This document shows, piece by piece, positions 1 to 34,520 of a stretch of 34,520 nucleotides of DNA (the first letter of the stretch is position 1; the number at the start of each line of letters is the position of its first letter). The stretch is taken from the NCBI GenBank assembly GCA_029260055.1, contig JAJDDX010000291.1:1-34520 (forward strand), in the 5' to 3' direction. The notes beneath the pieces are model-generated. The model did not search any database. It was not told the DNA's origin and saw nothing but the letters and a program-made list of their open reading frames with translations. The position numbers and the translations under genes are program-made. The DNA comes from Phycisphaerae bacterium (GTDB lineage: Bacteria > Planctomycetota > Phycisphaerae > UBA1845).

Positions 1-282
1 CTCGCCGGTGACGACCCGGTGGGTGTGCTCCTTTTGAACCGAATACCTCCCCAACCGGGCCTGGAGATCGTCTACATCGGTGTCGCGCAACTATCGCGAG
101 GCACGGGTGTTGCGGATTCGCTGCTCATGCGGACGGCGTCCGAGGCCGAGCGGTGTGGTGCCAAGTTCGTGACACTAGCGGCCGACCGGCGTAACGCCCC
201 GGCGCGCAAGATGTACGCCAGGTGGGGCTTCGTCGAAACCTTGACGCGCGAGGCGTTTATCGCAACTCCGCCCGTGGCATGA
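1..282 (+). CDS. GNAT-family N-acetyltransferase, C-terminal part (5' end outside window)
   Basis: The frame is open from the first base, so the N-terminus lies outside the window. The visible 93 residues carry the acetyl-CoA-binding half of a GNAT fold. A beta-strand (EIVYIGVA) runs into the pyrophosphate-binding loop, which reads LSRGTGVADSLL in place of the usual Q/RxxGxG/A. A helix and a strand (KFVTLAADRRN) follow, and then the typical APARKMYARWGF segment that closes RimI-like domains. Proteins of this kind transfer an acetyl group from acetyl-CoA to an amine, but the substrate cannot be told from this fragment. The gene ends about 30 bases before the first DnaA box, so it is probably not co-transcribed with dnaA through a long leader. 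Confidence 0.85.
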   Translation, partial: LAGDDPVGVLLLNRIPPQPGLEIVYIGVAQLSRGTGVADSLLMRTASEAERCGAKFVTLAADRRNAPARKMYARWGFVETLTREAFIATPPVA

Positions 283-312
283 GGTTGCTGTGTTTTGCCT
301 ATTCGGGGAGGG

Positions 313-321
313 TTATCCACA
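313..321 (+). promoter_or_regulatory. DnaA box
   Basis: The sequence TTATCCACA matches the TTATNCACA consensus at every position. It lies about 300 bases upstream of dnaA. Confidence 0.7.
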
Positions 322-348
322 ATTCTCGAACGCGCCGGCACCGGGCAG

Positions 349-357
349 TGTGGAAAA
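349..357 (-). promoter_or_regulatory. DnaA box, inverted
   Basis: TGTGGAAAA on the plus strand reads TTTTCCACA on the minus strand, which fits the relaxed TTWTNCACA consensus. It faces the box at 313-321 and abuts an A/T tract at 354-366. Confidence 0.6.
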
Positions 358-431
358 CTTTTTTTTCGTCGGTAACTACTTATGCCACGGGAAGCACCGT
401 CACGAAAGCGCGTGTGGGCGACTAAAACCTG

Positions 432-461
432 TTGACGCTACGTATGATCATCTGATATTCT
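432..461 (+). promoter_or_regulatory. Candidate sigma-70 promoter of dnaA
   Basis: TTGACG (432-437) is separated by 18 bases from TATTCT (456-461). The -35 is close to consensus and the -10 matches at four of six positions. Transcription would start near 468 and give a leader of about 150 bases before dnaA. This is a pattern match only. Confidence 0.4.
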
Positions 462-617
462 GCGGGTCGTGCAAGTAACTAACAGACCATCGCGGCGACG
501 CGGCGCGGTGGATCAAAATCAGGGGCCTCCGCCGGCTGGTGGGTCGGTCCCGCTCGTTTCTGGTTCGTGATTATTTCGGTAGTTCCGTTGGTTCCTCTTT
601 CGGAATAGGAGGCGGTG

Positions 618-2096
618 GTGGTCGTTTGCGCGCAGGATGCAGTCACGCAACTACAGTCGCGGATCGTCGAGAAGATCGGTCCGCAGCGGTACAATGTCTG
701 GTTCAAGAACGCCACGAAGTTCACATTCACGGAGGATTATCTTCGAGTCAGCACGCCGAACCACTTCATCGGTGAGTGGATCGAACGGCACTTCAGCGAG
801 GTCATCGCCGAAGCGGCCCACGAGGTGACGGGCAACGGGTTTACGTTGAGTTTCACGATCGACCCCGATCTTGCCCGAGGCCTCGGAAAGAAGCAGCCCG
901 ATCGTCAGGTCGCCTTTGTCGCCAACAACCCCGAGCGGGTCGCGCGGCAGAAGCGGCGCTTCGGCACGCTGCCGTCGGCCGTCAACCTTCGAGGCCGCAT
1001 GGAGGACTTTGTCGCCGGTTCGTCCAACGAACTGGCGGTTGCAGCCGCCCGGCACGTGATCGAGAACCCCGGTAGCGAGTACAACCCGCTCTTCATCCAT
1101 AGTGGGTGCGGGCTTGGGAAAACTCACTTGCTCCAGGGGATTTGCAACGGAATCGCCGAGCGTGACGAGGGCGTCCGGTGGCGGTACGTTTCCGGCGAGG
1201 AGTTCACCAACGACTACGTCTACTCCGTCAAGGCGAACGAGCAGGATGCGTTCCGCAGCCGCTACCGCGACCTGGACGTGCTCGTCATCGACGATGTGCA
1301 CTTCCTCGCCAACAAGCGGGCGACGCAGCAGGAGTTCCTGCAGACGCTCAAGGCCATCGAGACGGTCGGCAAGCAGATCGTGCTCTCGTCCGACGCGCAC
1401 CCCAAGATGATCGGACACTTCTCCGATTCGCTGGTGAGCCGGTTCGTCTCCGGGATGGTGGTGCGCATCGACTCGCCGGACGTGGCGGTTCGGACGGAGG
1501 TGCTTCGGCGCAAGGCCGAGCGGATGAAGGTGCACATTTCCGATCCGGTCATCTGCTGCATCGCCGAGAACTTCCGGGCCAACATCCGCGAATTAGAGGG
1601 TGCCCTGCTGAAGGTCGTGGCACAGGCCCAACTGACGCAACAGCCGGTCTCCCGGGCGCTGGCCGAGCGGGCCATCCGGGATCTGGTTCGTCAGACGGCT
1701 CCGGTGGTCATGCTGTCGGACATCGAGAGCATCGTGGCCATTTACTTCGGGCTTACGCCGGCTGACCTGCATACGTCGCGGAAGAGCCGGACGATCGCCC
1801 TGGCTCGCGGGATCGCGATGTACCTCGCCCGCAAGCACACGGACATGAGCTTCCCGGAGATCGGGCGGCACATGGGCAACAAGAACCACTCGACGGTGAT
1901 TCTGGCGAGCCGGCGGATCTCGAAGAAGCTGCAGGAGAACGAGATGGCTCGCTGGCTCACGCCGGCCGGCCAGAAGGAACAGAACCTCGCCGTGATCGTT
2001 GGCGAGATCGAGGAACAGTTCGGTGCGGGCCGAGGCCAATCGCCGGTGCATGAGGCGCCGGTGGCTTCGCAGGCTGCGCCGATCGCGACCGCTTAG
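618..2096 (+). CDS. dnaA: Chromosomal replication initiator protein DnaA
   Basis: DnaA binds DnaA boxes at the origin, oligomerises with ATP and opens the DNA. The layout is complete. Domain I lies at about residues 10-80 and includes YNVWFKNATKF. A short linker follows. The AAA+ domain has a Walker A loop GCGLGKTH near 163-170 and a Walker B with VLVIDDVHFL near 221-230. The C-terminal DNA-binding domain carries the DnaA signature IGRHMGNKNHSTV near residue 410. The GTG at 618 sits five bases after AGGAGG (607-612). An in-frame GTG at 615 would be only two bases away, so 618 is preferred, giving 492 aa. A GTG start is plausible for a tightly controlled gene. No dnaN follows. The next gene is convergent, with a hairpin between them. 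Confidence 0.98.
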   Translation: MVVCAQDAVTQLQSRIVEKIGPQRYNVWFKNATKFTFTEDYLRVSTPNHFIGEWIERHFSEVIAEAAHEVTGNGFTLSFTIDPDLARGLGKKQPDRQVAFVANNPERVARQKRRFGTLPSAVNLRGRMEDFVAGSSNELAVAAARHVIENPGSEYNPLFIHSGCGLGKTHLLQGICNGIAERDEGVRWRYVSGEEFTNDYVYSVKANEQDAFRSRYRDLDVLVIDDVHFLANKRATQQEFLQTLKAIETVGKQIVLSSDAHPKMIGHFSDSLVSRFVSGMVVRIDSPDVAVRTEVLRRKAERMKVHISDPVICCIAENFRANIRELEGALLKVVAQAQLTQQPVSRALAERAIRDLVRQTAPVVMLSDIESIVAIYFGLTPADLHTSRKSRTIALARGIAMYLARKHTDMSFPEIGRHMGNKNHSTVILASRRISKKLQENEMARWLTPAGQKEQNLAVIVGEIEEQFGAGRGQSPVHEAPVASQAAPIATA

Positions 2097-2136
2097 TGTA
2101 CGGCGGCTTCGGCTGCTTTAGTCACAAGCGACGATA

Positions 2137-2169
2137 AAGGGCGGGCGCCCACGGACGGCGCCCGCCCTT
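2137..2169. terminator. Bidirectional intrinsic terminator between dnaA and the beta-helix gene
   Basis: A perfect 13-base-pair stem (2137-2149 with 2157-2169) with a 7-base loop lies between the stops of two convergent genes. Its arms are AAGGGCGGGCGCC and GGCGCCCGCCCTT. The T-rich stretch after it (CGTCTTT) is short. The position and very strong stem support termination in both directions. Confidence 0.75.
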
Positions 2170-2203
2170 CGTCTTTGCGCCGTGTTGTCGCCGCGAGCGG
2201 GTG

Positions 2204-5200
2204 CTACTGATCCGTGAATGAAGCCTGGAAGATCGCCACGTCGGCCAGGTCGACGCGGCCGGTGGCGTTGAGGTCGAAGCACTCGCAACCGGGCGCCGGT
2301 ACACTATCGGGCCCCATCACACATCGTTCGAACGCGGCGAAGTTGACGAGGTCCACGTCCCCGTCATGGTCCAGCCCGCCGCCGTGACGGCAGTCGTCCG
2401 GCCCGAATTCGTACGCTCCCATATCGACGATCGGCGCGGTGCCGCTTCCCGTATCCGGTGTCAGCGGATCATCGACGAAGCGAGCGTAGCCGTCGAGGTC
2501 GAACGGCACCGGTTCGGCCGTATCGCCATCGCCGTCGAGATCCAGCTCGTCGGCCGGCACTTCGGCGCTGTCGCCAGCGTCGATGACGGGCGAATCGAGC
2601 GACAGATGGAGATCACCGTAGTCATCGTCCTCGGTGCCCCACTCGCCGTCGGGCCCGGGATCCGGATTACGAGCGAACAGCGGATCTGTGGCAACATTGC
2701 CCTCCGCCCCCGTGGGATCGGGCACGCCAGTGTAGTCGTAGCCCCCGTTGCCATGCACGCAGTTGTATCGCAATGTTGAAGCGCCGCCGGATGCAGCCAC
2801 TCCGTAATTGAGGTTGAATGCCACTATCGTATTCGTGATCGTTGGCGAGGAGTCGTACATGGTCATCCCGGCGCCGTTGCCTGTGATGGTGTTGTTCTCG
2901 ATGGTCGGCGAGGAATTGAACATGACAAACGCGTCCGGGCCGTTGCCCGCGATCGTACTGTTCGAGATGATCGGGGATGAGTCGAGCAGGTACAGGCCGC
3001 CGCCCTCGCCGGAGTCGTTGTCCGCGATCGTACTGTTCGAGATGATCGGAGATGAGTCGAGCAGATACAGGCCGCCGCCCTCGCCGGAGTCGTTGTTCGC
3101 GATCGTGCTGTTTGAGATTATCGGAGATGAGCCGTGCAGGTAGAGGCCGCCGCCGCGGTCCGTGTTGTGGCCGGTGATCGTACTGTTCGAGATGATCGGG
3201 GATGAGTCGCGCAGGTAGAGGCCGCCGCCCTCGCCGGCGTCGTTGCCTTCGATCCTACTGTTGATGGTGTTCGGCGAAGCACCACCCAGGTACATGCCGC
3301 CGCCGCGGTTCGCGCTGTTGCCCGTGATTCTGCTGTTAGCGATCGTCGGAGCACAGTTGTAAAGGGCGAGTCCGCCGCCGGACGCCGCACTGCCGCCGGT
3401 GATGGTGAAGCCGTCGATCGTGCTGAGTCTGTAACCCGGGTGCGCGGTTACCACTGACCCTTGTTGCAGGCCGTCGAGGGTCGTGGCGTTGGCGACCCAG
3501 TCCCGCTCGTCCCGCACGCTTTCCGTGCCGGAAAACCCGCCGTACACGTGCGCATAGGCATGGAGCGTGATGCGCTCCTCGTAGGTGCCGGCCCGGACCC
3601 ACACCTCGCCTCCCAGCGCGGAAGCCGCAATGATGCCGGCCTGGACGGTTTGTTTGGCCAGAGCCCAGGAAGAGCCATCGTTCGTGTCGTCTCCTTCGGG
3701 GCTGACCCGCACAATCGAATACGTGGCCTCCGGCCACACCGTGCCGTCCGACTCATCGGCGCCGATGTCGACGGTTCCGCCCACGGGTAGGGTGCGGGGG
3801 TCGCCGTCAATGTCGAAATCGCCGGACGCATCGGCGCTACTCCCGGCATCCATGCAGGGCGAATCAGGCTGGATGTGCACCACGCCGTGCTGCGGATCGG
3901 CAAGGTACGGGTCCTCCGATATGTTGCCGTCCGTTCCGGTGGCGTCGGCAAGGCCGGAGTAGTCGTACGTGGTGTTGCCGAACACGCAGTTGTTGCGCAG
4001 TGTGGCTGTGCTGCCGCCTGCGATTCCGGACGAGTTGAATGCGACGAGCGTGTTGGCGATCGTCGGGGACGACAGGTAGAAGAACAGCCCGCCGCCGAGG
4101 CGGGCGCCGTTTTTCACGATCGTGTTGTTCGTGACCGTCGAGGAGCCGTAGCTCAGACATAGCCCGCCCCCCTTGTCAGCGGCGCTGTTGTCCGTGAACG
4201 CGTTGTTCGCGATCATCGGGGCTGAGTCGAACGCGTAGAGCCCACCGCCCTGGCTGCCGGAACCATTGGCCGTAAACGTGTTGTTCGCGATCGTCGCCGG
4301 GGACTGGTACATGCTCAGTCCGCCGCCGTTCCCGCTAGCGGCATTTCCCGTGATCGTGTTGCTTGCGATCGTGGGGGAGGTCTCTTCCAGGTATATCCCA
4401 CCGCCGCTCCCGCTAGAGCGATTGCCCGCGATTGCGTTGTTCGTGACTGTCGCGGAATGATGATCTAGATACAGACCGCCGCCGAGGCGGGCGCCGTTAG
4501 CCGTGATGATGTTGTCCGTGATCGTGGGCGGGGAGTAGCTTACATACAGTCCGCCGCCCTTGTCGGCACTGTTGTCCGCAATCATGTTGTCCGTGATCGT
4601 GGCCGAGGGCGTGCCCCCCGTGATGTACAGCCCGCCGCCTCTGCTGATCTCGTCTTCAGTAGTGTTACCCGTGATCGTGTTGTTCGCGACAGTCGCCGAC
4701 AAACCGCTCAGGCACAGTCCGCCACCGTAGCGGCCGGCGTTGTTGTCCGAGATCGTGTTGTTCGTGACAGTCGCCGACGAACCGCTCAGGTATAGTCCGC
4801 CGCCGTAGCCGATCCCCCAGCGGCTCGCTCCGTTGCCCGTGATCGTGTTGTTTGCGATCGTCGGTGAGGAGTTCACCATGTAGAGCCCGCCGCCGAAAGC
4901 GTTCACGCCTACCCAAGGCCCGCGGCCATTCGTAATCGTGAAGCCGTCGATTCTGGTCGTCCCGGTCGCACCGGCCGGCCCCGTCACCACGCTGCCGCTT
5001 CGATTGCCGTCGAGGATCGTCTCGTTGGCAACCCAGTCGCGCTGGGCCAGCTCGGTCTCTGTGCCCACGAAGCCACCGTACACCCCGACCCCCGACGCGA
5101 GCGTGACGTTTCCCACGTACGTTCCTTCCTGGACCCACACGTCGCCGCCGATCGCGGCGGCGGCGTTGATACCCGCCTGGATCGTTTGTTTGGCGAACTC

Positions 5201-6355
5201 CCAGTAAGAACCGTCGTTGCTGTCGTTTCCGTCGGGGCTGACCCGCACGATCGCATCCGGCCCGGGCCACACCGTGCCGTCCGATTCATCGGCGCCGATG
5301 TCCACCGCTCCATCTAGGGGAAGGATGCGGGGGTCGCCGTCGATGTCGAAGTTGCCGCACGCGACAGCACTATCTCCGGCGTCCACGCAGGGCGAGTCCG
5401 GCTGAATGTGCGTGTTTCCGTAGTGTCGATCGGCAAGCCGCGGGTTGATCGAGATGTTGCCGGCGGTTCCGGTGGGATCGGTAATGCCGGAGTAGTTGTA
5501 GGAGGTGTTGCCGTAGACGCAGTTATGGCGCAGCATCGGGGTGCCGCCTTCGATCTGTCGGATCCCGGACCAGTTGAATGCGATGATCGTGTTCGTGATC
5601 ACGGGGGAGGAGGCGTTGAGGCGCAGCCCCTCGCCGGTATTCCCCGCAATGGTGTTGTTCGTAATCGTCGGGGACGAGTAGTACAGATACAGCCCGCCGC
5701 CGACATATGCGGTGTTGTCCGCAATCACGTTGTTCGCGATCGTTGGCGAGGAATACACCAGGAGCAGCCCGCCGCCGACGCCGCCACCGTTGTTCGCGAT
5801 CGTATTGTTCGCGATCGTCGGGGACGAGGAGTCGACGTAGAGCCCGCCACCTCCGCCGAAGCTGTCAGCGCTGTTCCCCGTGATCGTGTTGTTTGCGATC
5901 GTCGGGGAGGAGGCCTGCAGGTACACGCCACCGCCGTCTGTGGAATCGCCCGAGACCGTGCCGAAGCCGTTCGTGATCGTGAAACCGTCGATTCGGGTGG
6001 TCTGGGTTGCTCCGGTGGGGCCGGTGACCACGCTGCCGGTTTGATTGCCGTCGAGGATCGTCTCGTTGGTCGCCCAGTCGCGCTGTTCGAGTAGTGTCTC
6101 CGTGCCGGTGAAGCCGCCGTACATCTCGACGCCCAGCGCGAGCGTGAAGTTGCCGACGTACGCGCCAGCCGCTACCCATATCTGATCGCCGGGTTGAGCG
6201 GCTGTCAGGGCTGGGGGAAGCGTGTCGTAGGCTGTTGCCCAGGACAGGCCGTCACCGCCCGGTGTGGCGTCGTCATTGACGCAGTGAATGGTCTGTGCGG
6301 CTACGATCTGCGTCGAGATCAGGATAAGAAGAAAGACGGTCGCGGTACGTAGCAC
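2204..6355 (-). CDS. Giant secreted right-handed beta-helix protein with dockerin-like C-terminus
   Basis: The protein is predicted to be exported and to fold as long parallel beta-helices, as in surface or extracellular proteins of the pectate-lyase-like superfamily. The GTG at 6355 is chosen over an upstream start. It follows GAGAGG at a normal distance and begins directly at a signal peptide (hydrophobic TVFLLILIS, then AAQ). This gives 1383 aa. Three large modules follow (roughly 20-362, 362-872, 872-1320). Each opens with a strand-rich cap (QTIQAGI, VYGGF, RDW, TILDG, DGFTI). Each then carries 22-25-residue coils built on SSPTIANNTITGN...GGGLYL and closes with SPCxDAG and DIGADES. The last 60 residues hold two dockerin or EF-hand-like loops (DHDGDVDLVNF and DLNATGRVDLADV). 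No catalytic motif was recognised. It could be an adhesin or a polysaccharide-binding or -degrading protein. Confidence 0.9.
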   Translation of the reverse strand: MLRTATVFLLILISTQIVAAQTIHCVNDDATPGGDGLSWATAYDTLPPALTAAQPGDQIWVAAGAYVGNFTLALGVEMYGGFTGTETLLEQRDWATNETILDGNQTGSVVTGPTGATQTTRIDGFTITNGFGTVSGDSTDGGGVYLQASSPTIANNTITGNSADSFGGGGGLYVDSSSPTIANNTIANNGGGVGGGLLLVYSSPTIANNVIADNTAYVGGGLYLYYSSPTITNNTIAGNTGEGLRLNASSPVITNTIIAFNWSGIRQIEGGTPMLRHNCVYGNTSYNYSGITDPTGTAGNISINPRLADRHYGNTHIQPDSPCVDAGDSAVACGNFDIDGDPRILPLDGAVDIGADESDGTVWPGPDAIVRVSPDGNDSNDGSYWEFAKQTIQAGINAAAAIGGDVWVQEGTYVGNVTLASGVGVYGGFVGTETELAQRDWVANETILDGNRSGSVVTGPAGATGTTRIDGFTITNGRGPWVGVNAFGGGLYMVNSSPTIANNTITGNGASRWGIGYGGGLYLSGSSATVTNNTISDNNAGRYGGGLCLSGLSATVANNTITGNTTEDEISRGGGLYITGGTPSATITDNMIADNSADKGGGLYVSYSPPTITDNIITANGARLGGGLYLDHHSATVTNNAIAGNRSSGSGGGIYLEETSPTIASNTITGNAASGNGGGLSMYQSPATIANNTFTANGSGSQGGGLYAFDSAPMIANNAFTDNSAADKGGGLCLSYGSSTVTNNTIVKNGARLGGGLFFYLSSPTIANTLVAFNSSGIAGGSTATLRNNCVFGNTTYDYSGLADATGTDGNISEDPYLADPQHGVVHIQPDSPCMDAGSSADASGDFDIDGDPRTLPVGGTVDIGADESDGTVWPEATYSIVRVSPEGDDTNDGSSWALAKQTVQAGIIAASALGGEVWVRAGTYEERITLHAYAHVYGGFSGTESVRDERDWVANATTLDGLQQGSVVTAHPGYRLSTIDGFTITGGSAASGGGLALYNCAPTIANSRITGNSANRGGGMYLGGASPNTINSRIEGNDAGEGGGLYLRDSSPIISNSTITGHNTDRGGGLYLHGSSPIISNSTIANNDSGEGGGLYLLDSSPIISNSTIADNDSGEGGGLYLLDSSPIISNSTIAGNGPDAFVMFNSSPTIENNTITGNGAGMTMYDSSPTITNTIVAFNLNYGVAASGGASTLRYNCVHGNGGYDYTGVPDPTGAEGNVATDPLFARNPDPGPDGEWGTEDDDYGDLHLSLDSPVIDAGDSAEVPADELDLDGDGDTAEPVPFDLDGYARFVDDPLTPDTGSGTAPIVDMGAYEFGPDDCRHGGGLDHDGDVDLVNFAAFERCVMGPDSVPAPGCECFDLNATGRVDLADVAIFQASFTDQ
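2951..3325 (-). repeat. Five in-register 75-bp tandem repeats inside the beta-helix gene
   Basis: Units starting at 2951, 3026, 3101, 3176 and 3251 are spaced by exactly 75 bases, which is 25 codons. Each encodes one beta-helix coil ending in GGGLYL. The first two units differ at only about three of 75 positions. The later ones are more diverged. Such near-identical in-frame units can expand or contract by slippage or recombination without breaking the frame. Confidence 0.85.
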
Positions 6356-6427
6356 GATGGCCCCTCTCGGTGAGCAGATCAAGCCGGTCACTAGGGCGAT
6401 GATACCAAATTGTCGCGGCAAGTTCCA
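6355..6427 (-). promoter_or_regulatory. Candidate extended -10 promoter and ribosome binding site of the beta-helix gene
   Basis: On the minus strand an extended -10 (TGG followed by TATCAT, at 6399-6407) is preceded 17 bases upstream by a weak -35 (TGGAAC, 6422-6427). A GAGAGG lies just before the GTG at 6355. The predicted leader is about 37 bases. This is a pattern match only. Confidence 0.4.
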
Positions 6428-6880
6428 CTTTAAACGTGGAGTGGCTTTGTGGCGTACGGACCCCCCTCAGTCCCCCTCGGCAAGGGTGGAAGCCGGTTCT
6501 CACCGGTGCAAGAGTGCCTAGTCACAGGTGTTGGAATCAACCGGCACTGGTGTGCTGGCCACCCTTTGGCACCTTGGCGCACGCCTGGTCGGGCGGCAGT
6601 AGGGGGAAACCCTGTAGCGGCGATCGCTCCGATCCGAGACCATGAAGTGACAGAAGTGTGTTGACGGGAACAGCTGACCGAGCGGGCAGATCGGCGCAAA
6701 CGCGTCCGCCAATCCAGTTCTTGTTCTCGGCACCACATCTGATGGCGCAAACAGAGGTGATTAGCTAGCCCGTCGTCGGCGGACGATCTAGTAGCGCGGT
6801 ATCGGGGCGGAAAACCGAATCTCTGACGCCCCCTTGGGCCCAGGCGGTGGTCCCGGCAAACAAGCAAGGGGGCAACAGAC
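6356..6880. other. 525-base intergenic region without a convincing gene
   Basis: The region lies between the divergent beta-helix gene and the small membrane protein gene. It contains the beta-helix promoter candidate and a C-rich dispersed repeat copy (6459-6493). Several short overlapping ORFs on both strands lack ribosome binding sites and recognisable content. No tRNA-like cloverleaf was seen. The last 20 bases hold an AGGGGG that serves the next gene. Confidence 0.5.
6459..6493 (+). repeat. Dispersed C-rich repeat, copy 1
   Basis: The segment reads GACCCCCCTC, then GTCCCCCT, then AAGGGTGGAAG. The same three blocks in the same order occur on the minus strand of 32434-32469, where the last block is AAGGGGGAAG. 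The two copies are about 26 kb apart and both are intergenic. Confidence 0.55.
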
Positions 6881-7390
6881 GTGATAGGCGAAGGAACAGT
6901 AACCGCGTGGTATTCGAATCCAGCCTGGTTTGCGTTGGTGATAGCAGTACTTGCACTTGTTCTCAGCCTCTTCAGCCTCTCGCATAGGACATCCCATTAC
7001 AGGGGCGAAGCTAGAAGAAGGAAAGCGGACGTGCAGAGAAGTCTCATGAACCGAGTTCGCGAGATTAATGAGGCATTTGTACAATGGGGTGTAAGAAGCC
7101 CCTATGCTTTGCTTCTCGGAATAAAAGGAGAAAGCCGGGTACGAGAATTCAATGCAAAGGCCGTCGTGCTCTTGCATCAGGTGAATATGTTGCGCGAAGT
7201 GCATCAGAATAAAACTGTCCTTGGTGATGGCGAACTGGCCATTCACGCGAAGTGGGCCAGCACAATACTGCGCCCATGGATTGAAGCGGATGGCGACTTG
7301 AAGGAGGCATGGTTATTGTCGAAGGAGGCCGAAGACCTCAGAGATCCGCAGTTCGCAAAGTGGCTGAATGAGCTTCTTCCAATACTGTAA
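6881..7390 (+). CDS. Small single-pass membrane protein of unknown function, foreign-looking codon use
   Basis: The protein has 169 aa. An N-terminal hydrophobic segment (about residues 14-32, ALVIAVLALVLSLFSL) is followed by an Arg/Lys-rich stretch (HYRGEARRRKADVQR). The rest is a soluble, mostly helical domain of about 125 residues containing FNAKAVVLLHQVNMLREV and AKWASTILRPWIEAD. The positive charge after the helix suggests that the C-terminal part is cytoplasmic. The GTG start is supported by AGGGGG eight bases upstream (6867-6872). No family was recognised. Base composition is clearly more A/T-rich than the neighbours, and AGA, AGG and ATA codons are common here but rare around it, so recent transfer is likely. 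It could be an accessory or defence-associated gene, but nothing in the sequence proves that. Confidence 0.75.
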   Translation: MIGEGTVTAWYSNPAWFALVIAVLALVLSLFSLSHRTSHYRGEARRRKADVQRSLMNRVREINEAFVQWGVRSPYALLLGIKGESRVREFNAKAVVLLHQVNMLREVHQNKTVLGDGELAIHAKWASTILRPWIEADGDLKEAWLLSKEAEDLRDPQFAKWLNELLPIL

Positions 7391-7612
7391 TAGTCGACAA
7401 TCAAGTACGACCGTGGCGGTTTCCGGTAGATCAGTCTGTGGACGGTTGGTGCATCCACGGCGACGTTGTTCGCGAGGCCAGAAGAGATCGCTAGTCGCGG
7501 ACTAAGCGCCAGAGTCACTCTGCGCGGCTCATCGTGAAGCATGTTCCAGGCGTGTGAGCAAGCTGCGGTCTCACGGGCAAGCTGCTGCTTGCCCATGCCA
7601 CTCAAGGTGTTC
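7391..7612. other. Gap between convergent genes, with hairpin
   Basis: This is the tail-to-tail gap between the small membrane protein gene and efp. Apart from the hairpin at 7575-7594 no feature was recognised. The sequence near 7391-7480 resembles the A/T-richer composition of the preceding gene. Confidence 0.4.
7575..7594. repeat. Palindrome downstream of efp, possible terminator and dispersed-repeat relative
   Basis: GGGCAAGC (7575-7582) and GCTTGCCC (7587-7594) form an 8-base-pair stem with a TGCT loop. The flanks, CAC before and TGCCAC after, resemble the palindrome at 32397-32421 followed by TGGCACCC. It lies just beyond the efp stop and could act as its terminator. Confidence 0.5.
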
Positions 7613-8173
7613 CTAGTGGTCTTTGCCCTGGTATTCGCGGGAGTCGGTACGGACTTTGATCTTGTCGCCGTTCTTGATGAACAGTGGGACTGGGATGGTG
7701 ATCCCACTTGAGAGTTTAGCGTCTTTGTGCACGTTCGTGGCTCCGCCGGCGTGTTCGACCGGGGAGGTGTCGACCACTTCCAGTACCACGACGACGGGAA
7801 GGTCCATTGAAATGGGGCGGCCCTCGATCGCGAGGAAGCGGTAGGTGTCTTCCTCCTGGAGGAACGGCATGGCGTCGCCCAGGAAGTCCTCGCCGAACGA
7901 CTCCTGCTCGAACGACTCGTTGTCCATGAACACCCGCTCCTTGCCGGCTGCGTAGAGGTACTGCATGTGCCGGTACTCGGCCTGGACCTCGTCGAGCTTG
8001 CCGAGCTGATCGAGCGTTCGTTCGCCGGTGTGGCCGGTGGCGATGGAGCGGAGTTTGACGTGGATGGTCGGGCGCTGTTTCCCGGTCTGTGCGAGCTTCC
8101 AATCGAGGACGGTGAAGAGCTGCCCCTCGTGCTTGATGACCATGCCCTTGTGCAGTTCGTCGGTCAGCGACAT
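7613..8173 (-). CDS. efp: Translation elongation factor P
   Basis: EF-P enters the ribosomal E site and rescues stalling at polyproline stretches. At 186 aa it has the normal length and three-part layout. The N-terminal KOW-like domain has GMVIKHEGQLFTVLDW, the OB domains follow, and the C-terminal block VPLFIKNGDKIKVRT...REY is typical of the family. The tip loop reads AQTGKQRP with lysine 32 at the place of E. coli Lys34, the residue that may be modified. Which modification enzyme is used cannot be seen here. The gene stands alone between the propeller gene upstream and a convergent gene downstream. EF-P substrates may include the proline-rich stretch of the coiled-coil protein at 15819-16526, but that is only inference. 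Confidence 0.95.
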   Translation of the reverse strand: MSLTDELHKGMVIKHEGQLFTVLDWKLAQTGKQRPTIHVKLRSIATGHTGERTLDQLGKLDEVQAEYRHMQYLYAAGKERVFMDNESFEQESFGEDFLGDAMPFLQEEDTYRFLAIEGRPISMDLPVVVVLEVVDTSPVEHAGGATNVHKDAKLSSGITIPVPLFIKNGDKIKVRTDSREYQGKDH

Positions 8174-8429
8174 TGCGTCTCTCCCAACGGTCGAGTTGTA
8201 CTGTCTCCCGCGGCGGCTCGGGCGGCTGATGTGCGCCGATCGTGCCCGTGTGCGCGCCGGACATCTGCGGAAGAGCGAGATTCGGCGGACACCGGTGGTC
8301 GCCTTCCGCTTGGTCCATTATACCAACTTGGGCCGTATGGCCCAAGGCTTGGTGCGATTTGCGGCGCGGCGAGCCACACTGGTGGACAAGCCACCAGTGG
8401 CACCCAGGCGCCACCCACAAGGGGTGGCG
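8174..8429. other. Gap upstream of efp, with two palindromic repeats
   Basis: This is 256 bases between the stop of the BNR propeller gene and the efp start. It holds two palindromes (8377-8399 and 8408-8430) and presumably the efp promoter, which was not identified. Confidence 0.4.
8377..8399. repeat. Dispersed palindrome, ACAAG-loop type, copy A
   Basis: CACTGGTGG and CCACCAGTG form a perfect 9-base-pair stem around ACAAG, and TGGCACCC follows (overlapping the end of the arm). The identical 23-base palindrome with the same flank occurs at 32487-32509. It is intergenic and lies just beyond the stop of the minus-strand propeller gene. Confidence 0.8.
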
Positions 8430-8430
8430 C
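8408..8430. repeat. Second palindrome with the same ACAAG loop
   Basis: GCGCCACCC and GGGTGGCGC form a perfect 9-base-pair stem around ACAAG. The last base touches the stop codon of the propeller gene. The arms differ from copy A but the loop is identical, which suggests a family that keeps the loop and symmetry. It could serve as a terminator for the propeller gene. Confidence 0.7.
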
Positions 8431-10658
8431 TACGCGGCGGCCCGGGACCGTCGCGTGAACGCGAGGGTACCGGCGGCCAGGATCAGCAGCGCCAGCGCGA
8501 TGACGCCCCACTCCGACGCGGTCGGGATGGCCGGGGCCATGAGCGTCGGCAGCTCGGTCGTCCAGACGCCCCTGCCCATTGTCGAGGCCAGCAGGCGGTT
8601 GTGGTTCACGTCGACGATCAGGTCGGTGACCGGGGAGTGGGGCAGATCGGGGCCGTAGAGGGACCAGTCCGACTCGTCCCCCGAGGCGGTGAATACCCCG
8701 TTGTCCGTGCCGACGAAGACCGCCCGTAGCGAGCCGCTGCGGTAGACAGCCACGGTGTTGGCGGGAATGTCGGGCAGGTTCCCGTCGATAGGCAGCCACG
8801 TGTCGCCGCGGTCGGTCGTTCGGAGAACCTGGTCCACGCCGAACTGCGAGACGGCGAGGTAGGCCCTCGCATCGTCCATCGGGTCGACTGCGATCTCTCG
8901 CGTGACCCTGGGCCCGCCGGGCACGTCGACGAGCTTGAGGCTCCAGTTGACGCCGCCATTGGTGCTGACGAGGAGTCGTCCGTCGTTTGTGGCGGCGTAG
9001 GCGGTTTGGGCGTTGGAGGGTGCGATGACCAGCGCGCGGATGGCGGCCGGCGACCCGCCGGTCAGGTCGCCACTGATCGGCGTCCATGACGAACCCGTGT
9101 TCGTCGAGCGGTAGATGCGATGGGTGGCGTACAGTAGCGTCGTCTGGCTCGAGGGCGAATAGACCATGGGCGGAAGGAAGCAGTTTCGGTCGGACGTGCT
9201 GATTCCGCTGGCCCTCCACGAGAAGTTCGCGCCGCCGTTGGAGGAATAGTACAGGTTTCCGGAGCCCTGGTACTCGCAGAACATGGCATTCGGCGTCGAA
9301 GGATGAAGCGCGGTGTATCCACCGTCGCCTCCGAAGACGTGGGTCCAGTTCATGGGTCCATCGCGTCGATTGGTGCCGTTGTCTTGCATGCCGCCGAGCA
9401 CGAAGGTCTCGTTGGACGGATGCACCGATATGCCGGCGTAGAGCTGGATGACACCGAGGTTGTTGTTGATGGTGGACCAGGAGGTTCCGTTGTTGGTGGA
9501 GCGGTGGAGGCCGCCGTCGTCGGCGCATAAGAGTCGGTGGCTGGCGTCGTATCCGAGGCCGTGCATGTCGACGTGCGGCGGCGTGATCGTGGACCACGAA
9601 GTGCCGCCGTTGGTCGAGCGAACCAGGGTCAGGCCACCGGCGAACACGATATTCGGGTTGACGGGATCGACGAGCACGGTCGAGAGGTACCATCCGTAGG
9701 TCGACTGGATGTTGCCCGGGCTTCGCGACGTCCATGTATTGCCGCCGTCGTCGCTACGGTAGACGCCCTTGGTGGATGCGCCACCGCCGGTCGAACTGGC
9801 GGGGTTGGTGATCATGGCGTAGATGCGCAGCGGGTCGGACGGAGCGATGGCCATCGAGATGCGGCCGTTGTTGGTGGTGGGTAATCCGCCGAAAGAGAGC
9901 TTCGCCCACGAATCGCCGCCGTTGAGGGATCGGTAGATGCCGTTTTCCGCGGGGCCGTAGATGTCGCCGATGGCGGCGAAGACGATGGTCGCATCTGACG
10001 GGTCGATCCAGACGTCGGAGGCAGCCGTCGCGGGCAGGCCGCCCGCGAGCAGTGTCCAGTTGGTGCCGCCGTCGGTCGAGCGATAGACGCCCACCGGGTC
10101 TTCGGCTTGCGGGTGCCCCTTGGCGGCATTGCGCGCGGGAAAGCCGCCGGCCGGCATGATCGAAGCGAACATCACGAGCGGATCGGCGTGCGAGATCGCG
10201 ATGCGCGAGAAGGTGCGACCCGCGAACGCATCAGCCGCCAGGATCGACCATGTGTCGCCGCCGTCGGTCGAGACGTACAGGCCCTCTCCGTAGAAGGAGT
10301 GGTTGGCGAAGTTGGCTTCACCCGAGCCGGCGTAGACGATGTCGTCGTCGGTCGGATCGAGCGCTATGGCGCCGATCGCGTTGATTGGAAGAGAATCGGT
10401 CAGCGGCGTCCATGTGGCGCCGCCGTCCAGCGTTCGCCATACTCCGCCTGACGCGCCCGCCACGTAGTACTTGCTGGCGTTGGTCGAGCTGGCGGCGACC
10501 GCTGAGCATCGCCCGGTGTAGGGGCCGGACGTGATGGGTGCGGGACCGATTTCGACCCAGTCGACCGCCAGCGCTGCGTCGGCACCGGCCATCAACGCCA
10601 GAACGACCATGATCGTTGCGGGGACGAGCGGTTGTCTCGTCAGTCGTCGTGTGTTCAT
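8430..10658 (-). CDS. Exported BNR/Asp-box beta-propeller protein with IPTL-CTERM-type sorting tail
   Basis: The 742-aa protein starts with a signal peptide (hydrophobic segment ending near ALAVDW). About eleven Asp-box motifs follow, including RTLDGGATW, VSTDGGDTW, RSTDGGTNW, RSDDGGNTW and RSTNGGTSW. They mark blades of one or two beta-propellers of the sortilin/VPS10 or sialidase-like type. The C-terminus reads IPTASEWG, then a hydrophobic helix, then RRSRAAA. This is the layout of the IPTL-CTERM sorting signal, which is thought to direct exosortase-type processing at the cell envelope. No sialidase catalytic residues were recognised, so a binding or scaffold role is as likely as an enzyme. 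The ATG follows AGGAGCGGGGAA. It overlaps the stop of the gene upstream by four bases (ATGA), so the two are probably translationally coupled. Confidence 0.9.
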   Translation of the reverse strand: MNTRRLTRQPLVPATIMVVLALMAGADAALAVDWVEIGPAPITSGPYTGRCSAVAASSTNASKYYVAGASGGVWRTLDGGATWTPLTDSLPINAIGAIALDPTDDDIVYAGSGEANFANHSFYGEGLYVSTDGGDTWSILAADAFAGRTFSRIAISHADPLVMFASIMPAGGFPARNAAKGHPQAEDPVGVYRSTDGGTNWTLLAGGLPATAASDVWIDPSDATIVFAAIGDIYGPAENGIYRSLNGGDSWAKLSFGGLPTTNNGRISMAIAPSDPLRIYAMITNPASSTGGGASTKGVYRSDDGGNTWTSRSPGNIQSTYGWYLSTVLVDPVNPNIVFAGGLTLVRSTNGGTSWSTITPPHVDMHGLGYDASHRLLCADDGGLHRSTNNGTSWSTINNNLGVIQLYAGISVHPSNETFVLGGMQDNGTNRRDGPMNWTHVFGGDGGYTALHPSTPNAMFCEYQGSGNLYYSSNGGANFSWRASGISTSDRNCFLPPMVYSPSSQTTLLYATHRIYRSTNTGSSWTPISGDLTGGSPAAIRALVIAPSNAQTAYAATNDGRLLVSTNGGVNWSLKLVDVPGGPRVTREIAVDPMDDARAYLAVSQFGVDQVLRTTDRGDTWLPIDGNLPDIPANTVAVYRSGSLRAVFVGTDNGVFTASGDESDWSLYGPDLPHSPVTDLIVDVNHNRLLASTMGRGVWTTELPTLMAPAIPTASEWGVIALALLILAAGTLAFTRRSRAAA

Positions 10659-11425
10659 TTCCCCGCTCCTTCCGTCACCGTGCCCGCGTCGAAGACCAGG
10701 TCTCCGGTATAGACCACGCTGCCTTCCGTGTGCTGATACCGCACGACCCAGCGACCCACGGCGTCTACTTTGAACCGTGCCGTCCCCTTGGTCCCAGTGG
10801 TTTTCGTCTGTTGCGATCCGTCGGGGCTATATGCCGTTATCTCTACGTGTTTCTGCGCTGAGCCTTCGTAGTAAACACGAACCGGCAGGTCGGCGCCTTG
10901 CGCGATAGTCGCCGGCGTGAACGTTGTCGGGTCGATGTACGGTGATACCTCGACCTTCAGGCCGACCTTGGATGTCATGCCCGCGTTTTTCAATGTGGCC
11001 GGCGGCACTTGCGTCGCGCTGGGATCAGGGTCTACGCGGACCAGGAGCTTGGCACAGTACGGCGTTGACGTGACCGAATCGCTGCGGCCTCGCGACGAGC
11101 TTGCGCCGGCCGCGAAGATGACCATCGCGTAGCCCGGCTCGGCGAACGTGTAGCTGAGTTGCGTTGAGGTATTGGTCGGCTCGGGCGTGATGGTCTCGAC
11201 CTTGCCGAAGGTGCGCACCTGGAATTGTCCGACGTTTGCCTGGGACCAAGTCTCGTCGCCGGGAATCTGGATCGTCATCCGGACCGGTTTGCCGGCTGTT
11301 ACGTGCAGCGTGTCGTCGTCGAGCTTCAGATAGGACTGAGGCGCGGCCGCCATCACGTCCGATGCACCCGCAAGCGACACCATCAGGCACAGCAGCCCTC
11401 GGCAGTTCATTCGAACCACAGGCAT
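10655..11425 (-). CDS. Exported DUF4198-like protein of unknown function
   Basis: The 256-aa protein has an N-terminal signal peptide (hydrophobic LLCLMVSLAGA, cleavage likely near VMAAA). The body is beta-rich and resembles DUF4198/NikM-like periplasmic proteins: LPVRVYYEGSAQ, HVEITAYSPDGS, then TKGTARFKVDAVGRWVVRYQH near the end. In that family the fold is linked to envelope or metal-uptake functions, but the assignment here rests on pattern only. The ATG follows AAAGGAG seven bases upstream. The stop overlaps the propeller gene start, which suggests the two products work together in the envelope. Confidence 0.8.
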   Translation of the reverse strand: MPVVRMNCRGLLCLMVSLAGASDVMAAAPQSYLKLDDDTLHVTAGKPVRMTIQIPGDETWSQANVGQFQVRTFGKVETITPEPTNTSTQLSYTFAEPGYAMVIFAAGASSSRGRSDSVTSTPYCAKLLVRVDPDPSATQVPPATLKNAGMTSKVGLKVEVSPYIDPTTFTPATIAQGADLPVRVYYEGSAQKHVEITAYSPDGSQQTKTTGTKGTARFKVDAVGRWVVRYQHTEGSVVYTGDLVFDAGTVTEGAGK

Positions 11426-11664
11426 GTCAACGCTCCTTTATCCGGCCTTGGAAAAGGTAAATACCCCGGGCGGATTGTATCACAAACCGCCCGCCTGTCG
11501 CGAGGCCGAAATCCGCGTTTATCCTATCGACGCAGCCGTCGAGCGGCTGCAGCAGTGCCGGGGAGACGGTGGCGCGTGCTCGGTGCAAGTCGGCTATCAT
11601 GGCGGCCTCGGCTGTGTTGCGGCCAGGGCTTCGCGGGCAGGTGATCGGTTCAGGAGGAGAGGAG
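11426..11664. promoter_or_regulatory. Divergent promoter region; candidate extended -10 for the minus-strand pair
   Basis: This 239-base gap separates divergent transcription units. On the minus strand TGA directly followed by TACAAT (11474-11482) forms an extended -10, with GCGACA 16 bases upstream as a weak -35. No clear promoter was recognised for the plus-strand pair. AGGAGG at 11652-11657 is the ribosome binding site of the next gene. Confidence 0.4.
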
Positions 11665-12399
11665 ATGGCTGAGGCGATACGGATCGCCATGTGGTCAGGT
11701 CCGCGGAACATCTCGACGGCGATGCTGCGTTCGTGGGGCAACCGGACGGATACGTTCGTGTGTGACGAGCCGTTGTATGCTCACTACCTGTCGGTCACAG
11801 GGCTCGACCATCCCGGCCGGGGCGAGATCATCGCCCATGACGAGGGCGATTGGCACAAGGTCGTGGCGTGGCTCACCGGGCCCGTGCCTCAGGGCAAGCG
11901 CGTGTTCTATCAGAAGCATATGGCGCATCACCTTCTTCCGAGCATTGAGCGTGACTGGCTGGCTGAGCTGACGCACTGCTTCTTGATCCGTGATCCGCGT
12001 GAGATGCTGACTTCATTGATCAAACATCTTCCGAGTCCGACGATCGAGGACACGGGGTTGCCGCAGCAGATCGAGATCGCCGAGTTTCTGCGGACTATGG
12101 GGCGCGCCGCGCCGCCGATTGTCGACGCGCGCGACATGCTCGAGGATCCGCGCGGTATGCTCGGCAAGCTTTGCGACGCTCTTGGGGTCCAGTTCACCGA
12201 CGACATGCTCGCGTGGCCGGCCGGACCGCGCGAGACGGACGGCATCTGGGCGAAGCACTGGTACGCAGCCGTCGAGCAGTCGACGGGCTTTCAACCCTAT
12301 CGTCCCAAGGACGAGGTCGTACCGGACGAGTTCGGCGACCTGCTCACGACGTGCATCGAGTGCTATGAGCAACTATACGAACAGCGGCTGCAGCCGTAG
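11665..12399 (+). CDS. Sulfotransferase-like P-loop protein
   Basis: The 244-aa protein begins with MAEAIRIAMWSGPRNISTA. The WSGPRNIST stretch fits the 5'-phosphosulfate-binding loop of PAPS-dependent sulfotransferases, here in the variant found in the bacterial sulfotransferase family that often sits beside class IV aminotransferases. A later block, HCFLIRDPREMLTSLI, matches the 3'-phosphate-binding region, where Arg and Ser contact PAPS. The ATG at 11665 lies seven bases after AGGAGG. A longer frame from 11569 has no comparable ribosome binding site and its extra residues look random. Forty-eight bases separate it from the aminotransferase gene, so the two form an operon. The acceptor molecule is unknown and sulfotransfer itself is not proven. 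Confidence 0.85.
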   Translation: MAEAIRIAMWSGPRNISTAMLRSWGNRTDTFVCDEPLYAHYLSVTGLDHPGRGEIIAHDEGDWHKVVAWLTGPVPQGKRVFYQKHMAHHLLPSIERDWLAELTHCFLIRDPREMLTSLIKHLPSPTIEDTGLPQQIEIAEFLRTMGRAAPPIVDARDMLEDPRGMLGKLCDALGVQFTDDMLAWPAGPRETDGIWAKHWYAAVEQSTGFQPYRPKDEVVPDEFGDLLTTCIECYEQLYEQRLQP

Positions 12400-12447
12400 A
12401 CAAACCAACTACGGCGCGGCGACGATGCGTTGTGCCGGGAGGTTCGA

Positions 12448-13347
12448 ATGCTCCAAACGTTCAATCCGAAGAACAAGGACCTGATCGTCAACATCAACGG
12501 CAGGCTCGTGCACCGCGACGAGGCGGGGGTGAGCCCGTTCGACTCGGTCGTTCAAGGCGGCGATGCGGTGTGGGAAGGGCTGCGGCTGTATGACGGACGG
12601 ATCTTCAAGCTGAACGAGCATCTGGATCGGCTCCGCCACTCGGCTCTCGCGCTGGCGTTTGGCGATATTCCGAGCCACGCCGAGATGACCGAACAGATCA
12701 AGCGTACGCTTCGAGCGAACAAGATGCGTGACGGTGTGCACGTTCGCCTGACGCTTTCGCGCGGCGTCAAGGTCACGTCGGGCATGGACCCGCGGCTCAA
12801 CCAGGCGGGACACACGTTGATCGTGCTGGCTGAGCATAAGGCGCCGGTCTACGACAAGGGCGGGTTGACGCTGATCACCAGCAGCGTCCGCCGCTTCCCG
12901 CCGGATTGCCTCGACCCGAAGATCCACCACGCCAATTTGATTCAATCGATCCTGGCGAAGATCGAAGCGAACGCAGCCGGGGCCGATGACGCGATCATGC
13001 TGGACCAGCGCGGCTTCGTGGCCGAGACGAACGCGGCGCACGTGTTCATCGCTTACGGCGATGAGTTGATCACCAGTCGCGACGTAGCCTGCCCGGAGGG
13101 GATCACGCGGGCGACCATCCTCGACCTGTGCCGCGGGAATGGCATAGCGCACCGAGAGAAGGACTTCACGCTTAGTGAGCTCTATCGCGCGGATGAGGTC
13201 TTCTGCACGGGTACGATGGGTGAACTGGCGGCTGTCACGAAGGTCGACGGGCGAACGATCGGTGACGGCAAGCTCGGCCCGATGACGCAACGGCTAGGCG
13301 AGTTGTACGGTGACCTGACGCGCAGCGGCGGTGCAAAGGTAGTATAG
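12448..13347 (+). CDS. Class IV (branched-chain / D-amino acid type) PLP aminotransferase
   Basis: The 299-aa enzyme belongs to the fold-type IV PLP family (IlvE, D-amino acid transaminase, aminodeoxychorismate lyase). Lys158 in DPKIHHANL is the expected Schiff-base lysine. Glu193 in GFVAETNAAHVF is the conserved residue near the pyridine nitrogen. The TGTMGEL block near the C-terminus is the phosphate-binding loop, and LNEHLDRLRHSA is also typical. The ATG at 12448 follows GGGAGG by five bases, so the in-frame TTG at 12430 is not used. Substrate class cannot be fixed: branched-chain amino acids, a D-amino acid or a lyase activity are all possible. Pairing with the sulfotransferase-like gene mirrors a fusion known from plants. 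Confidence 0.9.
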   Translation: MLQTFNPKNKDLIVNINGRLVHRDEAGVSPFDSVVQGGDAVWEGLRLYDGRIFKLNEHLDRLRHSALALAFGDIPSHAEMTEQIKRTLRANKMRDGVHVRLTLSRGVKVTSGMDPRLNQAGHTLIVLAEHKAPVYDKGGLTLITSSVRRFPPDCLDPKIHHANLIQSILAKIEANAAGADDAIMLDQRGFVAETNAAHVFIAYGDELITSRDVACPEGITRATILDLCRGNGIAHREKDFTLSELYRADEVFCTGTMGELAAVTKVDGRTIGDGKLGPMTQRLGELYGDLTRSGGAKVV

Positions 13348-14000
13348 GGCACGACCGCGTGAAACGGGACTGCATCGCTGGTGGGCAAGTCCCTGGTGGT
13401 AGCCCGCCTTCGTCGCTCCTGTCTGTGGCTTGCCCGGAAGACCCGTGCGCTCGCTCGTTCCGAGCTGATGTACGATCAGCGCACGGACAGCACGCGCATA
13501 CAGTCACCGGTAGCTGTCGTGTCATTCAGCCTCTGCCAGTTTCACCCGCGCGATGGGACGCCTGGGTAGACTGGGCACCATGAGTCTAGCAATCGGAGGG
13601 GATCTTGGAATCAGTGTTTTCACCTAGGGCAGAAACACAATCTTCCAATCCGGGATGAGCCTGATCAAGCTCTCCTTACCACTGGGTTGCAGCCTTTTTT
13701 TTGCGCTTTTTACTGGACATCGTGGGTGCAATCGGGATATTCTTCGTGTATACCATATCTCATCTTCTCTGTCGGGCTTGGGCCCGAGTGTGTTGAGCGG
13801 TGGACGGCTGAGAGAATACGATATGCACAATTCGATCTCCGCCTTTCTCCTCGCTGGCATCGTTCGTTTCTTGTTCGCTCGCAGAATCGAAGCGGTTGTT
13901 TGTCTGCGCATTTGACCTGTTCTGCGATTGTCCGTCGTTGGAGATTGCGTCAGCCTTGGCGCCTCTTCAAGACGAGGCCTTGGTAATTGGAGGGTCTTCA
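13348..14000. other. 653-base region without a supported gene
   Basis: Short ORFs on both strands were examined and none has convincing codon use plus a ribosome binding site. The middle part (about 13690-13760) is A/T-richer than average and has a run of eight T (13695-13702), but no stable stem directly before it. GGAGGG at 13989-13994 belongs to the next gene. Confidence 0.5.
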
Positions 14001-14906
14001 ATGATCCGATGCCGCAAGGGCGACATCGCAACGCAATCGCGAGCCTGCCGGCATGTCGGCGCCGCACATCGCGGGGACGTTCATGGTGGAGGCGAAGGCT
14101 TGGTAGCAGGCGCGCGGCACTCTGTGCCGAAGGTGCTTGATGGTGCCGGGCGTCGCGCGGCTTCTTGCTTTTTACACGTTCGTGGTTCGGTCGGACGATT
14201 GGAGACGGTTCGCCGGCGCGCGGTGTCGCGCATCGTCACGTGCGGGGTGGCGCTGCTGCTTGCGGTTGTGTTGCTCGTCGTGGCAACGGCGGTGCCTAGA
14301 GCCATCGCCTCGGATGTGCCGGCGCACCTTCTCGCCATGATGTCGAAGCTTTTGGAGTGCCTCGAGAACTGTACCACCGACCCGGACTATGAAACCTGCA
14401 AAGATAACTGTTGGCGAGATCACGAGGCGATCGCCGGCGTGGCCGCCTTCGCGGAGATCGGACCGGATTGGGATCCGAGCGAGCTCGATCCTCAGCCTCT
14501 CCGGGCTGCCATTGATGACATAGAGAAAGTACAGAATGCCGTCGACGGCCTCGCCCCGCCGGAGGAGGTTGTCGCATCCCTACGAACGCTTCTTCGAAAA
14601 GACATCAGTAACCGGTTTGTCCGTGCGCAATCCGAGGGCTACGTGGTCCACGTCCTCGCAGATTTGGCTCGCTCACCGAGTCGCGGGCCGCAGTGGCGCG
14701 AAGCGATCCGTGGGATGTTGTGGGAGACTGTCAAAGACCCTGTGGCGATGGGGCGCCTGTCGACTGTTGGACAAGCCGGATCACTCGCGGTTCTGGGGTC
14801 GCTCGTGACGGGATACGAGGCGAACCAGGTCGAGAGCAAGATCTCGGACTACGGCTTGGCGAATGAGGTATCGGCCGTGAAGAAAGCGCTCCAGGGCTGC
14901 CCGTAG
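14001..14906 (+). CDS. Membrane-anchored protein of unknown function with twin CX3C motif
   Basis: The ATG at 14001 lies six bases after GGAGGG and gives 301 aa. The first 70 residues are Arg/Gly-rich and low in pattern, so a later start cannot be excluded. A strong hydrophobic segment (about residues 79-98, VALLLAVVLLVVATAV) is followed by a conserved-looking helical region with four cysteines in CX3C-X8-CX3C spacing (residues 120-137, CLENC and CKDNC). About 160 mostly helical residues follow. The layout suggests a signal anchor or signal peptide and a periplasmic domain with a disulfide-linked or metal-binding helical hairpin. No family was recognised. The next gene encodes another secreted helical protein in the same direction. 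Confidence 0.7.
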   Translation: MIRCRKGDIATQSRACRHVGAAHRGDVHGGGEGLVAGARHSVPKVLDGAGRRAASCFLHVRGSVGRLETVRRRAVSRIVTCGVALLLAVVLLVVATAVPRAIASDVPAHLLAMMSKLLECLENCTTDPDYETCKDNCWRDHEAIAGVAAFAEIGPDWDPSELDPQPLRAAIDDIEKVQNAVDGLAPPEEVVASLRTLLRKDISNRFVRAQSEGYVVHVLADLARSPSRGPQWREAIRGMLWETVKDPVAMGRLSTVGQAGSLAVLGSLVTGYEANQVESKISDYGLANEVSAVKKALQGCP

Positions 14907-15070
14907 CCGGAAAGCTGACGAGGCAGGGACTTGATAGTCTGGAGCAGCATGGTACGATTTATCGGCATATCGGGAAAAATGTCGGTTTTTACTTGACAGG
15001 ATCCGTCTGTGAAGTCGAGAACAGGGAATACGGGCAGGGTCTCAACTCGTGAACGCGGAGTGTACACGTC

Positions 15071-15763
15071 ATGAATCCCACCGCAGCGCAGCGACGAAAG
15101 GGCGACGGGAGGTTCGGTGGTTGGCTGCGGTTCGGTTTGGTGGCGGCGGCACTGACTGTGCCGTGCGTCGTACCGAATTCGGCCGGTGCTCAGGAGGCTC
15201 CGGTGCCGGAGGGAACCGCGAAGCCGGACAAGTTCGGCGGTATGGACGCGGTCAAGTTGCGCGCCGCTGGGCTGGAAGCGCGCAGTATCCGCGAAGAAGC
15301 TCAGCGGATCGACGCAAACAACGACGTGGGTGCCTTTGAGGCTTTCGTGAAAGGACTCGAGCGTTTCTACAGGACCGCGACGAGAGACGAAGTGGCGGAC
15401 CAGGACCCCCGCGCTGCCGTCGAGTTTTCCCGAGAATACACCCTCGCGTTCCTCTGGGAAGTGCTGACGGAATTGCCGTCTGATGTCGGGCCGGGCGAGT
15501 TCAAGGAGCCGCTCAATGGGGAGAACCTTGCGCGTTTCCGCAAGGTTCTAGTCGACATACTCGAAACCGCGGATGCTGACCTCACGTACTTGCAGAGGAC
15601 GCGGGCGTACAAGCTTGCTCGCGTGGCTCTGACAGCCCAAAACTCCGATGGGGTCGACGCGCTCGAACGGCTCGCGGTGAGGCTGGGGTCCGAAGCTCCC
15701 GACTACAAGCTTATCGTGACCGCCGTCGCTCAGATCGTGGATGCGCACGCTTCGGCCGATTAG
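15071..15763 (+). CDS. Secreted helical protein of unknown function
   Basis: The 230-aa product starts with a long signal peptide: basic N-terminus, hydrophobic FGLVAAALTVPCVV, and cleavage likely after SAGA. The mature part is helical and acidic, including EARSIREEAQRID, FVKGLERFYR and LARFRKVLVDILETADADL. It contains no cysteine and no recognised catalytic motif. A GGAG lies about 11 bases before the ATG, which is a rather long spacing. It follows the twin-CX3C protein gene by 164 bases on the same strand, and both encode exported helical proteins, so they may act together. This is inference from position only. Confidence 0.75.
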   Translation: MNPTAAQRRKGDGRFGGWLRFGLVAAALTVPCVVPNSAGAQEAPVPEGTAKPDKFGGMDAVKLRAAGLEARSIREEAQRIDANNDVGAFEAFVKGLERFYRTATRDEVADQDPRAAVEFSREYTLAFLWEVLTELPSDVGPGEFKEPLNGENLARFRKVLVDILETADADLTYLQRTRAYKLARVALTAQNSDGVDALERLAVRLGSEAPDYKLIVTAVAQIVDAHASAD

Positions 15764-15818
15764 GACGGGGGCTGGCCCCGCGTGCGTCTGGGCTCTGCGC
15801 TTCTTCGATGCGTGAATG

Positions 15819-16526
15819 TCAGTCGGATGTTCCGTTCGCCCCCGTTGTCCGCTCGATTGCACTGAACGCCCATGTTCTCGCCGAACCGATCGCCTTGGCG
15901 ATCTCATCCATTAGCCACTTGATGCGCCTTTCCCGTTCCGCGGGGGAAGCCCGATCCCAGCCGTCGATCACCCGTCTGTCGATGTGCTTGAGGGTTGCCA
16001 CCGCCCAGGCGCGGGCATGAGCTAATTCGACTTCGAGAGCCGCGGCGCGTTTCTTCGCGGCGTCAACGGGGCCGCCCGCAGCCATCGCCCGGTCGATCGC
16101 GTTCTTGGTGCGCTCGTTCTCGATCTTCAGGTCCAGGCGAAGACTAGCCAAGTCGTTCTCGTATTTCGCCACGACGGATTCGTGTTTCTGCATCTCCTCC
16201 GCCAAGTTGCGCTCGGCAGTATTTGCGCGGTTCCTTTCGTCTTTTACGTCCAGATGGGCACCCTTCCAGCTGGCGAAGAACGTTCCCGCGGCAAACACGA
16301 AAGCAATCCCGCCCCACAGCATTCTCACTCGGCGAATCCTGGATGCGCTTGTGCTCGCCGCGGGCGGAGAAACCGGCGGGGTCGGCTGGCCGGCCGGAGC
16401 CCCGGCTGCGGCATTCTCCTCGTTGGCGCCAGCGACTGGGGTTTGCCCGGCATCGCCGCCGGATGCCGGGTAAGCATCGCCGTTACCACGATCGTTCGCT
16501 GGTCGTGGTTCGCTGTCCGGGCTCAT
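15819..16526 (-). CDS. Single-pass membrane protein with coiled coil, unknown function
   Basis: The 235-aa protein has a disordered, proline-, alanine- and glycine-rich N-terminus (residues 1-65, with PPVSPP). One transmembrane segment follows (about 70-87, WGGIAFVFAAGTFFA). Next is a long charged coiled coil (about 92-145, rich in E/K/R with leucine spacing) and a helical tail containing RIKWLMDEIAKAIG. The ATG follows GGAG by eight bases. It converges with the secreted protein gene at 15071-15763 with only 55 bases between stops. Similar layouts occur in membrane-anchored scaffold or stress proteins, but no family was recognised. Confidence 0.75.
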   Translation of the reverse strand: MSPDSEPRPANDRGNGDAYPASGGDAGQTPVAGANEENAAAGAPAGQPTPPVSPPAASTSASRIRRVRMLWGGIAFVFAAGTFFASWKGAHLDVKDERNRANTAERNLAEEMQKHESVVAKYENDLASLRLDLKIENERTKNAIDRAMAAGGPVDAAKKRAAALEVELAHARAWAVATLKHIDRRVIDGWDRASPAERERRIKWLMDEIAKAIGSARTWAFSAIERTTGANGTSD

Positions 16527-16873
16527 GAGATTTGCTCCGACGTGGAGTAGGTGTACGGATTCGCACAGGCACGAAGATCCACCTTCAGGGTAGTCCTCAC
16601 GGCGCCATTCGTCAACGTTCTTTCAGTAGTGGTTTGGCGCGAGAATACGCCAAATGAAGGTCGGTAAACTCGCATTCCCAATGTGTCGCCGTTGTCGCGG
16701 CTCCTGTTGTAGCGCCCGGATCGTGATGTGACGCACGTACACTGGCCACGCGCCGGCTGCGCTGGTCCGGCAAACGCGCTGGCAGGATTCTTGCGGCCGC
16801 TGCACGGGCTGCGGGCTTGCACGACCGTGCCGCCGGCGTGCGGGCGGTCGAGCATGGATCTTCTTCGACGAGA
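16527..16873. other. 347-base gap with a weak promoter candidate
   Basis: No gene was found here. On the minus strand TTGACG (16610-16615) and TACCCT (16587-16592) are spaced by 17 bases and could drive the coiled-coil protein gene, but the -10 is poor. No clear terminator for the glycosidase gene was seen in the first bases after its stop. Confidence 0.4.
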
Positions 16874-19800
16874 TTATTGTGGAGTAGGGATGGACGCAGT
16901 GCTCCACACGATCGGCCCGATGGCCTCGGCCGGTCCGTCTAGTTCCAGCACGACGATGGTGTCGATGTCCCGGCGATGGGCGGCCGGGACTGTGATGCGA
17001 ATGCCGTCGTCGTCCTGCTCACACGCGCAGTCGCCGCCGGTCAGCAGCGTGCAGCCGACTACCCTGTTCGGCAGCGGAGGAAGGACGATCGCGGCGTCCG
17101 TCCAGTCGAGGACGTGCAGGTAGATTCGGTTGTCGGAGCACGTGCTGACGCCGCGCTCGCTCGGCTTGAACGGCCCGCCGCGGGTGCCGTAGATGCTCTT
17201 GCCGTACTTGGCGAGCCAATCACCCATTTCGCTCAGGCGGTCGACCTGTCTCGGCTCGATGCGGCCGTCCGGCATGGGGCCGACGTTGAAGAGAAGGTTC
17301 CCATCGCCGCCGACGGTTCGCACGAGCGTTTGGATACACTGCTTGAGCGGCTTCATCTGATCGTCGGGCTTCCAAGCCCACTGCCGGCAGATCGTCATGC
17401 AGGTTTCCCACGGGCGGTCGCGGTTAAAGCCGCCGATCTGCTGTTCGGGCGTGTCGAAGTCGCCGGGGTTGCCGGCGCTTTGGCTGGTGGTGCCGGCCAT
17501 GCCCTCTCGCCCCTTGCCGACGCGGTTGTTGATGATCAGATCGGGCTGGAGATTGCGGAGAAAGCCGTAGAGATCGTCTCCATATTCATGTGTCCAGGGC
17601 TTCTCCCACTCGCCGTCGAACCAGACGACGCCCAGCGGTCCGTAGTGCTCGATGATCTCCCGAAGCTGGCCTTTCATGTATTCGACGTAGCGTGGCAGGT
17701 TCGGCGTTGGCTTGATGCCTTTGCCGCCGGGGCTGCCTAAGGGATAGTCCTCGTGCCGCCAGTCGCAGATGGAGTAGTAGACGCAGAAACGAAGGTCGTG
17801 CTTCTTGCATGCCTCGGACAACTCCGCGAGCACGTCCCGCTTGAATGGCGTAGCGGTGATGTCGTAGTCGGTGAACGTAGAAGGCCAGAGGCAGAATCCG
17901 TCGTGGTGTTTGCTGGTGATGACGAGGTACTTCATGCCGGCTGAGACGGCGATGCGCACCCACGCGTCCGCATCGAACGCCGTCGGGTTGAACCGGCGAT
18001 AGAGATTGTCGTATTCCTCGATCGGAACGCCGTTGCCGCGTGACCAGCCGATCTCGGTGCCTTTGAGGGCGACGGGGCCCCAGTGAATGAACATGCCGAA
18101 ACGCGCGTCGCTAAACCAGTTCAGTCGGTCGTCGGGCTGCGTGGTGCTGCCTTGCTTAGTCGGCGGTGGAGCCACATCTGCCTCGACATGGAATAGTGCC
18201 TCTACTGGGATCGGTTGATGCTTGATGCCCGCGCCGCTGTAGAACACTTCGAGTACGTCATCGCCGCCGCGTTCGAAGTAGATGACTCGGATTCTGTGCA
18301 TCCCGGGGCCAAGGCCGATGTTGCCGTTGGCCTCTTTGCGGCCGTGCAGCCCGCCGTTTTCGACGATCAGCTTATTGCCGATGTAGAGCCTGCTGCCGTC
18401 GTCGCTTGCTGTGGTGAAAGTATAGACGCCTTGGCTTTGGATTTGGACGAATCCCGTGAACGCAAACCCGTAGGTGTCGTCGCGCTGCCGCTGCGTCAGA
18501 TCGAACTGCGCGGTTGTGCCCGACTTGACCGGTGTGAGCTCGTCGAAGTCAGGCAGCCCCTTCCACTCGCCTTCATAGTACCGATAGGCGAGCCCGGGCG
18601 TCGTATTGTCGGGTGTGTCCGGCTCGCGCGGTTCGGTGAAGGTGAACGTAGCTCGGGTGGCGAGTGCGTCCGGCGCGCCGCGGCGGACTGCTTTAGCCGC
18701 GATCGTGGCGGTTTCGCTCACCTTGAAGGGGCCGGTGTAGCGTGTGGATGCCGTTGTCGGCTCGGTGCCGTCGGTGGTGTAGAAGATCTTCACGTCTTTG
18801 CCGTCGGTCTCTATCGCGATGGTCGGCGGGTCGATGTAGAGCCCGCCGCGCGGTTTGATGTCGAGTGCATTGGCTCGATCGTACAGCGGTTGTGCCGGGA
18901 ACGTGTCGGCGCCGGGGTCCCGGGCGAGGGTCATCGCCATGATGCGGATGCGATCGTCCGTCGGAAGCGTCACGACGCTCGCACCCTTCGGGATATCCAT
19001 GCCGTATCGAAAGAGATAGCAGAAGACGTAGGGTTCGTTTCGGTCGGTGGCTGCGTCGTGGCGATGCGTGCCGACCCATGCGATGTCGTCGCGATGGATG
19101 AAGCCCGGTGCCATGCTGTCGCCGTCGAGGAGCTGGTCGCCGTCCATCAGGCTGTCGGATTGCCCGATCCAGCCACCGAAGGGTCGAACGGTGATCTCGG
19201 TGGCTTGATCGCCGACCTGGAAGATAGCGTCGGCAGGTTCGCCAGTTGTGGCTGCGAGGATGTAAAGGCGGTTGAACTCGCCGGTCGGCAGCGCGATCGA
19301 TTGGCCTTGGCACGAAAGGGCGTTGTCCACGCCGGGGGTCGCCGGCCCCATCGTGAAGGGGATGCCGCCGCTCGTCACCTTGGCGGGCAATAGCTCACCG
19401 GGCAGTGAATGGCCTTTGCCGTCGAAGTCGCCGCCGGATCGTTCGTTGTCGAGAGAGACCACGTCGCGATCGAACGCGAGCGGGATCGATTCGGCGGTTG
19501 GCGGATTCAGCGGTTCGTATGGGGAATGGAGCTTCACCGCGAACGTGCGGGGCTGGAACGGTTCGAGGTCGAAAGTGAGTTCGCCGCCGTCGACGCGGAC
19601 TTCGCCGACCGGCTCCTCAGCGCCACTGACCTCGCGGGCGGTGATGATGGGGTGTGCCATGGCGACGCGCACGGCCTTGGCCTCAAAGCCGTCTGCCTCC
19701 TGAACGCGCACGATGATCTGGTCGCTTAGTTCCGCCTTCTTGATCGCGCGGACGACCACCTGCGGCGTGCTCACGTCGAGCAGGGAGAGCCGTTTGCCGA

Positions 19801-22159
19801 GGGTGCCGGTGTGCCGGGACGTCTGGAACGCGATGAGCGGCTGATTGAGGCGAGCCGCTCGGCCGTTGGCGTTGCCTTTTCGCCAATCACCGGAATGACC
19901 GGCGAGGGCGTACGTCATGCGATGCCGACCCATGTCCTTCTGTACTTCCTTCGGCGTGTGGACGAGGGTCAGTCGAAGCGTGTCGTCGTTCGGTTTGTCC
20001 CAGCCGTACTTGCAGTCGCTGAAGATGGACGCGCCATATGAGCCGTCAGGTGCGGTCAGGTCTGCCCATTGCTGAGCGGGCACCTCGTACTTCGTTTCCG
20101 TGTTGTTGGGGCGCTCGATCACACCCCAGCCGAGGTCGTAGGTGGCCGTCGCGTTGGCGGCTGTCAGCGGGAATGCGGCCTTGAGCAGCGTTTGCGGCGT
20201 ATGCCAGTCGATTCTGCTGTCCCATACGACGCGATCACCGGCTGCCCCCGCTGCGAGGCTGACTTTCTGGATCACGGTCGATCCGGCGACATGGCGCACG
20301 ATCTCGACGGCCGCCCGCACCGGGCCGGCTTCGACGATTTTGACGTCGACGGGATTATCCGCGTAGGCATACGGTTCGGCGGAGACATCCTCGTACCGAA
20401 CCTCCCACTCGTCCCAGTAGTCGGGTGTGTTGCGCAGCAGTTCGAGACGCGCCGGCGCCTTCAGCAGTTCGCGATTCGTTGTCTTGTCGAAGATGCTCGC
20501 CACGTCGCCGTGCTCATCGATGCCGATGCGGTAATGGCGGTTTTCGATTTGGGAGGCCGCTACCGACAACTCGCTTTGTCCGGACCATGGCTTGTCCGCC
20601 GGCTGCACGTCGAACACGGCGAAGCCCGCCGATGGCACGCGGCCGAGGAACAACACGGTGATCTCTTTCTTGTAGGTGGACGTGATTTGCGACGGCACTT
20701 CGACGCCGCTTGGGTCGACCACGCGTACCGCCTTTGGTGCGGCCTCGGGGAAGCGGACCGTGGCTTCGATCACATCCTGTCGGTCGGATGCGAGTGGGTT
20801 ATAGACGACCAGCGGCACGCCGGTGGCCTGCGTGTCGAGCCCCCGCGCTACGGTGCCGACGGCCGTCGTGAGCACGTCGGAAAACTGGTTCAGTGCGATG
20901 ATCTCGTCGTTGAAGGAGAAGACATATGCCTGGGGGATGCTCGTGCCGGTCAGGTCGTCGTGGAACTGGTGCCAGAGGAAGCGGACCCACGCCTCTTCGA
21001 GCTTTTTTGTGGGATAGACGGTTCCACCGAGCCAGTCGGCTGTCACCGCGGCGCGCTCGGCGGCGTCGGCGAGCAGCTCGTTCTTCCGGTTCCATCGTTT
21101 CAAGGCTGCCATGGACGTGTAGCATCCGGTGCCATGGCGTGTCATGAGCATTTCGCCCTTGTATCGCGGCAGTTTGGCGACTTGCTCGGGCGTGAGGTCG
21201 CGGTAGAGCTGGTCGGCCGGTCTGTTGATGACTCGGATGGGTCCGTCGCCCGCGATTGACTTTTCGAGCCAGCCGACCGATTCGGGATTCGGTGCGCCGC
21301 CGACATCGCCGACGCCGACGTACTTGTAGCCTACGTAGGCTCCGGACTTTTCGCCGAGTGTGTTGATGGTGTCGAGCCACTCTTCGCTGACGCTGAGGTC
21401 TTCCTCCAGCTTGCTGACATAGGCGCCGGGGTTGACCGCGGCAATGAGCTCGGCGCCACCTACGCCCTCCCATACACCGACATCGAACGGGATTCCGATC
21501 GAGGAGCCCCAGGTCAGCTTCTGCGTGGAGAAGCCTGTTATGCCGCAATGCGCTGCGACCGACGGCAGGGCGTATCCGAAGCCGAAGCAGTCGGGCAGAT
21601 AGACATCGCAGCTCGTCTTGCCGAACTCGCGTTTGAAGTAGCCGTTACCATAGAGGGCGTGGCGGACCAGTGATTCGGGGGCCGGCACATTGACATCACA
21701 CGCATCGACCCAACTGCCGCAGACGTGCCACCTGCCCTGCTTGACGTATTCTTTGAGGCGAGCGTAATCCTCCGGGTAATACTCCTTCATCAACATGTAC
21801 CGGAACGAACCTTCGAAGCTGAAGGTGTAGTTCGGGAACTCGTCGAAGCGGGCGAAGTTGCCGTGCAGCGTGTCCGGGATGTACTCGTCGATCGTCTTTT
21901 GGATGGTCCAGAGCCACTGCGTATCGAGGTGCGCGGTAGCGGTGACGTAGAGCGTCGGGCGCTGCGTCGGCTCGGATTCGGCGGCTGTCTCCTCGGTGAC
22001 GGCCTGCGTATCGACCGGATCAGCGGCAAGCTCGGCGGCAACCGGCGGCCCGACGAGAAGAAAGGCGAGAAGTGCGTAGCGAGAAAGCCATGCTGGGGAT
22101 CGGAACGTGTGTGGCCGCGCGCTGCGCGCAGGCTCGGGATGCGACATGGATGGGTACAT
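16874..22159 (-). CDS. Exported multidomain glycosidase: GH38 alpha-mannosidase + chitobiase C-terminal-like + PA14 + GH29 alpha-L-fucosidase
   Basis: The protein has 1761 aa. After a signal peptide (hydrophobic ALLAFLLVG), a GH38 domain spans about 70-860. It has the metal-binding HLDTQWLW (His77, Asp79), the expected nucleophile region LPDCFGFGYALP (Asp190) and the conserved HDDLTGTSIPQ. A chitobiase-C-like domain (about 1107-1180, IFYTTDGTEPT) and a PA14 domain (about 1190-1325, YYEGEW, TTASDDGSRLYIG) follow. GH29 fills 1344-1761. It has GMFIHWG, SKHHDGFCLWPS and the nucleophile motif VVWFDGEW (Asp1515). Both catalytic units look intact. GH38 hydrolyses alpha-mannosides and GH29 alpha-L-fucosides, so one exported chain could trim fucosylated mannose glycans. 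PA14 may bind carbohydrate. The ATG at 22159 follows GAGG. A longer frame to 22216 has no ribosome binding site. Confidence 0.92.
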   Translation of the reverse strand: MYPSMSHPEPARSARPHTFRSPAWLSRYALLAFLLVGPPVAAELAADPVDTQAVTEETAAESEPTQRPTLYVTATAHLDTQWLWTIQKTIDEYIPDTLHGNFARFDEFPNYTFSFEGSFRYMLMKEYYPEDYARLKEYVKQGRWHVCGSWVDACDVNVPAPESLVRHALYGNGYFKREFGKTSCDVYLPDCFGFGYALPSVAAHCGITGFSTQKLTWGSSIGIPFDVGVWEGVGGAELIAAVNPGAYVSKLEEDLSVSEEWLDTINTLGEKSGAYVGYKYVGVGDVGGAPNPESVGWLEKSIAGDGPIRVINRPADQLYRDLTPEQVAKLPRYKGEMLMTRHGTGCYTSMAALKRWNRKNELLADAAERAAVTADWLGGTVYPTKKLEEAWVRFLWHQFHDDLTGTSIPQAYVFSFNDEIIALNQFSDVLTTAVGTVARGLDTQATGVPLVVYNPLASDRQDVIEATVRFPEAAPKAVRVVDPSGVEVPSQITSTYKKEITVLFLGRVPSAGFAVFDVQPADKPWSGQSELSVAASQIENRHYRIGIDEHGDVASIFDKTTNRELLKAPARLELLRNTPDYWDEWEVRYEDVSAEPYAYADNPVDVKIVEAGPVRAAVEIVRHVAGSTVIQKVSLAAGAAGDRVVWDSRIDWHTPQTLLKAAFPLTAANATATYDLGWGVIERPNNTETKYEVPAQQWADLTAPDGSYGASIFSDCKYGWDKPNDDTLRLTLVHTPKEVQKDMGRHRMTYALAGHSGDWRKGNANGRAARLNQPLIAFQTSRHTGTLGKRLSLLDVSTPQVVVRAIKKAELSDQIIVRVQEADGFEAKAVRVAMAHPIITAREVSGAEEPVGEVRVDGGELTFDLEPFQPRTFAVKLHSPYEPLNPPTAESIPLAFDRDVVSLDNERSGGDFDGKGHSLPGELLPAKVTSGGIPFTMGPATPGVDNALSCQGQSIALPTGEFNRLYILAATTGEPADAIFQVGDQATEITVRPFGGWIGQSDSLMDGDQLLDGDSMAPGFIHRDDIAWVGTHRHDAATDRNEPYVFCYLFRYGMDIPKGASVVTLPTDDRIRIMAMTLARDPGADTFPAQPLYDRANALDIKPRGGLYIDPPTIAIETDGKDVKIFYTTDGTEPTTASTRYTGPFKVSETATIAAKAVRRGAPDALATRATFTFTEPREPDTPDNTTPGLAYRYYEGEWKGLPDFDELTPVKSGTTAQFDLTQRQRDDTYGFAFTGFVQIQSQGVYTFTTASDDGSRLYIGNKLIVENGGLHGRKEANGNIGLGPGMHRIRVIYFERGGDDVLEVFYSGAGIKHQPIPVEALFHVEADVAPPPTKQGSTTQPDDRLNWFSDARFGMFIHWGPVALKGTEIGWSRGNGVPIEEYDNLYRRFNPTAFDADAWVRIAVSAGMKYLVITSKHHDGFCLWPSTFTDYDITATPFKRDVLAELSEACKKHDLRFCVYYSICDWRHEDYPLGSPGGKGIKPTPNLPRYVEYMKGQLREIIEHYGPLGVVWFDGEWEKPWTHEYGDDLYGFLRNLQPDLIINNRVGKGREGMAGTTSQSAGNPGDFDTPEQQIGGFNRDRPWETCMTICRQWAWKPDDQMKPLKQCIQTLVRTVGGDGNLLFNVGPMPDGRIEPRQVDRLSEMGDWLAKYGKSIYGTRGGPFKPSERGVSTCSDNRIYLHVLDWTDAAIVLPPLPNRVVGCTLLTGGDCACEQDDDGIRITVPAAHRRDIDTIVVLELDGPAEAIGPIVWSTASIPTPQ

Positions 22160-22242
22160 CGGTTCCTCGCTCGTTATGCGTGATGAATTCGGTCCGCCGC
22201 GAATAGTGCTGCGCACCGGGCGGCGGTTTCGCGGGGATCAAG

Positions 22243-22776
22243 CTAAGGCGTGGTGCGGGTTTCCGCAACTGGCTCCACTGGCGCGAGGTCGCCGGCCGGG
22301 GGTCCCGCCGACGCATGGGAAGGTCGCGTGCTTGCGGGTAGCCCGGCTTCGTACCAGGCTCGCCAGAGATCGGTGGCGGCCAAGAGCATCGCGACACCGA
22401 CGGCGGCGTAGAGCGCGCCAATCGCCACCCTGTCCAACGACGAGGTTCGCAGGATCCGTCCGGCGGTGGCCATGACGCCAATGAGCAACCACATTTGCCA
22501 CGAGAAGACGCCTCCGAGACAGACGCCGTCGCCCCGCTGGTGAATCCGGGCGGTGATACGCCGAACGCTCTTGCGCATGACGAAGCGATACTTCAGCGCG
22601 CCGGCGGCGCTGGCGGCTACAAGCAGCACGGCCGCCAACCAGGCCTCGGCTCTAAGTTCCCACCAGACTCCGCCGATCAACAGGGCGGCGCCGACGACCG
22701 TCCAGACTAGTGAAGCGGCCAGCAGGTGCGCGCGCTGAGACGCGGCCGGCTTCCAGTCGTGAATCCACTCGCGCAT
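22243..22776 (-). CDS. Small polytopic membrane protein of unknown function
   Basis: The 177-aa product begins MREWIHDWKPAASQRAHLL, a cytoplasmic tip. Four hydrophobic segments follow, near ASLVWTVVGAALLIGGVWW, AWLAAVLLVAASAAGAL, WQMWLLIGVMATAG and VAIGALYAAVGVAMLLAA. A proline-rich tail ends it. The ATG at 22776 follows GAGG. An in-frame GTG at 22818 is possible but is poorly placed behind its Shine-Dalgarno-like sequence. The gene ends 83 bases before the glycosidase gene and is in the same direction, so co-transcription is likely. No functional motif was recognised and a role in glycan processing is only a guess from position. Confidence 0.75.
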   Translation of the reverse strand: MREWIHDWKPAASQRAHLLAASLVWTVVGAALLIGGVWWELRAEAWLAAVLLVAASAAGALKYRFVMRKSVRRITARIHQRGDGVCLGGVFSWQMWLLIGVMATAGRILRTSSLDRVAIGALYAAVGVAMLLAATDLWRAWYEAGLPASTRPSHASAGPPAGDLAPVEPVAETRTTP

Positions 22777-23632
22777 TCGCCTCAACGTCTCGTTCTTCCC
22801 TTGCGTGCCGCGCCGCACCGAGACGGGCCGCTCCCACGGCGTCGCCGCTTTGATTCGGCACTACGTTCAACAACTCTTCCAGCAAATCTCGGCCCACAAG
22901 AAGCATAGCCAGTGCGATCTACTTCGTACGGAAAAAACTCGGAGCCGATCGAATTGACGTGTCGCATCTCCGGTTGTCCCTGGAACCGAGAAACTGTTGC
23001 AGTCGGCACCGAGTGGGGTCTCGCGTTTGCGGCCCGTGGATTCAAAACAAGCGTACTTGTGTACGATCAACAGGTGGGCCAAGAAAGGGCTCACTGGCGC
23101 GCCGGTAGCCTCAATCATGGCCGCGCCGTGGCCCGATAAGTAGTGTGCGCTCAGCATCTTGTCGTCCGATTCGGCGGCACTTGCGGGTTGCCCGAAAGAA
23201 GTCACAGAATGTTGGCACAACGTATGCTTAGTCGATATACGTACGGCGTCGCGCACGTGTCGCGGCGTGAAGGGAGGCGGGTTCGGGCCAAGCGGATTCC
23301 AGTCGATCGTACCGAGTACGACCGTTGGGAATCCCAAATCTGCAGGGCGAGTGGAATCAGGTTGAACTCCGCATGCCGACTGCTCGATGATGGCCCGCAG
23401 GCGTACCGTTTATGGGCGCTTGACACACCGCACGAAACGCGGATCGTGTGATATCCCGCGTTGGATCCCCGCAGGGATTCTCGCTTTCGGGAATCCCGGA
23501 GGGGGTCATTGCTCCCAGAAATGGGAACGCGAGCCGCCCGCGTACGGCTTGACGTACCGTGAGGCGCGGTGCAACGATACCGTGGACGGCCACGTGGCGT
23601 AGCGTCGCGAGGTTTTCGCCAGGAGCTGACGG
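22777..23632. other. 856-base divergent intergenic region without a supported gene
   Basis: The region lies between divergent membrane protein genes. Overlapping short ORFs on both strands (for example 22867-23337 minus and 23143-23451 plus) lack ribosome binding sites and ordered protein content. One hairpin (23474-23497) is present. Promoters for both flanking genes should lie here but were not identified. Confidence 0.5.
23474..23497. other. Hairpin of unknown role
   Basis: GGGATTCTCG and CGGGAATCCC form a 10-base-pair stem with one G-U wobble and a CTTT tetraloop. No T tract follows, so it is not a standard terminator. It could be the leader of the gene starting at 23633 or part of an untranslated RNA. 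Confidence 0.35.
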
Positions 23633-24169
23633 ATGCTCGGCAGGTTGACCATCAATCGCTCGATCGCTTCTATCGTGAGTAGAAGCTTCTGGCTATTGAT
23701 GGGCGCGATGCACGCTCCGGCGCTCGTCGGTTCGTGGCAATCATGCCTCGATAGCGGCCTGATCGCGTCTGAGCTTCTGGGTTGCATTGGCCTGACTGCC
23801 ACGATGCTCTTTTTCGTGGCGAAGTTCTTCGGTGTTCGGTTCCTGCCAGTTAGTCCCGGGAAGCGCCAGGTTGTCGCGCTTTGCCTGGTCGTTGCCCTGC
23901 TTCACGTGGGTTGCTTTGACTCCGAGCCCGGCACAACGTTCGCGGCTGAGTGCGTCACGGTCCTCATGACCGCCACGCTCATTTGCGGGCTCGCACAGGC
24001 CTCGAAGGTTTTGGCCGCCACGCTCAGTCGGCGAGGCGTTTCGCACAAGTCCTACCGTCCGGGTCTTCGGTTCGACCGGACCGCTTGCCATGACGGCTTT
24101 AGGCCCCACTGCTGGGTCCTTGCTTATCGTCTCTTCGGGCTTCGCGCCCCTCCCGTTGCCACTCCATAG
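23633..24169 (+). CDS. Small membrane protein of unknown function upstream of the heme cluster
   Basis: The 178-aa protein has about four hydrophobic segments within the first 130 residues: SFWLLMGAMHAPALVG, LLGCIGLTATMLFFVAKFFG, QVVALCLVVALLHVG and CVTVLMTATLICGLA. The last 40 residues are basic and unstructured-looking. The ATG follows AGGAG by eight bases. It precedes the hem genes by 164 bases on the same strand, so it may be in the same transcript. No family was recognised. It could be an ordinary membrane gene rather than part of heme synthesis. Confidence 0.6.
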   Translation: MLGRLTINRSIASIVSRSFWLLMGAMHAPALVGSWQSCLDSGLIASELLGCIGLTATMLFFVAKFFGVRFLPVSPGKRQVVALCLVVALLHVGCFDSEPGTTFAAECVTVLMTATLICGLAQASKVLAATLSRRGVSHKSYRPGLRFDRTACHDGFRPHCWVLAYRLFGLRAPPVATP

Positions 24170-24333
24170 CGCGTTGGGCATCCGCGGGCTCTTGTCATCG
24201 CTCGCAGCATCAACGCCGCAGGTAGTCACACGATTCGAGGATCGTTGACACTGACCTGACGCTCCGGACGTCGGCGCTTACACGCGTCGCATGACCGGAA
24301 GCACGAGTCCTAAGAGGCTGGAGTAGGCACGAC

Positions 24334-26652
24334 ATGAAATCCATGCGACATGAATCGGCGGGCGACCCATCGGGTCATCATGAAGATGCACCGCCGACCC
24401 CCACGCGTCGATTTGGCGCTTTGCTGATCAACCTCGGCACGCCGGACAGCCCGGACGTAGCCGCCGTTCGGAGGTACCTGGCTGAGTTCCTGAGCGACCC
24501 GGAGGTCATTCAGCTCCCTTCGGGGCTGGGCTGGCTGAATCGTCCGCTCGGCCACCTGATCGCTCGGTTCCGGGCTCCGAAATCGGTCGAGATGTACAAG
24601 CAGGTCTGGGCGGAGTCCGGTTCACCGCTCAGCTCGATCACGCAGGAGCAGGCGACGACGCTCAAGGCAATGCTGCCGCCGGACTGGCAGGTCTTCTACG
24701 CGATGCGATACGGGCAACCGTCCATCGCCCAGACGCTCAAGGAGATTGAGGCGGCGGGGATCGAGGAGCTCGTCGTCATTCCGATGTATCCGCAGTTCAG
24801 CGGAAGCACGACGGGCACAGCCGTCCGCGAGCTGTACAGTTGCCTGAAGAAGGGTGGACACCACTTCAGCGTGACGGTGCGGAATAGCTGGTACAACGAC
24901 GGCGGTTACATCCATGCCCAGGCGAGTCTGATCCACGAATACACTCGCCGGCACGGCTTGACGCCCGAGAATAGCGTGCTGGTCTTCTCCGCGCACGGGC
25001 TGCCGACCTCATACGTCGAGCGTGGCGATCCCTATCCGGCGCATACGCAGAAGACCATCGAGTTGACGCTCGAACGGCTCGGCTGGCCCGCCGATAGGAC
25101 GGCTGTGGGCTACCAGAGCCGGATCGGCCCGGTCAAGTGGCTCGAGCCGAACGTCGACACGCTGCTTGAGGAGTTGGCGGAGAGCGGCGAGAAACGCCTG
25201 TTGGTGTGCCCGATAAGCTTCACGGTTGACTGCCTCGAGACGTTGGAGGAGATCGACGTGCGGTATCGCGCACTTGTGGAAGCTCGCGGCTCGGACATGT
25301 TTCTCTGCCCGGCACTCAACGCGTACGAACCGTTCGTGACAGCCGTCAAGGAGCTGGTGCTTCGCGGGCCGCGGCCGATCACCTCCTGGGGTGAGAAGGT
25401 CGAACCGCTTCTCGTTCAGAAGTCCGAGAAGAAGATCGTCCATCGCGAGACGGACGCTCTGTTGATGATCGGCACCTCGAAGGCCAACGCCATCGGTTCC
25501 GGGATGGGGCCGCGGCTGGTTAGCAGCAGCGAAGAGGGGTTGTGCCGGGTCAAGAAGTCCCAGTGCGACGCGGTGCCGCTTCTCAAGAGCACCTGCGACG
25601 ACACGGGCGTGACCGGCGGGTTCCTATTCAATACTTGTTATCGTTTCGAGTTTTACGGTTGGCTGCCCGATGACGCCGACGACGTGCAGCGTGAGAGCGT
25701 GATCGCCCAGGTGAAGTCGCGGCTCTTCGACGTCGACGAGTCGGATGACGTTGAAGTCAACGTGCTGGTCGGGACCGAGGCATGGCATCATCTGATGCGG
25801 ACAGCCGGTGGGCTCAACAGCGGGCTGCCCGGGGATACTGACATACTCGAACAGTTGCAGACGGCGCACCGGGTCTCCGAGCGAGCAGGTACAGCCGGCC
25901 GGCGTACCAAGCGGTTGGTTGCTGATGCATTGTCGGCTGAACAGCAGCTTCGCGGCGAGACCGCATGGGGCGAGTTTGACCCCGGTTACTGCTACGCCGC
26001 GATGGCTCGCCTTGTCGAGGCGGCGGGGCTTAGCCTCGCGGACAGTCGATGCGCGGTTTTCGGCGGATCGACGACATCGCGTTCGGTGCTTACGACGCTT
26101 GCAGGTCGTTTCGAAGTGCCGTCCCGGACGATCACGCTGGTCTATCGCGGGCACGGCAGCGGGCAAATGAAGCTACTCCGCAAGGCGATCGGCAACGGCA
26201 AGCGAGTGCGTGTCGGAGCTTACGGCGAGCGTGCGGCGGTTGAGGTGGTCCAGGGCGCCGACGTGGTCGTGTTTGGCATTGATCACAACGAACCCGTGCT
26301 GGACGTGGAGCAGATTCGCGACTGCCGCGATTTTACCGAGAAGCCGCTTCTGATTATCGACTTCAATACCTTCGGCTCGACCTCGGGCATGGAGACGCTC
26401 GAAGGCGTCACGGTGTGGGATGCGGCAACGCTCGATGCCGCCGTCGTGGCGTACGGCGACGAGATGTGCGATCAAGAGGATTTCACGACGGCCGTTGCTG
26501 AAGCGGAAGAGTGGATCGTAGCCAACGCGGCGCGGTGGCAGTGCAAGGTCGCTGTCGAGCCGACGCCGGATCAATGCGGGGATTGCCCCCGCCGGGCCAA
26601 GGGCCTATGCGTGGACGTCCGAATCGAGACGGCCGGGAGGAGCGCATCATGA
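24334..26652 (+). CDS. hemH-hemA: Ferrochelatase - glutamyl-tRNA reductase fusion protein
   Basis: One 772-aa frame joins two heme enzymes. Residues 27-350 are ferrochelatase, which inserts iron into protoporphyrin IX. They have LLINLGTPDSP, the catalytic-site His221 in SAHGLP and Glu302 in DCLETLEEID. Residues 370-735 resemble glutamyl-tRNA reductase, which makes glutamate-1-semialdehyde. The catalytic cysteine motif is NTCYRFEFY (Cys435), followed by HHLMRTAGGLNSG, DTDILEQ and the GTAGRRTKRLV helix. Two things are odd. The nucleotide loop reads FGGSTTSRS without a normal GxGxxG. The usual C-terminal dimerisation domain is almost absent and is replaced by a tail with Cys737, 748, 751 and 759 that could bind iron-sulfur or zinc. 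No stop or frameshift separates the halves. The stop overlaps the hemN start (ATGA). No other reductase gene is present. Confidence 0.88.
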   Translation: MKSMRHESAGDPSGHHEDAPPTPTRRFGALLINLGTPDSPDVAAVRRYLAEFLSDPEVIQLPSGLGWLNRPLGHLIARFRAPKSVEMYKQVWAESGSPLSSITQEQATTLKAMLPPDWQVFYAMRYGQPSIAQTLKEIEAAGIEELVVIPMYPQFSGSTTGTAVRELYSCLKKGGHHFSVTVRNSWYNDGGYIHAQASLIHEYTRRHGLTPENSVLVFSAHGLPTSYVERGDPYPAHTQKTIELTLERLGWPADRTAVGYQSRIGPVKWLEPNVDTLLEELAESGEKRLLVCPISFTVDCLETLEEIDVRYRALVEARGSDMFLCPALNAYEPFVTAVKELVLRGPRPITSWGEKVEPLLVQKSEKKIVHRETDALLMIGTSKANAIGSGMGPRLVSSSEEGLCRVKKSQCDAVPLLKSTCDDTGVTGGFLFNTCYRFEFYGWLPDDADDVQRESVIAQVKSRLFDVDESDDVEVNVLVGTEAWHHLMRTAGGLNSGLPGDTDILEQLQTAHRVSERAGTAGRRTKRLVADALSAEQQLRGETAWGEFDPGYCYAAMARLVEAAGLSLADSRCAVFGGSTTSRSVLTTLAGRFEVPSRTITLVYRGHGSGQMKLLRKAIGNGKRVRVGAYGERAAVEVVQGADVVVFGIDHNEPVLDVEQIRDCRDFTEKPLLIIDFNTFGSTSGMETLEGVTVWDAATLDAAVVAYGDEMCDQEDFTTAVAEAEEWIVANAARWQCKVAVEPTPDQCGDCPRRAKGLCVDVRIETAGRSAS

Positions 26653-28073
26653 TCGCACCGAATAGCATCGTTGATCTCGAGGTCTTTCGTCGTTACTCAG
26701 GCCTGTCACTGCCGCGGCACGTATCGTATCCGATGCCGACCGGCTGGAACGACATGGACGAGGACGGCGCGCTGGCGATGCTTCAAGACAGCAACAAGCG
26801 TGAGCAAGACAACGGGCTGTCGCTCTACCTGCACATTCCTTTTTGCGAGGCCTTGTGCAAGTTCTGCGCGTGCACCCGTGTGATCCTGAAGAAGAACGTC
26901 GCCGGCGCGGCTGACCGCGTGGATGCGTATCTATCGGCGATCGAGCGGGACCTCGATCGTATGGCAAGTGTGGTCGGCAGCCGCCGTGTGGTTCGACAGA
27001 TCCACTGGGGGGGCGGCAGCCCGACTTATCTTTCTTCGGAACAGATCCAACGCCTTCAAGGGAAGATCAACGACCTGTTCGACGTGGCGCCGGATGCCGA
27101 GATCGCCATGGAGATCGACCCGCGCACGGCGCCGCCGGACAAGCTTCAGGCGTTGCGGGCGGCTGGGTTCAATCGGGTTTCGCTGGGGGTGCAGGACTTC
27201 TCGGAGCAGGTGCAGATGCACGTGCGGCGGATACAGCCGTACGAGATGGTCCGTGAGACGGTGTCGGTGTGTAAGGCCTTGGGGTTTGAGAGTGTGAACT
27301 TCGATCTGATCTACGGTTTGCCGTATCAGACGCCGGCGACCGTGCGGGACACGATCGAGCAGGCGATCGCTTTGGCGCCGGATCGTGTGGCGTATTACCA
27401 CTACGCCCAGATTCCCGAGAAGATCGCCACGCAGCGAGGGATGGACTACACGAAGCTGCCCGACAGCGAAGTCAAGCTGGAGATGTTCATGGCCGGCGTC
27501 GAGCTCTTCGGGGCCGCCGGCTTCGACTTCATCGGGCTGGACCACTTCGCCAAGTCCGAAGAAGGCCTCGCCCAGGCGATGGAGGAGGGTACGCTGCAGC
27601 GGAACTTCCAGGGCATGACTACCGGCGGCGGTCTGGACTTGATCGGTGTGGGGGCGTCGTCCATTGGTCACCTTGCGGGCATCGGCTTCCTTCAGAACAT
27701 GCGCGAGTCAGAGGACTACATAGCGTGCGTCGAATCCGGAAAGCTGCCGGTCGTCCGCGGCAAGCGCTTCTCCGACGACGATCGAATCCGCCAGGCCGTC
27801 ATCAGTGAGCTCTATTGCACTGCTGAGATTCGGCCGGAACCGATCGAGAGGGAATTCGGTATCGTCTTTGCGGATTACTTCGCCCGCGAGCTGACGATTA
27901 TGGAAGAGCTTCAGCGTGACGGCCTCGTGATCCTGCAGTCCAACGGGGCTATCCGCGCGACGATGCCGCTCGGTCGTGTGTTGCTACGGACCGTGGCGGC
28001 GCCGTTCGACGCGTACCTCGATGACGACGCGTACCGCGTGGGCGATAAGAACTGCTTCTCCGCGAACGCATAA
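26649..28073 (+). CDS. hemN: Oxygen-independent coproporphyrinogen III dehydrogenase
   Basis: HemN is a radical SAM enzyme that decarboxylates two propionates of coproporphyrinogen III to vinyls without oxygen. The 474-aa product has YLHIPFCEALCKFCACTR, so cysteines 66, 70, 73 and 75 lie in the CX3CX2CXC arrangement. The fourth cysteine marks true HemN rather than HemW. GGGSPTYL and the later FDLIYGLPYQT are also family blocks, and the C-terminal domain of HemN is present. The ATG at 26649 follows GGGAGGAG and overlaps the stop of the fusion gene by four bases, so translation is coupled. A longer frame from 26511 reads into the upstream gene and is not used. Confidence 0.95.
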   Translation: MIAPNSIVDLEVFRRYSGLSLPRHVSYPMPTGWNDMDEDGALAMLQDSNKREQDNGLSLYLHIPFCEALCKFCACTRVILKKNVAGAADRVDAYLSAIERDLDRMASVVGSRRVVRQIHWGGGSPTYLSSEQIQRLQGKINDLFDVAPDAEIAMEIDPRTAPPDKLQALRAAGFNRVSLGVQDFSEQVQMHVRRIQPYEMVRETVSVCKALGFESVNFDLIYGLPYQTPATVRDTIEQAIALAPDRVAYYHYAQIPEKIATQRGMDYTKLPDSEVKLEMFMAGVELFGAAGFDFIGLDHFAKSEEGLAQAMEEGTLQRNFQGMTTGGGLDLIGVGASSIGHLAGIGFLQNMRESEDYIACVESGKLPVVRGKRFSDDDRIRQAVISELYCTAEIRPEPIEREFGIVFADYFARELTIMEELQRDGLVILQSNGAIRATMPLGRVLLRTVAAPFDAYLDDDAYRVGDKNCFSANA

Positions 28074-28088
28074 CGAACGGAACGGGCC

Positions 28089-29150
28089 ATGCTCAAGAAC
28101 GATCTCGTCATCCGTGCCGCGAGGCGCGAGCGCACCGAGCGCACACCGGTCTGGCTTATGCGGCAAGCCGGGCGGTTCGACCCTGCGTATCGGGCGCTGC
28201 GCGAGAAGGTCAACCTTCCGCTGGAGGAGGCGTTTTGCACGCCGGATGTGGCGGCGGAGATCTCCCTGCTACCCAAGCGCTTCGGCGTCGATGCGATCAT
28301 CTTCTTTCAGGATATCCTGACGCCGCTCGAGCCGCTGGGCGCGAAGTTCGTCTTTCGCCCGGGCCCGATTCTCGATTCACCGATTCGAACGGCGAGCGAT
28401 GTCGACGCGCTGACGCCTTTCGATCCGAGCAGCGGACTCGCCTACGTGCCGAAGACGCTCGGCCTGGTGCGTGACGCACTTGCCGGCGATCTGCCGCTTC
28501 TGGGCTTTGCAGGGGCGCCGCTTACGCTGGCCTTCTTCATGATCGAGGGCAAGAGCCCCGGCACGAATCCCGAGCACTCGCGGGCGATGATGAAGGACGA
28601 TCCGGCACTGTTCCGCAGACTGCTCGAAAAGCTCGCGGACATGACGGCGGATTACCTCGCGCTGCAAATCGAAGCCGGTGTGGATGCGGTTCAGTTGTTC
28701 GAGTCGACGGCTGACGTCATCTCGCGGGAAGAGTATGAAGAGTTCGCGCTGCCTACCCATGTTCGCATCTTCGAGAAGCTCGGCGACAAGGTCCCGAGGA
28801 TCCTCTTCGCGAAAGACCAGGTAGCCGTGGACCTGATGGTAGCTTCCGGAGCCGATGTGCTTAGTGTGTCCTCCAAGGTGGACTTGGCTGAAGCGAAGAA
28901 GCAATTCGGCGACCGCGTTGCGTTCCAGGGCAATGTGGACAACTATATGCTCGCGGACTCGGCCACGACGGCGAGCGATATCGATGAGGCTGTGCGTAAG
29001 TGCATTGCAGCGGGCGGCCATCAGGGGCACATCCTTAACTTAGGACATGGCCTCCTGAAGGATACGCCGCCCGAAAACGTGTCTCGACTGATCGAGGCGA
29101 GCCGCATGGTTCTGCCTCGACCTGCAACCACGACCACTACCGTGGAGTAA
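28089..29150 (+). CDS. hemE: Uroporphyrinogen III decarboxylase
   Basis: HemE removes four carboxyls from uroporphyrinogen III to give coproporphyrinogen III. The 353-aa protein has the signature PVWLMRQAGRF (Arg25, Arg29), catalytic Asp75 in FFQDILTPL and NLGHG with His320. Some usual residues differ. The GAPWTLATYMVEG-type block reads GAPLTLAFFMIEG, so the active-site tyrosine is phenylalanine (Phe150). The common GNxDP reads GNVDN. The enzyme is probably active because the arginines, aspartate and histidine are kept, but it is a divergent member. The ATG lies 15 bases after hemN, with a weak ribosome binding site. Its stop is five bases before hemY. Confidence 0.93.
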   Translation: MLKNDLVIRAARRERTERTPVWLMRQAGRFDPAYRALREKVNLPLEEAFCTPDVAAEISLLPKRFGVDAIIFFQDILTPLEPLGAKFVFRPGPILDSPIRTASDVDALTPFDPSSGLAYVPKTLGLVRDALAGDLPLLGFAGAPLTLAFFMIEGKSPGTNPEHSRAMMKDDPALFRRLLEKLADMTADYLALQIEAGVDAVQLFESTADVISREEYEEFALPTHVRIFEKLGDKVPRILFAKDQVAVDLMVASGADVLSVSSKVDLAEAKKQFGDRVAFQGNVDNYMLADSATTASDIDEAVRKCIAAGGHQGHILNLGHGLLKDTPPENVSRLIEASRMVLPRPATTTTTVE

Positions 29151-29155
29151 CAGTC

Positions 29156-30577
29156 GTGAACCCCATCACCAAAGAAGTCGTCGTAGTCGGCGGCGGAATC
29201 AGCGGATTGACGCTCTCCTGGCACCTGCACCGTGCGGGCGTGGACCTGGCTCTCATCGAAGCGAGCGACGGCGTCGGCGGGTGTACTCGGACCGAACTGC
29301 GCGACGGCTTCGTTTTGGAGAAGGGGCCGTTCAACGTGATGGTCCGCGATCCGGCGTTCGAAGGTCTGCTGGACAGCGTGGCGGACGAAGTTGGCGTGGT
29401 CACGGCGAGCCCGGCCGCCCGTAAGCGTTATATCTATCGTCGCGGTCGCTTGATGTGTGTTCCCACTAATCCGGTCGCACTGCTTACGACGCCCATGTTG
29501 AGTTTGGGCGGCAAGTTCGGTTTGATGACCGGGCTGATGTTGAGCGGGCGTGCGCGCGACGAGGAAGAGACGATCGAGCAGGTCGCGATCCGTCGGTTCG
29601 GCAAGGATGTGTCGGACACGATGATCAGCGCGGTCATCGCCGGGATCTTCGCGGGCGACATTCGCAAGCTGAGCCTCAAGGCGTGTTTCCCGCCGGTGGC
29701 TGACGTGGATCGCCAGGCACGCAGCCTCATCGGCTATGGTCTCAAGAAGGCCTTCGGACCGAAGAAGAAACGGCACAAGAAGAAGTACAAGGGGCTGGTC
29801 AGCATCGACGGCGGCCTCGGGGCGCTGACCGATGCACTGGGGCGATCGCTGGGCTCGGACCTGCTGGTCAACTCGAAGGTCGAGGCGATTCGACAAGTTG
29901 ATGACGGGTACGAAGTGGACTACCGCGATGGCGAGGGCAACTCGACGACGATCAAGTGTCGCCATCTGGTGATGTCGTCGCCGGCGCCGGAGACCAGCCG
30001 GCTCATCTCGCCGCTCGTTGCGGGGGCCGGCACGATCCTCGATTCGATCGAAAGCTCGTCGCTCGTGGTGCTGAACCTCGGGTTCAAAAAAAGCGATGTG
30101 GGTCACCCGATGGAAGGCTACGGCTTCCTCGTCCCGCACCACGAAACCGAGTTCCCGCTCATGGGCGTGCTATGGGCCGACAGCATCTTTCCGCACCACG
30201 CGCCGGATGACAGCCGATTGATCCGCGTGTTCATCGGCGGCGCTCGCAACCCGGGGGCTGTCGAGCGGACCGACGACGATCTGGTGAGTACGTCGCTCGA
30301 TTCGCTGCGCGGGTTACTCGATGTCAGCGGCGAGCCGACGTTGATCGACATTTGCCGGTACAGCGCGGCGATTCCGCAGTATCACCGCGGGCACACCGAG
30401 AAGATCGAGAAGCTCCGGGGCCTTGTGGCCACTAAGCCCGGCCTTCACCTTAACGGCAACTACCTCGACGGCGTGTCGCTCAATGACTGCGTACGCAGTG
30501 CGAGCGAACTCGCGACGAAGCTGATCGCCGCGGTATCCCGCGCCGGCGCCGAGGCTGTCGGTTCGGGGGCTGTTTGA
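29156..30577 (+). CDS. hemY: Protoporphyrinogen oxidase, HemY type
   Basis: HemY is an FAD enzyme that oxidises protoporphyrinogen IX to protoporphyrin IX with oxygen. The 473-aa protein starts with the FAD loop VVVVGGGISGLTL and a following acidic residue in LIEASDGVGGCTRT. The middle carries GIFAGDIRKLSL, a block typical of this family, and the end carries LHLNGNYLDGVSLNDCV, the second FAD contact. A lysine-rich loop (FGPKKKRHKKKYKG) is unusual and may reach the membrane surface. The GTG start at 29156 has GTGGAG eight bases upstream, overlapping the hemE end. The placement after hemE and before hemB fits the pathway. Using an oxygen-dependent oxidase beside oxygen-independent HemN suggests microaerobic or aerobic growth. 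Confidence 0.92.
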   Translation: MNPITKEVVVVGGGISGLTLSWHLHRAGVDLALIEASDGVGGCTRTELRDGFVLEKGPFNVMVRDPAFEGLLDSVADEVGVVTASPAARKRYIYRRGRLMCVPTNPVALLTTPMLSLGGKFGLMTGLMLSGRARDEEETIEQVAIRRFGKDVSDTMISAVIAGIFAGDIRKLSLKACFPPVADVDRQARSLIGYGLKKAFGPKKKRHKKKYKGLVSIDGGLGALTDALGRSLGSDLLVNSKVEAIRQVDDGYEVDYRDGEGNSTTIKCRHLVMSSPAPETSRLISPLVAGAGTILDSIESSSLVVLNLGFKKSDVGHPMEGYGFLVPHHETEFPLMGVLWADSIFPHHAPDDSRLIRVFIGGARNPGAVERTDDDLVSTSLDSLRGLLDVSGEPTLIDICRYSAAIPQYHRGHTEKIEKLRGLVATKPGLHLNGNYLDGVSLNDCVRSASELATKLIAAVSRAGAEAVGSGAV

Positions 30578-30643
30578 TGGTATGCTGGCAAGCGGTTTGA
30601 TCGAAGACCCACGACTCTCGCGACAACAAGCAGGAGTAGCTAG

Positions 30644-31666
30644 ATGACTACGTCGCCCGATTGGCTCGCCCCGGATCGCCGTCCTCGCCGAATGCGCCGT
30701 ACCGACGCCATTCGCCGTTTGGTGCGAGAGACGCATTTGACGCCGGACCGCCTCGTCCTTCCGCAGTTCATCATGACGGGGGACAATCGCGAGGAGCCGA
30801 TCGACGCGATGCCGGGCCGGTCTCGGCTGACCATCGACCGGACCATCGCGGAATGCGAGCAGGCGATGGAGCTGGGCGTTCGCGCGTTCGCGATCTTCCC
30901 GGCTGTCGAGGCATCGCTGAAGACACCCGAGGCGACGGAGGCGTTGAATCCGGAGAACCTCGACTGCCAGTCGGTGCGGGCGATCAAGAAGGCGCTGCCC
31001 GAGGCGTGTGTGATTACCGACATCGCACTTGACCCGTTTTCCAGTCTGGGGCACGACGGGCTGGTCGGTAACGGCGTCATCCTCAACGATGAGACGTGCG
31101 AAGTGCTTGCGAAGATGGCGGTTTTGCACGCGGAGGCGGGGGCCGACATGGTCGCGCCGTCGGACATGATGGACGGGCGCGTGGCGGCGATTCGTGCAGC
31201 GCTGGACGATACCGGGCACACCGATACAGCCATCCTGGCGTACACCGCGAAGTACGCGTCTGCCTTCTACGGTCCTTTCCGCGAGGCGCTCGAATCGGCT
31301 CCGGTCGACGCGCCGGACGTGCCGAAGGACAAGAAGACCTATCAGATGGACCCGGCCAACACGCGTGAGGCGTCGCTCGAGGCGATGCTCGATGAGGCGG
31401 AAGGTGCCGACATCATGATGGTCAAGCCGGGCCTGCCCTATCTGGACATCATCGCACGGCTTCGTGCGGAGACGACGCTGCCGATCGCGGCCTACCACGT
31501 GAGCGGTGAGTACGCGATGATCAAGGCGGCGGCCGAGCGCGGCTGGCTCGACGAGAAAGAGTGCATGATGGAGTCGCTGACCGCGCTGGCTCGTGCGGGC
31601 TCGGACATCATTTTCACGTATGCTGCGCTCGATTACGCGAGGTGGTGGCGCGAGGGCTTAGTCTAG
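30644..31666 (+). CDS. hemB: Porphobilinogen synthase (delta-aminolevulinic acid dehydratase)
   Basis: HemB joins two 5-aminolevulinate molecules to porphobilinogen. The 340-aa enzyme has the two active-site lysines, Lys203 in YTAKYASAFYGPF and Lys261 in MMVKPGLPYLD. The metal loop reads DIALDPFSSLGHDG, with aspartates where zinc enzymes have cysteines. It is therefore of the magnesium type. The ATG follows AGGAG (30632-30636) with a 7-base gap, and 66 bases separate it from hemY. Its last nine bases overlap the end of hemD on the opposite strand, so the two operons meet here without an intergenic terminator. Confidence 0.97.
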   Translation: MTTSPDWLAPDRRPRRMRRTDAIRRLVRETHLTPDRLVLPQFIMTGDNREEPIDAMPGRSRLTIDRTIAECEQAMELGVRAFAIFPAVEASLKTPEATEALNPENLDCQSVRAIKKALPEACVITDIALDPFSSLGHDGLVGNGVILNDETCEVLAKMAVLHAEAGADMVAPSDMMDGRVAAIRAALDDTGHTDTAILAYTAKYASAFYGPFREALESAPVDAPDVPKDKKTYQMDPANTREASLEAMLDEAEGADIMMVKPGLPYLDIIARLRAETTLPIAAYHVSGEYAMIKAAAERGWLDEKECMMESLTALARAGSDIIFTYAALDYARWWREGLV

Positions 31667-32320
31667 CTTGCTCGCGTGATCGCGAATGGCGGCTGCGAGT
31701 GACTCGAAGCTGCGCTGAGGCGCTTCGACCCACGGCTCTTTTCCTAGCTTGCGGATCGCTTCCGATGTAGTCGGTCCGATGCTGGCGAAGGGGATGTCCA
31801 CGTCACCGACGGCTTTGACCGCGGACGGGCTCGCCACGCTGACCACGTCAGCCTCATCGATCACTGATCGATCGAACGGACGCGGGACGGTTTCGTAGAG
31901 GACCGGGCTGATCAACTCGACGCCATCCCACGGCTGCGGCTTTGCGGCGAGGGACGAACGCGGATAGCACACCTTGCCGGTCAGAACCATGTCGCGGAGT
32001 TCCTTGAACAGCCCCTTGCCCGTTCCGTCCGACGCCATGTGCTCGACGCGGAGGCTTTTGGCGACAGCGGCTTTGTTCGTGGCCTCGCCGACGACGGCGA
32101 CGCGCGGCCGGCCGGCCGGCTCAGCGGCGATCGCCTCGACCGCGTAGACGCTAGTCAGAACAAGCCAGTCGGATTCGGTAAGTTGAGCGATGTCGTCGGC
32201 TGCGTCGGTGAGGATCTTGCGTGTGAGGACTGGTGCGTACAGTACCTCGAGTCCGGCTTGCCGGAGTGCCGTCGAGAGCGGTCCGTCGTTCGGTTCATCG
32301 CGTGTGACCCAGACCTTCAT
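31658..32320 (-). CDS. hemD: Uroporphyrinogen III synthase
   Basis: HemD closes hydroxymethylbilane to uroporphyrinogen III with inversion of ring D. The 220-aa protein is poorly conserved in sequence, as is usual for the family, but has the expected pattern. MKVWVTRDEPNDGPLSTALRQAG is the N-terminal strand-helix. LVLTSVYAVEAI is the first domain core. ADVVSVASPSAVKAV and FASIGPTTSEAIRKLGKEP are the second domain. The ATG follows GAGG. It lies 221 bases downstream of hemC on the same strand, separated by palindromic repeats, and overlaps hemB by nine bases at the 3' end. The hem context strengthens the assignment. Confidence 0.9.
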   Translation of the reverse strand: MKVWVTRDEPNDGPLSTALRQAGLEVLYAPVLTRKILTDAADDIAQLTESDWLVLTSVYAVEAIAAEPAGRPRVAVVGEATNKAAVAKSLRVEHMASDGTGKGLFKELRDMVLTGKVCYPRSSLAAKPQPWDGVELISPVLYETVPRPFDRSVIDEADVVSVASPSAVKAVGDVDIPFASIGPTTSEAIRKLGKEPWVEAPQRSFESLAAAIRDHASKLD

Positions 32321-32396
32321 GCCGTCGCCTCATGTGTCCGTCGGGGTGGCATGGGTCCCGGCGCGCCGGGATTTGCCCGTGTTCTCACGATTTCGG

Positions 32397-32421
32397 CACG
32401 GACAAGCTACGCTTGTCCGTG
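32397..32421. repeat. Dispersed palindrome, CTACG-loop type
   Basis: CACGGACAAG and CTTGTCCGTG form a perfect 10-base-pair stem around CTACG, and TGGCACCC follows (overlapping the arm). A partial copy of one arm with the same flank is at 32521-32537. Confidence 0.75.
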
Positions 32422-32433
32422 GCACCCGCCGAG

Positions 32434-32469
32434 CTTCCCCCTTAACAAGGGGGGACCGGAGGGGGGTCG
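32434..32469 (-). repeat. Dispersed C-rich repeat, copy 2
   Basis: Read on the minus strand, the segment carries GACCCCCCTC, GTCCCCCCTT and AAGGGGGAAG in the order seen at 6459-6493. CCCCCTT and AAGGGGG (32437-32453) form a 7-base-pair stem around AAC. Confidence 0.6.
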
Positions 32470-32486
32470 AAAGTCATGCGACTCCG

Positions 32487-32509
32487 CACTGGTGGACAAG
32501 CCACCAGTG
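32487..32509. repeat. Dispersed palindrome, ACAAG-loop type, copy B
   Basis: It is identical over 23 bases to the palindrome at 8377-8399 and is followed by the same TGGCACCC. It is intergenic, just beyond the hemC stop. Confidence 0.8.
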
Positions 32510-32541
32510 GCACCCACGCGCTTGTCCGTGGCACCCAGTTG

Positions 32542-33426
32542 CTAGCCGCTCAGTGCCGCCACAAGGCGATCGGCCAAGCGAATGCCGACCTGAATCGGGT
32601 CGTCGCCCGTCTCCGAGCCCTCGACCATCTTGACACCGGGGTCGTCGAACAATTGCCCGCTCAAGGTCACCGTCGAGCCGTCGATCTCACCGAGGGCACC
32701 GACCGGCGTATGGCAGCCGGCGTTGATCCGCGTCAGAAAGCTGCGTTCCGCCTCGACGGCTCGGCGCGACACGGCGTCGTTGAGCACGCCGATGATCGCC
32801 GCGGCTTCGTCGTCCGCGCGCGTCTGGATGGCCAGCGCGCCCTGCGCCGGCGATGGCACGAAGCGATCGGACGGCAGCTCCGTCATGTTGGGATAGGTAA
32901 TGCCGAGTCGTTTGAGCCCGGCGGCTGCGAGCACGACGCCGTCGAGCCCTTCCTTTTCGATCTTGTCGACGCGCGTCTGCACGTTGCCTCGGATCGGGAC
33001 GATCTCCGCGCCGATGTAGCGCCGCACCTGTGCCGAGCGCCGCGGACTGGCTGTGCCGATGCGGTAGCCGGCCGGCACGTTGTCCAGGTCGAACGGCTTG
33101 GCGGTCAGCAATACATCGTTGACGATCTCGCGCTTCGGGACGGCCGAGATGACCAATCCGGTCGTGACCGCGGTCTGCAGGTCCTTGAAGCTGTGGACGG
33201 CGAAGTCGACGCTCTTTTCGATCAGCGCGTTTTCGAGGGCGCTGACGAACGCGCCGACTGGCCAATCGCCGCCGAACTGCTCGTTGAGCGCTACGTCGCC
33301 GTGGGTCTTGATGATGATCTGCTCGATCTCGAGCGACGGATGGGCTTCGCGCAGGCGATCGCAGACCCAGTTCGTCTGCCAGAGGGCCAGAGCACTCCCG
33401 CGCGTGCCGACACGTAAACGGCTCAT
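32542..33426 (-). CDS. hemC: Hydroxymethylbilane synthase (porphobilinogen deaminase)
   Basis: HemC polymerises four porphobilinogens to hydroxymethylbilane on a covalent dipyrromethane cofactor. The 294-aa enzyme has the N-terminal RVGTRGSALALWQT, catalytic Asp82 in HSFKDLQT, the arginine-rich GTASPRRSAQVRR and the cofactor cysteine Cys238 in RINAGCHTPVGA. The ATG at 33426 overlaps the hemL stop by four bases (ATGA). The longer frame to 33591 reads into hemL and is rejected. Order and coupling indicate an operon hemL-hemC-hemD. Confidence 0.97.
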   Translation of the reverse strand: MSRLRVGTRGSALALWQTNWVCDRLREAHPSLEIEQIIIKTHGDVALNEQFGGDWPVGAFVSALENALIEKSVDFAVHSFKDLQTAVTTGLVISAVPKREIVNDVLLTAKPFDLDNVPAGYRIGTASPRRSAQVRRYIGAEIVPIRGNVQTRVDKIEKEGLDGVVLAAAGLKRLGITYPNMTELPSDRFVPSPAQGALAIQTRADDEAAAIIGVLNDAVSRRAVEAERSFLTRINAGCHTPVGALGEIDGSTVTLSGQLFDDPGVKMVEGSETGDDPIQVGIRLADRLVAALSG

Positions 33427-34520
33427 GATGACATCTCCGCGAAGCACTCGCCGGCCGCCTCGATGATGTTGTTGATCTGCTCGTCGCCGTGCATGGCCGA
33501 CACGAACATCGCCTCGTAGCCCGACGGCGGCAGCCAGACGCCGCGGTCGAGCATCTTGCCGAAGAACTCGCCGAAGCGTTTGTGGTCGCACGCCTGGGCG
33601 TCGTCGAAGTTACGCACGGGCTTGTCGCTCAGCGCCATGCCGACCATGCCGCCGCACGAACCGGTTTGAAGCGGGAAGCCCGTGGCGTCCGCTTTCGCTT
33701 TCAGCTCTGTCGCGAGCCGCGCCGTCTTGCGGGCGAGGTCCTCGTAGAAGCCGTCAGCCTGACACAGGTTCAACGTGGCGATGCCGCAGGCCATGCCGAT
33801 CGGGTTGCCGGATAGCGTGCCGGCCTGATAGGCGGGGCCCAGCGGGCTCAGTTGCTCCATGATCTTCCGCGGCCCGCCGTAGGCTGCTACCGGCATGCCG
33901 CCGCCGATCACCTTGCCCATGCAGGTCAGGTCGGGCGTGATCTTGCAGATGTTCTGGTATCCGCCCCAGGCTACGCGGAAGCCGGTCATCACCTCGTCGA
34001 AGACCAGCAGCGTGCCGTGTTTGTCGCACAGCGCTCGCAAGCCTTCCAGGAAGCCGGGTGCCGGCTCGACAAAGCCCATGTTGCCTGCGATCGGCTCGAC
34101 GAACAGAGCCGCGATGTCCGAGCCCTCAGCCGCCATGATCTTCTCGACGGCGGCCAGATCGTTGTAGGGAGCCAGCAGGGTTGCGGCGGCGTAGGACTCA
34201 GGCACGCCTGCTGAGTCGGGCTTGCCGAAGGTGGCCGCCCCGGAGCCGGCTGCGACCAGTAGGGCGTCGACGTGGCCGTGATAGCAGCCCAGGAACTTGA
34301 TGACCTTGGTTCGTCCGGTGGCTGCCCGAGCCAGGCGGATCGCGCTCATGGTGGCTTCGGTGCCGCTGTTGACCAGTCGGACCATCTCCACCGACGGCAG
34401 GGCGCCGACGATGATGTCGGCGAGCTGGGCCTCGGCCTCGCAGCACGCCCCGAAGCTCAGGCCCTTGGCGGCTGCCTGCTGGACGGCGGTGACGACCTCG
34501 GGATGGGCGTGTCCGACGAT
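33423..34520 (-). CDS. hemL: Glutamate-1-semialdehyde 2,1-aminomutase, N-terminus outside window
   Basis: HemL converts glutamate-1-semialdehyde to 5-aminolevulinate with PLP and completes the C5 route started by glutamyl-tRNA reductase. The frame is open to the window edge and shows 365 residues, beginning IVGHAHPEVVTAVQ. The blocks RLVNSGTEATMSAIRLAR, FLGCYHGHVDALL and LVFDEVMTGFRVAWGG are typical. The PLP lysine lies in CMGKVIGGGMP (codon 33912-33914). The stop overlaps hemC. HemL needs a reductase partner that delivers the semialdehyde, and in this window only the HemH-HemA fusion could supply it. Confidence 0.97.
   Translation of the reverse strand: MVGHAHPEVVTAVQQAAAKGLSFGACCEAEAQLADIIVGALPSVEMVRLVNSGTEATMSAIRLARAATGRTKVIKFLGCYHGHVDALLVAAGSGAATFGKPDSAGVPESYAAATLLAPYNDLAAVEKIMAAEGSDIAALFVEPIAGNMGFVEPAPGFLEGLRALCDKHGTLLVFDEVMTGFRVAWGGYQNICKITPDLTCMGKVIGGGMPVAAYGGPRKIMEQLSPLGPAYQAGTLSGNPIGMACGIATLNLCQADGFYEDLARKTARLATELKAKADATGFPLQTGSCGGMVGMALSDKPVRNFDDAQACDHKRFGEFFGKMLDRGVWLPPSGYEAMFVSAMHGDEQINNIIEAAGECFAEMSS

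Follow-up and report, generated by a model that had tools for sequence, protein, structure and literature searches.

Here we describe a gene of a Phycisphaerae bacterium (Planctomycetota) that joins a ferrochelatase in frame to a divergent glutamyl-tRNA reductase (GluTR), and whose product is, in our judgement, quite probably a bifunctional heme enzyme, with the fused GluTR serving heme synthesis in this lineage. The gene lies on contig JAJDDX010000291.1 of assembly GCA_029260055.1, of which the analysed stretch of 34,520 nucleotides is referred to below as the window. An earlier note on this DNA had described one uninterrupted frame of 772 codons carrying the motifs SAHGLP and LETLEEID of ferrochelatase and NTCYRFEFY and HHLMRTAGGL of GluTR. 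We confirmed that the gene is a single open frame of that length with no internal stops, and all four motifs are present. Its parts are as follows.

24334-26652 (+): ferrochelatase-GluTR fusion gene, 772 codons; architecture shared by 30 further loci
24400-25368 (+): ferrochelatase domain, residues 23-345; Pfam 326 bits, human ferrochelatase Z 36.8
24994-24996 and 25237-25239 (+): ferrochelatase active-site codons for His221 and Glu302; invariant in 31/31 fusions
25369-25443 (+): interdomain linker, residues 346-370; model confidence low around 363-371
25444-25962 (+): GluTR catalytic domain, about residues 371-543; GlutR_N 62.5 bits
25636-25638 and 25789-25791 (+): GluTR catalytic codons for Cys435 (E. 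coli Cys50) and His486 (His99)
25963-26544 (+): GluTR NADPH-binding domain and start of the spinal helix, about residues 544-737; a GGSTTS loop replaces GxG
26545-26649 (+): disordered C-terminal tail, residues 738-772; pLDDT below 50; contains CGDCPRRAKGLC

The ferrochelatase half was recognised by the Pfam Ferrochelatase profile (residues 28-343; cut-off 27) and passed the TIGR00109 hemH profile with 290 bits against a cut-off of 124.6. The second half matched GlutR_N over residues 413-543 (gathering score 27); with the TIGR01035 hemA profile it scored 68 bits, below the equivalog cut-off of 209.55, and the scores of all fusions ranged from 52 to 90 bits, none reaching that cut-off. In an AlphaFold2 model built on the 31 fusion sequences (mean pLDDT 84.9, pTM 0.55), the N-terminal part has the human-type ferrochelatase fold, and Arabidopsis GluTR is matched over the catalytic and NADPH domains by residues 371-739 or 371-741 (Z 27.5). 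The fusion shares with canonical HemA/GtrR (TIGR01035; 1gpj, 4n7r, 5yjl) the order and fold of these two domains, but its GluTR half sits behind a ferrochelatase and lacks the C-terminal dimerisation domain: the model is disordered past residue 737 and the closest fold matches end at 739-741; the C-terminal tail occupies its place. Compared with HemH (TIGR00109; human 1hrk, 2hre), the fusion has the full ferrochelatase fold with the active-site His and Glu. Human ferrochelatase carries a C-terminal Fe-S extension, whereas in the fusion no such extension follows the fold and the chain runs on into GluTR.

We considered that the frame might be an assembly or frameshift artefact merging two adjacent genes, as the window gives the fusion on one contig only. 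When one genome from each of 84,980 species was scanned for two motifs taken from the fused GluTR, 30 loci were revealed, in 29 genomes that all belong to Planctomycetota and in many cases are labelled Phycisphaerae, and in 30/30 of these loci both halves share one frame, of 760-880 codons with one case of 1236. These independent loci, which include the chromosome-level records CP070685, CP070691 and CP070772, refute an artefact, which we regard as exceedingly improbable, and exclude a sequencing error hiding a stop between the halves. The in-frame fusion proposed by the earlier note is thus upheld both by the profiles and by the same frame in relatives, where the note had suggested looking for it.

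Most of the genomes compared are incomplete metagenome bins. In a class sample of 248 genomes, profile matches of at least 286 bits were in every case part of an open frame about 780-870 codons long, and the weaker ones resembled ordinary GluTRs; in a phylum sample of 392 genomes the strong matches were restricted to the class of the window, and one genome outside it (G589) had a weak match of 109 bits. In our tree the fused GluTRs make up a single, fully supported clade on a long stem, separate from both the heme-type and the siroheme-type HemA. Judged from these sequences, the fusion is of single origin and has been retained across several families. Divergence is correlated between the two halves (r 0.68 over 465 pairs) and is faster in GluTR, with a mean identity of 43% versus 56% for the ferrochelatase half. 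In a plasmid search no record covered 80% of the fusion, and the best matches spanned the ferrochelatase half only. Two genomes have unusual arrangements. In Planctomycetota bin B90T1L10 (L091:5714-9421, forward strand), ferrochelatase, GluTR and HemN lie in the one 1236-codon open frame, where the expected hemN start has no Met codon, so that a triple fusion is possible. CP070685 carries two fusion copies (L074, L075) about 10 kb apart in opposite orientation, each adjoining different parts of the heme cluster.

Both halves are probably catalytically active, as far as conserved residues can indicate. His221 and Glu302 of the ferrochelatase half, which align with SAH and DCxET in the human enzyme, are present in 31/31 fusions, and from these retained active-site residues we infer that this half inserts iron. 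In the GluTR half the Thr49-Cys50-x-Arg52 motif of canonical enzymes is retained (E. coli numbering throughout): Thr49, Cys50 and Glu54 are found in 31/31 fusions, Arg52, His99 and Ser109 each in 30/31, and Gln120 in 30 or 31 of the 31. Across the catalytic domain, canonically conserved positions were kept in 15 of 23 cases versus 8 of 142 for other positions. The fold of the Rossmann NADPH-binding domain was also matched, and Arg214 is kept in 29/31. Two positions differ from canonical GluTR in every fusion: Gln116 is replaced by Asp or Glu, and Gly191 of the NADPH loop by Ser, which turns GxG into GGS. Together with the absent dimerisation domain, these replacements could alter kinetics, cofactor preference or assembly, and it is mainly because of them and of the domain loss that we do not call the fused half a proven GluTR.

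The replacement of Gln116, a glutamate-contacting position in the Methanopyrus kandleri GluTR structure, could mean that the reductase half has changed its substrate to another aminoacyl-tRNA or a thioester. However, canonical enzymes vary at this position too (His in 4/7 siroheme-type enzymes, Gly in one heme-type enzyme), linkage to hemL, hemB, hemC and hemD is conserved, and most fusion-bearing genomes have no other GluTR, so we consider a changed substrate very unlikely. The same replacements, with the high divergence and the lost dimerisation domain, could instead point to a non-catalytic domain, one that binds NADPH or acts as a sensor and regulates ferrochelatase, with ALA then coming from another enzyme. 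The retention of Cys50, Arg52, His99 and Ser109 in 30-31 of the 31 fusions speaks against such a domain, as does the gene content of the genomes discussed below.

Regarding the tail, CxxC occurs in 8/31 fusions, including the earliest-branching pair; Cys-rich tails were noted in the window and in L089, L095 and L096. A Cys-rich metal site as a general feature of the tail was rejected on this count. It is possible that the Cys-rich tail represents a metal or heme site that was lost in the other fusions.

The earlier note had stated that the rest of the pathway adjoins the fusion, which is correct and, if anything, understated: the fusion heads a full set of heme genes, with hemN, hemE, hemY and hemB following on the forward strand and hemD, hemC and hemL converging on the reverse strand. 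The fusion stop and the hemN start codon overlap (ATGA at 26649-26652).

26649-28073 (+): hemN, oxygen-independent coproporphyrinogen III oxidase; TIGR00538 460 bits
28089-29150 (+): hemE, uroporphyrinogen decarboxylase; TIGR01464 316 bits
29156-30577 (+): hemY-type protoporphyrinogen oxidase; TIGR00562 286 bits
30644-31666 (+): hemB, porphobilinogen synthase; NF006762 473 bits
31658-32320 (-): hemD, uroporphyrinogen-III synthase; PF02602 86 bits
32542-33591 (-): hemC, porphobilinogen deaminase; PF01379 214.5 bits
33423-34520 (-): hemL, glutamate-1-semialdehyde aminomutase, cut by the contig end; TIGR00713 444 bits

The hemL score rises to 499 bits when the gene is read to the contig end, and the true start of hemC probably lies downstream of the listed GTG. 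A forward-strand ORF at 32476-33417 appeared conserved in tblastn and was rejected as a gene, being the antisense of hemC. The order fusion-hemN-hemE-hemY-hemB is kept in most loci that are long enough, and several also have hemD and hemL. We found no HemQ in the present genome, nor in any member of a 40-genome sample that carries the fusion; the coproporphyrin branch was rejected on these grounds, and the heme set fits the protoporphyrin branch.

Whether the fused half is the GluTR for heme depends on the other GluTRs of these genomes. The earlier note had stated that no separate hemA is present, which is true of the window and false of the genome: a search for a second hemA, named in that note as a finding that would count against it, did reveal one (C238:9143-10231, 237.9 bits with TIGR01035). 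The contig probably derives from the same organism as the window, given that the two agree in GC content (63.2 and 63.0%) and in their tetranucleotide usage (r 0.98). From the translations and homologues of its neighbours, this hemA has sulfite reductase on one side and, on the other, a CbiX-type chelatase with cobA-hemD. In 12 further relatives with a hemA of this type, a sample mixing fusion-bearing and fusion-free genomes, the gene adjoins homologues of cbiX and cobA, and PAPS reductase, and often sulfite reductase, were found too, so that the second hemA and its counterparts lie in a siroheme cluster in 13/13 genomes examined. This setting makes it most likely a siroheme GluTR, which accounts poorly for heme supply. 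Like the fused half it belongs to the GluTR family, but it is a stand-alone protein, encoded in a cluster with PAPS reductase, sulfite reductase, cbiX and cobA, and falls in a different clade. The siroheme-type clade with its own sulfate-assimilation cluster was observed at L003:494-9544 (the C238 locus) and at L102-L114. Several genomes with siroheme-type HemA have no hemH at all; these may make siroheme and no heme by this route.

In 23 of the 29 named genomes with the fusion, among them CP070685 and CP070772, both chromosome-level records, no further GluTR was matched; five have only a siroheme-type hemA besides the fusion, and one has a heme-type hemA, whereas hemL is present in all 29. 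ALA synthase was rejected as an alternative source of ALA, since it gave no match above the cut-off in the genomes of 40 relatives; the profile matches at around 280 bits presumably come from related PLP enzymes. Of these 40 genomes, 18 have hemH: 14 with the fusion and four with a separate heme-type hemA (G005, G027, G033, G037); the 19 genomes with neither fusion nor heme-type hemA all lacked hemH. The fused half is thus most likely the GluTR for heme, given the 23 genomes devoid of another GluTR, the presence of hemL in all 29, and the lack of an ALA synthase above the cut-off in the 40-genome sample. These observations, with the retained catalytic residues, support the suggestion of the earlier note that the reductase half is probably the working enzyme. 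The full second hemA of the present genome could in principle supply ALA, and it would also favour a non-catalytic sensing domain; since 23 of the 29 genomes have hemL with no other GluTR, and ALA synthase gave nothing over the cut-off in the 40 relatives, we consider such a domain improbable. In some fusion-only genomes cobA adjoins the fusion (L071, L075), so that siroheme there must depend on this GluTR as well, and exclusive service to heme is possible only where a siroheme hemA exists. One chromosome-level record, CP070691, has a separate heme-type hemA and hemH beside the fusion. Its fusion (L069:6876-9194) lies outside the heme gene cluster and the N-terminal stretch of its ferrochelatase is scrambled, as would be expected under relaxed selection, in this one case.

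For a bifunctional enzyme we propose that the N-terminal half would insert iron into protoporphyrin IX, the last step of the pathway, and that the C-terminal half would convert glutamyl-tRNA to glutamate-1-semialdehyde, the first committed step, from which the neighbouring HemL would make ALA. Where a separate GluTR exists, the second hemA in the sulfite-reduction cluster would serve siroheme; where the fusion is the only GluTR, all tetrapyrroles would depend on it for their ALA. The C5 pathway is entered at GluTR, a recognised target of control by heme, and bacteria differ in how the end product is linked to this entry step. In line with the earlier note, which had suggested that pathway entry could be coupled with iron or heme status, we tentatively suggest that the join links GluTR activity to the occupancy of the ferrochelatase half by heme, porphyrin or iron, giving heme-specific feedback. 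A fuller version, in which ferrochelatase would act as a sensor of heme, protoporphyrin or iron at the end of the pathway and control how active the joined GluTR is, with siroheme controlled separately where a second GluTR exists, is rather doubtful.

Both halves could equally be active with the join having no regulatory meaning, serving equal amounts or co-localisation, or with ferrochelatase replacing the dimerisation domain of GluTR. This competes only with the feedback part of our explanation. It is in keeping with the absence of that domain, with a linker that is short and poorly ordered in the model, whose pTM of 0.55 does not predict a fixed contact between the halves, and with an otherwise ordinary gene order in which the hemN start overlaps the fusion stop. 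On the other hand, the two reactions share no intermediate, so channelling is an unlikely reason for the join, and a fusion of single origin has been retained in several families. We regard a join without regulatory meaning as a real possibility, a little short of an even chance; stoichiometry or co-localisation only, perhaps with the ferrochelatase half as a scaffold for the lost domain, is at least as likely as feedback. A bifunctional protein whose reductase half serves heme synthesis is common to both.

Fusions of tetrapyrrole enzymes such as CysG and CobA-HemD are known (PMC7242693, PMC4921024). In these, the joined steps are consecutive or close together, around intermediates that are unstable, whereas the present fusion combines the first and last steps, which have no intermediate in common. 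No earlier description of a ferrochelatase-GluTR fusion was found in the open-access literature searched; within that literature, the enzyme families are known, their arrangement is unreported, and the GluTR is divergent and truncated. With the first and last enzymes in one protein, which is often also the only detectable GluTR, a direct link between them could be tested in a single purified protein. The fusion further challenges the idea that GluTR cannot do without a dimerisation domain, and it occurs in a lineage of uncultured Planctomycetota where heme and siroheme each appear to have a GluTR of their own. Annotation based on TIGR01035 would label many fusion-bearing organisms as hemA-negative. 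Elsewhere in the window, we noted on the reverse strand (16874-22216) a frame of 1780 amino acids in which, by eye from its translation, an alpha-mannosidase-like part and an alpha-L-fucosidase-like part appear to be joined.
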